Below, piece after piece: positions 1 to 64,000 of a DNA stretch of 64,000 bases. Made by a program: the position numbers and the translations under genes. The notes under the pieces are model-generated. The model saw nothing but the letters and a program-made list of their open reading frames with translations. It did not search any database and was not told where the DNA came from. Source of the stretch: SAR92 clade bacterium H231 (GTDB taxonomy: Bacteria; Pseudomonadota; Gammaproteobacteria; Pseudomonadales; Porticoccaceae). The stretch lies in NCBI GenBank assembly GCA_025153775.1, contig JAOALC010000001.1, positions 248,001 through 312,000 on the forward strand, read 5' to 3'. Numbering within the stretch: the first letter of the stretch is position 1; every line of letters starts with the position of its first letter.

Positions 1-390
1 GTGATCGGTAAGAAAGTAGAAATCCAGCTGTGACACAAAACGCGCATAGTCACAGGCATAGGCGGGTGGATAGGCTCCGGAGGCCCCGTGCATCATGGGT
101 AGGCTATACATAAAGGCATCGGCCGAGTTGGTGGTATGTACATGGGTATCACCAAACAGTATCTGCTTATCGTCTCTTGTGGCGCCCACGGCTCGCTGGG
201 CTATCACTTCTGAGGGCAGGCTGGCCTCGGTGACCTGACCAAACTCCAGAGGAGTTTCGCTCCAGGCCTGATCCGGGTCGGGGAAGTAGCCAGGCAGTAG
301 TCTGTAAGCCGCATCTGGCGCTATGCCAGAGAAGAAGATAATGGCGACCGCAGCCACCCCTGCGGTGATCATTAATACCCGTTGCAACAT
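1..390 (-). CDS. DUF3604 family protein, N-terminal part (runs off the window)
   Basis: The reading frame starts at the ATG at 390 and is open for 130 codons to the window edge, so only the N-terminus is visible. An N-terminal hydrophobic segment (about residues 6-25, rich in A, V, I and F) looks like a signal peptide or membrane anchor. It is followed by LFGDTHVHTTNSADAF and, near the edge, FYFLTDH. These His/Asp-rich motifs are characteristic of DUF3604, a family of uncharacterised, probably metal-dependent phosphoesterase-like proteins. It lies 40 bp downstream of the HupE/UreJ-like gene on the same strand and is probably the last visible gene of that operon. Family recognition is from the motifs; the substrate is unknown. 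Confidence 0.8.
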   Translation of the reverse strand, partial: MLQRVLMITAGVAAVAIIFFSGIAPDAAYRLLPGYFPDPDQAWSETPLEFGQVTEASLPSEVIAQRAVGATRDDKQILFGDTHVHTTNSADAFMYSLPMMHGASGAYPPAYACDYARFVSQLDFYFLTDH

Positions 391-430
391 AATGGCGTCC
401 TCTGTTTATGGTTATAAATTCTTTTTATTA

Positions 431-1660
431 TTAGCCAATGGCTGGGCCATAGCTTCGGGCTACAAACCAATATAACCCTAAACCGCAGAGCAGGGCAGAG
501 CAAACCTCTGCTGCTGCAGCGGTAAAGTCTCTGTAGCGCTTTAGCCTTAGATAGCAGATCCAGACTGCAGCAACAATCAGTAGCTGCCCCAACTCTACTC
601 CTATATTGAAACCTAACAGCGCAGGCCATAGCTGTTCGCTTGGCAGGCCTACCTCTTGCAAAATAGCAGCAAAGCCAAAACCATGAATAAGGCCAAAGGC
701 GAGGCTGAGCAATGGTCTTATCTGAATAGTGCTGCGGCCATGGTTAGCAGGCAGATAACTCAGAGTGAATATAATCAGGCCGACAAAGCTAATAACCGGC
801 AGTGTTGATGGCACCAGCTGACTCACAGATAGCATTGTCATCAGTGCCAGAATCGCTGTGGCCCCATAGGCTATTTGTCGATTGACTCCAGTCCGGCAGC
901 CAATGTTTTCGGCAGCTACCAGAGCTATGGTAAAGCCTATTAGGGCCTCCACAATGGCCGTTTCAGGGGTAACCCAGCCCAGCACTGCCAGACTAAGGGT
1001 AATACTGTGGCCCAGAGTAAAACCGCTCACCAGCCAGATTACATCGCGGAGACTGCGCAGCATCAGCAGCAGGGCCAGCAGAAAAGCTATATGGTCTAGG
1101 CCGGTAAAGATATGCTCCATACCCAGCGCTGTGTATTGCAGAAAAGCTTGCCGGAAACTGGTCGACCAGTCGGAGTCACCGGTTTCTATAACTTGTTGTT
1201 GGCGACCTTCGGTAAATAGATACTCCAATGGCGCTCGGTTATCTATCCCAATGCGCGCGTAATGGATATGAGATGATACAAGGCTAAAAAAGCTGCCAAT
1301 TTGAATTTCTGGAGCTATATCTTGCAGAGCTCTGGCACAGCTATAGGTGGCTGCAATTCTCAGATAGCCCGGTTCTGCAGTCATAGCTTGCAATGGAGCT
1401 CTCGCTGAACACTGGGCTCCTGCTTGCCTGACCTCTATAGTTTTTTCCAGATGGCTGATCAGAGAGGCCTCGTTGCTGAGATTATCATTAGGTTGAAACC
1501 TTGTGGCCTCTCGCTCTTTGAGGGTAAATAGCATACTGAGATTTTGCTGATCTATGCTCCACGAAGAAAACGACTGGCTGCGATTATGGGCTTCCGCAGG
1601 CAAGATTATTGCGATGCTCAGCAGGATAATGGTTGAGAAAAGCCGTCGCAGGGGGATCAT
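431..1660 (-). CDS. HupE/UreJ-type integral membrane protein
   Basis: A signal peptide (residues about 1-25, ending near AEAH) precedes a soluble region of about 150 residues and a C-terminal half of about seven hydrophobic helices. The helices carry HIFTGLDHIAFLLALLL and FTLGHSITLSLAVLG, which are typical of the HupE/UreJ_2 family of putative metal or hydrogenase/urease accessory permeases. No hydrogenase or urease gene is in the window, so the classical role is not supported here. I chose the ATG at 1660 because it forms an ATGA overlap with the stop of the upstream gene; a start 15 bp further up is also open. It is co-transcribed with two parvulin-like genes upstream and a DUF3604 gene downstream, which suggests a shared envelope function. 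Confidence 0.8.
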   Translation of the reverse strand: MIPLRRLFSTIILLSIAIILPAEAHNRSQSFSSWSIDQQNLSMLFTLKEREATRFQPNDNLSNEASLISHLEKTIEVRQAGAQCSARAPLQAMTAEPGYLRIAATYSCARALQDIAPEIQIGSFFSLVSSHIHYARIGIDNRAPLEYLFTEGRQQQVIETGDSDWSTSFRQAFLQYTALGMEHIFTGLDHIAFLLALLLMLRSLRDVIWLVSGFTLGHSITLSLAVLGWVTPETAIVEALIGFTIALVAAENIGCRTGVNRQIAYGATAILALMTMLSVSQLVPSTLPVISFVGLIIFTLSYLPANHGRSTIQIRPLLSLAFGLIHGFGFAAILQEVGLPSEQLWPALLGFNIGVELGQLLIVAAVWICYLRLKRYRDFTAAAAEVCSALLCGLGLYWFVARSYGPAIG

Positions 1661-2139
1661 TGTATGGCAATCCATCGAATATCTGCGCTGTTGCGAAGCT
1701 GAGTCAGGTACTCTTCAAATCCGGAACTGATATCGCTATCTGTGGCAGTGGCTGTGGAGAGAGATTCAATATTCAGCCCAGCAAGCACAGATTGTAGGAC
1801 GGCGGCGCGGAGTTTTTGGTTGGTTCTCAATAACTCTGTATCTGAAGCATATTGAACCAAAAGCTCCTCTTGAATAAGCCTCTGCAATACCAGCTCCCGG
1901 TCTTGATCATTTAGTTCACCGCGCTTGCCGCTGGCTAACAAACTGAGTGCCCTTTGGTAATCTAACTGGCGGATAGGGCTGTGATTGACCCTGGCCACAT
2001 AGGTGTCGAGAGCGCCTGGACTCAGGATTAAGCGCTCTTTGGAAGATTTCGCCTCTATCATACCCAGGATAATGCCTAGAGCTGCACTTAGGGCAAGCAT
2101 GGCAATAGGTGAGCTAGATACTGAGCTGGACCCAGACAT
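1657..2139 (-). CDS. Small SurA/parvulin-N-like membrane-anchored protein
   Basis: This 160-residue protein has one N-terminal hydrophobic segment (residues about 11-27). A helical region follows, containing DRELVLQRLIQEELLVQYA, which resembles the N-terminal chaperone helices of SurA/PpiD-type peptidyl-prolyl isomerases. No catalytic parvulin domain follows, so it is either a chaperone-only relative or a companion of the larger PPIase just upstream. Its start overlaps the stop of that gene by one base (TAATG), and its own stop overlaps the HupE-like start (ATGA), which points to tight translational coupling. Assignment rests on the helix pattern and operon context. Confidence 0.6.
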   Translation of the reverse strand: MSGSSSVSSSPIAMLALSAALGIILGMIEAKSSKERLILSPGALDTYVARVNHSPIRQLDYQRALSLLASGKRGELNDQDRELVLQRLIQEELLVQYASDTELLRTNQKLRAAVLQSVLAGLNIESLSTATATDSDISSGFEEYLTQLRNSADIRWIAIQ

Positions 2140-2996
2140 TATTGGACCTCAGCAACAATAATTTGAGCGCTGTGCCAGAGCTGATCTAGTTTACTGTTTA
2201 GTGCCTGGTCGCGACCACGGCGCTTGTATTCCAATAGCACGGAGTTTCGAATAGCCTCATATCTGGGTAAAACCGGCGCCTGTCGCTGACTTATCTGAAA
2301 AATATACAGCCCTTGGTCTAAGTTAATGGCCTGGGTCTGCCCAACCTGTTTAAACTCTAGTAGGGCGCTGGCCAGACTGGTTCCTAGCTGTCGATGTAGC
2401 ATATGAATAGGCAGCAATGATCTGGGCAGTAAATAATCAAGGTCTAATCGCTCAGCGATCTGTGTCGTGTTGGACCCAGAAGCCAGCAAGGTTTTGGCGT
2501 CTTTAATGCCGGCTGGGCTTTTGACGAGTAGCGCATCCACCGCGACTCTTTCGGGAGTTTCAAAGACTGAGCTTTGGTTGAGATAAAACTGCTGCAACAG
2601 GGTTTCAGTCGGGGGCTGAGCAAGAAAGTCTGTCACCACCTGGTCGATTGCGGCGGCCACGGCTGCCTTTCGCAGCCCCGGGTCTGTGCTCAGCAGATCC
2701 AACTTTTCAGCGCGCTGCAGTAGCAGTTCTTGATCGATTAGTATCTGCATGACAGATTGTTGTTGTTCAGAATTCAATTGATCAAAGCGCAGTTTCAAAA
2801 GTTGCTGAGAGAGAATATCTGCCTCTTTAACGGCTATGGGTTGCTGATTTACCAGAGCAACTGGATTGGGGCTATTCTTCTGACTCTCTTGTGGCCCTGC
2901 TACTGAGGGTCCCAATAGGGCTAGCGCCAGACCAAGGCTAGCCAGCGTGCCGCGGCAGGCGGAAAGGGCATGGTGCTGGAGGTCGCTGGGAAGCAT
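2139..2996 (-). CDS. Parvulin-like peptidyl-prolyl isomerase
   Basis: This 285-residue protein begins with a hydrophobic export or anchor segment (about residues 14-33). A SurA-N-like helical domain follows, including ADILSQQLLKLRF and a repeated LLLQRAEKLDL-type element. The C-terminal half, from about residue 140 (ETPERVAVDALLVKSPAG), has the length and pattern of a rotamase (PPIC) domain. It is the first gene of an operon with the 160-aa parvulin-like protein, the HupE/UreJ-like protein and DUF3604. The likely site of action is the periplasm, folding a partner encoded in the operon. The family is reasonably clear; whether the rotamase domain is active is not. Confidence 0.7.
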   Translation of the reverse strand: MLPSDLQHHALSACRGTLASLGLALALLGPSVAGPQESQKNSPNPVALVNQQPIAVKEADILSQQLLKLRFDQLNSEQQQSVMQILIDQELLLQRAEKLDLLSTDPGLRKAAVAAAIDQVVTDFLAQPPTETLLQQFYLNQSSVFETPERVAVDALLVKSPAGIKDAKTLLASGSNTTQIAERLDLDYLLPRSLLPIHMLHRQLGTSLASALLEFKQVGQTQAINLDQGLYIFQISQRQAPVLPRYEAIRNSVLLEYKRRGRDQALNSKLDQLWHSAQIIVAEVQ

Positions 2997-3177
2997 AGTG
3001 AATTTTCTCAGGATAATTGATCTTAGGACCAGTGGTCTGGCCTTTACTTTTTATCTGTTCAGCTAATTTATCATAACCTAATTATGCGCCTGCGCACTGT
3101 CGCAAGCGGTCATGTCTGTTGCAAAAGCCGACAGCCAGAGAGCTGCAAAGGGCGGGGTAGAGCAAAGAATGAGGCAT

Positions 3178-3207
3178 AAAAAAAGGACGGGCATTGCCCG
3201 TCCTTTT
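3178..3207 (-). terminator. Rho-independent terminator of the TonB receptor gene
   Basis: The inverted repeat AAAAGGACGGGC / GCCCGTCCTTTT starts 20 bp beyond the stop codon of the receptor gene that ends at 3227. Read on the minus strand, the stem is followed by a T-run (complement of the A-run at 3178-3184). The arms are nearly perfect and G+C-rich. Confidence 0.85.
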
Positions 3208-3226
3208 CTGGTCTACCCACAGAGAT

Positions 3227-5794
3227 TTAGAATCTGTAAGTAAAGCGACCTCCCCACATTTCACCTGGGGCTCTGTAACGACCGTGCGAACCACTTGCCA
3301 GAGGAATATCAAATGCTCCAGAAGCAGTCTGCTTGTCGGTAATGTTCTTACCATAGATCATGAAGTCCCAGTTCTCTGCACGAACACCAACACGCAGATT
3401 AACCTGGCCGAATCCGTCTTGAATATCAATTGGATCGTGGTCACCGGTCATCTTGAATTCATCGGTAAAGTTGTAGTCTGCACTGGCAAACATAACCAGA
3501 CCATTTGACAGAGGCTGAGCATAGTCAGCAGTCAAAGAACCTGAGTAGCCAGCACCGAAGTCGTCGCCTGAGAGGCTCTGAGACTGGCCAGACTTGGTAC
3601 CGTCAGGTAGGAACTGAGCCTGACAGCCCAGTGCTGAAGTCACAGGTGAGCTAGAAGTAATGGTGCCTAGACCCAGCAGGGCAGAATCTTGAGCGGCAGT
3701 ACAACCTGCAGAATCAAAATTTCCATACTTAGCGTCTAGAACGGCAACATTGGCGCCAAGACGAAGCTGGTCTGAATACTGCCACTGCATATCAACTTCT
3801 ATACCTTGGATGTCAGAGCTTGCGGCGTTAGCCACAACAAAACCCAATCCAACGAAGGTAGATACCTGCTGATCAATATACTCACTGGAGAACATTGCCC
3901 AGTTAACAGTCATGGCGCCATCCATCAGAGTGTGCTTACCACCAATTTCAATTGACTCTGCAGTCTCATCTTCATATTCGAACCCTATACCTGGTGTTGT
4001 GCGGAGCACAGTACCATCGGCTAGGAATGAGGGATTCTGATCGTCTACAGCGTTAAAGCCACCACTCTTGAAACCTTCCGAGTAGCTGATATAGAACAGA
4101 CTAGTATCAGACATTTCCCACTGCATGTTTACAGCTGGCATCAACTGGTCAGTCTTGCGATCTTCATCAAACACGTGTGCCCAAGAGCCAAAGCTTGCCG
4201 CATTAATTGCAGCGTTGTATGGGTTGGTATCAGGTGTTGCCAGACCAGTAGTGTCATGCACCAGAGCAGTTTCTGCGTGAACAGTCTTCTCTTCTTCAGT
4301 ATAACGAACACCAGCGGTAAGACTGAGGTTATCGGTAATATTATAGGTACCCTGGAAGAATAAGGCCCAAGCATCTGTGTCCTGTTTCCAGTTGGAAACG
4401 CGACCTGACTGATTGAACGATGTCACGCCATTGATACAGAAAGCGGGACCGGTTAACGCAGCAGGGATATTCAGGAATGAGCTACAGCCGACAATTGCTG
4501 TCATCAAGCCTGGGTTACCCAGGGTGCCATCAATAATTACCGTACGGTCAATTTCCTGAGTCTGCTTCTGCCAGTAAGCACCAGTCACCCAAGACAAATC
4601 ACCATCGGTTGGCGACGACAGGCGGAATTCCTGGCTCGTCTGGTCATACTCAGAGATATCAGATCGTCCGATAAACTGAACAGGCAGGAAGTCAGCGTCA
4701 ATACCATCCTCATACTCGTACCCTGAAACACCGGTTACCGAGCTAAAGGTGTAACCATTGTCCAACTCCATCTCAATGTTTAGACTGCTGCTGTTGGTCT
4801 GAGTATCAGTACCCTCAGGCTTCTCTTCGGTTCTATCCAGGTCACGACCCAGGCTCTGAGCTAGAGCAAGACCGCCAATGGATATGGAGTCACGGAAGCC
4901 ATCGGTTTGTTCGTTTCCAGCGCCAGCAACCATGGCACCGTAGTTAGGATACATGATTCCCATTACCGCATACATCAAGCCATTGGAAGCCGCAATATTG
5001 GCCTCGGGCTGGAATCGATTCAATGCTGCTGTAGAGCCACGACGCACAAAGTCACTCTCGCCGTGCTTTAGCTTGACTGATGTGCTGTCAGTAGGCTCCC
5101 ATGTCGCGGATAGGCGCCAAATCTGCTCGTCAGTTGAGGGCATAGAGGGCTGTGCACCATTACCTGATGTAGCAAAGCCATTGTTCATATAACCGTCGTC
5201 GCTGCGATCTCTCACTGCAAGTCTCAATGCCATATTTTCAGACACCGGCATATTGATAACGCCCTCAGCAATTTCGCCCTGGTTGCTCTCGCGGCTAACG
5301 CTGACGCGGCCACTCATTTCATCGCCGATATTAGCGGAAGCAGAGGTTACGTTAATTGCACCGGCCAGAGTGTTTTTACCAAAAAGAATACCCTGGGGTC
5401 CGCGCAGGACTTCAACCTGTGCCAGATCGAAAAGACCTGAACGTACGTGACGGCTCTTGCCGTAGTGAATGCCATCTACATAGACACCTACAGATTGCTC
5501 GAATGATTGGTTAGCACCAACACCGATACCGCGCATCGAAATGATACTGTTAACAGCATTCTCTGAAATTCCTAGGTTAGGTACATAGGCGCCTAGATCG
5601 GTCAAACTTTGGATGCTGGCTTCCTGAATTTTATCTCCAGAGATAGCAGTCATCGAAATAGGCACGTCCTGCAAGCTCTCGGCACGCTTTTGCGCTGTTA
5701 CTATTACTTCTTCCAGCTGGGCTGCATAGGCACCACCAGAAGCAGTGGCGATGGCTAAAGCCAGCGCACTCATAGTACGTAATGATGTTTTCAT
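3227..5794 (-). CDS. TonB-dependent outer-membrane receptor
   Basis: This is an outer-membrane active transporter of 855 residues. The start at 5794 (MKTSLRT) gives a clean signal peptide ending in GGAYA; an upstream start would add five polar residues. The TonB box LEEVIVTAQKR follows at about residues 26-36, then a plug domain (PISMTAISG, RGIGVGANQSF, EVLRGPQGILFGKN) and a long beta-barrel ending in GGRFTYRF with a terminal Phe, as expected for Bam-dependent insertion. It is an orphan without adjacent TonB/ExbB genes, followed by a strong terminator. The Leu-Glu-Glu-Val TonB box and the size fit the marine receptors for plant or algal compounds. The substrate cannot be read from sequence. 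Confidence 0.93.
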   Translation of the reverse strand: MKTSLRTMSALALAIATASGGAYAAQLEEVIVTAQKRAESLQDVPISMTAISGDKIQEASIQSLTDLGAYVPNLGISENAVNSIISMRGIGVGANQSFEQSVGVYVDGIHYGKSRHVRSGLFDLAQVEVLRGPQGILFGKNTLAGAINVTSASANIGDEMSGRVSVSRESNQGEIAEGVINMPVSENMALRLAVRDRSDDGYMNNGFATSGNGAQPSMPSTDEQIWRLSATWEPTDSTSVKLKHGESDFVRRGSTAALNRFQPEANIAASNGLMYAVMGIMYPNYGAMVAGAGNEQTDGFRDSISIGGLALAQSLGRDLDRTEEKPEGTDTQTNSSSLNIEMELDNGYTFSSVTGVSGYEYEDGIDADFLPVQFIGRSDISEYDQTSQEFRLSSPTDGDLSWVTGAYWQKQTQEIDRTVIIDGTLGNPGLMTAIVGCSSFLNIPAALTGPAFCINGVTSFNQSGRVSNWKQDTDAWALFFQGTYNITDNLSLTAGVRYTEEEKTVHAETALVHDTTGLATPDTNPYNAAINAASFGSWAHVFDEDRKTDQLMPAVNMQWEMSDTSLFYISYSEGFKSGGFNAVDDQNPSFLADGTVLRTTPGIGFEYEDETAESIEIGGKHTLMDGAMTVNWAMFSSEYIDQQVSTFVGLGFVVANAASSDIQGIEVDMQWQYSDQLRLGANVAVLDAKYGNFDSAGCTAAQDSALLGLGTITSSSPVTSALGCQAQFLPDGTKSGQSQSLSGDDFGAGYSGSLTADYAQPLSNGLVMFASADYNFTDEFKMTGDHDPIDIQDGFGQVNLRVGVRAENWDFMIYGKNITDKQTASGAFDIPLASGSHGRYRAPGEMWGGRFTYRF

Positions 5795-6157
5795 CGTTTT
5801 TCCCCTCAACGTTTTTATTAGTAACAGCTTTGCGCCGTCGTTTTATAATTATTGGCCTTGTTTAAATAGACTGACCAGAGTACTAACTACTAGTTTCTTA
5901 CACAGTTACATTACTGATTTTCTACACTGATTTTCTTATCTCAGCCTCGCTTGCACTCGTCAGAAGCACAATTCACAGGCTTGCAGATCAAATCTATCAT
6001 AACTTTTGACATAATGCATGCACTGTCGAAACCCGTCACAAGCATGTCTATATCGGACAGTTTAGTTGGCACAACAGGGCTACTTATTAAAATCCGATTT
6101 CACAAGCCTTTACTGGGACGAACCAGGGAGGGAATACCTCCTGGATGCACGCTGGTG
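5795..6157. other. Intergenic region upstream of the TonB receptor
   Basis: About 360 bp without a credible gene. It must hold the promoter of the receptor gene (minus strand). Only short shadow frames are open, with no good ribosome-binding site. I see no strong palindrome or known riboswitch here. Confidence 0.5.
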
Positions 6158-6556
6158 TTATTTGCTCTCAGTTGTCTGCTCCAGTATTTCGGTCAGCTTT
6201 TCAATACAGCCTGCCATACTAGTGCGGATAAAGGTTTCAATTTCGATAGGAGTCACAGAGGTTTCCCAGAGCAGGCGGCACTTTCTGCCCTCTGGGATTA
6301 CCTGAATGCTGGAGTGATGTGACTTCAATGGCGCTGGCGTTTCAAAACAGGAGTATTCCATAGTGCGTGCTGAATCGTTATGACTCAGAATTCGCTCTTT
6401 AATATCTCCGGCACCTGGCAGTGACAGTGAGCGAACTGACCCATCGAATGTGCAGCTTGTCGCGCCGGGAACCCAGTCAATGCGATCTGGCGTTCCGAGA
6501 ATGGCCCACAGCTGATCAGCCGAGGCATTGAATTGGTGATCGAACTTAACTGTCAT
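6158..6556 (-). CDS. SRPBCC (START/polyketide-cyclase-like) family protein
   Basis: The 132-residue protein starts MTVKFDHQFNASADQLWAIL, the typical first strand and helix of the SRPBCC/Bet v1-like fold. It continues with GSVRSLSLPGAGDIKERIL and a final amphipathic helix (AGCIEKLTEILEQ). Such proteins bind hydrophobic ligands in a deep pocket or act as cyclases or dehydratases, and the ligand here is unknown. A longer frame reaching 6715 exists, but its first 53 residues do not match the fold, so the start at 6556 is preferred. It stands alone between the TonB receptor and the VOC gene. Confidence 0.75.
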   Translation of the reverse strand: MTVKFDHQFNASADQLWAILGTPDRIDWVPGATSCTFDGSVRSLSLPGAGDIKERILSHNDSARTMEYSCFETPAPLKSHHSSIQVIPEGRKCRLLWETSVTPIEIETFIRTSMAGCIEKLTEILEQTTESK

Positions 6557-6772
6557 TGTTGGCGCTCCACTTGTGCTTGCACAATCATTAACCTTGGGCA
6601 GATGGTACCTTAGTTTGAGGCTGCTTAAGTGTGCTATTGCGGTTCGGTGACTTAAATGACCAATTTTTGATACTAACTGGAACTTACTGCGAAGGGGCTG
6701 TCCTATTAGGTGCAAGTAATTTAATTCCTTGTGAATTTTGTGAAATATACAACTCTCCCCTAAGTAAACAAG

Positions 6773-6805
6773 CCCTGATCTAATTATTGGATCAGGGTTT
6801 TTTTT
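6773..6805. terminator. Terminator-like hairpin between the VOC and SRPBCC genes
   Basis: The 8-bp arms CCCTGATC and GATCAGGG (with a short AT loop) are followed on the plus strand by eight T. On the minus strand, where the flanking genes lie, the stem is followed only by CTTGTTTACTT. The hairpin therefore looks stronger in the direction that has no gene, but it may stop transcription from the VOC gene as well. Confidence 0.6.
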
Positions 6806-6831
6806 GTCCGTAAATCAGGTCCGCTAAATCG

Positions 6832-7632
6832 CTAAGTGGCGGGAATCAGGGTTATTGCTATACCCTGAGTTTTGCTGGTATCCAGTTGTTGGATGTGCCC
6901 GCCGGAATAGGCAATGGCGAGTCCCACTCTGGAATCCACGGATTCTAGGTCGCCATAGCTAACAACCATATTGCTCAGGCGGACTTCGCATGTAGCTTTA
7001 TCGGTTTGCTGTGCCTTGGCAAGAAGTGACTTCCCCAGTCTATCGCCGGCAACTATTTTATCGCTTACTCCAAACTGAACGCCGATTAAATCTTTTGCAC
7101 CATTGGCATGCCCAGTTGCGCCAGTCAGAGGCACACGTGTATCAATTGGAGTGAGATCCTCTAATAAAAACGGCAAATCAGCCTGTCTGCTGCCGCCCAG
7201 TTTCCAGCGAGCTATCTGGCCATCGTTTCGTTCGCGAAAAAATATTTCGCTGTGCAAAATTTCAAATTCCTGGCTCTCCCATAGCGCTAGGCTGGCATTG
7301 AGATCGCTGGTTCGCACACACCAATCAACTGGTCCGGTCTCACCGCAGATCCAGCCAGTGAGCCTGGAATAGATATTGGTTTTTAGGCTTGCCTGTCGCT
7401 GGGGAATATTGAGTTTTATTGCCAGCTTGATTAAGGGGCGGTACCAGCTGGGCCTCAGAGCTAATAGTTCGATGTAGGTTTGATTGGGGAAGATCACCAG
7501 AGCATTTTCAGTAATGCCGTGGGAGCCGCCCGGAGTGACCTGAAACCCAAGGTCAGTAAAATCTGTGATGGCCTGATTTAGATCGGCGACAAAGACTACT
7601 ATATGGTCAAATTGAGTATTTGGCATGGGCAT
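6832..7632 (-). CDS. VOC-superfamily (glyoxalase-like) protein
   Basis: The start of the conserved part, NTQFDHIVVFVADLNQAITD, is the classic first beta-alpha unit of a glyoxalase/bleomycin-resistance/dioxygenase (VOC) domain; the rest fits the glyoxalase-like domain 3 layout (GGSHGITENALVIF, YIELLALRP). The enzyme-specific metal ligands and substrate cannot be assigned. Two Met codons (7632 and 7626) could start it. The frame stays open upstream into the tandem repeats, but that extension is repeat sequence rather than protein. Only about 40 bp separate this start from the distal end of the tRNA-linked repeat array, so array transcription could run into the gene. Confidence 0.72.
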   Translation of the reverse strand: MPMPNTQFDHIVVFVADLNQAITDFTDLGFQVTPGGSHGITENALVIFPNQTYIELLALRPSWYRPLIKLAIKLNIPQRQASLKTNIYSRLTGWICGETGPVDWCVRTSDLNASLALWESQEFEILHSEIFFRERNDGQIARWKLGGSRQADLPFLLEDLTPIDTRVPLTGATGHANGAKDLIGVQFGVSDKIVAGDRLGKSLLAKAQQTDKATCEVRLSNMVVSYGDLESVDSRVGLAIAYSGGHIQQLDTSKTQGIAITLIPAT

Positions 7633-7674
7633 CTGGATGGTCCGACTGTTGAGGGAGACCAGAATAGTAAATCT

Positions 7675-8385
7675 AGAGGGACTGATTGTAAAAGCCATAG
7701 GGCTTTTACAACTCCTGCGGAGCGCCCAGGCGAGCTGGGCGTCCAAACTCTGCCGCAGGATAGTTTGTCGAACAGGGCTCTCGTCCGGCAGTCCAATCTA
7801 CCAATATTAAAAAAGGCCACTTCTTGCGAATTGCTTGTTTGATGTTGGTGGAGCATTTAGAGGGACTGATTGTAAAAGCCACAGGGCTTTTACAACTCCT
7901 GCGGAGCGCCCAGGCGAGCTGGGCGTCCAAACTCTGCCGCAGGCATAGTTTGTCGAACAGGGCTCTCGTCCGGCAGTCCAATCTACCAATATTAAAAAAG
8001 GCCACTTCTTGCGAATTGCTTGTTTGATGTTGGTGGAGCATTTAGAGGGACTGATTGTAAAAGCCACAGGGCTTTTACAACTCCTGCGGAGCGCCCAGGC
8101 GAGCTGGGCGTCCAAACTCTGCCGCAGGCATAGTTTGTCGAACAGGGCTCTCGTCCGGCAGTCCAATCTACCAATATTAAAAAAGGCCACTTCTTGCGAA
8201 TTGCTTGTTTGATGTTGGTGGAGCATTTAGAGGGACTGATTGTAAAAGCCACAGGGCTTTTACAACTCCTGCGGAGCGCCCAGGCGAGCTGGGCGTCCAA
8301 ACTCTGCCGCAGGCATAGTTTGTCGAACAGGGCTCTCGTCCGGCAGTCCAATCTACCAATATTAAAAAAGGCCACTTCTTGCGAA
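7675..8385 (-). repeat. Four tandem ~185-bp units downstream of tRNA-Asp
   Basis: Units begin (plus-strand reading) at 7675, 7859, 8044 and 8229; spacings are 184, 185 and 185 bp, and the last, tRNA-proximal unit is incomplete (about 157 bp). By eye the units are almost identical; the first differs by a missing C and an A-for-C change. On the tRNA-sense (minus) strand each unit holds several hairpins: CAAACT...AGTTTG, CGCCCAGCTCGCCTGGGCG and TTGTAAAAGCC...GGCTTTTACAA. Each full unit also carries a segment ending GCTCCACCA that resembles a tRNA 3' end, then half of the terminator found next to tRNA-Asp. Open frames through the array are by-products of its near-multiple-of-three period and have no separate coding support. 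Confidence 0.95.
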
Positions 8386-8405
8386 GTAGCCTTTTTTAAT
8401 ATTGG
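8356..8405 (-). terminator. Palindromic terminator directly joined to tRNA-Asp
   Basis: A 50-bp inverted repeat with arms CCAATATTAAAAAAGGC and GCCTTTTTTAATATTGG on the minus strand. The left arm begins with the CCA of tRNA-Asp itself, so the hairpin starts at the tRNA 3' end. The T-run within the right arm makes it a terminator. Only the tRNA-proximal repeat unit has both arms; the other units keep just the right arm. Confidence 0.85.
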
Positions 8406-8479
8406 CGGACCGGACGGGACTCGAACCCGCGACCTCCGGCGTGACAGGCCGGCATTCTAACCAGCTGAACTACCGGTCC
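8403..8479 (-). tRNA. tRNA-Asp (anticodon GTC)
   Basis: Full cloverleaf on the minus strand with 7-bp acceptor GGACCGG/CCGGTCC, G at the discriminator position and an encoded CCA. The anticodon loop CTGTCAC gives GTC. It follows tRNA-Val by 17 bp, so the two form one transcript. The discriminator G is the expected identity element for tRNA-Asp. Confidence 0.97.
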
Positions 8480-8496
8480 GCGAAAGCATTTTCTCT

Positions 8497-8572
8497 TGGT
8501 GGGTGGTACAGGGATTGAACCTGTGACCCTCGCCTTGTAAGGGCGATGCTCTACCAGCTGAGCTAACCACCC
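8497..8572 (-). tRNA. tRNA-Val (anticodon TAC)
   Basis: Cloverleaf on the minus strand: acceptor GGGTGGT/ACCACCC, discriminator A and encoded CCA. The anticodon loop CTTACAA gives TAC. It is the first gene of a Val-Asp tRNA operon driven by the promoter at 8589-8616. Confidence 0.97.
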
Positions 8573-8588
8573 CCTGAGAGAGCGACGC

Positions 8589-8616
8589 ATTCTACCGAAC
8601 TGAAGGAGGCTGTCAA
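8589..8616 (-). promoter_or_regulatory. Sigma-70 promoter of the tRNA-Val/Asp operon
   Basis: On the minus strand TTGACA (8611-8616) and TAGAAT (8589-8594) are separated by 16 bp. This places a start site near 8582, about 10 bp before the tRNA-Val 5' end. The -35 box is consensus and the -10 box is one base off. Confidence 0.8.
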
Positions 8617-8693
8617 ACTTTTTCTGGTGCTATATACATATTGGGTTCACAGCCCTAATATACCGGCCTAATTTAGGGGTTTTTGAAGCAAAA

Positions 8694-9047
8694 ATGCAGA
8701 TTTATAAAGACTTTAGTATAGAGGCCGCCCATCGACTGCCCAATGTGCCCGAGGGGCACAAATGCTCGCGTCTCCACGGTCATTCCTTTCAGGTGAGGAT
8801 CGCTGTTGAGGGGCCTCTGGGAGAGCAATCCGGCTGGATAATGGACTTTGGCGATATCAAGGCGGCATTTGCTCCCATTTATGATCAGTTGGACCATCAT
8901 TACCTCAATGAAATTGAGGGCCTGGAAAATCCCACCAGTGAGAACCTTGCTCTGTGGATCTGGCAGCAACTTAAGCCCAGGCTGCCTGAGTTGTGTTGTA
9001 TCACTATTAAAGAGACCTGCACCAGCGGCTGTATTTACCGCGGTTAG
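8694..9047 (+). CDS. queD: 6-carboxy-5,6,7,8-tetrahydropterin synthase (QueD)
   Basis: A 117-residue member of the PTPS/QueD family. It converts 7,8-dihydroneopterin triphosphate to 6-carboxytetrahydropterin, the second step of queuosine (preQ0) synthesis. The zinc ligands are visible as H13 in [10 protein letters not shown] and as the HGH of [12 protein letters not shown], with the catalytic Cys in [22 protein letters not shown] and the C-terminal [16 protein letters not shown] are family signatures. Length matches bacterial QueD. The gene stands alone on the plus strand, divergent from the tRNA operon, and converges on the MFS gene. Confidence 0.95.
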
Positions 9048-9069
9048 AGTCTAGATCCAGCCCTTAGTG

Positions 9070-10272
9070 CTAGGCTTGGGCATTGCTGCCACTATCGCGG
9101 GAGCCCAAGCGCTCCCACAGCATTATGACTAGCATAATAAGGATTGGAATCAGGCAGCTAAGCAGCATCTGCTGCCAGCTGATCAGGTTGATCATCCAGC
9201 CTGCGCTCAGTGCGGCGACCGCCTGAAGAGAAAAAACCGTAAAATCATTGATGCCCTGAACCTTGAATCTGTCCCCTTCACCCTGGGTGCTAGCGAGCAA
9301 TGTGGTGCCAGCGACAAACATAAAGTTCCAGCCTACTCCCAGCAGCACCAGCTGTGACCAAAAGCCGCTGACACTGGTATCTGCATAACCAAGCAAAATA
9401 GTGGCGCAGTAGCAGGCCAGCCCCATCAGCATCAAGCCCCGAATATTGAGATACCTAAATAGCAGTGGCGCTACAAACGAAGGTAAAAACATAGCGGCTA
9501 TGTGGCTCTGAATTACCCATTTGGTATCTAGCAGCGAATGACCATGAAAATTATGCATGCTGATGGGTGTGCCGGTCATAATAAATGACATTATCACATA
9601 GGCTATGGCGCCACTGGCTATTGCCAGGCACAGAGTGGGGTTGCTCAGCAGCTGGGTCGTGGCTGAGGTGGCCGGTTGGTTGATCGCTTCAGCCATGGGC
9701 GCTGGTTTGTAGAGACTCAGCAGAAGGGCGCCCAGCACAATACAGATGGCGGCTAGAGCAAATGACCCCTGGTACTCTACTGGGGTGAGCTGCCTGCCTA
9801 AAATAGCCAGTTCAGGCCCGACAAAGGCAGCAATAATGCCGCTGGCAAGTACCATAGAGGCCGCAGTGGAGCTGTGTTCAATAGATACGGCCTCCATTGC
9901 GGCAAATCTGGTTTGCAAGATGGCAGCATTGCAGGACCCCAGTATAAAAGCGGTTATGCAAAACAGGGTAAAGCTTTGCAGTTGCAGGGCAATAATAGCC
10001 AGACCGCAGGCAGCTATAGCAGTCATCATAAAAGCCAGTAATCCCTGTTTACGACCCATAGTGCGCATCAGCTGTGTGACTGGGATCGCCGCCACTGCGG
10101 TACCGGTTATCATCAGGGCTATAGGTGCTGTAGCCCAGGCTGCTGAGGGCGCTAGATAGGTGCCCGCCAGGCTGCCAGCCAGTATCATCAGGGGGATAGT
10201 GGAGCCGGCCAGCGCGCTACTAATGCTGAGAACCCAGACGTTTTTGAAGCCCGCCGCCGAGATTATGTTCAT
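9070..10272 (-). CDS. MFS transporter
   Basis: A 400-residue protein with about twelve hydrophobic segments. The loop between helices 2 and 3 carries MRTMGRKQGL, the Major Facilitator G-x-x-x-D/R-R-x-G-R-like signature. A central hydrophilic stretch (PAPMAEAINQPATSATTQLL, about residues 185-205) separates the two six-helix halves. The substrate is not predictable. It is monocistronic and convergent with queD, with 22 bp between the stops. The family is clear; similarity to drug or sugar-type efflux carriers is only general. Confidence 0.85.
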   Translation of the reverse strand: MNIISAAGFKNVWVLSISSALAGSTIPLMILAGSLAGTYLAPSAAWATAPIALMITGTAVAAIPVTQLMRTMGRKQGLLAFMMTAIAACGLAIIALQLQSFTLFCITAFILGSCNAAILQTRFAAMEAVSIEHSSTAASMVLASGIIAAFVGPELAILGRQLTPVEYQGSFALAAICIVLGALLLSLYKPAPMAEAINQPATSATTQLLSNPTLCLAIASGAIAYVIMSFIMTGTPISMHNFHGHSLLDTKWVIQSHIAAMFLPSFVAPLLFRYLNIRGLMLMGLACYCATILLGYADTSVSGFWSQLVLLGVGWNFMFVAGTTLLASTQGEGDRFKVQGINDFTVFSLQAVAALSAGWMINLISWQQMLLSCLIPILIMLVIMLWERLGSRDSGSNAQA

Positions 10273-10413
10273 CGAGATATCCCTGATTGGTTGGCCTTTG
10301 CAGCCTTATTATTTTGCGTATAGGCGGATTCTAGACTACTTTTAATTTACAGGGGCAGTTATTGCCGTATTTGGTTCCACTGCCGCATCTGCAGCCGAAA
10401 TAATAGGACAGTT

Positions 10414-10440
10414 AGAAGCGACAGAAGCGACAGAAGCGAC
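10414..10440 (+). repeat. Three tandem copies of a 9-bp unit (AGAAGCGAC)
   Basis: AGAAGCGAC is repeated at 10414, 10423 and 10432, 45 bp before the acyl-carrier-protein gene in its probable promoter/leader. The copies are exact. It may be simple slippage or a short direct-repeat binding site; nothing further can be said. Confidence 0.85.
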
Positions 10441-10484
10441 AGGAATCAGGATTCTGATAAGTACAAAATAAGAGACTAGATATT

Positions 10485-10811
10485 ATGGACGATAGCAATC
10501 AGTCAGCGGTTGAGAAAACCGTTCGTGAGTTTATTGGTAAAAATCCCGCTGTAAAATCCAATCATGTAGAAATGGACATGAGCCTCAAAGATCTCAATAT
10601 AGATTCCCTGGAAAAATTATCCATTGGCATGGATTTGGAAGACGAGTATTCCATCGAGTTTACCGATGAAGAGATTGAGGAGTTCGCCACTGTATCCGAT
10701 GTGGTGACCGCTGTTGAGACGGCGCTAACGGCAAAAACCGAGGCTCAGGTTGCATCGACCCCTCCTCAACAGTCTCAACATAAGACCTCTGGCACCAATC
10801 ACTCGATTTAG
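10485..10811 (+). CDS. Stand-alone acyl carrier protein
   Basis: A 108-residue acidic helical protein. LKDLNIDSLEKLSIGMDLEDEY holds the phosphopantetheine attachment Ser in the D-S-L motif, followed by the acidic third and fourth helices (TDEEIEEFATVSDVVTAVE). The C-terminus extends about 25 residues past the normal ACP fold with a Gln/Thr/Ser-rich tail (TPPQQSQHKTSG), which is unusual. No fatty-acid or polyketide synthase genes are adjacent, so it is probably a specialised ACP rather than the housekeeping AcpP of the fab cluster. Confidence 0.88.
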   Translation: MDDSNQSAVEKTVREFIGKNPAVKSNHVEMDMSLKDLNIDSLEKLSIGMDLEDEYSIEFTDEEIEEFATVSDVVTAVETALTAKTEAQVASTPPQQSQHKTSGTNHSI

Positions 10812-10925
10812 ATCTGCCTTGATTGCTGTATTAGTAATCTGCCTTGCTCGCTCTGACTACTGTATAATCCCGCCTGGCACCTATGGCTGCCGTCAGTAGT
10901 CTATTCCCCGAAGAGAGTTAGAGAC

Positions 10926-11762
10926 ATGGTAGAAATTGGTGCATTCAACAGACTTCAGGTAGTAAAGCAGGTCGACTTTGGCGTCTATGTTGATGGTGGT
11001 GACTTGGATACTATTCTGTTACCCAGGCGCTATGTGCCCGGTGGCTGTGAAGTTGGCGACTGGGTGGATGTCTTTCTATATTTCGATTCCGATGATCTGC
11101 TAATCGCAACAACAGAAAAGCCCAAGGTTCAGGTGGGCGACTGCGAATTTCTCAAGGTTGTGGATATCAATCATGCTGGTGCCTTTATGGACTGGGGTTT
11201 GTCAAAAGACCTGTTGGTACCTTATAACGAACAGCAGAAACCCATGGAAGTGGGCTATTCCTATGTGGTGCATGTGTTTCACGATCAAAATTCAGATCGC
11301 ATTGCCGCCTCTACCAAGCTTAACCATCATTTGGATGAGGAGACTGTCTGGCTCAAGCCTCGCCAGGCGGTTAATCTTTTGATCGCAGCGCGCACTGAGC
11401 TCGGTTACAAAGCAGTGGTCGATAATAAATATCTGGGGCTTATTTTCCGTGCAGACGCCTTTCGCCCGCTCAAGATTGGTGAGCGATTGCCTGGCTTTGT
11501 AAAAACTATTCGCGCAGATGGCAAGATTGATCTGTTGATCTCTCAGGGTACGTTGCAGGGAGATCATGATCTGGCTGAGCAAATTATTCGTCATTTGCAG
11601 GATAGGGGGGGTGAGTCGCAGCTCTCTGACAAAAGCGACCCTGATGAGATTTACCGCTTATTTAAAGTGTCTAAGAAAAAGTATAAGCAGGCTCTGGGCA
11701 CTCTCTATAAGAGTAAGAGGATTCTTATAGAGTCCGGTAAAATTACCCTGATCAGCCCTTAA
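10926..11762 (+). CDS. CvfB-like S1-domain RNA-binding protein
   Basis: A 278-residue protein with the layout of CvfB/YitL: successive S1-like beta-barrel modules (VVKQVDFGVYVDGGD, FLKVVDINHAGAFMDWGLSKDLLVP and GFVKTIRADGKIDLLIS) and a C-terminal winged helix (DPDEIYRLFKVSKKKYKQALGTLYKSKRI). Family members bind RNA and modulate gene expression. The start has a GAGAG ribosome-binding site. It is preceded by the acyl carrier gene 114 bp away and followed by a weak terminator-like hairpin. Confidence 0.88.
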   Translation: MVEIGAFNRLQVVKQVDFGVYVDGGDLDTILLPRRYVPGGCEVGDWVDVFLYFDSDDLLIATTEKPKVQVGDCEFLKVVDINHAGAFMDWGLSKDLLVPYNEQQKPMEVGYSYVVHVFHDQNSDRIAASTKLNHHLDEETVWLKPRQAVNLLIAARTELGYKAVVDNKYLGLIFRADAFRPLKIGERLPGFVKTIRADGKIDLLISQGTLQGDHDLAEQIIRHLQDRGGESQLSDKSDPDEIYRLFKVSKKKYKQALGTLYKSKRILIESGKITLISP

Positions 11763-12135
11763 ATCGCCCCAGGCTGTGTAGCTTAAAAGTCAGGCATCTG
11801 GAATGCAGCTCAGACTCAAAAATACCTACCCTAAACCACAGGTTTCGTTTAAATCTGGCCCGCAGGACTCTATGCCCTTAATTTAAACCGTTCTTTGTGG
11901 TACCCTGAGTCTCGTTCGTTATTGCTACCGTGCCTCTCTAAAAGAGGCGTTTCTAATTTATAAGAAAAAAATATAAATAGATTTGGTTTATTAATTTGCT
12001 TCCCTTTCTTTACTGAGGGACGATCAGCAGGTGGTAATAAGAAAAAAAGGCCGTGAATCCGACAGTTTGTAAATTGACTTAGACTCTCAGCGGCCCACAT
12101 TTGAATAACATTTAATCTACATTGGGGAGAAACTT
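11763..12135 (+). other. Intergenic region before the second TonB receptor
   Basis: About 370 bp. A small hairpin GCCTCT-CTAAA-AGAGGC at 11932-11948, followed by GTTTCT, may be a weak terminator of the cvfB-like gene. An AT-rich stretch at 11955-12000 and the ribosome-binding site GGGAG at about 12125 belong to the receptor gene's control region. No convincing gene or known riboswitch is visible. Confidence 0.5.
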
Positions 12136-14781
12136 ATGTTTCGCAAGACAAAAGTAAACCGAGCAGTAATGTCGGTAATAGCTGCGGGTATTGCAGCTGG
12201 TACCGCTGGTGTCACTGTTGCAGAGGGTATGCTGGAAGAGATTGTAGTAACTGCAACCAAAAAGTCTGCCAGCATGCAGGACATTCCAATTGCTGTTCAG
12301 GCTATGACTGAAGAGACATTGGAAGAGCAAAATGTTACAAGTTTTGAAGACTATGTTAAATATCTGCCTAGTGTAAACGCAGGCGGCCGTGGGCCGGGTC
12401 AAAACGAAATCTATATCCGTGGTGCAGCTGTTGATGCGATCAACATTTCTGTGGCGGAATCACAGGGTTCTGCGCCTAACGTAGCGCTCTATCTGGATGA
12501 GCAGCCAGTAACAGCTGGTGGCCGTAATCTCGATGTTTACATTACTGATATGGAGCGAATTGAGGTTCTTCCTGGACCCCAGGGCACTCTGTACGGTGCA
12601 AGCTCGCAGGCAGGTACAGTGCGATTGATCACTAATAAGCCTGTTATCGACGAGTTCGCTGCCAGCCTGTCAGCTGGGTACTCATCTACTTCTGGTGGTG
12701 AGGACAGCAACAAAGTTGAAGCTATGATCAATATTCCTGTTATCGAAGGTAAGCTGGCGGTTCGTGCCGCGGTGTACACCGATAATAAAGGTGGTTATAT
12801 AGACAATGTCGAAGGCACATTCACAGCCAATCCGGCTCTAAACCCTGCTTACCCAGGAAGCTCAGTTGACTTTGCTGAAGGTCATATCTTTGGTAACGGC
12901 ACTGTAGTGGGCGAGGGTGGCGTGACAATCCCGGTTAACTACACTACCGCAACAAGCTCAGGTTTAGTTGAAGATGACTTTAATGATGTCTCATATCAAG
13001 GTATGCGCCTAGGTGCTAAGTACCTGATCAATGACGACTGGTCAGCTCTGATTCAGTTCACCCAGCAGTCTCTGAAGACTCAGGGTGTTTTTGATTATGA
13101 CGAATCTCTGGGTGATCTCAAGGTAGCACGTTTTACTGAAGATTCTCTCGAAGATGAATTTACTCAGTTTGCCTGGACCTTAGAAGGTCGTGCTGGCGCT
13201 CTTGATCTTGTGTACACCGGTGCTTACTTGGATCGTGAAGTATCACAGCGCTTGGACTACACCGGTTATTCCAATATTGGTGCTTATATTCCAGGTTACC
13301 AGTGTGAGTATCTGACTGGTTCTTACTACCACGGGTTAGACATTGGTCAAGCCAACTATAGCTGGGATCCAACTCTCAGTGGCAACACTGGCGTGATTGA
13401 ATGTGGCAACCCTGCCAACAACTTCAACGCAGAAAATGAAAACACTCGTATGACTCACGAATTCCGTGTTTCTACTGATCCAGACGCTTCTATGCGCTTT
13501 ACTGGTGGTGTTTTCTATGAAGATGCTGAGATTCTTCACATCGGTAACTTCAACTATTTAGGGCCAGCAGAAGCAGGCTTTACACCAATCGACATCAATC
13601 TGAACTCTTCACTGGCTGACGCAGATGCGAATGCCCGTGGTCTGGTTAGCCCAGCTACTCAGTTCCGTAACGATAACCATCGTAACGAAGAGCAGGTCGC
13701 TGTCTTTGGTGAGCTCTCTTACGACATCAGCGAAACGTTGACTGTTGCTGCCTCGGCTCGTTACTACGATCTGGAGTATGGCTTCACCGGTTACGGTGCA
13801 TGGCGTTATGGCAACCGTCCTCTGTTTACAGATGACGCTGACCCCACTAATGACGTGATTCCAAATGTAACCGGTGGTCGAGATTATGCGCAGAAGTTTA
13901 ATGTTCTGCAGCCAATCAGCACCACTGACACCATTACTAAGTTCACTGTAACCTGGACGCCTAATGAAGACTTACTGATGTATGTGACTTCTTCTGAAGG
14001 TTACCGTCCACCTGGATTTAACCGTGGCGCAGCGCAGAAGGGTACCTACAGCGGTACTGACTGTGTTGATGTTGCAGCCAATCCTAGCAATGGTTTCCCA
14101 GGCTACTGTCTGCCATACAAGTTTGATTCTGACACCCTCGAGAACCTTGAGCTGGGTTGGAAAATGACCATGATGGATGGCGATATGCGTCTGAACGGTG
14201 CTCTGTACCGCATCGACTGGGAAGATATTCAGGTATCTCAGTTTGACTCGCAGAACATCTCTATCTTTACTATCGTAGATAACGGCGGCGACGCGGAAAT
14301 CACTGGTATTGAAATGGATATGGTCTGGGCTGTCAGCGATAACCTGACTCTGTTTGGTGCAATGTCTTACAACGAAACTGAGCTGGTTCGTGTAGATCCA
14401 GGCTTCTCTTTTGTTGTCCAGGACGAGGGTCGTCCTCTGCCATTAACACCTGAGTTCCAGGGAAATCTTCGTGCACGTTACAGCTGGGATATGGCTAGCG
14501 GAATGGAAGCTTACTGGCAGGTCGGTGGTAAGTACTCAGATGAAGCACTCAACTCAATCGTTGATACGCCCACTGAGCCAAACACCATGCAGGACAGCTA
14601 TGTCATCATGGACGCTTCAGCCGGTGTAACTACTGATGCAGGTTGGGGTGTTGAAATGTATGTCAGCAACTTGACTGATGAGCGCGCTCAGCTGCACATC
14701 AACCGTCAGGACTTCCTGGAGAGAACCACTACCAACCGTCCTCGCACAATTGGTATGAGGTTCAACTACGATTTTAATTAA
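12136..14781 (+). CDS. TonB-dependent outer-membrane receptor
   Basis: An 881-residue receptor with a signal peptide (about residues 1-29), a TonB box (MLEEIVVTATKKSASMQD) and plug motifs IYIRGAAVDAIN and IEVLPGPQGTLYGASSQAG. The long barrel ends in GMRFNYDFN. The penultimate Phe with a final Asn differs slightly from the usual terminal Phe. The gene has a GGGAG ribosome-binding site, is followed by a clear terminator, and sits directly ahead of a TPR-sulfotransferase gene. That pairing recurs in marine gammaproteobacteria as far as I recall. It is only distantly similar to the other receptor in this window. The substrate is unknown. Confidence 0.93.
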   Translation: MFRKTKVNRAVMSVIAAGIAAGTAGVTVAEGMLEEIVVTATKKSASMQDIPIAVQAMTEETLEEQNVTSFEDYVKYLPSVNAGGRGPGQNEIYIRGAAVDAINISVAESQGSAPNVALYLDEQPVTAGGRNLDVYITDMERIEVLPGPQGTLYGASSQAGTVRLITNKPVIDEFAASLSAGYSSTSGGEDSNKVEAMINIPVIEGKLAVRAAVYTDNKGGYIDNVEGTFTANPALNPAYPGSSVDFAEGHIFGNGTVVGEGGVTIPVNYTTATSSGLVEDDFNDVSYQGMRLGAKYLINDDWSALIQFTQQSLKTQGVFDYDESLGDLKVARFTEDSLEDEFTQFAWTLEGRAGALDLVYTGAYLDREVSQRLDYTGYSNIGAYIPGYQCEYLTGSYYHGLDIGQANYSWDPTLSGNTGVIECGNPANNFNAENENTRMTHEFRVSTDPDASMRFTGGVFYEDAEILHIGNFNYLGPAEAGFTPIDINLNSSLADADANARGLVSPATQFRNDNHRNEEQVAVFGELSYDISETLTVAASARYYDLEYGFTGYGAWRYGNRPLFTDDADPTNDVIPNVTGGRDYAQKFNVLQPISTTDTITKFTVTWTPNEDLLMYVTSSEGYRPPGFNRGAAQKGTYSGTDCVDVAANPSNGFPGYCLPYKFDSDTLENLELGWKMTMMDGDMRLNGALYRIDWEDIQVSQFDSQNISIFTIVDNGGDAEITGIEMDMVWAVSDNLTLFGAMSYNETELVRVDPGFSFVVQDEGRPLPLTPEFQGNLRARYSWDMASGMEAYWQVGGKYSDEALNSIVDTPTEPNTMQDSYVIMDASAGVTTDAGWGVEMYVSNLTDERAQLHINRQDFLERTTTNRPRTIGMRFNYDFN

Positions 14782-14828
14782 TAGTTAGAAATGACTTTTA
14801 GTTAATATTCGTTAAGTCGAAGTAAAGA

Positions 14829-14856
14829 GAAAGGCGAGCTTAGGCTCGCCTTTCTT
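14829..14856 (+). terminator. Terminator of the TonB receptor gene
   Basis: The inverted repeat AAAGGCGAGC / GCTCGCCTTT around a short TTAG loop is followed by CTTGTAT. It lies about 50 bp after the receptor stop and separates the receptor from the TPR-sulfotransferase gene. Confidence 0.85.
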
Positions 14857-14913
14857 GTATCAACTGTAAGGCTCTATACTTGGTTTGTGGTAAATTTATC
14901 GACACCTTAGGTA

Positions 14914-16965
14914 ATGGAAAATTTTATGTCTGGCAGCAACCCAACTGATCATCGGGATGACTCAACCAAGCTTTCTGCAGAGGCAGCAGCAGAACTTTTG
15001 TCACGGGGTAGAGCGCTTATCCAGGCAGGGGATTTCAGTGATGCTCAGGACCTTATGGAGCGGTTGTTGAATGATTATCCAAATCACTCCGAGGCTCTCT
15101 ACTTTAGTGCCGTGGCTCAGCGGTTTAGAGAGAATTACCAGGCTGCACTAAACTCGTTGCAAAAACTCATTGAGATCGAGCCAACCTATGGTCGGGCCTG
15201 GCAAGAGCGAGGCCATATTCTTATGGCCCAGGGTGAAACAGCCGATGCGCGAGCGGCTTTCCAGCAGGCAGCCACCCACAATGGGAGCCTAATTGCCAGC
15301 TGGCAGATGTTAATGACATTGACTGATCCGCAAGTTGACCAAAAAGCCTATGATTTTTTTGAAGACAAGTATCAGCGCCTAGCCGCTCTGCCGCCAGAGC
15401 TCTTGGGCGTTAGAAATATGATGGAAGAGGGCAAGCTGTCAAAAGCAGAGCAGCTGTGCCGAAGCTTCTTGCAGAAACAGCCTAAACATATTGAGGGTAT
15501 GCGTCTGCTAGCTGACCTGGGTGTAAAAACCCATGTACTGGATGATGCCGAGTTTATTCTTGAAAGTGCACTGGTCTATGAGCCAGAGAATCAGCTAGTG
15601 CGCTTTGATTATATGAACGTACTGTACAAGAGACAGAAATTTGAGCTCTGTATGGAACAGGCGCAGGTCCTGCTGGATACCGATCCAGAGAATAGTAAAT
15701 ACCGTTTTTCCTATGCCAACCAATGTGTCGCCGTAGGCCGATTTGAAGAGGCCTTGGCCCTTTATGATGAGTTTGTCGACGCAGACCCCAGTGCGGCTCC
15801 CGCTCATTTGCTGCGTGGACATACCTTAAAAACCATTGGCAGAATTGATGAGGCGGTTGAGGCCTATCGCGCCGTCTATAGAGCCAAGCCAGATTTTGGT
15901 GATGCTTTTTGGAGTCTGGCTAATCTTAAGACCTATAAATTTGAGGATGCAGAAATAGATTTGATGCGTGAGCATCAGCAATCAGATTCCACTGGGTTGG
16001 ACGACAGAATTCATCTTAGCTTTGCCCTGGGCAAGGCTATGGAAGATGCACAAGATTATGCAGCAGCTGGTGACTATTATGTCCAGGGCAATCAGCTAAA
16101 GAAGCAAGATGTGCAGTACGATGGCGAGCGCATGAGCTACAAAATGTCTCTGCAGCAGAAGTTTTGTACTGCCGAGCTATTTGCAAGATTCGGTCAATCT
16201 GGCTGCGCTGCTCCCGACCCTATCTTTATTGTTGGCCTGCCCAGAGCGGGCTCCACATTGCTGGAGCAGATTCTAGCGTCCCACTCCCAGGTCGATGGAA
16301 CCCTGGAGTTAAATAATATTCCCGCGATTGCCCATCGCTTAAATGGCCGTCGTACTGTATTTGAAGAGCCGAGATACCCTCAGATACTAGAGCAATTAAC
16401 GCCGGAAATTGCTGCAAAGCTGGGACAGACCTATATAGATGAAACCCAGATACATCGAGAGGGGGCGCCTTACTTTATTGATAAGATGCCCAATAACTTC
16501 CGTGATATTGGCCTAATTCAGATGATTTTGCCCAATGCCAAAATTATAGATGCACGTCGTCATCCGATGGCTTGCTGTTTTAGTGGTTTTAAACAGCTGT
16601 TTTTTGAAGGGCAGGAGTTTACCTACGGTTTACATGAGGTGGGCACCTACTACCGCAACTATGTAGACCTGATGGATCACTGGGATAAGGTGTTACCCGG
16701 CAAAGTTCTGTCTGTGCAGTATGAAGAGGTGGTAGCTGATCTGGAGACTCAGGTGCGTCGCATTCTTGATTATTGTGGACTGCCCTTTGAAGAAGCCTGC
16801 ATCAACTTCCATAAGAATGAGCGCTCTGTGCGCACTCCCAGTGCAGAGCAGGTCAGGCAGCCTATCTACACCAGTGGCCTAGAGCAGTGGAAGCATTTTG
16901 AGTCTAGCCTCAATCCGCTTAAAGAGGCTCTGGGTCCAGTACTGGACCGCTATCCCATTACATAA
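14914..16965 (+). CDS. TPR-repeat sulfotransferase
   Basis: A 683-residue two-part protein. Residues about 25-400 are tetratricopeptide repeats (for example RGRALIQAGDFSDAQDLMER, AQRFRENYQAALNSLQKLIE, ALALYDEFVDADPSAAPAHL). Residues about 435-680 form a sulfotransferase domain starting with FIVGLPRAGSTLLEQILASH, the 5'-PAPS-binding loop. The lower IIDARRHPMACCFSGFKQ segment matches the 3'-phosphate-binding part. It should transfer sulfate from PAPS to an unknown acceptor. Either of two Met codons (14914 or 14926) could start it. It sits behind a TonB receptor but after a terminator. It lacks a signal peptide, so it is probably cytoplasmic. Confidence 0.85.
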   Translation: MENFMSGSNPTDHRDDSTKLSAEAAAELLSRGRALIQAGDFSDAQDLMERLLNDYPNHSEALYFSAVAQRFRENYQAALNSLQKLIEIEPTYGRAWQERGHILMAQGETADARAAFQQAATHNGSLIASWQMLMTLTDPQVDQKAYDFFEDKYQRLAALPPELLGVRNMMEEGKLSKAEQLCRSFLQKQPKHIEGMRLLADLGVKTHVLDDAEFILESALVYEPENQLVRFDYMNVLYKRQKFELCMEQAQVLLDTDPENSKYRFSYANQCVAVGRFEEALALYDEFVDADPSAAPAHLLRGHTLKTIGRIDEAVEAYRAVYRAKPDFGDAFWSLANLKTYKFEDAEIDLMREHQQSDSTGLDDRIHLSFALGKAMEDAQDYAAAGDYYVQGNQLKKQDVQYDGERMSYKMSLQQKFCTAELFARFGQSGCAAPDPIFIVGLPRAGSTLLEQILASHSQVDGTLELNNIPAIAHRLNGRRTVFEEPRYPQILEQLTPEIAAKLGQTYIDETQIHREGAPYFIDKMPNNFRDIGLIQMILPNAKIIDARRHPMACCFSGFKQLFFEGQEFTYGLHEVGTYYRNYVDLMDHWDKVLPGKVLSVQYEEVVADLETQVRRILDYCGLPFEEACINFHKNERSVRTPSAEQVRQPIYTSGLEQWKHFESSLNPLKEALGPVLDRYPIT

Positions 16966-17000
16966 ATAATAAATATTAAAATCTAAGTTTGGAGTGATTT

Positions 17001-18020
17001 ATGTCTACAACCAATATGACTGAGCAAGAAGTTCAAGTGCTTGTGGAAAACTGTTTAACTGCGAATGGTTGTAACAGTGAAAATGCTGCCGCAGTAGGAC
17101 GTACCATAGCCGCTGCCGAGCGGGATGGTTGCGCTTCTCACGGACTGTTTCGCATGCCCGGTTATATAGCCTCATTGCGCAGTGGCAAGGTGAATGGTAG
17201 TGCCAAACCCAGTGTTACAAAAATTTCTCCGGCAGTGATCAAGGTCGATGGCGACCATGGTTATGCGCCTTTGGCTCTCGAAGCTGGGCGTGAAGCTCTT
17301 ATCCAGGCCGCCCGGGAAAATGGCATTGCCGCCATGGCCCTGGTTAACGTGCACCATTTTGCGGCACTCTGGGTCGAGGTTGAGCCTATTGCAGAGGCCG
17401 GATGTGCGGCCATGGCCTTTACCACTTACAAACCAGCAGTGGTGCCAGCTGGTGCCAAGCAGCCATTATTTGGTACCAATCCCATGTGTTTTGGTTGGCC
17501 TCGTGGCGACCAGCCGCCAATGGTGTTTGACCAGGCCTCAGCCTCTATGGCTAGAGGTGAGGTAATGATTGCAGCCCGAGACGGCCATTCTGTGCCTCTG
17601 GGTACAGGTGTAGATGCCGATGGCAATCCGACTACAGAGCCCGCAAAGATAATTGATGGCGGAGCGCTGTTACCTTTCGGTGGTCACAAAGGCTCTACCA
17701 TTGCCATGATGATTGAACTGTTGGTGGCAGGCCTTACGGGTATGGACTTTAGTTATGAAGCCCAGGCCAATGATAACAATGATGGTGGGCCACCTAACGG
17801 CGGCGAGTTTATGCTCGCCATTGACCCTAGCCGATTTGGCGATGCAGATAGCTGGCTGCAGCATTCAGAGTCATTTCTAGCGCGTCTGGCTGGTATGGAA
17901 GGTGCACATATGCCAGGTAATCGTCGCTATGCCAATCGCGCCAAGTCAGCTGCTGAGGGCATAGTTGTCACTGATGCTCTGCTGGCCAGCTGCAATGAAT
18001 TTATGAACCCTGAATCCTAA
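17001..18020 (+). CDS. Ldh-family (malate/L-lactate dehydrogenase-like) NAD(P)H oxidoreductase
   Basis: A 339-residue member of the type-2 malate/lactate dehydrogenase family. Visible family landmarks are AAERDGCASHGLFRMPGYI, VNVHHFAALW, LFGTNPMCFGWP and GGALLPFGGHKGSTIAMMIELL. Characterised relatives reduce delta1-piperideine-2-carboxylate or delta1-pyrroline-2-carboxylate (DpkA), or ureidoglycolate and sulfolactate; which one applies here cannot be decided. It lies 35 bp after the TPR-sulfotransferase and faces a LysR gene, beyond which are an aldehyde dehydrogenase and an M19 protein. I infer a catabolic set for an amino- or imino-acid, with low certainty. Confidence 0.85.
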   Translation: MSTTNMTEQEVQVLVENCLTANGCNSENAAAVGRTIAAAERDGCASHGLFRMPGYIASLRSGKVNGSAKPSVTKISPAVIKVDGDHGYAPLALEAGREALIQAARENGIAAMALVNVHHFAALWVEVEPIAEAGCAAMAFTTYKPAVVPAGAKQPLFGTNPMCFGWPRGDQPPMVFDQASASMARGEVMIAARDGHSVPLGTGVDADGNPTTEPAKIIDGGALLPFGGHKGSTIAMMIELLVAGLTGMDFSYEAQANDNNDGGPPNGGEFMLAIDPSRFGDADSWLQHSESFLARLAGMEGAHMPGNRRYANRAKSAAEGIVVTDALLASCNEFMNPES

Positions 18021-18029
18021 GTTCTGGTA

Positions 18030-18953
18030 TCAGTGACTGGCACTGTTAGTGCGCAGTGTCAGGTCGTGCTTTTTAATCTGGCTGGGGGTTTCGCGAATAA
18101 TGGTCTCAATCATAGCTTCAGCGGCGGGGGAGACTGTCCAGCCATTTCGGGTAATCAGGTAAACCTCACGGGCCTGGGTCGGTGTCAGGGGCCGAGATAC
18201 TAAATTATCCGCGAGCGCTGGAATGGCTAGCGAAGGCAGCACCGAAACGCCGAGATTAGCTCTGAGCATCGCCAGTAAAGTAGTTATATTGGGAAAATCA
18301 AATTTAGAGTCCCCAAAGCTTTCGCGGCTGCGCAGGGTTTTAGTAATGCCAGTGTCCAAAAATGTGGTGTCTTCCAGTTCATCAATTCTTACCGGCCCAG
18401 TCTCTTTGGCCAGATGATGGTCCGCATGACAGATTAGTTCGAGTTTATCGGCAAATAATGGCTTAAAGTCCAATGACTTATTGGGTTTCCACAGGCTGGC
18501 AATGCCAAAATCCACCTCGTTGCGCTCGACCCGCCTCTGTACGCCCTGAGAACTGTCATCATCCAGGTGGAGGTGAATGCCTGGATACTCAGACGAGAAA
18601 GCCTTGATGATATCTGGCAACAGGTTGCTGGCCACTGATGGCACTATAGCCATGCTCACATGGCCGCTGCGGCGCTCTGCCGTGGCGCGCAAGTCATAAA
18701 TTGCCGTATCAAAGTCACGGACCAACCGCTGCGCTATGGGGATAAAGTTTTCTCCCTCCGCAGTGGTGCTGACCTGTCTCGTGGTGCGATCTAGAAGTTT
18801 TAAACCAATAAATTCTTCCAGCTGCTTAACGGCCAAAGTGATAGCAGGCTGAGTGCGAGAGAGTTTTTCTGCAGCCCCATTGAAACTGCCTTCTTCAGCC
18901 ACGGTAATAAAAGTGCGGAGGTGTCTCAGGGTGACGTTTAAGTATTTGATAAT
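18030..18953 (-). CDS. LysR-family transcriptional regulator with a non-standard start codon
   Basis: About 307 residues. The N-terminal helix-turn-helix reads LRHLRTFITVAEEGSFNGAA...SRTQPAITLAVKQLEE; the co-inducer domain follows, from about residue 90. The only GTG start in the frame (18902) falls inside the first helix and would delete LRHLRTFIT, so it is unlikely. The frame continues upstream but has no ATG, GTG or TTG. A Shine-Dalgarno-like AAAGG precedes ATT (18953) and ATC (18950), giving IIKYLNVTLRHLRTF, so I place the start at ATT. The gene diverges from the aldehyde-dehydrogenase gene and converges with the Ldh-family gene, so it probably regulates that set. Confidence 0.8.
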   Translation of the reverse strand: MIKYLNVTLRHLRTFITVAEEGSFNGAAEKLSRTQPAITLAVKQLEEFIGLKLLDRTTRQVSTTAEGENFIPIAQRLVRDFDTAIYDLRATAERRSGHVSMAIVPSVASNLLPDIIKAFSSEYPGIHLHLDDDSSQGVQRRVERNEVDFGIASLWKPNKSLDFKPLFADKLELICHADHHLAKETGPVRIDELEDTTFLDTGITKTLRSRESFGDSKFDFPNITTLLAMLRANLGVSVLPSLAIPALADNLVSRPLTPTQAREVYLITRNGWTVSPAAEAMIETIIRETPSQIKKHDLTLRTNSASH

Positions 18954-19113
18954 ATTACCTTTATTATATTTATTAGTGATATTGCCAAGGAGAAGAATAA
19001 ATTAATTATGCTTATAAATCTATATAAAGTTTTGATTGGATTTATAGGTGTCTACGTATAACAATGGGTCGCAAATGGGTTGTTCAGCCCTAAAAATTAC
19101 AGGCGGAAACGGT

Positions 19114-20559
19114 ATGAATCAGGATTTACACAGCAATTATATCAATGGTGAATGGGTCGGCAGTTCAGAGATCATTAGCAATATAAACCCTTCAGATACC
19201 AGCGATATCGTTGGCCGTTATGCCAAGGCATCTAATGAAGACTGTCTGGCGGCTATCAGTGCCGCTAACGCAGCGTTTGAGGGCTGGTCGCAAAGTGCAC
19301 TGGAGCAACGCAAAACTGTTTTAGATTTTATTGGCGCCGAGCTTATTGCCCGCAGTGGTGAAATTGGTGAAATTCTGGCCCGCGAAGAAGGCAAAACCCG
19401 TGCAGAAGGTGTGGGTGAAGTTTATAGATCTGGGCAATTCTTTCAATATTATGGTGCCGAAGTGCTGCGCCTAATGGGTGAGAACACCCAGTCCGTTCGT
19501 CCTGGCGTAGATGTAGAAGTCCACCGTGAGGCATTGGGTGTGATTGGTATTGTCACCCCCTGGAATTTCCCCATGGCAGTGGCGGCCTGGAAAGTGGCAC
19601 CGGCCATAGCCTATGGCAATGCAGTGGTGCTTAAACCAGCCGAGTTAGTGCCTGGCAGTGCCTGGATACTGGCTGATATTATTAGCCGCAGCGGCCTGCC
19701 CGCCGGTGTGTTTAATTTGGTGATGGGCTCGGGCAGAGAGGTAGGCGAAACCCTCTGTACCTCTCCAGATATTCAAGCAGTTACTTTTACGGGTTCCGTT
19801 GGCGTAGGCCGCCATATTGCGCGCAATGCCATTGATAATATGGCTCGCGTGCAGCTGGAGATGGGCAGCAAAAATGCGCTAGTGGTTTTGGATGATGCGG
19901 ACCTTGATACAGCGGTGCAATGTGCTGTGGCTGGTGCCTATTTTGGTACAGGTCAGAAATGTACCGCCTCGTCGAGAATTATTGTGCAGTCGGGTATTCA
20001 CGATAGGTTTGTTGAGAAGATGACCGAGGCTGTCAGCAACCTAGTGGTCGGTCATGCATTGGCAGAGGGCGCGCAAATTGGGCCAGTGGTCGACGGTCGT
20101 CAGTTGCAGCAGAATCTAGACTATATGCAGATTGCTAAAGACGAAGGCGCAGAGCTGGTTTTGGGAGGCGAAGCCATGACCATGGACACTGAGGGCTTTT
20201 ATATGTCGCCTGCGCTGTTTGTTAATACGAACAACCAGATGCGCATCAACCGCGAAGAAGTGTTTGGCCCTATCGCCTGTGTGATCAAGGTAGACAGCTA
20301 TGAAGAAGCGCTGGAGGTCTCCAACGACTCAGACTTTGGTCTGACTTCAGGCATCATAACCAACAGTCTGGCCAATGCTGGCCACTTTAAGCGTCATTCT
20401 AAATCTGGTTGTGTCATGGTGAATCTGCCGACTGCAGGCACTGACTACCATGTGCCCTTTGGCGGCCGTAAAAACTCAAGCTATGGCCCCCGCGAGCAGG
20501 GTCAGTATGCGCGGGAGTTCTACACGATTATTAAAACAAACTACAGCAAGCCCTACTAA
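19114..20559 (+). CDS. NAD(P)-dependent aldehyde dehydrogenase (semialdehyde dehydrogenase type)
   Basis: A 481-residue ALDH. TPWNFPMAVAAWKVAPA and FTGSVGVGRHIA form the cofactor region, LEMGSKNALVV holds the general-base Glu, and FGTGQKCTASSRI holds the catalytic Cys. KREEVFGP-type and PFGGRKNSSYGPREQG motifs complete the family set. Closest by pattern are 2,5-dioxovalerate (alpha-ketoglutarate semialdehyde) dehydrogenases, known from hydroxyproline and sugar-acid breakdown. I chose the ATG at 19114, preceded by AGGCGGAAACG; a start at 19048 would add 22 unmatched residues. It forms an operon with the M19 protein 20 bp downstream. Confidence 0.88.
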   Translation: MNQDLHSNYINGEWVGSSEIISNINPSDTSDIVGRYAKASNEDCLAAISAANAAFEGWSQSALEQRKTVLDFIGAELIARSGEIGEILAREEGKTRAEGVGEVYRSGQFFQYYGAEVLRLMGENTQSVRPGVDVEVHREALGVIGIVTPWNFPMAVAAWKVAPAIAYGNAVVLKPAELVPGSAWILADIISRSGLPAGVFNLVMGSGREVGETLCTSPDIQAVTFTGSVGVGRHIARNAIDNMARVQLEMGSKNALVVLDDADLDTAVQCAVAGAYFGTGQKCTASSRIIVQSGIHDRFVEKMTEAVSNLVVGHALAEGAQIGPVVDGRQLQQNLDYMQIAKDEGAELVLGGEAMTMDTEGFYMSPALFVNTNNQMRINREEVFGPIACVIKVDSYEEALEVSNDSDFGLTSGIITNSLANAGHFKRHSKSGCVMVNLPTAGTDYHVPFGGRKNSSYGPREQGQYAREFYTIIKTNYSKPY

Positions 20560-20579
20560 TTGCTACTCAGGATTCATTG

Positions 20580-21590
20580 ATGACTAGAGAGATGAACAGA
20601 GAAATGCTTCTTATCGACGGGCTGCAATATGTCAATTGGAACCGCGACCTGTTTGAAAAGGCTCAGCGCAGTGGTTTAAGTACTATTCATGTGACCATTG
20701 CCTACTGGGAGAATATTCGCGAGACATTGGAGAATATAGGCAACTGGAACCGGCACTTTATTAATCATGCCGACCTGATTATGCCCATTCACCAGGCGTC
20801 GGATATTCTTGAAGCCAAGCTCCTGGGCAAAGTGGGTATTATCTTTGGCTTCCAGAATTGCTCACCCATCGAAGACGATGTGAAAATGGTGCAGATTTTG
20901 AAGCAGCTTGGGGTGCATATTATGCAGCTCAGCTATAACAATCAGAGTCTGCTGGCCACTGGATGCTACGAGGAACAGGACGGTGGCATTACCAGATTTG
21001 GCCGCGAAGTGATCAAAGAAATGAACCGTGTAGGCATGATTATTGATATGTCCCACAGTGCGGAGAAGTCGACCCTGGAAGCCATTGAAATCTCTGAGCG
21101 GCCCATCGCCATCACCCATGCCAATCCAACGTTTTTCCACGCCGCGCTGCGCAATAAATCCGATATAGTGCTCCGGGCTATAGGTGAATCAGAGGGCATG
21201 CTGGGCTTTAGCATGTATCCATTCCATCTTAAGAATGGCTCTGACTGCACCTTGCAAGAATTCTGTCAGATGATTGGCCAAACCGCGGAGATGATTGGTA
21301 TTGATCGCATAGGTATTGGCTCTGATCTCTGTGAGAACTGGGACTACTCAATACTGGAATGGATGCGCAGCGGTCGCTGGACCACTGGTATTGATCATGG
21401 CGAGGGCTCTGCGGCCAGCCCGAGCTGGCCCCGCCAGCCCAACTGGTTTGCTGGGTCCAAAGATATGTTAACCGTGGCTCAGGGTTTGCAAGACGTGGGT
21501 TTTAATAACACTGATATCGAAAAAATCATGGGTCAAAACTGGCTGTCATTCTTCGAGAAATCTTTTCCGGGTTCACCGGTCAAACCCTAG
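20580..21590 (+). CDS. M19 (membrane dipeptidase)-family protein lacking part of the metal site
   Basis: About 336 residues in the amidohydrolase fold of renal dipeptidase (peptidase M19). Recognised parts are MQLSYNNQSLLATGCYE, MIIDMSHSAEKSTLEA and PIAITHANPTFFHAALRNKSD, the last two each with a metal-ligand His, and IGIGSDLCENWD. The N-terminal HxD ligand pair of classical M19 enzymes is replaced by LQY in IDGLQYVNWN, and the bridging Glu segment reads FGFQN. It may therefore use one metal or another chemistry. ATG at 20580 has AGGA 7 bp upstream; a TTG just before it is also open. It is co-transcribed with the aldehyde dehydrogenase and followed by a terminator. Confidence 0.82.
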   Translation: MTREMNREMLLIDGLQYVNWNRDLFEKAQRSGLSTIHVTIAYWENIRETLENIGNWNRHFINHADLIMPIHQASDILEAKLLGKVGIIFGFQNCSPIEDDVKMVQILKQLGVHIMQLSYNNQSLLATGCYEEQDGGITRFGREVIKEMNRVGMIIDMSHSAEKSTLEAIEISERPIAITHANPTFFHAALRNKSDIVLRAIGESEGMLGFSMYPFHLKNGSDCTLQEFCQMIGQTAEMIGIDRIGIGSDLCENWDYSILEWMRSGRWTTGIDHGEGSAASPSWPRQPNWFAGSKDMLTVAQGLQDVGFNNTDIEKIMGQNWLSFFEKSFPGSPVKP

Positions 21591-21598
21591 TGGCTTAG

Positions 21599-21630
21599 AA
21601 AAAACCGTCTTATTTTGAGGCGGTTTAGTT
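21599..21630. terminator. Terminator after the M19 gene
   Basis: The inverted repeat AAACCG... around TCTTATTTTGAG... with CGGTTT gives a stem flanked by A-run and T-run, so it can act in both directions. It lies about 10 bp past the M19 stop. Confidence 0.7.
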
Positions 21631-21766
21631 GGCAAAAGCACTATGTCGCAACCGGGCTTTCTGTGTCGCTTTTAATTAAGTCGCTGCCCATAACTGCGCC
21701 TACAATAGCCGAAAAATAGGTCCTGTTCGGACCTCAAAAACAACCTTAGCCTATGGGGTAAAGCCT

Positions 21767-23533
21767 GTGCGGTCGCATCATAATTTAGCTGGAAAGCATA
21801 GTCTCAGCAATAGCGCTGCGCTGTCCCTGCGTCCTGCCAGTCAGGTTATGCAGCTGGACCGCTTGGGTAGTTTTCACCAGTCTCGCCTAAGCTTTATGCG
21901 TACCCTAGTGCGACGCATGGTGAAGGAGAAGTGGCAGATCAACAGCACTGTGTTTGATCTGGATTCAGAGGGTTACGGCACCGCAGTCTATGAGGTAAAA
22001 GCCAAGTTCGGTACCTATAGCTATGTGTTGTTTTCCCATTATCTAGACCCAGAAAATCGCAATGATCGTGTGATTGCCAACCAGTGGGATCTGACCATGG
22101 CCCTTTGCGAGGGCACCGTGGATGCCGAGCAGCTAGAGTTTCTGCGCACCAATGTGCCCAAGCAGGAAGCCGGACGTGTTGATTCCCGAGTATTTGTGCT
22201 GTCCAGAGGAAATCGCAGTGGCCGCACCTTTGAGTATGTAGTAGATGAGCTAGCCAATGGTCGCCAGCCCGATGTGGATGTAATTGCCGAAGTCGGCTAT
22301 CTGTATCGCACCACCGCCGCCTATGGCAGTGGCAAATTGGGTATGGCCGACTGGGAAAAGGTCCGCACCAAACACCGTGATTTTGCCCGACCCTTTGCCG
22401 CAGAAATGTTTACCTGCTTTATGCTGCGTCACTTTAGTTTGCAGCACGCCGATTATATTGCCGCGCAGCGTGCACCAGAAACTGCAGTAAAGCTGGATGA
22501 TGATATCAGGCGTTATTTTGGTATTGGCAACTCCACCGGGTTGGGTATGGCCCCATTTTTGATCAATCATCCGCTGCTGATTAATCAGTGGATTGAGCAG
22601 CGTGAAACAGCATTGGCAAGAGCAAAGATGGCCGGCACTGATGGCATAGACTCTCAAATGCTAGAGCGATTCAAAATAGCTACCGATCGAGTGATTCAGC
22701 ATCTGGGTGAAATTGTTACTGGTGATGAGAAGCAAAATATTTCTAACGGCATGGTTCGCCAGGAGCTTCAAGAGCTGAGTCAGTGGCTGCTTGAGGAAGG
22801 GGACAATATTGTTTCCAGCTGCTACAACTGGTCGGAGCTGGCGCAGTATGCTGAGCAGCGTTGGCGTGTTGAAACTCAGGAAGTAATTAACACTTTGCTG
22901 ATAGAGCTCTACCCAGAGTTGGTGGACGAGTTGGAAGAACTAATGGCCGTCGACGAAGACCAGCATCTGGTTCCCCAGATGTCTCTGCAGGAACTAAAGC
23001 TGGTTATAGAAGATAAATATGACTGGGCACTGGCAATTGATTTTGCCCAGCCCAATGCTCAGGGTTCCTTTTGGTATCGCTCGGAAGAGAAGATGGAGCC
23101 GCGCCTTGGTCAGGCTAATGTAGATATGGGCATGGAGAAACAGATGCCGCTGGCCATTGGTCGCATGGTGCGAGAATGCTACGACGAAGTCTGCGCTTAT
23201 ATAGCAGAGTTTCCCCAGCAGGATGTTGCTCATTTTATTCTTCAGCAGCCTAATTTAAGCGGTGCGATCAGTCGGATTCAAACCATGGCTCAAAGCCATT
23301 ACGGGGATATTCGCGAGAATCTGGTGCACAGCGATGTGTTGCCCATTCATCTATTGCGCTGCAAATTATCCTTTTTTGGGGTCAGCAAATTTGATCCCCG
23401 CTCGCGGCTCTGGGTGCGTAACACTATGTTTCAGGGGGCGCCACTGATCAGTGATTTCGATAAGCCCTTTATGGATGACTGGCAGTTTCCTATTAAACCC
23501 GTGCTCAGTAAAAGCATAGATCCCAGCCGTTAG
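21767..23533 (+). CDS. Conserved protein of unknown function (588 aa)
   Basis: I recognise the N-terminal pattern LDRLGSFHQSRLSFMRTLVRR from uncharacterised proteins of marine and soil proteobacteria, but no function is known to me. The protein is soluble, mixed alpha/beta, with a conserved-looking core (VVDELANGRQPDVDVIAEVGYLY, FTCFMLRHFSLQHADYIA, FGIGNSTGLGMAPFLINHP). It ends in an acidic, Trp-rich region (YDWALAIDFAQPNAQGSFWYR). The start is uncertain: GTG at 21767 or ATG at 21848, the latter beginning directly at MQLDRLGSFHQ. It is followed after 3 bp by a DUF3726 gene, so the two are certainly co-transcribed. No known nucleotide-binding loop, transmembrane segment or signal peptide is visible. 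Confidence 0.8.
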   Translation: MRSHHNLAGKHSLSNSAALSLRPASQVMQLDRLGSFHQSRLSFMRTLVRRMVKEKWQINSTVFDLDSEGYGTAVYEVKAKFGTYSYVLFSHYLDPENRNDRVIANQWDLTMALCEGTVDAEQLEFLRTNVPKQEAGRVDSRVFVLSRGNRSGRTFEYVVDELANGRQPDVDVIAEVGYLYRTTAAYGSGKLGMADWEKVRTKHRDFARPFAAEMFTCFMLRHFSLQHADYIAAQRAPETAVKLDDDIRRYFGIGNSTGLGMAPFLINHPLLINQWIEQRETALARAKMAGTDGIDSQMLERFKIATDRVIQHLGEIVTGDEKQNISNGMVRQELQELSQWLLEEGDNIVSSCYNWSELAQYAEQRWRVETQEVINTLLIELYPELVDELEELMAVDEDQHLVPQMSLQELKLVIEDKYDWALAIDFAQPNAQGSFWYRSEEKMEPRLGQANVDMGMEKQMPLAIGRMVRECYDEVCAYIAEFPQQDVAHFILQQPNLSGAISRIQTMAQSHYGDIRENLVHSDVLPIHLLRCKLSFFGVSKFDPRSRLWVRNTMFQGAPLISDFDKPFMDDWQFPIKPVLSKSIDPSR

Positions 23534-23536
23534 ATT

Positions 23537-24268
23537 ATGAAAGTTTCTCGCAATGAATTGACGGCTTCTCTCAAGAAGGCGTTTGAAGGCTTGGGGTTCT
23601 CTGTGGGCGACTATCAGGATGCGACGGCTATGGTTATCTGGTCGCAGATGCACGGTTTTAACGGCCTTGAGCAGCTTAATCTCGCGCTGCCATTTCTGAA
23701 CAATTGTCTCTGCCTTCATGCCCAGTTGGTCAGCAATGGGGATCAGCAGGCACTGCTTGATGGGCAGAGCTCTTCGGTTTTACTCTGTGGCAGTCAAACG
23801 GTCAGATTGGCCTGTGCACTGGCCCGCCAGTATGGTCATGGCTTTGTACAGCTGGATAATTGCCACAATCGCCTGTTGATTATCCAGCGGCTTGTCAGTG
23901 CGGCCCAGTCTGGCACAGCCCTTGCAGCCTATTGGGAGCAGGGCAGCAGTGGTTTTAAAGTGACCATTGAAGCTCATGCAAAGCACCCAGAGTACAGCCA
24001 ATATACTCTGCCCACTCAGTCAGATAATCAAAGTCTAATGATTTTTGCTGGCGAAGATATGGTCTCGGTGGAACAGCAGTTTGTCAGCCAGATTAGCCTG
24101 GATTCACCAGTTAGTCGCGTTCAATCTGAGTCTATGGTCGATAGTTATGAGCACTGTCTGGAGCAGGGCATTGAGATTGATGAAACCCTTTGGCATAAGC
24201 TCGATAATCTGGTCGCCAGAGTGCTAGTCGAATCCACTGAGAGCTCCAGGGCGGGCGCGGGGGACTAA
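23537..24268 (+). CDS. DUF3726 family protein
   Basis: A 243-residue protein starting MKVSRNELTASLKKAFEGLG. The first half (ATAMVIWSQMHGFNGLEQL) resembles DUF3726, whose N-terminal helical pattern also recalls the Ldh-family oxidoreductases. It has no membrane segment or export signal. It begins 3 bp after the 588-aa gene and overlaps the convergent LysR stop by 4 bp. It is probably a functional partner of the 588-aa protein; the reaction or role is unknown. Confidence 0.65.
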   Translation: MKVSRNELTASLKKAFEGLGFSVGDYQDATAMVIWSQMHGFNGLEQLNLALPFLNNCLCLHAQLVSNGDQQALLDGQSSSVLLCGSQTVRLACALARQYGHGFVQLDNCHNRLLIIQRLVSAAQSGTALAAYWEQGSSGFKVTIEAHAKHPEYSQYTLPTQSDNQSLMIFAGEDMVSVEQQFVSQISLDSPVSRVQSESMVDSYEHCLEQGIEIDETLWHKLDNLVARVLVESTESSRAGAGD

Positions 24269-25167
24269 ACCTGCCCAGGGCTAGCTTGCTGAGCCTGATC
24301 AATAATCCACTGACGAAATGCATCCACATGGGCGCGAATAGGCTTATCCTTGGGGGTGGTCAGGTAAAAGGATTCCACCGTGCTGACAGTCTGTTCAAAT
24401 GGCGCGATCAAGCGGCCGTTCTCCAGCATGTTAGCCGCGAGAGATGTGCGGCTTAGCGCCACACCATGACCCTGTGCAGCCATTTCCATTCCCGTCATCA
24501 GCGAATCAAAGTGAATGCCCTGAGAAGGGTCGATATTGCAATAGCCCAATTGATTTAGCCAAAAGCCCCAGCCCTCTTCGTATCCAATAACATGGAGCAG
24601 GGTATAGTTGGGCAGTTCGCTGGGGTCAGCCGGAGGTAGCTGCCCGTCTAGTAAGGTTGGGCTGCAGACCGGGATAAGCCTATCCCAGGTGAGTCGGTCG
24701 CTAAAACAGTTAGTCCATTGGCCCTTGCCATAACATATCTCAACATCAGCCTCTTTATCGGTGCCGGCCACCCAGATATTACTGGTAAAGCGCAGATCAA
24801 TATCTGGATACTGGTTTCGGAAATCCGCCAGTCGCGGTGCCAGCCAGGTATTAAAGAACACCAAATTAACCCGCACGGTCAGAGTGTGGCTGCGCTCCTT
24901 ACCAAATACCTCATCGGTAACCAGCGCCAGCTTTTCAATTGACTCACGCACGCCGGGAATATAGGCTCGCCCGGCATCGGTCAGCTCCAGTCCGCGGGGC
25001 AGGCGTTTAAATAGGGCGCAACCCAACTTGGTTTCCAGCCCTTTGATCTGCTGGCTGACCGCTGCTTGAGTCATATGTAATTCAGAGGCCGCTAGAGTGA
25101 AATTCAGATGGCGTGCGGAGGCTTCAAAGGAGCGAAGCCAGTTTAATGGCGGCAGTCTTTTCTTCAT
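24265..25167 (-). CDS. LysR-family regulator, GcvA-like
   Basis: A 300-residue LysR protein opening LPPLNWLRSFEASARHLNFTLAASELHMTQAAVSQQIKGLE, the GcvA/AmpR-type helix-turn-helix. A substrate-binding domain follows, with the typical VRVNLVFFNTWLAPRLADF strand. Such regulators often control amino-acid or one-carbon genes. It lies 38 bp downstream of the iclR gene on the same strand, so it may be the last gene of the dddTBC-iclR operon. Alternatively it may control the convergent 588-aa/DUF3726 pair, whose last stop it overlaps. Confidence 0.9.
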   Translation of the reverse strand: MKKRLPPLNWLRSFEASARHLNFTLAASELHMTQAAVSQQIKGLETKLGCALFKRLPRGLELTDAGRAYIPGVRESIEKLALVTDEVFGKERSHTLTVRVNLVFFNTWLAPRLADFRNQYPDIDLRFTSNIWVAGTDKEADVEICYGKGQWTNCFSDRLTWDRLIPVCSPTLLDGQLPPADPSELPNYTLLHVIGYEEGWGFWLNQLGYCNIDPSQGIHFDSLMTGMEMAAQGHGVALSRTSLAANMLENGRLIAPFEQTVSTVESFYLTTPKDKPIRAHVDAFRQWIIDQAQQASPGQV

Positions 25168-25205
25168 TATTATCCCTCTACCTTGCTCAAAAAGCCGAGC
25201 AATTA

Positions 25206-25970
25206 TTATTCTGGATCATCGATCAGATGACCCAGGTTCTGGGCTGCACTTTGCAGTGCGTCTGTATACTCAAGCAGCTCATCAAAGCTTTTGCGAATGA
25301 CCGGTGCATGAGTAAATAGGCAGGCGCAGAGTTTGCCATTGCTATCATTCACCGGCACAGCGACGGCCACCATACCATCGACAAACTCTTCGTTGTCTGT
25401 GCCTAGGCGACTTGTTTTTATATGTTGTAACTCGGTTTCCAGAGCATCGACATCAACGATAGTATTGCGGGTATATCTGGTCAGTGACAGTTCGTTGATA
25501 AGACGCTGACGCCGGTGCTTGGGCAGAGAACTGAGATAGAGTTTGCCGCTGGCGGTGCACCAACTGGGTGTATGACTGCCCACCTGCAGGTGGATTTGCA
25601 AGGGCCAGTCCGTTTGCACGCGATCGTAATAAATCATCTCAGCGCCATTGGGTACGGCAATACCACAGGTCTCACCAATCTCTTCCGTAAGCCTTTGCAA
25701 AATAGCCCGGCGCAATGAGCTAAAGCGCTCACTGTGCAGTACAGCCCAGGCGATACTGTGCATCTTAGGGCTGGGAACAATGAGCCCGCGCATATTGGTC
25801 TGTACAAAACCATCGCTCTCCAGTTGGTTGAGCAGGCGGTGAATACTGGGCTTGGGAATAGCCAACTGAAGGGCTAGGTCCGCCGGCGACAGAGGTCGCT
25901 CGGCTTTGGACACCGCTTCGATAATTTGCATTACCCGGCTGACCGCCGAGCCTTTTTCCCTAGTCGTCAT
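25206..25970 (-). CDS. IclR-family transcriptional regulator
   Basis: A 254-residue IclR protein. The N-terminal winged helix is SAVSRVMQIIEAVSKAERPL...IPKPSIHRLLNQLESDGFV, and the C-terminal effector domain contains ETCGIAVPNGAEMIYYDRV, CTASGKLYLSSLP and DGMVAVAVPVNDSNGK. Its start is 9 bp after the dddC stop, so it belongs to the dddT-dddB-dddC operon. It is an obvious candidate to sense DMSP or a breakdown product such as 3-hydroxypropionate or acrylate. The DddD clusters I know from the literature instead carry a LysR-type dddR. The effector is inferred, not shown. Confidence 0.9.
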   Translation of the reverse strand: MTTREKGSAVSRVMQIIEAVSKAERPLSPADLALQLAIPKPSIHRLLNQLESDGFVQTNMRGLIVPSPKMHSIAWAVLHSERFSSLRRAILQRLTEEIGETCGIAVPNGAEMIYYDRVQTDWPLQIHLQVGSHTPSWCTASGKLYLSSLPKHRRQRLINELSLTRYTRNTIVDVDALETELQHIKTSRLGTDNEEFVDGMVAVAVPVNDSNGKLCACLFTHAPVIRKSFDELLEYTDALQSAAQNLGHLIDDPE

Positions 25971-25979
25971 GGTTTTAAT

Positions 25980-27476
25980 TTAGCTCATGGTCGGCATAGA
26001 GAACTGCGCACCTTCACGCACACCAGCCGAAGGCCAGCGCTGGGTAATGGTTTTGCGCCTGGTATAGAAACGCACAGCATCTGGGCCATAGGCATGCAGA
26101 TCGCCAAACAACGATCGTTTCCAGCCACCAAAGCTGTGGTAGGCCACAGGCACTGGCAGCGGGATATTAATGCCCACCATGCCCACCTGAATATGGTCAG
26201 AGAAGTAGCGTGCGGCTTCACCGTCTCTAGTAAAGATACAGGTGCCATTGCCGTATTCGTGGTTATCAATCAGGTCCATGGCTGCTTGCATGCTATCCAC
26301 GCGAACCACCTGCAACACTGGGCCAAAGATTTCAGCATTGTAACTGTCCATCTCTGGGGTCACGCGATCGATCAATGTGCCGCCCACATAAAAACCATTT
26401 TCATAGCCATCGATGCTGGGGTTGCGACCATCTACCACAATATCAGCTCCCTGTTGTTCGGCACTGTCGATATAGCCAAACACTTTCTGCTGATGCTGCT
26501 CTGTGATCACCGGACCAAAGTCATTGTCTGCATCATGACAGGGGCCAATCTTTAAGCCTTTCATAGCTTCCTGCATTTTGCTGACTAGGGCATCTGCCGC
26601 GGCATCACCTACGGCCACGGCAACCGACAGAGCCATACAGCGCTCACCGGAGGAGCCAAAGGCAGCGCCCAATAACTGCGCCACCGCATTGTCCATATCT
26701 GCATCAGGCATCACAATCGCATGGTTTTTAGCGCCACCCAGAGCTTGGCAGCGCTTGCCGTTAGCGTTGGCGGTGCTGTAGATATATTCCGCAATGGGGG
26801 TGGAGCCCACAAAGCTCACGGCCTTAATGCGCTCATCATTGAGCAATGTATCAACGGCTTCTTTATCGCCATTGACCACATTCATTACACCATCGGGCAG
26901 GCCTGCTTCCTTGAGCAGTTCAGCAATAAAAAGCGTCGAGCTTGGGTCGCGCTCAGAGGGTTTAAGAATAAAGCAGTTGCCACAGACAATGGCCATGGGA
27001 TACATCCACAGAGGCACCATGGCGGGGAAGTTAAACGGGGTAATACCGGCCACAACACCTAGGGGCTGAAACTCACTCCAGGAGTCTATATTGGGGGCGA
27101 CATTTTTGCTGTGCTCCCCTTTTAGCAGCTCCGGTGCGCAGCAGGCATACTCTACATTCTCAATGCCCCGCTGCAGTTCACCGGCGGCATCATGGCTGAT
27201 TTTGCCGTGCTCTTCGCCAATCAGAGCGCAGATTTTATCGGCATGCTGCTCCAGCAAGTCTTTAAATTTAAACATCACCCGGGCGCGCTTAATAGCTGGC
27301 GTATTGCGCCACTCAGGATAGGCGGCCTGGGCCGCGGCAATAGCCTCTTCTACAGTGGCCTGAGAGGCCAGGGCAACCTGCTTGCTCACTTCGCCAGTGG
27401 ATGGGTTGTACACATCCTGAGTGCGCTCAGTGGCGGTGGTCATCTGGCCGTTAATTAAATGTCCTACTACTGTCAT
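25980..27476 (-). CDS. dddC: DddC, CoA-acylating (methyl)malonate-semialdehyde dehydrogenase
   Basis: A 498-residue ALDH of the MmsA type. Landmarks are FNFPAMVPLWMYPMAI, FVGSTPIAEYIY, QALGGAKNHAIVMPDADMD and FGSSGERCMALSVAV with the catalytic Cys. The C-terminal SFGGWKRSLFGDLHAYG is typical of CoA-dependent methylmalonate-semialdehyde dehydrogenases. In DddD pathways DddC turns malonate semialdehyde into acetyl-CoA and CO2, using CoA and NAD. The start has AGGAA 6 bp upstream. It is third in the dddT-dddB-dddC-iclR operon. The sequence alone cannot exclude a valine-catabolic MmsA, but the neighbours favour DddC. Confidence 0.9.
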   Translation of the reverse strand: MTVVGHLINGQMTTATERTQDVYNPSTGEVSKQVALASQATVEEAIAAAQAAYPEWRNTPAIKRARVMFKFKDLLEQHADKICALIGEEHGKISHDAAGELQRGIENVEYACCAPELLKGEHSKNVAPNIDSWSEFQPLGVVAGITPFNFPAMVPLWMYPMAIVCGNCFILKPSERDPSSTLFIAELLKEAGLPDGVMNVVNGDKEAVDTLLNDERIKAVSFVGSTPIAEYIYSTANANGKRCQALGGAKNHAIVMPDADMDNAVAQLLGAAFGSSGERCMALSVAVAVGDAAADALVSKMQEAMKGLKIGPCHDADNDFGPVITEQHQQKVFGYIDSAEQQGADIVVDGRNPSIDGYENGFYVGGTLIDRVTPEMDSYNAEIFGPVLQVVRVDSMQAAMDLIDNHEYGNGTCIFTRDGEAARYFSDHIQVGMVGINIPLPVPVAYHSFGGWKRSLFGDLHAYGPDAVRFYTRRKTITQRWPSAGVREGAQFSMPTMS

Positions 27477-27529
27477 GATTTTTTCCTCAAAAAATTGTCA
27501 TCTCTAAACTTTGCATTACCTAATTGGCA

Positions 27530-28687
27530 TCACCACAGCTTGCGATAGATTTCGATTATCTCATCAGCGCTGGGTACTCTTGGATTGTTACCAGGTGAGC
27601 CCGAGGCCAGTGCCTGCTCTGCCATCACCTGAAGGTTATTAAAAAAGTGGTCGCGATCAATACCAAACTGCTCCGGTGTGGGCACCTGCAGTTCCTTATT
27701 AATAGCATAGAGTTCGGCCATTAATTTGCTGTTGGCTGTCTGGTCACTGTCACCCTCATTGGCCACACCCATGGCGCGGGCGCAGTCTGCATAGCGCTCT
27801 GGTGCGGCGGGAATACTGTACTCAGTCACCATAGGCAATAGCATGGCATTGGAGAGGCCATGGGGCACATGATAGAAAGCGCCAATAGGGCGAGACATGC
27901 CATGCACCAATGCCACAGAGGCATTGGAGAACGCGACTCCGGCTAGGGTGGCACCGAGCATCATCTCCTCCCGGGCTTTTTGGTCACTGCCATCCTGGAA
28001 AGCTTTGCGCAGATTGGGCGCCAGTAATTTCATTGCGGCTATGGCTTGGCTATCGCTGTAGAGACTGGCCTTTTTGCTGACATAGGCTTCCATAGCATGG
28101 GTCAGGGCATCAATGCCCGTGTCCGCTGTGGTTCTTGGGGGCAGGCTTAATGTCAGGCTATAGTCGACCAGTGCCGCGGTGGGCATAAAGCCAATACCCA
28201 CACAGAGCATTTTTTCATCATTGGTTTCATCGGTGATAATGGTCACCTTGGTGCACTCGGAACCTGTGCCAGCAGTGGTGGGAATGGCAATAATCGGCAA
28301 CCCCGACTCATTGACTACCCGAGGAAATTTATAGTCCCGCATCACACCGCCGTACTTGCCCAAAATAGCAATGGCCTTGGCACTGTCTATAGGGCTGCCG
28401 CCGCCGATGGCGATAATGCTGTCGTAGTTGCCATCGCGCACTTTGTCCACGCCGGCCTGAATCGAGCTGACCGTGGGTTCCGGTACAGTGTCCTGAAAAA
28501 TATCTGCTGTGATAGATGCAGCCTCAAGACTTTGTTGCAGGCGGGCAACGTAACCCAGCTGCACCATCATTCCATCGGTCACAATTAAGGGACGCTTGCA
28601 GTCCAGGCTATTGAGAATATTGCCAGCCTCTTGGCTGGCACCATCGCCCACCTGCAATATCCGCGGCAGAATTATTTGTGTCGACAT
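27530..28687 (-). CDS. dddB: DddB, iron-containing alcohol dehydrogenase
   Basis: A 385-residue group III (Fe-type) alcohol dehydrogenase. The Rossmann-like GGGSPIDSAKAIAIL follows an N-terminal ligand domain. The metal ligands lie in GIDALTHAMEAYVS and in SVALVHGMSRPIGAFYHVPHGLSNA. In DMSP-cleaving bacteria with DddD, DddB is proposed to oxidise 3-hydroxypropionate to malonate semialdehyde for DddC. I chose ATG at 28687, with GGGGAG upstream; a GTG two codons earlier overlaps the dddT stop. The 2-bp gap to dddT shows translational coupling. Confidence 0.9.
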   Translation of the reverse strand: MSTQIILPRILQVGDGASQEAGNILNSLDCKRPLIVTDGMMVQLGYVARLQQSLEAASITADIFQDTVPEPTVSSIQAGVDKVRDGNYDSIIAIGGGSPIDSAKAIAILGKYGGVMRDYKFPRVVNESGLPIIAIPTTAGTGSECTKVTIITDETNDEKMLCVGIGFMPTAALVDYSLTLSLPPRTTADTGIDALTHAMEAYVSKKASLYSDSQAIAAMKLLAPNLRKAFQDGSDQKAREEMMLGATLAGVAFSNASVALVHGMSRPIGAFYHVPHGLSNAMLLPMVTEYSIPAAPERYADCARAMGVANEGDSDQTANSKLMAELYAINKELQVPTPEQFGIDRDHFFNNLQVMAEQALASGSPGNNPRVPSADEIIEIYRKLW

Positions 28688-28689
28688 AA

Positions 28690-30255
28690 TCACTCCCCAG
28701 CTTTAGTCGCTATTGGTTGTGCCTGGGGGCTCTGGCCCTCGGCATAAAGAGATTTACACAGGCCAAAGGTGGCCATAATAAGAACAAACGAGAAGGGCAG
28801 GGCTGCCGCTATAGAGGCAGTTTGCAGTGCATTCAAGCCACCAGCGAACAGTAACACTGCGGCCACAGCCCCTACGGCCACACCCCAAAATATGCGCAGT
28901 CGCGCTCCAGGGCTACTGCTGCCCATGGCCACCAATGTGCAGATTACCAGGGTGGCGGAATCTGCCGAGGTGACAAAATAGGTGATCAGCATAACAGTGC
29001 AAATGCTGGCCATAAGGCCGGTTAGTAGCCCGCCCAGATCCATCAGTTCTATGGTTTTAAACAGGGCGATTGTGCGGTCGGCATTGACTGCGGCGGTCAC
29101 ACCACCATCACCAAAAAGCTCCATATGCATAGCTGTATTACCAAACAGAGTGATCCACAGAATAGTCAGCACAGCAGGTGCGCCTAGCACACCGAGCAAA
29201 AATTCTCTGATGGTGCGGCCGCGGGAAATGCGGGCGATAAAAATACCTGTAAATGGCGACCAGGCAAGCCACCAGCCCCAGTAAAAGATAGTCCAGTCGC
29301 TCTGCCACTGGCCATGTTGCTGTGGTGCCAGCCAGACACCCAGTGCGGGGGCATTGACCAGATAATCAACCGTGTTGTTGACCACTGAGCTGAGCAGATA
29401 CAGAGTTGGCCCAAACACCAGAAACAGAATCAGGATTAACAGAGTCAGTCGCATATTGAGTTCACTGAGAATACGAATACCTCGGTTTACACCAGTTAAT
29501 ACAGAGATGGTGGCCACCAGAGTAATAATAAATATCAATAAAATCTGAGTGGTCAGGCTGATATCAATACCCAGCAAATAATGTATGCCGGCATTCAGTT
29601 GCTGGGCTCCCATTCCCAGCGATGTGGCTATACCAAATACAGTGCCCAGTACCGCCAGCAAGTCAGCTAGATGGCCTATGGGGCCATAGATCCGCTCGCC
29701 AAAGATAGGGTAGAGGGCCGAGCGGATAGACAGGGGCAAGCCTTTGCGATAGGAGAAATAGGCAAAACATATGCCCACCACCGCATAGAGAGCCCAGCCG
29801 TGCAAACCCCAATGAAATATAGTGATGCGCATTGCCACCTGGGCCGCTTCCGGACCCATAGCCTCCGCTTCAGTAATAAATGGATTGGCTTGAAGATAGT
29901 AGATAGGTTCAGCAATGCTCCAGAACAGAATGCCTATACCAATACCAGCGCCAAAAAGCATAGAAAACCAGGCAAAGTAGCTAAATTCTGGTCTGTCAGA
30001 ATCTTTACCCAGACGAATCTTGCCATACTTGCTACATACCAGCCCTATGGCCAGCAGCAGAAATAGATTCATCAGGCTGATGTAATACCAGCTGAGCTCA
30101 GCGGCAATAAAATCTCGCGCCGAACTGTAAAGAGCTTCGGCTGCAACTGGGCTTATAAGGGTAAATAAAACGAACGCTGCGACCAATACTGCAGAACCTA
30201 CGGCCATCACAGGATGAGTGCCTGACAAAAAGCCAGATTTTTCTGCTGATATCAA
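28690..30255 (-). CDS. dddT: DddT, BCCT-family osmolyte transporter
   Basis: A 521-residue carrier with 12 predicted membrane helices of the betaine-choline-carnitine family. The signature WTIFYWGWWLAWSPFTGIFIA carries the aromatic Trp/Tyr box that holds trimethylammonium or sulfonium groups, and GIGIGILFWSIAEPIYYLQ is the first glycine-rich helix. It imports DMSP and probably glycine betaine, driven by Na+ or H+. The start codon is TTG (30253-30255), with GGAG 8 bp upstream; no ATG lies near the N-terminus. It is the first gene of the dddTBC-iclR operon, divergent from dddD. Confidence 0.92.
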   Translation of the reverse strand: MISAEKSGFLSGTHPVMAVGSAVLVAAFVLFTLISPVAAEALYSSARDFIAAELSWYYISLMNLFLLLAIGLVCSKYGKIRLGKDSDRPEFSYFAWFSMLFGAGIGIGILFWSIAEPIYYLQANPFITEAEAMGPEAAQVAMRITIFHWGLHGWALYAVVGICFAYFSYRKGLPLSIRSALYPIFGERIYGPIGHLADLLAVLGTVFGIATSLGMGAQQLNAGIHYLLGIDISLTTQILLIFIITLVATISVLTGVNRGIRILSELNMRLTLLILILFLVFGPTLYLLSSVVNNTVDYLVNAPALGVWLAPQQHGQWQSDWTIFYWGWWLAWSPFTGIFIARISRGRTIREFLLGVLGAPAVLTILWITLFGNTAMHMELFGDGGVTAAVNADRTIALFKTIELMDLGGLLTGLMASICTVMLITYFVTSADSATLVICTLVAMGSSSPGARLRIFWGVAVGAVAAVLLFAGGLNALQTASIAAALPFSFVLIMATFGLCKSLYAEGQSPQAQPIATKAGE

Positions 30256-30629
30256 AGTTATTCTCCGGTTATTATTTTAATTGGCTATAGCGCTTAAAAC
30301 GATACAGATCATATTGTTTTCGATTAAAAAGCGCAATAGAGCCTTTCATTATCCCCCTATTTTGCACCCCGCTAGCTATCTGTCATTAATAAAATTGTAT
30401 CTTCCGATAAATCCAGTAATGACGCCGCCTGCAGCCCAGGCAAATAAGCCGCATTAATAAAAAAAACATTGCCTTAGGGGCTTTTTTTATTGCTGGTGGG
30501 AATAGCTGATGATTTCTATGATCGCGGCCATAAGGCGGGGTAATAGCCTGTTAGTAAATGGCGAGAGAGACAGTGCTGGGGTCCCAGGTAATCAGTAGGC
30601 CCTGCAGCCCATAATTAAGAGTATAAGAG
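30256..30629. promoter_or_regulatory. Divergent dddT/dddD control region
   Basis: 374 bp between the start codons of dddT (minus) and dddD (plus). It must hold both promoters and the binding sites of the DMSP regulator. An AT-rich inverted repeat AATAAAAAAA ... TTTTTTTATT with an inner GCC/GGC sits at 30456-30490. I cannot point to a specific operator with confidence. Confidence 0.6.
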
Positions 30630-33254
30630 ATGAAGCAACAGGTTCAATTACCCCTCGAAGGGGTGCGAGTAGTCGACTTTGGTCAGCAGATTGCTGGGCC
30701 AGCTGTGGCTATGGTGCTGGCAGACTTAGGTGCCACAGTGGTACATATTGACCCACCTAGCGGGCCCCAGTGGAAGCATCAGGCCAATGGGATTTTGAAT
30801 CGCAACAAAAGCTGCCTCAACCTGGATTTAAAAACCCCTGAGGGCTTGGATCAGGCGCTGCAATTAATTGATCGCGCAGATGTGGTTATTGAATCATTCC
30901 GACCTGGGGTAATGCAGCGTCTGGGCATTGATTTTGCCGCGCTGCGCGCAAACCGCCCCCAGCTGATCAGTCTGTCAGTGCCCGGCTTTGCCAGCAATGA
31001 TCAGTTGCGCAGCCAGTGGAAAGCTACCGAAGCTGTGGTAGCAGCCACTGCTGGAGCCTTTACGGATATGGGCTTTAACCGCGTACTGATGGGGCTCAAC
31101 CCCTGTTTCTCGCCGCTACCTCTGGCCTCGTCCTACAGTATAACTATGGCCTCCAGCTCTGTGGTTTTAGCGCTTTTGGCGCGGGAGAACACAGGTTTGG
31201 GTGACCATATTGAGGTGCCAGTAATTGCCGCGATGATGGAAGGCCTGTCCTACAATTCCTATCAGGTAGCTGACCTGCCTGAGCGCTACAAGACCATGCG
31301 CGAGCATGAAATCGAGCGCCGCCGCGCCGCCAATATTGACTTCGATCTCAGTTATGATCAACTTCAGGAGTATCTGGATCCCTTCTACCGCTCTTATAAA
31401 TGTGCGGATGACCGCATGTTTTACATTGTTTGCCCTTCTCACCGCAACCATGCAAGGCGCTGTCTGGAAGTGCTTGGTCTCTACGAAGAGGTGATGGCTG
31501 AGGGCATGCCAGAGGTCAGTGATCTGCACCTGCCAGTCAGCGAGTGGGAGGGGGAGAGCTCTCTGGGCGTCTACCCGCTACCCAAGCGCTGGGCGGATAT
31601 TATTTCGGCAAAGATAAAATTAGTGATGCGTACTAAGACCTCCTCTGAATGGGGCGTAATTTTTGGCGAGGGTCAAATTCCCGGTGCTCCCCACAGAACC
31701 ACCAGAGAGTGGGTCAACAGCAGTCATTGCAACGATGCGGGACTGATCGTTGAAGTCGATGATCCCGAGTACGGGTTAATGAAACAGCCTGGCCCTGTGG
31801 CCTGGTTAGAAGAATCTGCGCACAAAATGCTAGCCCCCTCAGCGCGCAGTTTTGTATCTTTTGATCAGGCCCTGGCCAAGCTGGATTCAGTGGCGACACC
31901 AGCTAGGGTTCAGCAGGCCCCGGTGCAGCAGGCCCCATTGCAGCATTCCCAGGGCTGGCTGGCTGGACTGCGGGTGCTGGATTTAACCAATGTGATTGCG
32001 GGACCCCATTCCACGGCCTTTCTCGCCCGTTTTGGCGCTGAAATTATTAAGATTGAGCCAGTGGTACCAATGTACGATCCGCTGATCGGAACATTGTTCG
32101 CCTTTCAGGCGGACATGGGCAAGCGCAGTGGGCTGATTGATATCAATACAGATGAGGGGCGCGAAGCCTTTAACCGCCTAGTGCGCTCGGTGGATATAGT
32201 GGTCATCAACGCTCCTGAGCGTCAGATGCAACCTCTGGGGTTAGACCATGATGCACTGCAGGCAATTAACCCGGGGGTGCTGTTCTGTCGTCTCGATTGT
32301 CTCGGTGGTCCCATGCCAGGGCGGAAAACCAACTATATTGGCTACGATGATATTATTCAGGCCAACAGCGGTATTATGAGTCGCTTTGGTGGCTCTGAGA
32401 CACCTGAGGAACATGCTCATCTGGGTACTCTGGACGTAAACTGCGGGTTTGCTGGCGGGCTGGCTATGGCCGTAGCCCTTTTCCACAGAGCCAGAACCGG
32501 AGCTGTTAGCCGCGCGCGAACTTCGCTATCGGCGGTGACCAATCTGGCACAGCTGCCATTCTGCTTCGACTATGCAGGCCTTGAAGACTTTAATGAGCCC
32601 TCTGGCCGTCAGGCCATGGGCAACCATGAGCTGTCGCATTTTTATCAAACTGCTGATGATTGGATTTTCCTCGATGCTGAGCCGGCTGATCTGCCTGTAC
32701 TGGAAAATATTGCTGGATTACAGGGTATTACCGCCACTGCTGATATTCAGGTATTTTTAACCGTGGCCTTCCAGCAGGCCTCTTCGCAGAAATGGATGGA
32801 GCGACTGTTGGCGGCTGATGTAGCAGCAGCGCAGCCTATTTCGATTGAGACCCTGCGCGAGCAGTATAGCCGGGTCGCCGATGGCAGCGTGGGCCTTGAA
32901 CGCGGCAGTTTTGCCTTCTCGATATATCCGGATCACCCCAGTGGACATCAGCTAACTCAGATTGATCACTATGCTATCCGACCGACCTGTGCCCCTATCT
33001 ATGCGGCCAGCCCAACCGAGGCCCACGGCCACTCAACTCGAGAGATTCTTGCGGCGGTGAACTATACGGACAAGCAGATTGATTCAATGCTCGAGCGCGG
33101 TATAGCCGGTTTGGCCTGGGGAAAAAGCCATCTGCCTGGAGACTCTGCGGGTCAGCCCATGCCAGAGCTAGATGGGCTTTTCGGTGCAGTGGGTACAGAG
33201 ACCGTCAGCTGGGTGGATACCGAGTCGACCGATGGAGATATCTTTATCACCTAG
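30630..33254 (+). CDS. dddD: DddD, DMSP CoA-transferase/lyase
   Basis: An 874-residue tandem class III (CaiB/BaiF) CoA-transferase. Domain 1 spans about residues 5-420 (VVDFGQQIAGPAVAMVLADLGA) and domain 2 about 448-830 (VLDLTNVIAGPHSTAFLARFGA). They are joined by a linker with a repeated QQAP unit. DddD releases dimethyl sulfide from DMSP and forms 3-hydroxypropionyl-CoA, using acetyl-CoA. Asp602 lies in HLGTLDVNCGFAGG, the position reported, as I recall, as the catalytic aspartate of Marinomonas DddD. The double-domain length and neighbours dddT, dddB and dddC fix the identity. It diverges from dddT and converges with the sox-operon LysR. Confidence 0.95.
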   Translation: MKQQVQLPLEGVRVVDFGQQIAGPAVAMVLADLGATVVHIDPPSGPQWKHQANGILNRNKSCLNLDLKTPEGLDQALQLIDRADVVIESFRPGVMQRLGIDFAALRANRPQLISLSVPGFASNDQLRSQWKATEAVVAATAGAFTDMGFNRVLMGLNPCFSPLPLASSYSITMASSSVVLALLARENTGLGDHIEVPVIAAMMEGLSYNSYQVADLPERYKTMREHEIERRRAANIDFDLSYDQLQEYLDPFYRSYKCADDRMFYIVCPSHRNHARRCLEVLGLYEEVMAEGMPEVSDLHLPVSEWEGESSLGVYPLPKRWADIISAKIKLVMRTKTSSEWGVIFGEGQIPGAPHRTTREWVNSSHCNDAGLIVEVDDPEYGLMKQPGPVAWLEESAHKMLAPSARSFVSFDQALAKLDSVATPARVQQAPVQQAPLQHSQGWLAGLRVLDLTNVIAGPHSTAFLARFGAEIIKIEPVVPMYDPLIGTLFAFQADMGKRSGLIDINTDEGREAFNRLVRSVDIVVINAPERQMQPLGLDHDALQAINPGVLFCRLDCLGGPMPGRKTNYIGYDDIIQANSGIMSRFGGSETPEEHAHLGTLDVNCGFAGGLAMAVALFHRARTGAVSRARTSLSAVTNLAQLPFCFDYAGLEDFNEPSGRQAMGNHELSHFYQTADDWIFLDAEPADLPVLENIAGLQGITATADIQVFLTVAFQQASSQKWMERLLAADVAAAQPISIETLREQYSRVADGSVGLERGSFAFSIYPDHPSGHQLTQIDHYAIRPTCAPIYAASPTEAHGHSTREILAAVNYTDKQIDSMLERGIAGLAWGKSHLPGDSAGQPMPELDGLFGAVGTETVSWVDTESTDGDIFIT

Positions 33255-33286
33255 GATGCAGTGCACCTATTGTTGCCATGGGCTCT

Positions 33287-34264
33287 CTAGATGGCTGGCA
33301 TTTCGGTGATAGCATAGGCTTGATGTTCAAGCCAGGGTGCAATCTGGATAAGCTCGGGCACAATCTCATCACTGTATATTGCCCGGCAGTTGGCGGCAAT
33401 CTGCTCAGGTAGCGCGCCCAGCTCAGTGTGGCGACAGAGCATGGTCAGATGACGAGCATTGGCGCCACTGGCCAACTGCAATACTCTACAGCCTTCCAAT
33501 AGCTCTGGATAGCGCACTAGACAGAGGCCAGTGGTGATGGCCCAGCCCTGGCCAGACTGCACAAAACGCATCAGAGTTTGGGTGCTGTCCAGCTCGCAGG
33601 CAGTCTGAGGCTGAATGCCCAGGCGGCGGCTAATAAGGTCCGTTAGTTTGCCCAGTCGGGACTCTCTAGTGTAACGAATAAAGGGCGCATGCTCTGCCAG
33701 CCAGGCCGGCGTTGCCGCGCCCTCTTGACTGTACATATCTGGCACAATCATCACAAAGGGATCACGCAGTATAGGGTAGCGCTGCAGCTCTGGATGTTCG
33801 TCTATAGGATCACTGGTAATTAAAATATCCAGATTGCGATTTAGCAGATCTTCAGACAGAGATGAGCCTAGGCCTGTGCGCAGCGTCAGTTTGGAGACAT
33901 AGGGGTTGAGCTGGCGCATAAGCTGCAGGCCTGCCACATCGCAAAACGAATCGACCATACCCAGATTTAACGGCATTGTGCCGCCTTTGGCAGTCATGCG
34001 CACATCGACCAGCATGCGCCTGGTATCGTCGATAATTTGCAGGGCGTAATCTTTTAATACCTGACCGCTGGGGGTGAGCTTAACCGGGCGAGATCTGGTG
34101 TCCACCAGCAGAGTTTCGGTTTGAATCTCCAGCTGTTTAATGGTCTGTGACACGGCAGACTGGGTAATACCCAGACGCTCTGCGGCCTGGGTTAGGGTCT
34201 CGGCCTCACTCACGGCAGCGAAGATGCGCAGTGCGGAGATCTCGATATTTTTGTTCTTTTTCAT
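33287..34264 (-). CDS. LysR-family regulator at the end of the sox operon
   Basis: A 325-residue LysR protein. The helix-turn-helix is ISALRIFAAVSEAETLTQAA...ITQSAVSQTIKQLE; the effector domain contains MPLNLGMVDSFCDVAGLQLM and FVQSGQGWAITTGLCLV. It starts 34 bp after soxG on the same strand and is probably co-transcribed with purU-soxBDAG. Its stop faces the dddD stop, 32 bp away. It could regulate sarcosine oxidation, or act as the dddR counterpart for dddD. Position favours the sox genes but does not decide it. Confidence 0.9.
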   Translation of the reverse strand: MKKNKNIEISALRIFAAVSEAETLTQAAERLGITQSAVSQTIKQLEIQTETLLVDTRSRPVKLTPSGQVLKDYALQIIDDTRRMLVDVRMTAKGGTMPLNLGMVDSFCDVAGLQLMRQLNPYVSKLTLRTGLGSSLSEDLLNRNLDILITSDPIDEHPELQRYPILRDPFVMIVPDMYSQEGAATPAWLAEHAPFIRYTRESRLGKLTDLISRRLGIQPQTACELDSTQTLMRFVQSGQGWAITTGLCLVRYPELLEGCRVLQLASGANARHLTMLCRHTELGALPEQIAANCRAIYSDEIVPELIQIAPWLEHQAYAITEMPAI

Positions 34265-34298
34265 AGCCCAGAGTATAAGCTATGAATCAATAAAAACG

Positions 34299-35000
34299 TT
34301 ATTCAGTCGCGTCAAGACTTCTGATGGCTGCGACACCTATGGCGACGCCCTGATGTTCCTCCATGGCGTCCAACAGGCAGTCCCAGAGAAATTCTGTAGA
34401 GGCAATATCACTGAAAATATGGAAGCAGGGGGTGGTGCCCAGATCCTGACGCACAATAATGCCATTAATTTTGGCGATGGAGGTTTGAGCCACCTGACCC
34501 TGGGCAAACTTGTGGGTGCGCAGATCAATAGCGCATATTTTGGAAAACATCTCTGCCGCCAGTAGGCCAGTGACCGCGAGCCAGCTATGACTATCGGCCC
34601 GGGGCAAAGAATAGACGCCCGTCCCTGGAATCTGCTGGTTGAGGTTATCGACCAGACCGGAGTCGCCCTGCATACCAGAGACAATTAACAGCTCTTGATG
34701 GGACAGTTTTGCGACCATTGAGCCATCGGCCTGGGCCAGTGCTGTATTGGGTGCTGAGGGAATTTCAACTCCCTGAGTGGCAGCCCAGTCTGGGGCTCCA
34801 GGACCTTTAAAACCGGTGCGCGGCAGACAGGACAGATCGGCTAATCCAAGACTGATGGCCAGTCTGGGCTCCATGCCAGTATCACTATAGGCACCTACCA
34901 CCAGTGCTTCACCCAGCTGTTCAAACTGAGCATTCAACTGCAGATGGCGGCGATACAGCGGGCTGCGTCTCAGGGCTTTATCTGGTGTTAGCTCAATCAT
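34299..35000 (-). CDS. soxG: Sarcosine oxidase gamma subunit
   Basis: A 233-residue SoxG, the small folate-domain-like subunit of heterotetrameric sarcosine oxidase. Recognisable are the N-terminal RRSPLYRRHLQLNAQFEQLGEA and LAISLGLADLSCLPRTGFKGPGA, and the C-terminal GIIVRQDLGTTPCFHIFSDIASTEFLWDCL. It packs against the alpha-subunit C-terminal domain. It follows soxA by 2 bp and precedes a LysR gene by 34 bp. Confidence 0.88.
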   Translation of the reverse strand: MIELTPDKALRRSPLYRRHLQLNAQFEQLGEALVVGAYSDTGMEPRLAISLGLADLSCLPRTGFKGPGAPDWAATQGVEIPSAPNTALAQADGSMVAKLSHQELLIVSGMQGDSGLVDNLNQQIPGTGVYSLPRADSHSWLAVTGLLAAEMFSKICAIDLRTHKFAQGQVAQTSIAKINGIIVRQDLGTTPCFHIFSDIASTEFLWDCLLDAMEEHQGVAIGVAAIRSLDATE

Positions 35001-35002
35001 GA

Positions 35003-37900
35003 TTACAGCTCCTGACGCAGTGTTTTAGAATCATAGAAAGGTAGAGTCACAATATCGGCGGTGACCATAACACCGCCAGAGGATTTGATCTTAATCTGGC
35101 TACCGGGTTCGGCACAATGGGGCTGCACATAGGCCAGGCCTATGGGTTTGCCCAGAGTGGGTGAATGATTACAGGAGGTCACCCGCCCAGTCATCTGTGC
35201 CCCATCTAGCACCAGATGGCTCTCCAGTGGAATAGGTGCATTTTTAGCATTGACCACAAAACCCACCAGTCTTCGTGTAGGCGATTTCATCTCTAACTCA
35301 GCAATGGTGCGGCCACCCACAAAGAATGGTTTTTTGTGGGACACAGCCCAGCCCATCTGAACCTCCATGGGGTGAGACATAGCATCAGTGTCCTGACCAA
35401 TAATAATATGGCCTTTCTCCAGACGCAGAAGCCGCTGAGCCTCAATACCAAAGGGCTGAATATTTTCCTCGCCACCAGCCTCCATCAGAGCATCCCAGAG
35501 CGCTTCACCATATTGCTGCGGCACATGAACTTCGTAACCCAGCTCACCGACAAAACCAACGCGGATTACCCGTGCCGGAATACCGGCTACTGTGCCCTGG
35601 CGCACACCCATATAGGGAAAAGCCTCTGCCCCTAGATCGATGTCTGTACAAACCCTAGCCAGTACCTGACGGGCCCTGGGCCCTGCAATATTGACTCCGC
35701 AGTAGGCCGCGGTGACATTGGCTATATCAACATCCAGACGCCACTGGGCATTCCACTTAAGCATAGTTTGATAGACGCGATCTACACCGCCGGTAGTTGC
35801 AGTCACATAGTAGTGCTGTTCACTAAAACGGCAAGCCACGCCATCATCAATTATTACCCCGGCTTCATTGGTGAGCAGAGCGTAGCGGGCTCGGCCCACT
35901 GGTTGTTTAACAAAGCCAAAGGTATAGAAGCGATTGAGAAACTCAGCTGCATCCGGGCCGCGGACTTCAAGACCGCCGAGGGTGGATACATCGACCAGAC
36001 CCACATTGTTGCGCACATTATTCACTTCATTATCAATGCAGCGATCACGATCTGTGGCCTGGCCATAAAAGGCCGGGCGATACCAGGCGCCGGCCTGCAG
36101 CATCTGAGCGCCGGCTTCTATATGCCTATAGTGCATATTGCTGCGGCGGGCTGGGTAAAAACTGCGGCCGGCACTGTGGCCCAAATGCTCGGGCGCAAAA
36201 GGTGGCCGTGCCGTGGTAACACCGGTTTCTGCTACAGTTCGGTTAGTTGCAGCTGCGACTAGTCTGGCCGCGGCCAGTGCAGAATGACGACCCTGAGAGG
36301 GCCCCATGCCGCAGGTTGAGTAGCGTTTAACCAGCTGGATATGCTCGTAGCCATCGCGGGTGGCATTAACAATATCTGCAATGGTCAGATCTTCATCATA
36401 GTCGACAAATTCTTTGCCGTTGGGATGGGCAAAAATAGGCCAGCTATGGTTGGGACTATGTTTTTCTCTAGCTGTTGGCTCGGGGATATCAGTCTGGGTA
36501 AAGCCCAGAGCATTGGTGGCAATAATAGCAGCTCTGGCACCTTCCTCCAGGCAGTTGCTCAGCTCCCAATAACTGTCTACTGAACCTGCTATCTGCAAGC
36601 CATCTGGTAAATTATTCAGGGTAAACATGGCCGATTTGTCGCTGTAGCTAAGCTGCCCCCCGGCCTGACAGGCGAGCTGATAGGTGGGCGTGTAGCCAAT
36701 CGCCATACAGACTGTGTCACAGCGAATCTTCTCAGCCTGAGAGTCACATATTCCCTGGCTGAGTATTTTGCGAATTTCCACCCCAGCCAAATGATTGCCG
36801 CGCTTTTGGGCAGCGTAAACTGCATAGCCAGCCTTGATGGTAATGCCGCGTTTTTTGGCGGCCCTAACCAGAGGGCTGGATCTGGGCTTGTCACGCAGAT
36901 CAACAATAGCCGCAACCTCGACACCAGCATCGGCTAAATCCAGAGCATTGGCATAGCCATCATCGTTGCCAGTAACAACCACAGCGGTCTTTCCTGGGCG
37001 AATAGCATAGAGGTGAATCAAGCGCTGAGCTGCGCTGGACATCATTACGCCAGGCAGGTCATTGTTGTGAAATACCGCCTGCTGCTCAAGTGCGCCGGTA
37101 CATAGAATGGTCTGTCTGGCGCGCACCTTGTAAAGACGCTTTTGGCAGATAATAGGCAACCAGTTATCTGCAAACCAGGCGTTGACAGTGGCATTGGTCA
37201 TGCAGGTGATATTGCTATTAGCCTCAATATCGTGCACCAGCAGATCACGGACCTCTCTGGCCATACTGCCCTTAGCATCCAGTCGAGAATAGTTTAAGGA
37301 GCCGCCCAGAATCGGGTTTTCATCAACCAGTAGCACCTCACAGCCATCCACAGCGGCAGTGAGAGCGGCCTGCATACCAGAGGGTCCTGCACCAACCACT
37401 ACCACATCATAAAATTTATACTGTTTATCGTAATAGTCTGGCTCCAGTTGCTGATTAATCACGCCCAGACCAGCTTTTTTGCGTATCAGCGGCGCCCATT
37501 TCTCCCACATGCCTCTGGGCTTAAAAAAAGCTTTGTAATAAAAGCCAACCGGTAAAAAGCGAGAAAATAACCCCAGCAGTGCACCGCGATCAGTCTTCAA
37601 ACTGCCGCTGTAGTTCTGCCCCATAACCTCTAAGCCTGGAGATAGAGGCTCTTTATCAGCCAGGGCATTGGGGTTGGAGGGTAGCTGTACCATAGTATTG
37701 GCGTCCTGGCCCGCCATGGTCAGTGCGCCGCGTGGGCGGTGGTACTTAAATGATCGGCTTAGCAGCCATTGATTATTAGCGGCCAGAGCACTGGCAATAC
37801 TATCCCCGGCAAAGCCCTGATAGGATTTATTTTCAAAGCTAAACTTAATCTGCCGTTCACGATCAATCAATAGGCCATAGGGGCTGGGTAAGCGCTGCAT
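35003..37900 (-). CDS. soxA: Sarcosine oxidase alpha subunit
   Basis: A 965-residue SoxA. An N-terminal 2Fe-2S-like fold region without obvious cluster Cys (about residues 15-100) is followed by an NAD-binding Rossmann fold (VVVVGAGPSGMQAALTAA, about 165-185) and a second mononucleotide motif (TAVVVTGNDDGYANALDLA). The C-terminal half, about 580-960, is a GcvT/aminomethyltransferase-like folate domain (NNVGLVDVSTLGGLEVRGPDAAEFLNR). The enzyme moves sarcosine's methyl group to tetrahydrofolate as 5,10-methylene-THF, yielding glycine and H2O2. The start overlaps the soxD stop (TAATG). The GcvT domain recalls DmdA, but full length and neighbours identify SoxA. Confidence 0.93.
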   Translation of the reverse strand: MQRLPSPYGLLIDRERQIKFSFENKSYQGFAGDSIASALAANNQWLLSRSFKYHRPRGALTMAGQDANTMVQLPSNPNALADKEPLSPGLEVMGQNYSGSLKTDRGALLGLFSRFLPVGFYYKAFFKPRGMWEKWAPLIRKKAGLGVINQQLEPDYYDKQYKFYDVVVVGAGPSGMQAALTAAVDGCEVLLVDENPILGGSLNYSRLDAKGSMAREVRDLLVHDIEANSNITCMTNATVNAWFADNWLPIICQKRLYKVRARQTILCTGALEQQAVFHNNDLPGVMMSSAAQRLIHLYAIRPGKTAVVVTGNDDGYANALDLADAGVEVAAIVDLRDKPRSSPLVRAAKKRGITIKAGYAVYAAQKRGNHLAGVEIRKILSQGICDSQAEKIRCDTVCMAIGYTPTYQLACQAGGQLSYSDKSAMFTLNNLPDGLQIAGSVDSYWELSNCLEEGARAAIIATNALGFTQTDIPEPTAREKHSPNHSWPIFAHPNGKEFVDYDEDLTIADIVNATRDGYEHIQLVKRYSTCGMGPSQGRHSALAAARLVAAATNRTVAETGVTTARPPFAPEHLGHSAGRSFYPARRSNMHYRHIEAGAQMLQAGAWYRPAFYGQATDRDRCIDNEVNNVRNNVGLVDVSTLGGLEVRGPDAAEFLNRFYTFGFVKQPVGRARYALLTNEAGVIIDDGVACRFSEQHYYVTATTGGVDRVYQTMLKWNAQWRLDVDIANVTAAYCGVNIAGPRARQVLARVCTDIDLGAEAFPYMGVRQGTVAGIPARVIRVGFVGELGYEVHVPQQYGEALWDALMEAGGEENIQPFGIEAQRLLRLEKGHIIIGQDTDAMSHPMEVQMGWAVSHKKPFFVGGRTIAELEMKSPTRRLVGFVVNAKNAPIPLESHLVLDGAQMTGRVTSCNHSPTLGKPIGLAYVQPHCAEPGSQIKIKSSGGVMVTADIVTLPFYDSKTLRQEL

Positions 37901-38202
37901 TATTTTTTCTCCCCGTTAGTTGGCTCGGCAAAGTCGATGCGATTTTGAAATATTTCACTGGCTTCAAAGGTGCGAATAACCCTGTCAGTAATGGTGTTGC
38001 GCTCTGCCAGAAACCAAAACGAGCTAGCAGTGTGACACCACCACTCGATCACCACGCCGGCCTCATTATCGTGAAAAAACACATACTCGGCCCACTGTCT
38101 TGGACTGGCAGTCTCTGGGTCTGGCATAGGGTGGTACTCGCCACCGTAGGTAAATTCAGAAATATTGCGCTGGCCATTGAGAGGGCAGGTGAGAAGCTTC
38201 AT
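37900..38202 (-). CDS. soxD: Sarcosine oxidase delta subunit, altered zinc site
   Basis: A 100-residue SoxD (LTCPLNGQRNISEFTYGGEYH, QWAEYVFFHDNEAG, WWCHTASSFWF). Known SoxD proteins bind zinc through a CPxCG pair plus His and Cys in an HSAGC-like motif. Here position 9 is Asn in place of the second Cys, and position 61 is Ser in place of the fourth ligand; Cys6 and His57 remain. The subunit may have lost zinc or binds it differently (Cys56 is a new nearby thiol). It sits between soxB (11 bp upstream) and soxA (1-bp overlap). Confidence 0.88.
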   Translation of the reverse strand: MKLLTCPLNGQRNISEFTYGGEYHPMPDPETASPRQWAEYVFFHDNEAGVVIEWWCHTASSFWFLAERNTITDRVIRTFEASEIFQNRIDFAEPTNGEKK

Positions 38203-38213
38203 GGTAATCCCTC

Positions 38214-39455
38214 TTAGTGGCTGGCGGCGGTGGCGCCGGCTTCGTTAATTTGTTCGTACTTATAGAAGCGCTCGAGCTCAAATGGCTTGATAATCTCTGG
38301 TACCTTTTTAGTCGCCACCAGCTCGGCAATGGTGACGCCGCATATGGGTGTAGCCTTAAAGCCCCAGGTACCCCAGCCAGCATCCAGATAGTAATTCTCT
38401 ACTGGACTGAGTCCCATGATCGGACTGTAGTCCGGCGTCATATCTGTGGTGCCGGCCCACTGACGTAACATTCTTGCCTGGGCTAAAAATGGAAATAGCT
38501 CCATGGCTGCTGCGCTCAGAGATTCTCGTTGATCTAATGTGGCTCTGGTGTGATAGAGGGGGTAGGGATCTGAGCCGCCGCCTATCACAAACTCACCGCG
38601 GGAGGTCTGATGCACATAGACATGGACGTGGGGAGAGCTGACATGGGGAGTTAAAATAGGCTTGTAAGGCTGGGTGACCATGGCCTGCAGAGGATAACAG
38701 TGGATGGGTAGCGGAATACCAGCTTTTTTGGCCACTATAGAGCTGGCGCCAGCCACTGCCTGCACCACGACACCGCACTCTACGCGACCGCGATTGGTTT
38801 TAACTGCAGTGACCCGACCACGGCTAACCTCAATATCCTCTACCTCGGTGAGCTGGTGTAATTCGACACCGCGATCACAGGCACCTTTGGCATAGCCCCA
38901 GGCCACAGCATCGTGGCGTGCAGTGGCACCGTCTGCATGCCAAAGTCCGGCCATAATGGGAAATCGAGAGTCCTCAGACATGTTGAGATTTGGCACTAAT
39001 TCCGCGATGGCCTGCCGGTCAATCAGTTCGGAGCGGACACCCATGTGCTGGTTGACTTCGGCGCGCCATCGGAAGCTGCGCACAGCGGCATCGCTATGGG
39101 CCAGAGTCAATTGTCCGCGATTTTCCATCATCACGTTATAGTTAAATTCATTGCTGAGATTGTTGTAGAGCTTGACTGACTCGCGGTAAAAACTGACCCC
39201 TTCTTCGGTGAGATAGTTAGAGCGAATAACCGCTGTATTGCGAGCCGTATTGCCGCCACCTAGATAGCTTTTTTCCAGCACAGCAACATTGGTTATGCCG
39301 TGGTATTTGGCCAGATTGTAGGCAATGGCGGTACCGTGACCGCCGGCACCAATAATAACCACGTCGTAGTGTTTTTTAAGCTCTGTGGCAGGGGTAAAAT
39401 GATGCTGTGCCGGATACTCGCTGCTGAGACCGTACTTTAGAAGCCCAAAAGGCAT
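38214..39455 (-). CDS. soxB: Sarcosine oxidase beta subunit
   Basis: A 413-residue FAD-dependent amine oxidase. The dinucleotide fold is VVIIGAGGHGTAIAYNLAKYHG, with the E of AVLEKSYLGGGNTARNT binding the ribose. ARHDAVAWGYAKGA (about residues 179-192) matches the segment carrying the His that binds FMN covalently in SoxB, at His181. The C-terminal WAGTTDMTPDYSPIMG is typical. This subunit oxidises sarcosine (or dimethylglycine) and passes the methylene group to SoxA's folate domain. It is second in the purU-soxB-soxD-soxA-soxG operon. Confidence 0.94.
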   Translation of the reverse strand: MPFGLLKYGLSSEYPAQHHFTPATELKKHYDVVIIGAGGHGTAIAYNLAKYHGITNVAVLEKSYLGGGNTARNTAVIRSNYLTEEGVSFYRESVKLYNNLSNEFNYNVMMENRGQLTLAHSDAAVRSFRWRAEVNQHMGVRSELIDRQAIAELVPNLNMSEDSRFPIMAGLWHADGATARHDAVAWGYAKGACDRGVELHQLTEVEDIEVSRGRVTAVKTNRGRVECGVVVQAVAGASSIVAKKAGIPLPIHCYPLQAMVTQPYKPILTPHVSSPHVHVYVHQTSRGEFVIGGGSDPYPLYHTRATLDQRESLSAAAMELFPFLAQARMLRQWAGTTDMTPDYSPIMGLSPVENYYLDAGWGTWGFKATPICGVTIAELVATKKVPEIIKPFELERFYKYEQINEAGATAASH

Positions 39456-39475
39456 AACTCTCCCCCTAATAGATT

Positions 39476-40354
39476 TTAGCTGCCCAGGAAAACAACTGTT
39501 TTATTGCCGTCTAGAAATACGCGGCGTTCAATGTGATATTTAACAGCCTTGGCCAGTGCCATAGATTCATTATCTCGACCCACCTGAACCAGATGATTGG
39601 GGCCGTAACTATGGTCAACTCTGGTCAGCATCTGCTCGATAATAGGCCCCTCATCCAAATCCGAGGTCACATAATGGGCTGTGGCGCCAATCACTTTTAC
39701 GCCGCGGTCAAAGGCCTGATGATAGGGCTTGGCGCCTTTAAAGCCCGGCAGGAAGGAGTGATGGATATTGATGCAGCGGCCCGAGAGCTGCTGAGTTAAA
39801 TTATTGGATAAAATCTGCATATAGCGAGCTAGAACCACCAGTTCCGTGCCAGTTTCATCGACAATCTCCATTAGGCGCTGTTCCTGCTGAGCCTTGGTGT
39901 CTTTGGTTACCGGTAGGTGGATAAAGCGAATGCCCTCGCGCTCTACCATAGGGCGCAGATCCTGATGGTTGGAAACCACTGCGGTGATCTCCATATTAAA
40001 TTCACCTTTGCGTTTGCGGTAGAGCAAGTCGTCTAAGCAGTGATCATATTTAGATACCATTAGCAGTGTTTTTACTGGAACTTCTGGATTGTGAATCTGC
40101 CAGTCCATGGTGAATTGCTGCGCAATGCTATCGAACTGATCGCGTATATCAACGATTGCCGGCGAGCCCTTCTGGCGGCGAAACACAGCACGCATAAAAA
40201 ATTTGTCAGTTGATTCATCGTCGAATTGTTCGAGAGCGCAGATATAGCAGTCTCTATCGGCCAGGAAACTGGTGACAGCGGCAACCACACCCAGGCCAGC
40301 CCGACAGGTGCCAGTAAAAATATATTTGTCAGCAATTTGGGGCATAGAAGTCAT
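39476..40354 (-). CDS. purU: Formyltetrahydrofolate deformylase (PurU)
   Basis: A 292-residue PurU. An N-terminal ACT-like domain (residues about 8-85, FTGTCRAGLGVVAAVTSFLAD) precedes the formyl-transferase-fold hydrolase. The catalytic Asn/His/Asp set is seen in CINIHHSFLPGFKGAKPYH and VTSDLDEGPIIEQ. It releases formate and THF from 10-formyl-THF. As first gene of the sox operon it would recycle the folate loaded by sarcosine oxidase; the formate could then be oxidised elsewhere. Two Met codons (40354 and 40345) are possible. Confidence 0.93.
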   Translation of the reverse strand: MTSMPQIADKYIFTGTCRAGLGVVAAVTSFLADRDCYICALEQFDDESTDKFFMRAVFRRQKGSPAIVDIRDQFDSIAQQFTMDWQIHNPEVPVKTLLMVSKYDHCLDDLLYRKRKGEFNMEITAVVSNHQDLRPMVEREGIRFIHLPVTKDTKAQQEQRLMEIVDETGTELVVLARYMQILSNNLTQQLSGRCINIHHSFLPGFKGAKPYHQAFDRGVKVIGATAHYVTSDLDEGPIIEQMLTRVDHSYGPNHLVQVGRDNESMALAKAVKYHIERRVFLDGNKTVVFLGS

Positions 40355-40698
40355 ATTTTTAGCCTAGATATTGTCCGATAAAAGAAGTAGCAATGCCCAT
40401 TCCAGCGATGGAACCATAATTCGCGGATAATGCACGCGGGATATGCCCCTGGTCAATAGATTACCTACGTAGTAAGTGTTTTTACTGATCACCCAAAAAA
40501 CTGCTAATTAATAGGTGCTGAGCGGGTAAAAAGCTCAGGGTCACAATAATGCTGTAAAACTATACACACTTAAATAGAGATCGAAGGTAATCTGCTCAAA
40601 GAATCTAACCAGAGCTAATTATTAGCCACGGTCTTATTGGTCTCTAAAAATTATAAAACCCTATGGGGTGGATGCCAATCGAGAATAAGAGGATATTC
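40355..40698. other. Divergent control region purU / small membrane protein
   Basis: About 340 bp holding the promoter of the purU-sox operon (minus) and of the following plus-strand gene. A short inverted repeat TTCCAGCGATGGAA at 40400-40413 is close to the purU start and could be an operator, but it is short and could be chance. Confidence 0.4.
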
Positions 40699-41205
40699 AT
40701 GGACTTCTTAGAGGTTAGTCCGCATAAAACAGCCGATCAGACGCCAGATAAAGTTCAAGCAAAAACTCTATCTGAGTCCCTTATTCCTGAGCTGGAAGAT
40801 GGCATTAGATGGCGCATTTGCGTCCGGTTAACTCTGGTGGCGTTTCTTCTTAGTATCCGTGGTGTCACAGCCTACTTCATGCCCGAGCTGTTTATCCAAT
40901 CCAAGGTGGTTGCTGTGCAAATAGATCCAGCTGCCTTTCATCCGGCAAGCGATTTGATACAGGTGCGGGTGATGCTTTTGTTACTAGTATTGGCTGGCTA
41001 CTTATATGCCGTGGTTGCCGGCCGATATTTTAGATTTATGGCGGTAGTTGGCATGGTTGTCAGCTGTGCATTACTGTGGAGTGATATGGAACTATTTATG
41101 CTCACAACTGTGTCAGAGATAACCGCCGTTTCTTTCGCATTGCTTGGTATGCGTCTTATCGCCGTCTGGCTTTTGGTTCTAAACTATCTGGATATTCATC
41201 GCTAG
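40699..41205 (+). CDS. Small integral membrane protein of unknown function
   Basis: A 168-residue protein with a soluble N-terminus (about 40 residues) and four hydrophobic segments (for example LTLVAFLLSIRGVTAYF, VMLLLLVLAGYLYAVVAG, FMAVVGMVVSCALLW, LGMRLIAVWLLVLNYL). I chose ATG at 40699, which has AAGAGG 7 bp upstream; a frame from 40663 is also open. I do not recognise a family. It is 18 bp ahead of the SLT lipoprotein gene, so they are probably co-transcribed. Confidence 0.65.
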   Translation: MDFLEVSPHKTADQTPDKVQAKTLSESLIPELEDGIRWRICVRLTLVAFLLSIRGVTAYFMPELFIQSKVVAVQIDPAAFHPASDLIQVRVMLLLLVLAGYLYAVVAGRYFRFMAVVGMVVSCALLWSDMELFMLTTVSEITAVSFALLGMRLIAVWLLVLNYLDIHR

Positions 41206-41223
41206 AAGCTGCATTATTCAGGC

Positions 41224-41829
41224 ATGATCACTCAGCGCCTGCTACCCATAGTTTTACTTATCCTGTTAACTAGCTGTTCCAGCTATCAGCCGACACAGGT
41301 CAATGACCTGTGCAAAATATTCTGGGGTGAAACAGACTGGTATAAAGATGCCCGTAGCTCGAGCAAGCGCTGGGGTACACCCATAGGCGTTATGATGGCG
41401 ATTATCAATCAGGAGTCCGCCTTTCAGGCTAAGGTGCGACCAGATCGCCCCAAGTTTTTATTTATTCCTCTGCCGCGCAGATCATCAGCCTATGGCTATG
41501 CTCAGGCTCAGGACGCAGCCTGGAGTGACTACCGAAAGGATACTGGCAGCTGGAGCCATGACCGCGATGACTTTGGTGATGCCATTAACTTTGTGGGCTG
41601 GTACACCAATAAGACTAACAAACGTCTGGGTATCTCTAAGTGGGATGCCTACAGTCAGTATCTTGCCTATCACGAGGGCTGGGGTGGCTATGCCCGCAAG
41701 TCCTATAATAAAAAGCCCCAGCTATTAACTGTGGCCAATAAAGTTCAGCGTCAGGCTGGAACCTATGGGGCTCAGCTTAAAAAGTGCAGTGCCAAACTTG
41801 ATAAGTCAGTCAGCCGCTGGTTTTTTTAA
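41224..41829 (+). CDS. Transglycosylase SLT-type lipoprotein
   Basis: A 201-residue lipoprotein. The lipobox LLTSC places the acylated Cys near residue 18. The core GVMMAIINQESAFQAKVRP carries the ES pair (catalytic Glu) of lytic transglycosylase SLT domains, with the supporting motifs AYGYAQAQDAAW and YLAYHEGWGGYA. It would cleave peptidoglycan glycan strands at the membrane surface. Related short SLT lipoproteins are common in proteobacteria. It follows the small membrane-protein gene by 18 bp and is 79 bp ahead of a flavin monooxygenase. Confidence 0.85.
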   Translation: MITQRLLPIVLLILLTSCSSYQPTQVNDLCKIFWGETDWYKDARSSSKRWGTPIGVMMAIINQESAFQAKVRPDRPKFLFIPLPRRSSAYGYAQAQDAAWSDYRKDTGSWSHDRDDFGDAINFVGWYTNKTNKRLGISKWDAYSQYLAYHEGWGGYARKSYNKKPQLLTVANKVQRQAGTYGAQLKKCSAKLDKSVSRWFF

Positions 41830-41908
41830 AATTGTCGCGGCGGGGACATCGATGCTGTGGTTTTGCCCGTAAAATCACTGTCAAATAATAAAAAGTAAGA
41901 GAGACCCT

Positions 41909-43369
41909 ATGTCTTTAGATCATGTAGATGTTTTGATTATTGGTGCCGGCCTGTCTGGTATTGGTGCAGCCAGTCATCTTGAGCGTGAAGCGCCCAATAA
42001 ATCCTATGCTATTTTAGAAAGCAGGGGTGCCATGGGAGGCACCTGGGACCTGTTTCGCTACCCGGGCATTAGGTCTGACTCAGATATGCATACATTGGGC
42101 TACAACTTCAAACCCTGGAAGCACGAGAGAGCTATAGCTGACGGCCCTACTATTTTGGATTATATTCGTGAGACGGCCAGGGAATATGATGTCGAAAAAC
42201 ATATCCGCTACAACCACCGAGCCACTAAAATTTCCTGGGACAGTGACAGGGCAGTCTGGACGGTAACCATTGAGGGGGAGGGGGCTAGCCCCAGGGCCAT
42301 AAGCTGCAACTTTATCTATAGCTGCACTGGCTATTATCGCTACGACCAGGGCTATACCCCAGAATTCCCTGATGTAGAGCAGTTTAAAGGCCAGCTAATT
42401 CATCCTCAGCTGTGGCCCGAAGATTTGGACTATGCAGATAAGAATGTAGTGGTCATAGGTAGCGGTGCAACCGCTATTACTGTGGTGCCAGAGATGGCAA
42501 AAACCGCAAAGCATGTGACCATGTTGCAGCGGTCTCCAACCTATGTGGTTTCGCGTCCGGGTCGAGACCCTTTCGCACTGCGCATGAATCGCTGGTTGCC
42601 CTCCAAATTAGCCTATCTGGTTACCCGCTGGAAAAACGTCAGCATGCAGGCTCTGATATACCAGTACAGCCGGCGTCGGCCACAAAAAATGAAAGCATTC
42701 TTGCTATCTCTCACTCGCAGAGAGCTCGCGGGAAAGGTTGATGTAGATACCCACTTCAACCCGAAATATAATCCCTGGGACCAGCGTCTCTGTCTGGTGC
42801 CCGATAGTGATTTGTTCCGGTCCCTGCGCAAGGGCACGTCCTCAGTAGTGACCGACCAGATTAAACGCTTCACCAAGACAGGCATCAAGCTGGAATCTGG
42901 AGCGCTTTTAAAAGCCGATATAGTAGTGACCGCCACTGGATTGGAACTGCTGCCTATGGGTGGGATGGAGATCGAGGTTGATGGCGAACCTATGTCTCTG
43001 TCAGAAACCATGGGTTACCGAGGTATGATGCTGAGTGATATACCCAATTTTGTGCTGGCCGCGGGCTACACCAATGCCTCCTGGACATTGAAATGTGATC
43101 TGACCAGCGAATATGTCTGCCGTATGCTTAACCATATGGATAAAAAAGGCTTTGCCTACTGTGTGCCGCGTACATCTGATCCCGCTATGGAGCGAGTATC
43201 ATTTTTGGATCTGGCCTCTGGGTACGTGGATCGGTCTATAGACCGCTTTCCCAAGCAGGGTCTCAGATCACCCTGGAAGCTCTATCAGAATTATCTGCTG
43301 GACATACTCAGCCTGCGCTTTGGAGCATTGAGTGACAAGGCGTTGGAGTATGGCAAAATAAAGCCTTAA
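41909..43369 (+). CDS. Flavin-containing monooxygenase / Baeyer-Villiger type
   Basis: A 486-residue FAD/NADPH monooxygenase. The FAD site is VLIIGAGLSGIGAASHLE, the NADPH site VVVIGSGATAITVVPEMAK. Between them FKGQLIHPQLWPEDLDY is the fingerprint motif of Baeyer-Villiger-type flavoprotein monooxygenases. WDLFRYPGIRSDSDM is another class landmark. It oxygenates a ketone, or an N- or S-compound; the substrate is not predictable. Start ATG follows AAGTAAGAGAG. No related pathway genes are close. Confidence 0.9.
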   Translation: MSLDHVDVLIIGAGLSGIGAASHLEREAPNKSYAILESRGAMGGTWDLFRYPGIRSDSDMHTLGYNFKPWKHERAIADGPTILDYIRETAREYDVEKHIRYNHRATKISWDSDRAVWTVTIEGEGASPRAISCNFIYSCTGYYRYDQGYTPEFPDVEQFKGQLIHPQLWPEDLDYADKNVVVIGSGATAITVVPEMAKTAKHVTMLQRSPTYVVSRPGRDPFALRMNRWLPSKLAYLVTRWKNVSMQALIYQYSRRRPQKMKAFLLSLTRRELAGKVDVDTHFNPKYNPWDQRLCLVPDSDLFRSLRKGTSSVVTDQIKRFTKTGIKLESGALLKADIVVTATGLELLPMGGMEIEVDGEPMSLSETMGYRGMMLSDIPNFVLAAGYTNASWTLKCDLTSEYVCRMLNHMDKKGFAYCVPRTSDPAMERVSFLDLASGYVDRSIDRFPKQGLRSPWKLYQNYLLDILSLRFGALSDKALEYGKIKP

Positions 43370-43415
43370 CTCTTTTCTGATTGGCCCTGGAGCTATCAAT
43401 AAACTCAAAACAGCG

Positions 43416-43631
43416 TTAAAAATGAAAACCGGGCACATTGAGCTGGGCTGCATAGATTCTAGCTTTTAACCAGAGACTGTCTCCGCAGTATCTAGGCTTG
43501 TCGCTTAGTGTGGGCACCAGATCAGTCACAGCAGTGGCATTGACAGTACCATCGGCAGTCACTGGATAAATACGTTGTCCCGTTTCAGCTCTATATTGCG
43601 GGTCTCCAGCACTAGAGTTTATATAGCGAGA
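43416..43631 (-). pseudogene. Possible remnant of a protein-coding gene behind lacI
   Basis: Directly after the LacI stop, in the same frame, about 70 codons are open up to a TAA at 43416. The inferred peptide includes PQYRAETGQRIYPVTADGT and ends RYCGDSLWLKARIYAAQLN...FHF. No start codon or ribosome-binding site precedes it. It reads like the C-terminus of a lost protein rather than random sequence, but I cannot name a family. It could also be a chance open frame. Confidence 0.3.
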
Positions 43632-44669
43632 TTATCGCGTAGACTGGCGAATAACTAACTCAAAGCCTGTATTGATATAAGCAGATATTGATGAGGCTTC
43701 GTCAGTCTGTGGATTTATTTTTTCAAAAATAAGCTCCATAGCTTTACTGCCCATGTTGTATCTATTGACCCGCACAGTCGACAGTGCAGGTTCGGCATAG
43801 GCGGCCATTTCAATATCATTAAAGCCGCATACTCCAAATTGTTTTGGTACATCAATATGCATTTTTTTACATTGATGCAAGACTCCCAGCGCTAGATCAT
43901 CGTTACAGCAGAAGACCGCATCGCAGTTTCCCTGAGTTGTGGTCATCAACTCCCTAAATAGCGAGGCTCCCATAGCCACAGAGGATGGCTTCTGAGTTGT
44001 TATAATGCGCTTCTTATCCAGGCGATTGGCCGCCGATAAAATCCCCTCAAATCCATCCAGTCGCTGGCAGGTTCTGGGGTCCATTCTTGCGCCTATAAAA
44101 CCAATTTTAAGGTAAGACCTATTTAGTAATAACTGGGCCACAGCAGCGCCTGCCTCAAAATGTGAAAAGCCCACATTGATATCAATTGGCTTATCTACCT
44201 CTCCCATTATCTGAACCACCGGGACAGCGGAGGCTTGCAGCATAGCCCGGGCGGCGGGGGTCTGTTCTCCGCCAGTGATAATTAATCCCTCAGGAGACTG
44301 ACCGAGCAGGGTTCTGACGGCGCGCTCTTCTTCCTCAGGGGAATAATGGGTATTAAATAGCAGCACCTGATAATTGGCCGGCGTGGCAATATCGTAGATA
44401 CCCCGCAACACATCGTTAAATACCACGTTGGACAGCGAGGGAATTAACACGCCAATTAACTTTGATTTCGAGGATGCCAGCACGCTTGCCGATCGATTGG
44501 GGATATAGCCCAGTTCGGCAATAGCTATTTCAACTTTCTCGCGAATATTGGCTCGCACCCCTGCAGACCCATTGACTACTCGCGATACGGTAATGGGGCT
44601 GACCCCAGCCTTGGCGGCAACGTCTTTGAGGGTGAGGCGCTGAGCGCCCTGAGGTTTATTGTTTGCCAT
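43632..44669 (-). CDS. LacI-family transcriptional regulator (gluconate-type)
   Basis: A 345-residue LacI/GalR repressor. The N-terminal helix-turn-helix and hinge are LTLKDVAAKAGVSPITVSRV...AELGYIPNRSASVLASSKS, and the periplasmic-binding-protein-like core follows (IGVLIPSLSNVVFNDVLRGI). Resemblance to GntR and location 18 bp after gntP suggest it senses gluconate or 6-phosphogluconate. It is last in the GH3-gntP-lacI operon. A likely target is the palindrome at 48389-48406 in the divergent promoter region. Confidence 0.88.
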   Translation of the reverse strand: MANNKPQGAQRLTLKDVAAKAGVSPITVSRVVNGSAGVRANIREKVEIAIAELGYIPNRSASVLASSKSKLIGVLIPSLSNVVFNDVLRGIYDIATPANYQVLLFNTHYSPEEEERAVRTLLGQSPEGLIITGGEQTPAARAMLQASAVPVVQIMGEVDKPIDINVGFSHFEAGAAVAQLLLNRSYLKIGFIGARMDPRTCQRLDGFEGILSAANRLDKKRIITTQKPSSVAMGASLFRELMTTTQGNCDAVFCCNDDLALGVLHQCKKMHIDVPKQFGVCGFNDIEMAAYAEPALSTVRVNRYNMGSKAMELIFEKINPQTDEASSISAYINTGFELVIRQSTR

Positions 44670-44687
44670 AGGACTATGATTGCATAT

Positions 44688-46025
44688 TTACAAAAACAGG
44701 GATATCAGCAGACAGCTGGCCAGGCCGATCAAGGAGATTAATGTTGTCATCACCGTCCATGTTTGCAAGGTATTTTTTTCACTCATACCCAGGTAGCGAC
44801 TTACCAGCCAAAACCCGGAGTCATTGACATGGGAGAGGATAGTGGCCCCAGAGGAGATAGCAATAACCAGCAAACCCAAGCTGGGCGCTGATATGGGCTG
44901 TAATTGTAAAATAGGCGCCATTAATCCTGCCCCAGTAATCATAGCTACTGTTGCCGAGCCCTGAGCAATACGAGTGATGGCGGCGATTAAGAAGCCGAGA
45001 ATAAACACAGAGAACTGGGCTTCAATAAATACCGATGCCAGCATTTGACCCACACCAGAGTCAATCAGTACCTGCTTAAAAGCTCCGCCTGCACCCGTAA
45101 TTAAAATCACCACACCGGCGGGTTCAAGGCCTTTATTGGCAATCTTTAATAATGACTCAGTGCTGAGATCACATTTTTTATGGGCTATTAGCAGAGCAAA
45201 AATAGTGGCAATAGTTAGTGCTACAAACGGGTGGCCCAAAAAGCGAATAGCAGATAGCAAAGTACTGGTGTCGTCCAATACAAAAGGTGCTGTAGTCGCC
45301 AGCATAATAAGCAATAGAGGCAGCAAAATAATGGAGGCAACCCAGACAAAACTTGGGGAGGGACCACTGGATTCCATGGCTTGACTGCGATGCGCCTCTG
45401 GCACCTCAATAAATATTCTTTTGGCGATATACTGACCAAACCAGGGTCCGGCGATAATCATGGCCGGTATGCCAGTTAGGGTGCCAAATAAAATAACCCA
45501 GCCGAGATCTGCATTAATTAACTCAGCCACGGCAATAGGGCCAGGTGTAGGTGGTATAAAACTGTGGGTAATAGCGAGTCCAGCGAGCAGTGGAATAGCA
45601 TAGTACAATAATGAACGACCAGAGCGGTTAGCCAATCCATAGAGCAGTGGCGCCAAAATAATAAATGCCACATCAAAAAATACTGGTATGGCTACAATAA
45701 AACCGGTTAGGCCTAAACTCCATTGGGTTTTCTCAGGGCCAAAGGTGCCAATTAAGCTGTCGGCAATGCGCTCAATGCCACCAGAGCTCTCTAATATTTG
45801 ACCCAGAATAGCTCCCAGGCCCACTACAATAGCCACAAAGCCCAGGGTGCCGCCCATACCGGTTTTGACCGAGTCTATAACCTGCTCTGGTTGCAAACCT
45901 GAGAGAAGGCCAACGCATAAACTGGTGATCAGCAGGGCTAAAAAGGCAGGCACTCTGAGTGCCATAACTAAAAATAGCAGCAGTGAAATCCCGGCACCAG
46001 CCACTAAAAATAAACTTAAATCCAT
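44688..46025 (-). CDS. GntP-family gluconate:H+ symporter
   Basis: A 445-residue permease with about 12-14 hydrophobic segments. Family motifs include VVGLGAILGQILESSGG, FFDVAFIILAPLLYGLA, ITHSFIPPTPGPIAVAELI and IAQGSATVAMITGAGLMAPIL. GntP carriers import gluconate or related aldonates. It lies between a GH3 beta-glucosidase (32 bp upstream) and the LacI gene (18 bp downstream), with gluconokinase divergent further on, so gluconate is the likely substrate. Confidence 0.9.
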   Translation of the reverse strand: MDLSLFLVAGAGISLLLFLVMALRVPAFLALLITSLCVGLLSGLQPEQVIDSVKTGMGGTLGFVAIVVGLGAILGQILESSGGIERIADSLIGTFGPEKTQWSLGLTGFIVAIPVFFDVAFIILAPLLYGLANRSGRSLLYYAIPLLAGLAITHSFIPPTPGPIAVAELINADLGWVILFGTLTGIPAMIIAGPWFGQYIAKRIFIEVPEAHRSQAMESSGPSPSFVWVASIILLPLLLIMLATTAPFVLDDTSTLLSAIRFLGHPFVALTIATIFALLIAHKKCDLSTESLLKIANKGLEPAGVVILITGAGGAFKQVLIDSGVGQMLASVFIEAQFSVFILGFLIAAITRIAQGSATVAMITGAGLMAPILQLQPISAPSLGLLVIAISSGATILSHVNDSGFWLVSRYLGMSEKNTLQTWTVMTTLISLIGLASCLLISLFL

Positions 46026-46057
46026 ATTAATGCCCCGGGGAAAATTGGCTTAAGACC

Positions 46058-48319
46058 TTATTGTTGAACATTAATGGTTGCGACTTTTAGATGATCGCCA
46101 ATAATAATTTCGAACTCACCGGGCTCGACCACAGATTGCATATGCCGATCTAACAGGGCGAAATCTTTATTGGCAAGGGTAAAGTTCAAAGTTTGCTTTT
46201 CGCCGCGCTTTAGATGCAACCGCTTAAAGGCCACCAACTTTCTTACTGGAGTGGTCACTGTGCTGACTTTGTCATTAATATAAATCATTACCACCTCGTC
46301 GCCATCCATGTCGCCAGTATTGGTAATGTCAACACTGAAGTTGAGGCTATCACTGGTTGACATAGTCTCTGGCAGGCTCAAATTACTGTAGTCAAAAGTG
46401 GTGTAAGACAGTCCATAGCCAAAGTAATAGAGTGGTTTGCGGCTGCTTAAATAGAATCCGCCGCGATGAAATGCTGAAGGTTTGTGGTTATAAAAGCTCT
46501 GTAAGTGCCCCACGGAGCGGGGTATTGTAATGGGTAGCTTGCCACCGGGGTTTATTTTTCCCACTAGGGTCTCGGCAATGGCCTGGCCACCGAACATGCC
46601 TGGTTCCCAGGCCTCCACAATGGCATCGGCATTTTCAGTTAACCACTCTGAGGCGATAGGACCGCCATTAATCAATACCACTACTAGTTTTGAACCGCTG
46701 GCTTTAATTTTCTCAAGCAACTCAATCTGATTGCCAACTAGATTTAATGTTGGTCGGTCCACATTTTCGGCGCTGGTTTTGTTCTTATCAAAGCGCAGGG
46801 AGTTTTCACCCATGACAGCAATAACCACATCGGCTCGCCTGGCTAATCTGCTGACTTTGGATAGTTCGGCATTGGAAACCACATCGTGCCGGGCAATAGC
46901 TACATGGTCGATTTTAGTACCCTGGTCATACTGTTGCTTCAAGCCCTCGAGCACAGTCCTAACATTATTGTCTGGCTGCACCCGCGCCCATTCTCCCAGC
47001 AGTGCCTGATGGTCGGCATTGGGGCCTGTGACCAGGATGCGCCCCGTATCTCGACTCAGGGGTAATACACCATTGTTTTTAAGCAGTACCATAGACTTTT
47101 GCGCAGTTTGTAATGCCAACTCAAGATGGCTGTCTTTAAGTAATGTATCTGCAACGGCCTGTTTATCTGTGTAGCGATTTTCAAATAGACCCAGTTGAAA
47201 TTTAGCGTAGAGAATTTTGCTGACGGCATGGTCAATCCGACTCATTGGTATTTCACCGTTTTCCACCAATGATTTTACATTGTCGAAAAAACCGGGGCCC
47301 TGCATATGCACATCCATGCCGGCCAACACAGCCACTTTGTCGGCCTCTCGCTCTGAGTCTACAATTCTATGGGCGCCTTCCAGCCGTTGAATATCCATCC
47401 AGTCACTGATGTAAAAACCTTCAAAGCCCCATTCGCCACGGATTAAATCGGTTAAGTACTCCTCATGGGCATGGGCTGGAATACCATTAATTTCATTGTG
47501 TGCAGGCATAATGGTGTACACACCATTATCAATCGAGCCCACAAAAGGTGGGAAAAATATCTCGTGCAAGGTACGTTCGGAAACATCTGCTGGTGCGCCA
47601 TTAACCCCATTGTAGGCAATGCCACCACCGACAAAGTGCTTGGCCGACGCCAGCACATTGGTTGATGAGCTAAAGTCTTTGCCTTGATAGCCGCGCACCA
47701 TGGCATTACCCATTTCGGTTACGAGATAGGGGTCTTCACCAAAGGTTTCGCCAATACGACCCCAGCGAGCATCTCTCACCACTTCCACATTGGGCGAGTA
47801 GGCCCAGTGAAACCCTGTTGCGCGCATTTCACTGGCAGTATATTCAGCCATTAACTCAGCTAGTTCAGGTTCAAATGATGCGGCCAGACCAATTTGAGTG
47901 GCATAGATGGTGGTAGGGCCCATATACATACCATGGCCGTGGATGGCATCGGTGGCGATAAGCAGTGGAATTTTAAGTCGAGATTCCTCTGCCAGGCTCT
48001 GCAAAATATTAGCTTCCTGATAGGTAGATACTTTTAGAAATGAGCCTATTTTGCCCTCTTTAATAAGCCCGGCTCTGTCTCCCAGAGCTAAGGTGTAATC
48101 TGATTTAGTGTCTTTGCTATCAAAGTCGATATCTGAAGCTTCACCGACAAACTGGCACATTTGGCCAATTTTTTCGTCCAGGGTCATTTGACCCATTAAC
48201 AGCTCAACGCGCTTATCTGAGGATAGGTCGGCATTCAGGTAGGACGCAGTTGCGGCTATGCTGTGCGTTGAGATAATAAAAAGCGCTGAGAGTAAAAGCC
48301 TTTGAATAGCAGAAGTCAT
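46058..48319 (-). CDS. GH3 beta-glucosidase (BglX-like), exported
   Basis: A 753-residue glycoside hydrolase family 3 enzyme with a signal peptide (residues about 1-22). The N-terminal (beta/alpha)8 domain includes KIPLLIATDAIHGHGMYMG and FYISDWMDIQRLEGAH, in which Asp306 is the expected nucleophile. The C-terminal GH3 domain includes LVVVLINGGPIASEW and VEAWEPGMFGGQAIA, followed by a fibronectin III-like end. Relatives hydrolyse beta-glucosides in the periplasm. It is the first gene of an operon with the gluconate permease. It may release gluconate from beta-linked aldobionates such as cellobionate, which is an inference from context. Confidence 0.92.
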   Translation of the reverse strand: MTSAIQRLLLSALFIISTHSIAATASYLNADLSSDKRVELLMGQMTLDEKIGQMCQFVGEASDIDFDSKDTKSDYTLALGDRAGLIKEGKIGSFLKVSTYQEANILQSLAEESRLKIPLLIATDAIHGHGMYMGPTTIYATQIGLAASFEPELAELMAEYTASEMRATGFHWAYSPNVEVVRDARWGRIGETFGEDPYLVTEMGNAMVRGYQGKDFSSSTNVLASAKHFVGGGIAYNGVNGAPADVSERTLHEIFFPPFVGSIDNGVYTIMPAHNEINGIPAHAHEEYLTDLIRGEWGFEGFYISDWMDIQRLEGAHRIVDSEREADKVAVLAGMDVHMQGPGFFDNVKSLVENGEIPMSRIDHAVSKILYAKFQLGLFENRYTDKQAVADTLLKDSHLELALQTAQKSMVLLKNNGVLPLSRDTGRILVTGPNADHQALLGEWARVQPDNNVRTVLEGLKQQYDQGTKIDHVAIARHDVVSNAELSKVSRLARRADVVIAVMGENSLRFDKNKTSAENVDRPTLNLVGNQIELLEKIKASGSKLVVVLINGGPIASEWLTENADAIVEAWEPGMFGGQAIAETLVGKINPGGKLPITIPRSVGHLQSFYNHKPSAFHRGGFYLSSRKPLYYFGYGLSYTTFDYSNLSLPETMSTSDSLNFSVDITNTGDMDGDEVVMIYINDKVSTVTTPVRKLVAFKRLHLKRGEKQTLNFTLANKDFALLDRHMQSVVEPGEFEIIIGDHLKVATINVQQ

Positions 48320-48388
48320 ACAAATCCCTTATTTATTTATATGGTTTACCGCCGGTTTTTTTAGATGGTGATTTTTATAAGGCGGGCA

Positions 48389-48406
48389 ATTGGTTGCGCA
48401 ATCATT
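48389..48406. promoter_or_regulatory. Candidate LacI-family operator
   Basis: The imperfect 18-bp palindrome ATTGGTTGCGCAATCATT has a central TTGCGCAA (7 of 9 positions match across the dyad). A central CG is typical of LacI-family operators. It lies in the intergenic region between the GH3 operon and gluconokinase, where one site could control both. Binding by the local LacI is an inference. Confidence 0.45.
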
Positions 48407-48522
48407 TTATGTAACAATACTCCCGTTTACAACTATTCTGCCAATGGCACAGCTATTTAGATATATTTAGATTTGTTGGACTATTTTACTAACTGAAGCA
48501 AACAGCCTGTCAGGAACCTGAG

Positions 48523-49098
48523 ATGTCGTTATTGAAAAAGCAGTCCGAGCCCAGAAAACAGCCTCTGTTGCTGGTGGTGATGGGCGTATCTGGAACAGGC
48601 AAGTCGACACTGGCCAGTGAATTTGCCCGGCGACACCAGTTTACCTTTTTGGATGCTGATTCACTGCATAGTGATCAGGCAATTGAACAAATGTCGCAGG
48701 GGATTCCCCTGTCCGATGCACAGCGGCTGCCCTGGATAAAGCGAATATATGCTGAGCTCAGTGAAAGTCAGCAGCAAAATAAAAGCTGTATTCTTGCGTA
48801 CTCCGGATTAAAGCAGGCGCACAGAAAGATAGTCTTTAGCTCATACGCCTGTAGGGCAGGGGTACTATTAAATGCTGACCAATCGCTGATTATGGAGCGT
48901 TTAGCTAAACGATCTGAGCATTTTATGTCACCTCAGCTGCTCGATAGCCAGCTTGCCGAGATGGAGCCCTTCAGTAATAAAGAGCCCCTATTGGAACTTA
49001 ATAGCGCGGAGCCTATAGAGACTTTAGTTAACCAGTTGGAACTTTTTGCATCAGCACTTCAAATAATGCCCGAAGCAACTCCAGGCTGGAACTTTTAA
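48523..49098 (+). CDS. gntK: Gluconokinase
   Basis: A 191-residue P-loop gluconate kinase. LLVVMGVSGTGKSTLASEFA is the Walker A region, and HFMSPQLLDSQLAEMEP is the substrate-binding family signature. It phosphorylates gluconate to 6-phosphogluconate, which enters the Entner-Doudoroff or pentose phosphate route (not in this window). It diverges from the GH3-gntP-lacI operon. The N-terminal tail is slightly longer than in E. coli GntK. Confidence 0.92.
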   Translation: MSLLKKQSEPRKQPLLLVVMGVSGTGKSTLASEFARRHQFTFLDADSLHSDQAIEQMSQGIPLSDAQRLPWIKRIYAELSESQQQNKSCILAYSGLKQAHRKIVFSSYACRAGVLLNADQSLIMERLAKRSEHFMSPQLLDSQLAEMEPFSNKEPLLELNSAEPIETLVNQLELFASALQIMPEATPGWNF

Positions 49099-49139
49099 GT
49101 ATATTGTCTAGGTCCAGCCTTGAAGTCGTGGGGTTAAAG

Positions 49140-49436
49140 CTAGGCTTTTAGTTGCGAAGAAGCACCTGATTTCGAGGGGCGGCTTCTCACCGAGGTAAAG
49201 GTGGTGCAGGTTCCTTTATTAAGGTCTAGGGTGAAAGCAACTACTGAAGGTTTCTTTTCAGCAAAGGCTCTGCATTTTTCTACAGATCTAAACTTTTTAG
49301 ATGTTTTTACCGCATGGATTTTACCGCTGATTGCCAAGCCATCTTCGACTGGCATCCAGTCAGATGTGGCGCTAGCAAAACTTACAGCGGGAACCAGTGC
49401 TACAAGCATTAGGCTGTGTTTGATTATATTTTTCAT
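49140..49436 (-). CDS. Small exported protein of unknown function
   Basis: A 98-residue protein with a signal peptide (MKNIIKHSLMLVALVPAVSFA). The mature part is basic, with two Cys (KCRAFAEKK and GTCTTF) that could form a disulfide, and a Ser/Lys-rich tail. The start at 49436 has AGGAG 6 bp upstream. I recognise no family. It is convergent with gntK. Confidence 0.65.
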   Translation of the reverse strand: MKNIIKHSLMLVALVPAVSFASATSDWMPVEDGLAISGKIHAVKTSKKFRSVEKCRAFAEKKPSVVAFTLDLNKGTCTTFTSVRSRPSKSGASSQLKA

Positions 49437-49708
49437 GGATTCTCCTAGATTCACATTTAAATTTAGAGTTAGATTTGGACTGGGTCTATGAGATACTCAG
49501 ACAATGGACACTCTGGCATTTGCAAAGCATTTATCGTGCCACTACCCACACCCCGCGTAGGCTGGGGGCCAACTTAGCGGCCAGGCTTGGGTCTGCGCCA
49601 AATTGGTGCGGGGGTTGGTGAAAGTCTGGTTTACTGCACTATTTTGGTTCGAAAATCATGCTGCGGGCAGGCTGTATGAGAGCCTTTAAACCTTAGGAGA
49701 ATAACTCT

Positions 49709-50044
49709 ATGAAGCAGCCAATAAAATCTCTTTTACTGCTAGTTGCACTGGCCTCAGGCTGGGCTTTGGGCGGAGCCAATACTATGATTATCGATGTTAG
49801 AACAGCCTCAGAATGGTCCGCTGGCCATTTGGAGTCAGCGCAACACCTTGAGTTGGGATTGGTCGCGCAAAATATACAAACCCTGGTTGAGGATAAAGAT
49901 CAACCCATATACCTCTATTGCCGCAGCGGTAATAGGTCAGGCCAGGCAAAGGCCATATTGGATGGCATGGGTTATAGCAATGTGGTCAACGCCGGTGGTC
50001 TTGAGAATGCCAGTGAGTTGTTGGATCAAGCGATTGTTCGGTAA
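49709..50044 (+). CDS. Periplasmic rhodanese-like sulfurtransferase (PspE-like)
   Basis: A 111-residue single-domain rhodanese with a signal peptide (MKQPIKSLLLLVALASGWALG). MIIDVRTASEWSAGHL is the entry motif, and YLYCRSGNRSGQA carries the catalytic Cys in the CRxGxR-like active loop. It transfers sulfane sulfur in the periplasm; the physiological donor and acceptor are unknown. The start has AGGAG about 8 bp upstream. It is monocistronic. Confidence 0.87.
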   Translation: MKQPIKSLLLLVALASGWALGGANTMIIDVRTASEWSAGHLESAQHLELGLVAQNIQTLVEDKDQPIYLYCRSGNRSGQAKAILDGMGYSNVVNAGGLENASELLDQAIVR

Positions 50045-50202
50045 GCTCGCTAACACCGTTTTTGGGCTTCTTGTCTGCAACCTCTTAGATTTGTTGCACC
50101 CTGTCCAAAAAGCGACTCATGTGACAATGTGCGCTTACTATTGAACTGTCGCAAATAATCGGTATCGCTTAAAGTATTTACCCTAAGTTTGGCGGCTCTT
50201 GT

Positions 50203-50385
50203 TTAACTTTTCTTTTTATCTTTAATTACATCTAAGTAAGTCATTGTCCAGAATAGTAAGTAAAAGGGCATAATGTAATCTAGGTGTATTTCCCCAAATA
50301 TGTCCATTGCTATCAAAGACAAAACCAATAAAACCTGAATAAGCAGAGAATTTCTAGTGGATATATTTACTGCGATTTTTTTCAT
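50203..50385 (-). CDS. Possible small membrane protein (60 aa)
   Basis: A short frame with two hydrophobic segments (SLLIQVLLVLSLIAMDIF and YIMPFYLLFWTMTYLDVI) and a basic C-terminus (KDKKKS). The composition is that of a real small membrane protein rather than a shadow, but the ribosome-binding site is weak (AAAG) and I know no family. Confidence 0.4.
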   Translation of the reverse strand: MKKIAVNISTRNSLLIQVLLVLSLIAMDIFGEIHLDYIMPFYLLFWTMTYLDVIKDKKKS

Positions 50386-50644
50386 TCTTTAGATACCCTT
50401 TGCTGTTACCTATAAGAGTCGCCGACCCTATTAGATTGTTGCACCATTTCTGACACCTTAGCAGTGCGAACTACTGAAACCAAGGATTTTGAGTACGTCT
50501 TTTTGTGATTGACGAATTGTAGAGGTGGATGCCGATATTGCTATAGATACAATTAAACTGATCGCAGCGATATCTTCATGGTGTGACGGAAGCTGTGGCA
50601 TATTGGAGCTGAGGGTTGTTTATTTTTAGAACCAATCGTCCAGG

Positions 50645-50690
50645 AGACGCAAATAAAAAACCCCCAGCCTGGGGCTGAGGGTTGTTTATT
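50645..50690 (-). terminator. Terminator in the distal tRNA-Arg repeat unit
   Basis: On the minus strand the stem AACCCTCAGCCCCAGG / CCTGGGGGTT-like pairing (CCCCAG/CTGGGG core) is followed by TTTTTT. It is the third copy of the tRNA-Arg terminator. Its A/T-run on both sides could make it work in both directions. Confidence 0.75.
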
Positions 50691-50815
50691 TGGTGCACCC
50701 GGAGGGATTGATTCTTTCCGCTCTGCGGAAATAACCCTGCGGGCTGCGTCGCGTTGCTCCTTGTCCAAAATGCATCCGCATTTTGTCGAACAGGGGTTAG
50801 AACCAATCGTCCAGG

Positions 50816-50861
50816 AGACGCAAATAAAAAACCCCCAGCCTGGGGCTGAGGGTTGTTTATT
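50816..50861 (-). terminator. Terminator in the middle tRNA-Arg repeat unit
   Basis: Same CCCCAG/CTGGGG hairpin with T-run as in the other units, 171 bp from each neighbour. Confidence 0.75.
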
Positions 50862-50986
50862 TGGTGCACCCGGAGGGATTGATTCTTTCCGCTCTGCGGA
50901 AATAACCCTGCGGGCTGCGTCGCGTTGCTCCTTGTCCAAAATGCATCCGCATTTTGTCGAACAGGGGTTAGAACCAATCGTCCAGG

Positions 50987-51032
50987 AGACGCAAATAAAA
51001 AACCCCCAGCCTGGGGCTGAGGGTTGTTTATT
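50987..51032 (-). terminator. Terminator of tRNA-Arg
   Basis: First copy of the hairpin (CCCCAG/CTGGGG core followed by TTTTTT), starting about 13 nt after the tRNA CCA. If it is efficient, the downstream repeat units are mostly silent; if leaky, they are transcribed as part of the tRNA precursor. Confidence 0.8.
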
Positions 51033-51109
51033 TGGTGCACCCGGAGGGATTCGAACCCCCGACCAAGTGGTTCGAAGCCACCTACTCTATCCAGCTGAGC
51101 TACGGGTGC
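51033..51109 (-). tRNA. tRNA-Arg (anticodon TCG)
   Basis: Cloverleaf on the minus strand: acceptor GCACCCG/CGGGTGC, discriminator A and encoded CCA. The anticodon loop CTTCGAA gives TCG. A -10-like TACAAT lies at 51122-51127; no good -35 is seen, and the promoter would overlap the 3' end of fdxA. Its last 19 nt are duplicated in the repeat array that follows. Confidence 0.96.
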
Positions 51110-51134
51110 GGTGTATGATGCATTGTAGCCTAAT

Positions 51135-51458
51135 TTAGCGTTCCAGGTATTGCAGTTTGTTGGGTACACCATCCCATTCTGCGGCATCTGGTGGTGGCTC
51201 TTTCTGTGTGGTGATATTGGGCCATATATCGGCGAGCTCGGCGTTTAGCTCTAAGAAGACTTCTTGACCTTCTGGGATTTCATCTTCGGCAAAAATAGCA
51301 TCCACTGGGCACTCTGGCTCACAGAGGGCGCAGTCAATGCACTCATCTGGGTGAATCACTAAGAAGTTAGGGCCTTCATAAAAACAGTCTACAGGGCACA
51401 CTTCAACACAGTCGGTGTGTTTGCACTTGATGCAGTTGTCGCCAACAATAAAGGTCAT
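51135..51458 (-). CDS. fdxA: 7Fe ferredoxin (FdxA)
   Basis: A 107-residue ferredoxin. The first Cys set, [18 protein letters not shown], has the spacing of a 3Fe-4S site with an extra Cys; the second, [16 protein letters not shown], is a 4Fe-4S motif. A C-terminal extension of about 50 residues is typical of the Azotobacter FdI/FdxA group. It is an electron carrier of uncertain partner. Together with mutS upstream it forms a pairing often conserved in Pseudomonas-like bacteria. Confidence 0.96.
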
Positions 51459-51580
51459 TTGGTGTCACTCTTATCTGTTTGGGGTCAGTTTAGGCGCGGC
51501 ATTATAGCAGGAAGAAATCTTCTGTGAATGCCTGACTCAGGTTATTTGGTTCTAACATATATTTGCAGTTACGGGTTACG

Positions 51581-54157
51581 TCAGAGCAGTTTCTTTAGTT
51601 CATAGACTAGGTCCAGGGCCTGTTTGGGCGATAGCTCATCTGGGCTCAATGCTTCAAGTCGCTTCTGTAGTTCGGTATTGACTGGAGGTAAGAATAGTTC
51701 TACCTGACTGGGGTGGGGCTGGGCTTTAGCTGCCGGACTAATAACGCCGGAGCTACCGGCCTCCAACAGTGCCAATTCCTGACGGGCCAGATTGATCACA
51801 TCGGCGGGTATACCAGCCAGTTTAGCTACCTGAATACCATAGCTCTGACTTGCGGGGCCGTCCTGTACCGAGTGCAGAAACACTATGCTGTCGTTATATT
51901 CTGTGGCATCCAGATGCACATTCACAGTGCCTGCCACCTTGTCGGGCAGAGCCGTCAGCTCAAAGTAATGGGTGGCGAAGAGGGTGAAGGCTCTGACTTT
52001 TTCTGCCAGATGAAAGGCGCAGGCCCAGGCCAGGGACAGCCCGTCAAAGGTGCTGGTGCCACGGCCTACTTCATCCATTAACACCAGGCTCCGGTCAGTG
52101 GCATTGTGCAAAATATTGGCGGTTTCTGTCATCTCAACCATAAAGGTAGAGCGCCCACCAGCCAGGTCATCGGAGGAGCCTATGCGAGTAAAAATACGAT
52201 CAACCAACCCTATGGTGGCGGCACTGGCCGGAACAAAGCTGCCTATTTGAGCCAGTAGAACAATCAGTGCGGCCTGACGCATATAGGTGGATTTACCACC
52301 CATATTGGGGCCTGTGATCACTAGCATTTTGCGCTCCTGATTCATTATCAGGTCATTGGCTACAAAGGGGTCGCTGGAGACCTGCTCCACCACTGGGTGA
52401 CGGCCTCCCTCTATATGAATGCCTGGCTCTGTCTGCAATAAGGGTTTGCAGAAGCTTAGGCTTTGGGCGCGCTCGGCCAATGTGGCTAGCACATCAAGTT
52501 CGGCCACGGCGGCGGCACAGGCCTGTAGCTGGGCCAAATCCTGATTTAATGTTTCAAGAAGTTGCTCATAGAGATGCTTCTCACGGTTGAGTGCTCTGCT
52601 CTTGGCACTCAGGGCTTTATCCTCGAACTCTTTAAGTTCGGGGGTGATAAAGCGCTCGGCATTTTTTAAGGTCTGGCGGCGAATATATTCCACCGGTGCG
52701 TTATCACTCTGCCCCCGGGAGATTTCAATATAGTAGCCATGCACCCGGTTAAAGCCGACCTTGAGGCTGGAGATGCCGGTGCTAGCTTTTTCTCGCTCTT
52801 CCATTGCCAGCAGAAATTCACCGGCATTGGTATTTAGGGCTCTGAGCTCGTCCAGTTCTGGGTCGAAGCCATCGGCAATAACCCCGCCATCGCGGATTAC
52901 CACCGGAGGATTTTCCTGAATAGCCCCAGCCAGTAACTCCACCAAATGGGGCAGGGGTTTGGCCCCTGTGGCCAGCTGCTGCAGGTGGGGTATCTCAGCA
53001 ACCTTTAACTCACTGGCAATCTGCGGCAGCACTGCCAGAGAGTCCAGTAGGCGAGTAAGATCTCTGGGCCGGGCGGATCTCAGGGCAACTCTGGTAAGAA
53101 TTCGCTCCATATCACCCACCTGTTTCAGGTGGTTGTGGAGACTCTCATAGAGATAGTTATTTTGCACCGCGGAGATACTGTCCTGGCGCGCCTGCAGTGC
53201 AGCCAGATCCTGTAATGGTTGATTCAACCAGCGACGCAGCAGCCTGCTGGCCATGCTGGTCGAGCTGTTGTCCAGCACATCAAAGAGGGTATTTTGCTCA
53301 CCGCCGGTTAAATTGATATCCAGCTCTAAATTCCTCCGGCTGGAAGCATCCAGAGCAACCCTATCTTCGCGGTTTTCGGCGCTGATACTTCGGATATGGG
53401 GCAGATTATTGCGCTGTGTATCCAGTGCATATTGCAACAGACAGCCGGCCGCGCTGAGCCCCGCAGGGAGGTGATCGCAGCCAAACCCAGCTAAATCTTT
53501 GGTGCCAAACTGCTTATTGAGCAGACGCTGGGCACTGTCCAGATCAAACTCCCAGGGTGCGCGGTAGCGAACCCCTGAGGACTGCTGCAAAAAATCATCG
53601 GTGGGCAGGTCCTCAGAAATTAATAGCTCAACCGGATTAAGGCGCTGTAGTTCAGCATGCAGTTCATCTGCACTGTCCAGCTGCAGCAGTTGGAAGCGAC
53701 CACTGCTCATATCCAATGTGGCTATACCCAGCTGACTGTCTCGCTGGGTAATGGCGGCAAGTAAATTATCGGCCCGGTCATCGAGCAGGGCTTCATCAGT
53801 TAGGGTGCCTGGAGTGAGAACGCGCATAACCGCTCGCTCTACCGGACCTTTGCTGGTTTCCGGATCTCCAATTTGCTCACAGATAGCGACCGAAAGGCCC
53901 TGCTTAACCAGCTTGGCTATATAGTTCTCTGCTGCATGGTAGGGCACGCCGCACATTGGAATGGGGTTGCCATTGGTTTTGCCCCTGGCAGTCAGGGTGA
54001 TATCTAGCAGTTGACTGGCCTGTTTGGCATCGTCAAAAAATAGCTCGTAAAAATCACCCATGCGGTAGAAAACAATATCATTGGGGTGCTCGGCCTTGAT
54101 GCGCAGGTACTGCTGCATCATGGGGGTGTGGGGGCTGGATTCTGCGGTTGCTTTCAT
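51581..54157 (-). CDS. mutS: DNA mismatch repair protein MutS
   Basis: An 858-residue MutS. The N-terminal mismatch-recognition region [29 protein letters not shown] contains the FYE motif that stacks on the mismatch. Connector, core and clamp domains follow, then the ATPase with Walker [14 protein letters not shown], Walker [13 protein letters not shown] and the FATHYFEL switch. The C-terminal [21 protein letters not shown] is the tetramerisation tail. I chose ATG at 54157; a TTG 18 bp upstream is also open. No mutL is in the window. Confidence 0.97.
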
Positions 54158-54407
54158 AGGGCCAAAACTGAGCAAGTTATCTGTAGGCGAAATTAAGTCC
54201 CTTAGTTTAGACCAAACTGATGGTTATAGCCTATTGAAATAGGCAGTATTGTTCGGTAAATCTGGCAATAATAGCTAACTTGCGGCATAACCTCTGTCGT
54301 TTGTTAAAGCTGGGCAGTAATGCTAAATTGCCCGGCTGAAATAACAGCAGTGACAAGGCTATTGGTGCTAGATGCCAATATATTCGGACAGACTTGGGGG
54401 ATGACAG

Positions 54408-55100
54408 ATGAGCGATGCAGTAACAGTAACAATTGAAAATGGCGTAGCGCGTATTGTAATGGACGATGGCAAGGTCAATGTTCTGGGCTATGCCATGTGG
54501 GATGCCCTAGAGGCTGCCTTTGATCAGGCCGAGGAGGCCGGAGCAGTGGTCATTCTGCAGGGTCGTGATGGTATTTTTTCCGGTGGTTTCGATCTTAAGG
54601 AAATGGGTAAAGGGCCGCAGAATGCTCTGGATTTGACATCCAGAGGGTCAAAGATGGCGCGCCGAATACTGTCATTCCCCACTCCGGTGATCGGAGTATC
54701 TACGGGGCACTGTATTGCCATGGGCGCATTTCTGATGCTGGCCTGCGACTACCGCATCGGTGCTGCAGGTGAATTTAAGGTGGGGCTTAACGAAACGATA
54801 ATTGGCATGACCATGCACAATTTCGGTATTGAACTGGCCCGTTATAGAATTCCATTAAATTACTACAGTCGCGCAGTGATCAATGCCGAGATATGGAGCC
54901 CGCAAGATGCTATAGCTGCAGGGTTTTATGATCGTACAGCGCCAGCAGAGCAACTGGATAGCGCAGCTACTATGGCGGCCGAAACATTTGGCAATTTGGA
55001 TATGACTGCGTTTAATGGCACCAAAAACAAATCTCGCAAAGATTTACTGGCGTTACTGGATCGCTGTATAGAAATAGATCTGGTAGCCCCCGGCAGCTAA
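54408..55100 (+). CDS. Enoyl-CoA hydratase/isomerase (crotonase) family protein
   Basis: A 230-residue crotonase-fold protein. Oxyanion-hole parts are GRDGIFSGGFDLKEM and STGHCIAMGAFLMLACDYRIG. GLNETIIGMTMHNFGIELA occupies the region of one catalytic Glu. The second Glu position is not clear. It is shorter than typical hydratases (about 260 residues). The substrate is unknown. It is monocistronic, divergent from mutS, with a strong terminator. Confidence 0.87.
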   Translation: MSDAVTVTIENGVARIVMDDGKVNVLGYAMWDALEAAFDQAEEAGAVVILQGRDGIFSGGFDLKEMGKGPQNALDLTSRGSKMARRILSFPTPVIGVSTGHCIAMGAFLMLACDYRIGAAGEFKVGLNETIIGMTMHNFGIELARYRIPLNYYSRAVINAEIWSPQDAIAAGFYDRTAPAEQLDSAATMAAETFGNLDMTAFNGTKNKSRKDLLALLDRCIEIDLVAPGS

Positions 55101-55135
55101 CCGACCCCCCAAAAACATCTGTTTGATAACAGAGA

Positions 55136-55168
55136 TTCCGCGCCCTGCAGGGTGCGGAACGGTTTTTT
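55136..55168 (+). terminator. Terminator of the crotonase gene
   Basis: The stem TTCCGC-CCTGCAGG-GCGGAA (TTCCGCGCCCTGCAGGGTGC core) is followed by CGGTTTTTT. It lies 36 bp after the stop. Confidence 0.85.
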
Positions 55169-55249
55169 ATGGCCTTTTAAAAAAATTGTTTTGAAGGTAT
55201 TATCCGTTTATGAATAGACTCTAAGGCTAAATTAACACGGGTAGTTTAA

Positions 55250-55846
55250 ATGACCGAGACTGACAACAAAGCCATTTTAGAGAGCCTGTTAACCGGGTTC
55301 TCCACGGCAGATGTTGGGCTGCTAATGCCTTTTCTGGAGGCTAAGGATGTAGCTGGCGGCACTGTGGTTATTACCCATGGAGGTAAGGACGCAGATGTTT
55401 ACTTTTTGCTGGGCGGGTCGTTTAGTGTTTTGGAAAAAGTGAATATTAATGGATCCACCGTTATTCTCAACACAGCTTCATTCTCGGGACCCAGTATTCT
55501 CGGAGAGGTGAATTTGCTTAACCAGACCCAGAGAACAGCCACCGTAGTCTGTAGGCAGTCCTGTGGCAGCTATATGCTGAGTCATGATCAATTTGAGCGC
55601 ATTGCAGATACCAGACCCAAGCTGGCTATTAAGTTGCTAAAGCTTTTTGGCTCAATGGTATCGTCCAGACAGATAGCTTTTCAGCACAGTGTCAGAGCCA
55701 ATATTTTAAAGGATGCCCGCAGTATTGAAGCTGCGGTCTACAAGCTAGGGCGCTATACCGGCAAGGTTTATAAAGCTGATGCTGAGTTAACACAAAGACT
55801 GTTTAGCGCTGACTTAGAAGGCACAAATTATAATTCTTTTGGATAG
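55250..55846 (+). CDS. Cyclic-nucleotide-binding domain protein
   Basis: A 198-residue protein with one cNMP-binding (CAP_ED) domain, about residues 15-135. GGKDADVYFLLGGSFSVLE gives the beta-roll. GPSILGEVNLLNQTQRTATVVC is the phosphate-binding cassette, with the cNMP-contacting Glu and Arg. The C-terminal part is helical with no DNA-binding helix-turn-helix, so it is not a Crp-type regulator. It sits 95 bp upstream of siaC and next to a class III cyclase gene, which suggests it is an effector of the cAMP (or cGMP) made by this locus. Confidence 0.85.
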   Translation: MTETDNKAILESLLTGFSTADVGLLMPFLEAKDVAGGTVVITHGGKDADVYFLLGGSFSVLEKVNINGSTVILNTASFSGPSILGEVNLLNQTQRTATVVCRQSCGSYMLSHDQFERIADTRPKLAIKLLKLFGSMVSSRQIAFQHSVRANILKDARSIEAAVYKLGRYTGKVYKADAELTQRLFSADLEGTNYNSFG

Positions 55847-55941
55847 GTTGATTTTGAAAATAACCAGTTAAACCTATTCTGGATTATGGCAATCCACTTA
55901 CCTGTAAGCAGTGCTTGCAGGAAGATTTATCGGAGCTCTGT

Positions 55942-56304
55942 ATGATTATCCCGGCTGCTAGCCGAACGCCTGAAGTGGCTTTTTCTGCCCAGACCTGCAG
56001 TTTTAAAGGTGAGTGTTATCCCGAGGATATCAGTGAGTTCTCGGCGCCCATTATGGAGAAACTAGGGTCTGATGTGACTGCGGCTGATTCCTATCAGGTC
56101 GATATAGAGCTCTATTACTTTAACAGTTCATCGGCGAAATTTTTATTTGATCTGTTTGAATTTCTCGATCTTTGTGCAGCGGACAATAAGCAGATTGGTG
56201 TTACCTGGAGATATAGGGCCGATGACGACACCATGCAGGACGCTGGCGATGAGTTTTCCGAAGATCTAGAAAATCTTTTATTTACAATGGAGAAAATCGA
56301 TTGA
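55942..56304 (+). CDS. siaC: SiaC-like regulatory phosphoprotein (DUF1987)
   Basis: A 120-residue SiaC-family protein. YYFNSSSAKFLFDLFEFLD (about residues 58-76) is the family core and probably includes the phosphoacceptor, a Thr in Pseudomonas SiaC as I recall; here Ser62-64 occupy the position. In Pseudomonas aeruginosa the kinase SiaB phosphorylates SiaC, the phosphatase SiaA reverses this, and unphosphorylated SiaC activates the diguanylate cyclase SiaD. The start at 55942 has GGAG 7 bp upstream. It is followed by siaB after 49 bp. Confidence 0.85.
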   Translation: MIIPAASRTPEVAFSAQTCSFKGECYPEDISEFSAPIMEKLGSDVTAADSYQVDIELYYFNSSSAKFLFDLFEFLDLCAADNKQIGVTWRYRADDDTMQDAGDEFSEDLENLLFTMEKID

Positions 56305-56353
56305 AACCCGCTTTTAGCTCGGCGACTGAGTTCAGTTGGGGAAGGAGCAATCA

Positions 56354-56884
56354 ATGAATACCAAGTCCATACAACTTCATGAGTTAATGCTGTCCAGAGG
56401 TACCTTCTTCTGTTACTCGGGCCCTCTGTCTGAAGAGGTGCTGACCAGTATCTCCGCAGTGGTCAAAGAGCAGTTGACCGACTCTAAGTCAGATATTGCT
56501 ATTAAGACCAAGGTATTTGGTATCTTTATTGAGCAGGCGCAAAATATTATTCGCTATTCTGGCTCAAGAGTAGATAAAAGCGGTGTTGGCTCTGTGTCTA
56601 TCAGTCATACAGATTCTGGATTTATGCTCGAATCTGTCAATGAAATTATCAGCTCTGACCAGCAGAGGATTGAAGAAATTCTGGGGCAGCTCAAGGGAAT
56701 GGATGCTGACCAACTCAAGGCAGCTTACAAAGAGCGGATTAAGAATGGGCCACCGGCCGGAAGCACAGGTGCTGGGCTGGGGTTTATTGAAGTGGCGCGC
56801 CGCAGTTCTAGCTTTGATTATGCCTTTGAAGAGCACCATGGGGTTAGGCTGTTTCTCTACCGGGGCTGGGTTGATACCCAATAG
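56354..56884 (+). CDS. siaB: SiaB-like protein kinase (DUF6272)
   Basis: A 176-residue GHKL-like kinase of the SiaB family. GTFFCYSGPLSEEVLTSISA opens the fold, IFIEQAQNIIRYSG is the N-box-like helix, and PAGSTGAGLGFIEVARRSS is the glycine-rich ATP lid. Its expected target is SiaC, encoded immediately upstream. The start at 56354 has AAGGAG upstream. It converges with the cyclase gene. Confidence 0.85.
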   Translation: MNTKSIQLHELMLSRGTFFCYSGPLSEEVLTSISAVVKEQLTDSKSDIAIKTKVFGIFIEQAQNIIRYSGSRVDKSGVGSVSISHTDSGFMLESVNEIISSDQQRIEEILGQLKGMDADQLKAAYKERIKNGPPAGSTGAGLGFIEVARRSSSFDYAFEEHHGVRLFLYRGWVDTQ

Positions 56885-56934
56885 AGTTACTTGCTCTGCT
56901 CATCCATACTGACTGCCTCGACAGTTCTGTGGCA

Positions 56935-57966
56935 CTAACCTTTTTCTATATGTTTTTCGACTTTTTGCAGAGCCTCTTGAAGGGATTGCTGCAGCTGTTT
57001 AATTTCCGCGCTGTTTAAGCTGGCAAGGCGTGCTCGCAGGTGAGACTGATCGGCTTCGATGGAGATTGCCGAGGCAGACTGGTTCTGGTCGAGCACTTTA
57101 AATGTGCGCACAGGATTGGCTATCCCTTTCATTTTAATAGCCTCGGATTCGCGGCAGAGTATGCTATCTCTCACCAGGTTATAGCTGTCTTCGGACAGAA
57201 GAATACTGTTAGCCTCGGCCTGGTTCTCAAGTCTTGAAGCTACATTGACGCCGCCGCCGACCACTGTGTAGTCGAGGCGATGCTCTGAGCCAAAGTTACC
57301 CACAGTACAGTAAGCCGTATTAATACCAATGCGCATACGAAATGGCTGGTGCAGGCCATAGTCCACCCATCTGTCCGACAGCTCTTCAAGTCGCTGTTGC
57401 ATGGCAATAGCCATTGAGACACAGCGAATAGCATCCTCTTTAATGCCCTGGCTCTCCGGATCACCAAAAAATATCATAATCGCATCGCCAATATACTTAT
57501 CAATCGTAGCGCCGTATTCAAGCGCAATGGCGGACATCTCATCCAGATAGTAATTCAGCGCGTCGGTAAGGTCCTCGGATTCAAGACTATCGGTGATTGA
57601 GGTAAAGCCCACTAGGTCAGAAAAAAATATGGTTAGCTTCTTGCGCGAACTGGCCCGGCTGACTGTCTGGGTGCCGCTAAAAATAGATTGATAAAGCTGA
57701 GGCGAGAGATATTTGGCCAGCTGATTTGACAGTCCCTCCAGCTGAGCATTTTTTTCCTGAGTCTCACGGGCCAGTTCACTCAGGCGATCGGCACTCCGGT
57801 CATTGAACTTTACCAGTCGCTTAGTCGTTTTTAGCAGATGTTTATACTGATCTAGAAGTTGCCGGTAGTCGGCTTTGGGTAAATCAGCGCGGTCCTCTTC
57901 CAAAAGTATCTCTGCATCGGATACCAATTTATCCTCAGTGCGAAAAATAGCATCATTGTTTGCCAT
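56935..57966 (-). CDS. Class III adenylyl cyclase with N-terminal coiled coil
   Basis: A 343-residue soluble cyclase. Residues about 30-85 form a coiled coil (YRQLLDQYKHLLKTTKRLV); the catalytic domain spans about 105-290. Metal Asp117 (FFSDLVGFTS) and Asp161 (KYIGDAIMIFFGD), purine-specifying Lys157 and Asp232 (RLDYTVVGGG), and transition-state Asn241 and Arg245 (NVASRLE) are all present. That is the adenylyl-cyclase set, so the product should be cAMP. There is no GGDEF domain. It lies between siaB (convergent) and siaA (divergent), the place where the Sia output enzyme is expected. The coiled coil is a possible SiaC docking site, by inference. Confidence 0.92.
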   Translation of the reverse strand: MANNDAIFRTEDKLVSDAEILLEEDRADLPKADYRQLLDQYKHLLKTTKRLVKFNDRSADRLSELARETQEKNAQLEGLSNQLAKYLSPQLYQSIFSGTQTVSRASSRKKLTIFFSDLVGFTSITDSLESEDLTDALNYYLDEMSAIALEYGATIDKYIGDAIMIFFGDPESQGIKEDAIRCVSMAIAMQQRLEELSDRWVDYGLHQPFRMRIGINTAYCTVGNFGSEHRLDYTVVGGGVNVASRLENQAEANSILLSEDSYNLVRDSILCRESEAIKMKGIANPVRTFKVLDQNQSASAISIEADQSHLRARLASLNSAEIKQLQQSLQEALQKVEKHIEKG

Positions 57967-58100
57967 CGCTTTCTTCTCCTATCTGCCCTTGCCGAAAATC
58001 GCTGGCACTCAGTTAAGATTGAATTTCAGCATCTTTTTATGACAAAATCTATTCATTAATAAATAATAAGATCCTGGGCTATTTTGAAAGAGACGGCAGC

Positions 58101-60416
58101 ATGACCACAAAAGTGCAAATCCTGGTGTTGGCGGTATTCGGTAATCTTGGTCTGGCTAGCATATTTCTGCTGCTGAACTTAAATCAACTGGCCGGCCAGG
58201 AAAAAGCCTATCTAGAGGATGCGGCTTTGGTTTACGAGCAGGCATGGACTGCAGCATCAGATAATGTATTTAAAAACTCATTGGGACTCTGGCACCCTAT
58301 TAGCGGCGAGCCGGCCAAAACGGCCATCTGGACTCAAGCAGCCAATCCCCTGCTAGAGGCGATTGCCAGCACAGATCAAACTGCTCTTACGCTGGTGCTC
58401 GACGGCCTATTCGAGGAAGCACTGGGTCAGGGCTCCCTGAGCTTTGTGTCGTTTTTTACCAACAGCAATGATTTAACTTACTGTAGCTCGGGGGCTGATC
58501 AGTCTGCAGTTGATAGCTGCGTAGCTGTAGCGCTCTCTGAGCGCAGCCCCTCTGAAGCTGCGCAGTCTCAGGCTGGTACTCTCAGCCAGAGACTTGAAGT
58601 CTCTGCGCGCCCTGATTTACTCACTGTGGCTGGCGGCCACAGTGGCAGCCACTCTGCAGCCTTTCATATACTTCATGTTGATTTTTCTGCCGCTGGAGAA
58701 CATCTGGGTACCCTGGTTCTGGGCAAAGATCTGCAGCCGGTTATGAGTTTTTTTGAAGCTGAGTTTGAGGTAAATCTGGCGATTGAGTTGGAGGGTACGC
58801 TGATTGGAGCAGACCATTGGCTGGCGAGCGCACCGGATTCTGAGACAGCTTCCAATGTCGACAGGTCGCAACAGATTTTCTCTGTGATTGGTGAGCGCCG
58901 GGAAGTATTGGCAAACCAGGGGCATTTTGGCTTTACTGATGCTAGTCTCGAGGGTTCAATTTTCGGCTTTCCGGTCAATAAAACCCCCATTGGCGAGCAG
59001 GCGTGGTTTCTTGTGCTGCGAGATCAGCGAGCCGGTCTGCAGCTGAGCAGGCAAGTTATCCAGTCGAGGTTGATCACAGGTATAGGTCTATTTGTACTGG
59101 TTTTGGTTGCTATGGTGGCGCTGATTAACTACGCCTTTAATGGCATTGCCAGGGCAATCAGTGTTCTGCAGGCGCTAATTCAAGGGGATGATTCGGTGTC
59201 TATAGAGCAGGGCAGAAACTGGCTGCGCTCTAATGATGATGAAATAGCCCGGCTCTCTCAGGCGCTCGAAGCCTATAAGTCCCATCTTATTGAAATGGAA
59301 GATATCAAGCTCTATCAGCAGTACAACCGTCAGCAGCGAGACGCTATTCTGATGGATAAAATGCGCCTGCTCGCCGATCAACTGGATGGCGAGGCCAAAA
59401 AGCTCATTTTGTCAGATGTGGCCAAGATGCAACAGATGGCCAACAGCAGGCCAAAAGAGGGCAGCGAAGATGCCTCTGTTGAACTTATGTCTATGGCTTT
59501 CTCCCGAATGTCTCAGGAGGTGGTGACCCTCCTGGATGCCCGAACCCAGGAGATGCAGCAGGCCTACGAGCAGGCATCTAATGCCAACAGGGAGATCCAG
59601 AGCTCTATTAACTATGCCGCCAAATTACAGAGAGCTCTGTTGAAGACTGAGAGTTTTCCCGATGACGTCAATATTCATATCACTTGGAAACCCAGGGATT
59701 TAGTGGGTGGTGATATCTATCTGGTTAGAACCATTGGCAGCAAGACTATTATTGCGGTTATTGACTGTACCGGTCACGGCGTGCCTGGAGCTTTTACCTC
59801 AGTGATTGCTCGCGCGGTTATAGACAGAGCGATCGAGGATAACAGCATCACCACAGCTGGTAGTTATCTATCCAAGTCCAATCGGCTGATCAAGGACATG
59901 CTGTTTCAGCACGGTGTTCAGGCTTCGGACTCCGATGCAGGTTTTGATGGCACGGTGTGTATTCTCGATAGAGATACTGGCCGACTGGAATTTGCCGGCG
60001 CCAACTCCTCATTGTTTATGCTGAACAATGGCGAGATTACCGAACTCAAAGGTGATCGAAAATCCGTCGGTGCCCGGCGCACTAGGGGTAACTATGAGTT
60101 TACAACCCAGGTAGTAGACGACCCCTCCGGGATGTTTGTGATGCTCACCGATGGGGTAACCGATGTGATGAATGAATTGCCTCAACCCACGGCCTTTGGC
60201 CGCAAGCGTTTAATGCGCCTGATAGCAACCATGGATACCCAAGACCCCCAGGTGCTGACTGACCATATTATGGAGGCTATTGATAGATACAGGGGTGACA
60301 GTGCTCTGCGCGATGATCTGACATTGCTGGCTTTCTATATAGACAGCCTAGAGCAAACTCGCCCCAGGGGCCTTTTAGAGACAGAACCCGAGCCAGAGCC
60401 AGAGCTGAATTTTTAA
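58101..60416 (+). CDS. siaA: SiaA-like membrane PP2C phosphatase
   Basis: A 771-residue membrane sensor phosphatase. TM1 lies at about residues 8-28 and TM2 at about 325-347 (LFVLVLVAMVALINYAF), enclosing a periplasmic sensor of about 300 residues. HAMP-like and coiled-coil linkers lead to a SpoIIE/PP2C domain (about 510-750). The metal-binding Asp538 (LVGGDIYLV) and Asp555 (VIDCTGHGVPGAF), TDGVTD and RDDLTLLAF are all visible. By homology it dephosphorylates SiaC in response to a periplasmic signal. The C-terminus is an acidic Glu-Pro repeat (EPEPEPE). It diverges from the cyclase gene. Confidence 0.9.
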   Translation: MTTKVQILVLAVFGNLGLASIFLLLNLNQLAGQEKAYLEDAALVYEQAWTAASDNVFKNSLGLWHPISGEPAKTAIWTQAANPLLEAIASTDQTALTLVLDGLFEEALGQGSLSFVSFFTNSNDLTYCSSGADQSAVDSCVAVALSERSPSEAAQSQAGTLSQRLEVSARPDLLTVAGGHSGSHSAAFHILHVDFSAAGEHLGTLVLGKDLQPVMSFFEAEFEVNLAIELEGTLIGADHWLASAPDSETASNVDRSQQIFSVIGERREVLANQGHFGFTDASLEGSIFGFPVNKTPIGEQAWFLVLRDQRAGLQLSRQVIQSRLITGIGLFVLVLVAMVALINYAFNGIARAISVLQALIQGDDSVSIEQGRNWLRSNDDEIARLSQALEAYKSHLIEMEDIKLYQQYNRQQRDAILMDKMRLLADQLDGEAKKLILSDVAKMQQMANSRPKEGSEDASVELMSMAFSRMSQEVVTLLDARTQEMQQAYEQASNANREIQSSINYAAKLQRALLKTESFPDDVNIHITWKPRDLVGGDIYLVRTIGSKTIIAVIDCTGHGVPGAFTSVIARAVIDRAIEDNSITTAGSYLSKSNRLIKDMLFQHGVQASDSDAGFDGTVCILDRDTGRLEFAGANSSLFMLNNGEITELKGDRKSVGARRTRGNYEFTTQVVDDPSGMFVMLTDGVTDVMNELPQPTAFGRKRLMRLIATMDTQDPQVLTDHIMEAIDRYRGDSALRDDLTLLAFYIDSLEQTRPRGLLETEPEPEPELNF

Positions 60417-60500
60417 CTGTCCGCACTAGGTTTCATCCATTGCTGTGAATTTGGCTCGAAACAGCTATCGGCAGCCTGCAAAGCGAGATACACTTTTGCA

Positions 60501-60998
60501 ATGAATTCTACTATCTCTCAACTATCAGCCGAAATCGGCAAAACCCTGGGTGCCCACAATGCCACCGTGACCTTTGCAGAGTCTTGCACCGGTGGTGGCG
60601 TTGCCCATGCCATTACCTCAGTGCCGGGAAGTTCTTCCTGGTTTGGTGCAGGCTTTGTCACCTATGCCAACAGTGCCAAGCATAAAATTTTGGGTGTATC
60701 CCCTGAGATTCTCAATTCAGAGGGTGCAGTCAGTGAACCTGTGGTGGCACAAATGGCAGCAGGCGCCATTGCCGCCGTGGGGGCTGACTTCGCTGTGGCT
60801 ATCAGCGGTATCGCCGGTCCCGGTGGTGGCACTGCAGAAAAACCAGTGGGTACGGTCTGGTTCTGCTGGACCGGACCCCAGGGCAGTCTGACTCAGAAAC
60901 ATTGTTTTTCTGGAGACCGCCACCAAGTGCGTGAGCAGGCGATCACAATTTGTTTAAAACAACTGTTGCATCAGGTTACTGGTTATTATACTGTATAA
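60501..60998 (+). CDS. CinA C-terminal domain protein (nicotinamide-nucleotide amidase, PncC)
   Basis: A 165-residue stand-alone CinA C-terminal domain. TFAESCTGGGVAHAITSVPG carries the catalytic Ser, and FAVAISGIAGPGGGTAEKPVGTVW is the second family motif. It deamidates NMN to NaMN in pyridine-nucleotide salvage. It lies directly upstream of recA, as in many gammaproteobacteria, and its stop codon falls inside the recA LexA box. Confidence 0.93.
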   Translation: MNSTISQLSAEIGKTLGAHNATVTFAESCTGGGVAHAITSVPGSSSWFGAGFVTYANSAKHKILGVSPEILNSEGAVSEPVVAQMAAGAIAAVGADFAVAISGIAGPGGGTAEKPVGTVWFCWTGPQGSLTQKHCFSGDRHQVREQAITICLKQLLHQVTGYYTV

Positions 60999-61006
60999 CC
61001 ATACAG
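60991..61006 (+). promoter_or_regulatory. LexA (SOS) box of recA
   Basis: CTGT-ATAACCAT-ACAG fits the gammaproteobacterial LexA consensus CTGT-N8-ACAG exactly. It lies 56 bp before the recA ATG and includes the cinA stop codon (60996-60998). A possible promoter (TTGCAT at 60966-60971, TACTGT at 60989-60994, 17-bp spacer) would have its -10 box covered by LexA. Confidence 0.88.
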
Positions 61007-61061
61007 CTACTGATTAAGTAACCAGTAATTAAAAACATCGCAAAATTTCGAGGATACAATT

Positions 61062-62105
61062 ATGGACGCCAATAAATCAAAAGCACTAGAGGCAGCGCTG
61101 GGTCAGATCGAACGTCAGTTTGGCAAGGGCACAGTGATGCGCATGGGCGAGGGTACCCGCACGGCGGTACCAGCTATATCGACCGGTTCGCTGGGTCTGG
61201 ATATTGCACTGGGTATTGGCGGCCTGCCCAAGGGTCGCGTTGTTGAAATCTACGGCCCTGAATCCTCAGGTAAAACAACATTGACTCTGCAAGTGATTGC
61301 CGAGGCTCAAAAAGCCGGTGGTACCTGTGCCTTTATTGATGCCGAGCATGCACTGGATCCAGTCTACGCAGAGAAGCTGGGTGTGCAGGTTGATGATTTG
61401 ATTGTTTCTCAGCCAGATACTGGCGAGCAGGCACTAGAAGTTACTGATATGTTGGTGCGCTCTGGTGCCTGTGATGTGCTGGTAGTTGACTCGGTAGCTG
61501 CACTGACCCCGAGGGCCGAAATTGAAGGCGAGATGGGCGACCACCATGTGGGTCTTCAGGCCCGATTGATGTCTCAAGCGCTGCGCAAGTTGACCGGTAA
61601 TATTAAAACAGCCAACTGCCTGGTTATCTTTATCAACCAGATCCGCATGAAAATTGGTGTTATGTTCGGCAACCCAGAGACTACTACTGGTGGTAATGCG
61701 CTGAAGTTTTATTCCTCTGTACGTCTGGATATTCGACGCATAGGCGCAGTGAAGGATGGCGACGAGATAATCGGCAACGAAACCCGCGTTAAAGTGGTCA
61801 AGAACAAAGTTGCACCACCTTTTAAACAGACAGAATTTCAGATTCTCTATGGCCGCGGTATTAATCGCAACGGAGAGTTGGTGGATCTGGGTGTGAAACA
61901 TGGCCTGGTTGATAAATCCGGTGCCTGGTATGCCTATAAAGGTAACAAGATTGGTCAGGGTAAAGCCAATGTGGGCATATTCCTGACTGAGAACCCTGAG
62001 ATTGCCGCAGAGATTGAATCTCAAATCAGAGCCAAAGAACTGGGTGATCTGAAGCCTATAGATGAGGCCCCCAAGGCAGCGGAACAGGACTTTACTGAGG
62101 AGTAA
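61062..62105 (+). CDS. recA: Recombinase RecA
   Basis: A 347-residue RecA. Walker A is [13 protein letters not shown], the L1 loop [17 protein letters not shown], and L2 [18 protein letters not shown]; the C-terminal tail is acidic ([13 protein letters not shown]). It forms filaments on single-stranded DNA, performs strand exchange and triggers LexA cleavage. It is preceded by an exact LexA box and followed by recX after 20 bp. Confidence 0.98.
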
Positions 62106-62125
62106 CCTAGCACTGGTTCAGGGCA

Positions 62126-62602
62126 ATGAAAAAACAGGACGAGGTTATTACTCCAGCTAAAATTCGCTCTGCCGCCATGGATTTGCTGACCGGCCGGGAA
62201 TTTTCCCGAGCCGAGTTGGCCAAGAAGCTGGATAAACGTTTTGACTCTGATCCAGCTATAGCCTCAGAGCTTGATCGGCTGCAAGAGGAGGGGCTGCAGT
62301 CTGACCAGCGTTTTACCGAGGCATTCTTGCGCTCTAGAATTTATCGAGGCCACGGGCTGGCCAGAATACGCCTGGATATTCGGCAGAAGGGCATTGGCGA
62401 CGATTTGTTCAATGCCGCGGTAGAGGCCACAGATACCGACTGGTTTAGGCTAGCCAGAGAGGTAGCGGATCGCAAATTTGGGCGCAGCCCAGCTACAGAG
62501 CAAAAAGATAGAGCCAGACGTATGCGTTTTCTTCAGTACCGGGGCTTTAATTTTGATCAGATCAAATATGCTCTGTCCGCCACTGATGCAGAAGACTTCT
62601 AG
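62126..62602 (+). CDS. recX: Regulatory protein RecX
   Basis: A 158-residue RecX. AAMDLLTGREFSRAELAKKLDKRF is the first three-helix repeat; LQSDQRFTEAFLRSRIYRGHGLARIRLDIRQKGI is the family core, cited here as two adjoining segments. RecX caps and depolymerises RecA filaments. It follows recA by 20 bp in the same transcript, and its stop overlaps the stop of the convergent hydrolase gene by 4 bp. Confidence 0.95.
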   Translation: MKKQDEVITPAKIRSAAMDLLTGREFSRAELAKKLDKRFDSDPAIASELDRLQEEGLQSDQRFTEAFLRSRIYRGHGLARIRLDIRQKGIGDDLFNAAVEATDTDWFRLAREVADRKFGRSPATEQKDRARRMRFLQYRGFNFDQIKYALSATDAEDF

Positions 62603-63600
62603 TCAGAGCCTGTCGGCAGGTAGCCATCAAATAGCTCCACCAGCCTGGGTTCCATATAGCTATGGGCCTTCAGGTTTACAATAAATCCACAGTGCCCGCC
62701 ATGGGCATACACCTCAAGATTAAGGCAATCCGGGCAGTTTATTTTGTCCAGATCTGATGCGGGGATAATTGGGTCGTCAGCTGCAGTAATCAGATGAGCC
62801 GGAATACTCAGGTTGCTGAGCCTGTCTCCGGTCAGGGCGTAGGACCTGAAGTAGCTATCTGCATCTTTGAACTCTGTATGCCTGGGCACAAAAAATTCAT
62901 TGAGCTCTTCAAAGGTTTTAGCACTCTCAAGTTGAGGTCCAAAATCATATTCTGGAAAATGCACCATCTTCTTGTGCAGCGACTTGGTCCAGCGGTACAT
63001 AAAGTACTTGCGATAGATAAAGGACCCTTCATTCAAAGCGCTCATAGCATTGACTGGATCCACCGGGGGTGAAATAGCTACTGCCGCCCTCAGGCCCAGA
63101 TTTGGACCCCGATCTGCTGCAATGCGCAGGGTAAAATTGCCCCCCAGAGAAAAGCCGGCCAAAAAAACTGTTTGGTAGGTCTTTTGACTTAAAAAACTCT
63201 CAATAGCATCTCCCACCTCGGCTACCATAGTGGAGTTAAACAGCTCTTTATTCAGATGCTGAGTATCACCATGATCGCGCATATTAAGTCGCAACACATC
63301 ATAGCCACGATCTAGCAGATATTTGGCAGTGGTAACCTGATAAGCCGATTTGCTGGAACCCTCCCAGCCATGGATCAAAATCACCAGCGCCTTTTTGGCT
63401 CTAACCTTTCTCTCAGTGCTGAGATCAAACTCGGCTGCAAGCCTTACACCATGGACCGTGGTAAGAATCAGCGACTCTGAAGCCAGAGCTTCGGCTAGCC
63501 TATTGGCCCGACGTTTGCGTGGTCCCACGCTGTTGAGCGCACTCTGTATATGCGGATGACGCAAGTAAAAAGGTGGGGTAAACATTGGTTTTACAGTCAT
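62599..63600 (-). CDS. YheT-like alpha/beta hydrolase
   Basis: A 333-residue alpha/beta hydrolase of the YheT/ABHD group. LVILIHGWEGSSKSAYQV gives the oxyanion region and FLAGFSLGGNFTLRIAA carries the nucleophilic Ser. ITAADDPIIPASDL gives the catalytic Asp and YAHGGHCGFIVNL the His. The N-terminal FTPPFYLRHPHIQSAL is the YheT signature. The substrate is unknown, probably a lipid or ester. It converges with recX. Confidence 0.9.
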   Translation of the reverse strand: MTVKPMFTPPFYLRHPHIQSALNSVGPRKRRANRLAEALASESLILTTVHGVRLAAEFDLSTERKVRAKKALVILIHGWEGSSKSAYQVTTAKYLLDRGYDVLRLNMRDHGDTQHLNKELFNSTMVAEVGDAIESFLSQKTYQTVFLAGFSLGGNFTLRIAADRGPNLGLRAAVAISPPVDPVNAMSALNEGSFIYRKYFMYRWTKSLHKKMVHFPEYDFGPQLESAKTFEELNEFFVPRHTEFKDADSYFRSYALTGDRLSNLSIPAHLITAADDPIIPASDLDKINCPDCLNLEVYAHGGHCGFIVNLKAHSYMEPRLVELFDGYLPTGSD

Positions 63601-63724
63601 ATATAAGGTCAGCAGCTTACTTTGTAAATTTTGACAACTCTTGAACCGCTAATCATAACTGCGGTCGAACAGTAAGACCAAGGAATTTGGTCAGTCAGCA
63701 AGGTATAGTATCAAGGAGATCAGG

Positions 63725-64000
63725 ATGATTAAGATACTGCAGTTATCTGCAATAATATTTGCCATAGCATTGGCATTTCCAGCCGCCGCGGCTACCAGCC
63801 CTGTAACAGTCCCCGCAGCCAACACTGCAACCAACCAGCCAGAATTGTCTGTGGTTGAACGAATGCGTGGAATAACCCAGGTCAATCCTAGAAAGTGGCG
63901 GATTCGCAGCGGTTGTATCAACTCAAATCACGTCCGGCGCATTCGGTTTTTGGATGATCGCACCGCGATTCTCAGTCTGCTGGGAAAGAAAAAAGCAGTG
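63725..64000 (+). CDS. DUF6491 family exported protein, N-terminal part (runs off the window)
   Basis: The frame is open for 92 codons from the ATG at 63725, preceded by CAAGGAG. The first 21 residues are a signal peptide (MIKILQLSAIIFAIALAFPAA). The mature part contains WRIRSGCINSNHVRRIRFLDD, matching the DUF6491 pattern of a conserved Cys and RIRF. These are small periplasmic or outer-membrane-associated proteins of unknown function. The C-terminus lies beyond the window. Confidence 0.7.
   Translation, partial: MIKILQLSAIIFAIALAFPAAAATSPVTVPAANTATNQPELSVVERMRGITQVNPRKWRIRSGCINSNHVRRIRFLDDRTAILSLLGKKKAV

Follow-up and report, generated by a model that had tools for sequence, protein, structure and literature searches.

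The 171-bp repeats behind the tRNA-Arg(TCG) gene in the window, i.e., the whole 64-kb stretch of DNA analysed, are tRNA-linked repeats (the TLR/RtT kind) and constitute a further member of a family known in E. coli. Their units are probably copies of the tRNA gene in which a hairpin cassette interrupts a loop, multiplied by recombination. Below we describe the anatomy and family membership of the array, the host-specific tails, the covariation in foreign cores, the many tRNA hosts, and mirror forms upstream of tRNA genes, some of which carry the same cassette in the D-loop. The family gains a common core, a presence in a quarter of the sampled genomes of the class, and many tRNA hosts; this core, its spread, tmRNA as a host, and the mirror units of head type are not mentioned in the accessible parts of PMC8144298 and PMC4986893.

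The array occupies the minus strand, its units running from 51032 downwards with the tRNA-Arg gene at the higher coordinates (Table 1). Read in the sense of the tRNA, a unit consists of a terminator-like hairpin, an inverted tRNA 3' part, a hairpin core, and a copy of the 19-nt tRNA tail (AATCCCTCCGGGTGCACCA on the minus strand). When the window is compared with itself, positions 50626–50880 are identical at a shift of 171 (255 nt without a mismatch) and positions 50626–50709 at a shift of 342 (84 nt); Tandem Repeats Finder reports 2.5 copies of 171 bp with a score of 852. A sequence-only reading of this DNA had described 171-bp units, each with the 19-nt tail and its own terminator, two of them identical, a third incomplete, and a fourth reduced to a remnant. 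The coordinates and the self-comparison agree with this description, both complete units having the tail at 19/19 nt and three terminator-like hairpins lying at matching places on the minus strand. Such identical copies are consistent with recent amplification or with concerted evolution, in line with the amplification or gene conversion suggested in that reading. A hairpin search of 50400–51250 on both strands returned 15 partly overlapping sites against a shuffle mean of 1.1, and the 171-nt array stretch folds better than 200/200 shuffles (z −4.5). A 203-aa open frame spans the array (50576–51187, minus strand), and one more minus-strand frame and one plus-strand frame are also open; as 171 is a multiple of 3, the 203-aa frame runs through the repeats, and it is probably a by-product, not a gene.

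Table 1. Coordinates of the tRNA-Arg array and of the second array of the window
Feature	Position	Strand	Basis
tRNA-Arg(TCG), intact host gene	51033..51109	-	ARAGORN; Rfam tRNA 67 bits at 51036-51109
19-nt tRNA tail, T-loop AATCC through CCA, the segment copied	51033..51051	-	sequence comparison
Unit 1, 171 bp: terminator, inverted tRNA segment, core, tail copy	50862..51032	-	
Terminator-like hairpin 1, immediately 3' of tRNA-Arg	51001..51025	-	hairpin search
Unit 1 "anti-tail", imperfect inverted copy of the tRNA 3' part	50964..50992	-	by eye; folds
Unit 1 core: GTTCGAC - hairpins - CCCGCAGGG - hairpin - GAATCAATCC	50876..50962	-	pattern; R1 29.9 bits, E 1.7e-5
Tail copy 1, 19/19 nt	50862..50880	-	sequence comparison
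Unit 2, same sequence as unit 1	50691..50861	-	
Terminator-like hairpin 2	50830..50854	-	hairpin search
Unit 2 core	50705..50791	-	pattern; model R1
Tail copy 2, 19/19 nt	50691..50709	-	sequence comparison
Unit 3, incomplete: terminator hairpin (50683-50659) and inverted segment, without core	50626..50690	-	
Leftover arm of one more terminator, 22 nt	50604..50625	-	three other copies 95% identical to it
tRNA-Asp(GTC), host gene of second array	8403..8479	-	ARAGORN
Second array, 185-bp units x 3.9: GTTCGAC ... CTCCGCAGGAG ... CAGTCCC	7674..8385	-	by eye, repeat finder

A TLR locus has one to five units downstream of the gene for a tRNA or rRNA (Egan and Landy, 1978; Rudd, 1999, as cited in the accessible part of PMC8144298). 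According to the same part, E. coli K-12 has 22 of them at ten loci, with 18–19 bp identical to the 3' end of the host RNA, and they have been described since 1978 with no function known. Like these, the window array lies behind an RNA gene and on its strand, the first unit starting at 51032 next to tRNA-Arg (51033–51109, minus strand); the identity with the 3' end of the host gene is 19/19 nt in two copies, and there are 2.5 tandem copies of 171 bp. It differs from the E. coli repeats in its host, tRNA-Arg(TCG), and in its organism, with a genome of 2.9 Mb, which also contains upstream head-type units, absent from that part of PMC8144298. Excerpts of PMC4986893 place RtT at tyrT and other tRNA operons and, in Actinobacillus, next to the tRNAs for Asn and Lys. 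The Rfam family RtT (RF00391) shares the core motifs, the inverted segment, and the tail copy with the window units, which differ from it in that the tail and inverted segment are those of tRNA-Arg and each unit includes a strong terminator-like hairpin. The E. coli RrA/RrB/RrF units behind 5S rRNA, which bind CsrA and Hfq, and of which the rrB TLR has a terminator before and after the unit (both from excerpts of PMC8144298), follow the same order of terminator, unit, tail copy, and terminator, but the window hairpins are not of their CA(N)GGA type. REP/BIME repeats are likewise short palindromes, from which the window units are set apart, by description, in being bound to tRNA genes and carrying a host-gene tail; a resemblance to rtT is noted for several members of a leader cluster that contains BIMEs (PMC2965389, in the part available). 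Hence the likeness to the E. coli tyrT/rtT repeats drawn in the sequence-only reading holds for terminator, inverted segment, core, and host tail copy. Its claim of tail copying at a different tRNA is correct for tRNA-Arg but not new, as several E. coli tRNA and rRNA genes with such copies appear in the accessible part of PMC8144298.

The window core follows the core pattern of the family exactly, save for one inserted C in GAATCAATCC, and this pattern has 2 matches in the window versus 0 in 100 shuffles. The Rfam RtT model (cut-off 45 bits) scores 65 bits at tRNA-Tyr of the same genome and gave no match to the window array (L007) at E up to 5, so it was rejected as the identifying model. We therefore built a covariance model, R1, from 39 foreign units in named records, with the layout GTTCGAC – hairpins – CCCGNAGGG – hairpin – GAATAATCC. 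R1 matches both tRNA-Arg units of the window (29.9 bits, E 1.7e-5) and scores 51.2 bits on E. coli rtT (L084). The spacer had previously been taken as unrelated to rtT; on the contrary, it carries the rtT core motifs and is matched by a model made from foreign units. At E up to 1, a genome-wide search with R1 finds eight places, one at tRNA-Tyr, two each at tRNA-Ala, tmRNA, and tRNA-Arg, and a displaced copy of the tmRNA tail; thus, seven of the eight lie at tRNA or tmRNA genes, and the eighth, with tmRNA tails, about 15 kb from tmRNA. At the tRNA-Arg loci of the same genus, R1 matches 5/22 at E up to 0.05 (L008, L009, L011, L013, and L015). The core stems of the 39 foreign units covary (score 0.393, against 0.115 when shuffled and at most 0.064 with slid partners), the structure being taken from the same alignment and two of the four helices being uninformative because the search pattern fixes them, or nearly so. 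Compensatory changes, proposed earlier as a check by covariance model, are thus present in the foreign cores; the covarying stems could equally reflect RNA under selection.

Genome frequencies were obtained with a shorter core pattern, some matches of which look by eye like coding sequence. It occurs in 92/370 genomes of the class, taken to be Gammaproteobacteria (own genome included; 2/370 with the reversed pattern as control), in 39/299 genomes across the phylum (control 0), and in 10/50 genomes of the genus, again including the own genome. The array thus has the relatives in other genomes that the sequence-only reading had proposed to look for, and a tRNA lies upstream in 53 of 71 distinct pattern matches (66 loci read with flanks). 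The core-only pattern gave at least 132 matches, spread over 118 stretches of public genomes and a single viral one. Among the matches listed, 100/132 are preceded, on the same strand and within 900 bp, by a tRNA or tmRNA gene, the host types being Ser (29), Arg (25), Tyr (23), Gln (13), Glu (5), Asp (2), and Lys, tmRNA, and Thr (1 each); two Zetaproteobacteria records (L141, L152) also have core matches behind tRNAs. The matching core on the viral contig IMGVR_UViG_3300050821_022867 (L215) lies behind tRNA-Thr. In E. coli, an rtT match is found in 4679/5426 complete genomes, at 1–9 places each (median 2), and in none of the other 747. A chance tandem duplication of the tRNA flank would produce exact copies such as those in the window, but we give it next to no credence: matches of a foreign model, the recurrence of one core in a quarter of the class genomes at a near-empty reversed control, and the host-specific tails refute it.

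The tails follow the host. Among the matches listed, 63/98 testable units have the exact 19-nt tail of their own upstream gene (Ser, Tyr, Arg, Gln, Glu, or Asp) and seven more have it with one mismatch; the count leaves out L117 and L171, in which the tRNA is cut by the contig end, and only 14 of the 19 nucleotides are free evidence because the core-only pattern fixes AATCC. Over 96 units among the matches listed, the per-position match before CCA is 0.79–0.99 with the own tRNA and 0.16–0.65 with tRNAs of other types. In the same units, the spacer 3' of CCA matches the own spacer better than others (0.49–0.68 vs. 0.26–0.39), hence the flank was duplicated too.

The inverted segment appears tied to the own tRNA more weakly than the tail, as a trend, and its extent varies between species. 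Among the matches listed, its longest antisense match to the own tRNA beats all other types in 46/99 units, with a mean length of 9.3 for the own tRNA versus 6.6 for other types, and matches of at least 10 nt to the own tRNA occur in antisense in 37/99 units and in the direct-sense control in 15/99. The energy of the anti-tail duplex for the units listed averages −16.5 with the own tail versus −12.7 with other tails, and beats every other-type tail in 30/99. We therefore rejected the anti-tail as a clean RNA helix, the own tail being best in these 30 units only, i.e., a trend and not a rule.

In the own genome, blast with the array also matched tmRNA, tRNA-Ala, and others. Tandem repeats with a period of at least 60 lie within 1.2 kb of 12/39 tRNA/tmRNA rows, which represent nine loci, since tRNA-Val(GAC) is counted three times and the tRNA-Asp array twice. 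Exact or near-exact tail copies are seen at tRNA-Tyr, tmRNA, and tRNA-Leu(CAA), the last with a single unit whose tail has one mismatch, and decayed ones at tRNA-Ala (6 mismatches) and tRNA-Asp. The tRNA-Asp array is, with the tRNA-Arg array, one of only two arrays with a period above 60 that Tandem Repeats Finder reports in the window (score 1410). Read by eye, its units contain a terminator, an inverted segment, GTTCGAC, hairpins, CTCCGCAGGAG, a hairpin, and CAGTCCC, and on this ground it is assigned by eye to the same kind as the tRNA-Arg array. The assignment rests on layout, because neither the core pattern nor R1 matches this array in the window search. The acceptor part of its tail copy is decayed (8 mismatches in the best 19-nt copy), and 3/7 relatives that have this unit (L305, L307, and L308) retain 16–19 nt of the tail. 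At tRNA-Met (L049), a 113-bp tail array of 3.6 copies, 62–467 from the tRNA start, has a tail copy without the GTTCGAC core. Another array, on the upstream side of this tRNA, stops about 14 nt short of it.

Short copies of tRNA 3' ends could also be left-over attachment sites of integrases aimed at the tRNA 3' end, an explanation that we find very unlikely. A phage-type integrase gene does lie directly behind the same tRNA-Arg in the relative L019 (Pfam Phage_integrase, 4.6e-18), but an integrase at this tRNA is seen in relatives only, and in the window the tails are 171 bp apart. More generally, the tails are separated by 171–185 bp containing a conserved hairpin core, with no island between them. 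At tmRNA, two 175-bp units end in the tail of tmRNA itself and a third copy (79%) lies 14.7 kb off, so that the tail units flank 14.7 kb of metabolic, transport, regulatory, and TonB-receptor genes (L085, 1656–16740). This arrangement would suit attachment sites, but no integrase was found among eight ORFs scanned from the segment. The explanation is further weakened by the head-type units described below, since these cannot serve as attachment sites at the tail. A partial tRNA match next to a tRNA gene is thus not necessarily the scar of an integrase. By eye, an integrase gene replaces the array at tRNA-Arg in L017, L018, L019, L026, and L027 of the genus, L019 also having DUF6538. Integron attC sites and retroelement primer sites were dropped by eye.

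Mirror units are found upstream of tRNA genes. The own genome has upstream tandem arrays at tRNA-Ser(GCT), Ser(GGA), Leu(TAA), Val(GAC), and Ala(GGC), the last copy of which ends inside the tRNA at nt 21, 22, 25, 60, and 12, respectively. These head-type arrays (L074/L290, L081, L072, L082, and L071) combine 12–60 nt of the tRNA 5' end with hairpin-rich spacers. Among the 10 best-matching relatives of the genus with the tRNA-Ser(GCT) gene called, 20–22 nt of the 5' end are exact in six and 13 nt in a seventh; upstream of the head copy, 1–10 nt are also identical in five of six relatives and 48 in one. In other genomes, a head copy that is itself no called tRNA occurs at 11 of 263 tRNA genes. 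These loci had been selected because they have tail-type cores, and the 11 may include copies of another nature. Head-type units find no mention in the accessible part of PMC8144298, and the literature search was not aimed at them.

Trained on tail-type units only, R1 finds four of the eight D-loop loci examined (E 2.3e-7 to 0.0024), namely L153 (37.7 bits), L211 (37.4), L106 (33.4), and L186 (21.9). It gave no match up to E 0.5 at the head units L157, L290, L293, and L081, the last three from the same genus, and the tRNA-Val units of the own genome score 14.5 bits (E 0.19). In the four D-loop loci, the tRNA is left at GGCTGA (GGTTGA in L211), the cassette starts with C and ends in GAATA (GTAGTA in L186), and the tRNA sequence continues from an A. 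The tail-type borders are GTTCGA/C and GAATA/ATCC, the slash marking the junction of tRNA and cassette. For tail-type units, the search itself partly dictated the T-loop position, because the pattern for public genomes required GTTCGAC and AATCC, and therefore only the D-loop cases are independent. Two further loci, L098 and L210, resemble tRNA copies whose T-loop contains the cassette.

We infer loop insertion as the origin of the units, recombination as the multiplier, and read-through followed by processing. Each unit would be the leftover of a tRNA-Arg copy split in the T-loop by a hairpin cassette. The cassette of the family, GTTCGA/C–hairpin–G.AC–hairpin–CCCGNAGGG–hairpin–GAATA/ATCC, would sit between the T-loop halves, so that only the part from AATCC to CCA would survive 3' of it. 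The intact upstream gene would keep the cell alive, and the head or the tail piece of the broken copy would persist beside it. Between identical tails and flanks, unequal crossing-over or gene conversion would add or remove units and keep them alike; the 255 identical nt of the array and the 1–9 rtT places per E. coli genome speak for such dynamics. Read-through past the first terminator would yield a folded unit ending in the 3' processing signal of the tRNA, to be trimmed like a tRNA, and the inverted segment may come from fold-back copying. For TLRs in general, this suggests an origin as broken tRNA copies with a loop cassette on either side of the intact gene. Several findings count against loop insertion: a simple insertion leaves the inverted segment unexplained, R1 misses four of the eight D-loop loci as well as the tRNA-Asp array, the tails at tRNA-Ala and tRNA-Asp are poor, and the tRNA-Met tail array is without the core.

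An extension of the loop-insertion reading, which we put forward tentatively and rate as possible rather than probable, is that the hairpin cassette is a mobile element targeting the loops of tRNA genes. It would enter after ..GA and before A.. in a copy beside the intact gene, either in the T-loop (GTTCGA/C...GAATA/ATCC) or in the D-loop (GGCTGA/C...GAATA/A). A single element, which may move as folded single-stranded DNA, would then account for both the tail-type TLRs downstream and the head-type units upstream.

Two questions become testable, namely what copies tRNA ends and whether the RNA acts. A functional small RNA, i.e., a read-through transcript that is 3'-trimmed like a tRNA and acts as an sRNA, e.g., by binding CsrA/RsmA or Hfq, seems to us unlikely. 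RtT is listed among the RNAs detected by RNA-seq in Pectobacterium (PMC4710047, in the part available), the foreign cores covary strongly, and the loop types are strand-specific, with C(GNA)G triloops in 79/262 hairpins versus a single TNC triloop among the matches listed. Among the same matches, a third hairpin with CA(N)GGA and varying stems occurs in 29/130 distinct cores; this motif and the GGA loops of the cores are CsrA-like in terms of the consensus. The window unit itself has no CA(N)GGA loop of the kind found in the CsrA-binding RrA/B/F type: hairpin 1 of its core has a GGAT loop (AAAATGC-GGAT-GCATTTT), with no further GGA in any loop by eye. Moreover, the unit stands behind a strong terminator-like hairpin, and the rtT match is missing from 747/5426 E. 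coli genomes. In the accessible part of PMC8144298, CsrA-binder scores are below 0.01 for the 19 TLRs of tRNA operons, and the starvation phenotype of rtT is said to have been retracted.

Mismatches in the stems also speak against an RNA: the core stems have 10 G-U and 9 A-C among 1152 pairs, versus 52 and 2 in tRNA acceptor and T-stems, a positional count over 139 tRNAs of the same records. The test is weak, because terminators, also RNA hairpins, give only 21 G-U and 12 A-C in 821 pairs. An earlier count of 13:16 includes chance stem extension. Hairpin 1, present in 81/130 cores among the matches listed, has 2 G-U and 3 A-C.

The lack of a G-U bias in the core stems would instead suit a DNA hairpin element, in which single-stranded hairpins of the sense strand are maintained as a single-strand recombinase site or as a replication or supercoiling element, although the mismatch counts are small. 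We regard such an element as rather improbable, though worth weighing. The C(GNA)G loop is extra-stable in DNA, and among the matches listed it is found in 79/262 core hairpins (the pattern hairpin masked) versus 0/114 terminator-like hairpins; UNCG loops show the reverse, with 0/262 in core and 7/114 in terminator-like hairpins. However, GNRA loops are equally rare in both classes of the matches listed (8/262 core, 3/114 terminator-like), the loop preference could also reflect a protein binding to RNA, and no enzyme was identified. The sense strand folds better than the antisense strand in 115/130 cores with RNA parameters and in 125/130 with DNA parameters, among the matches listed, so that folding energy does not separate RNA from DNA selection. 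At least two hairpins with GGA at the loop occur in 26/130 distinct cores among the matches listed, a count that includes the pattern's own CCCGNAGGG hairpin. Several GGA-loop hairpins per core, some of them ACA(R)GGATGT, are seen in L098, L105, L153, L167, L174, and others.
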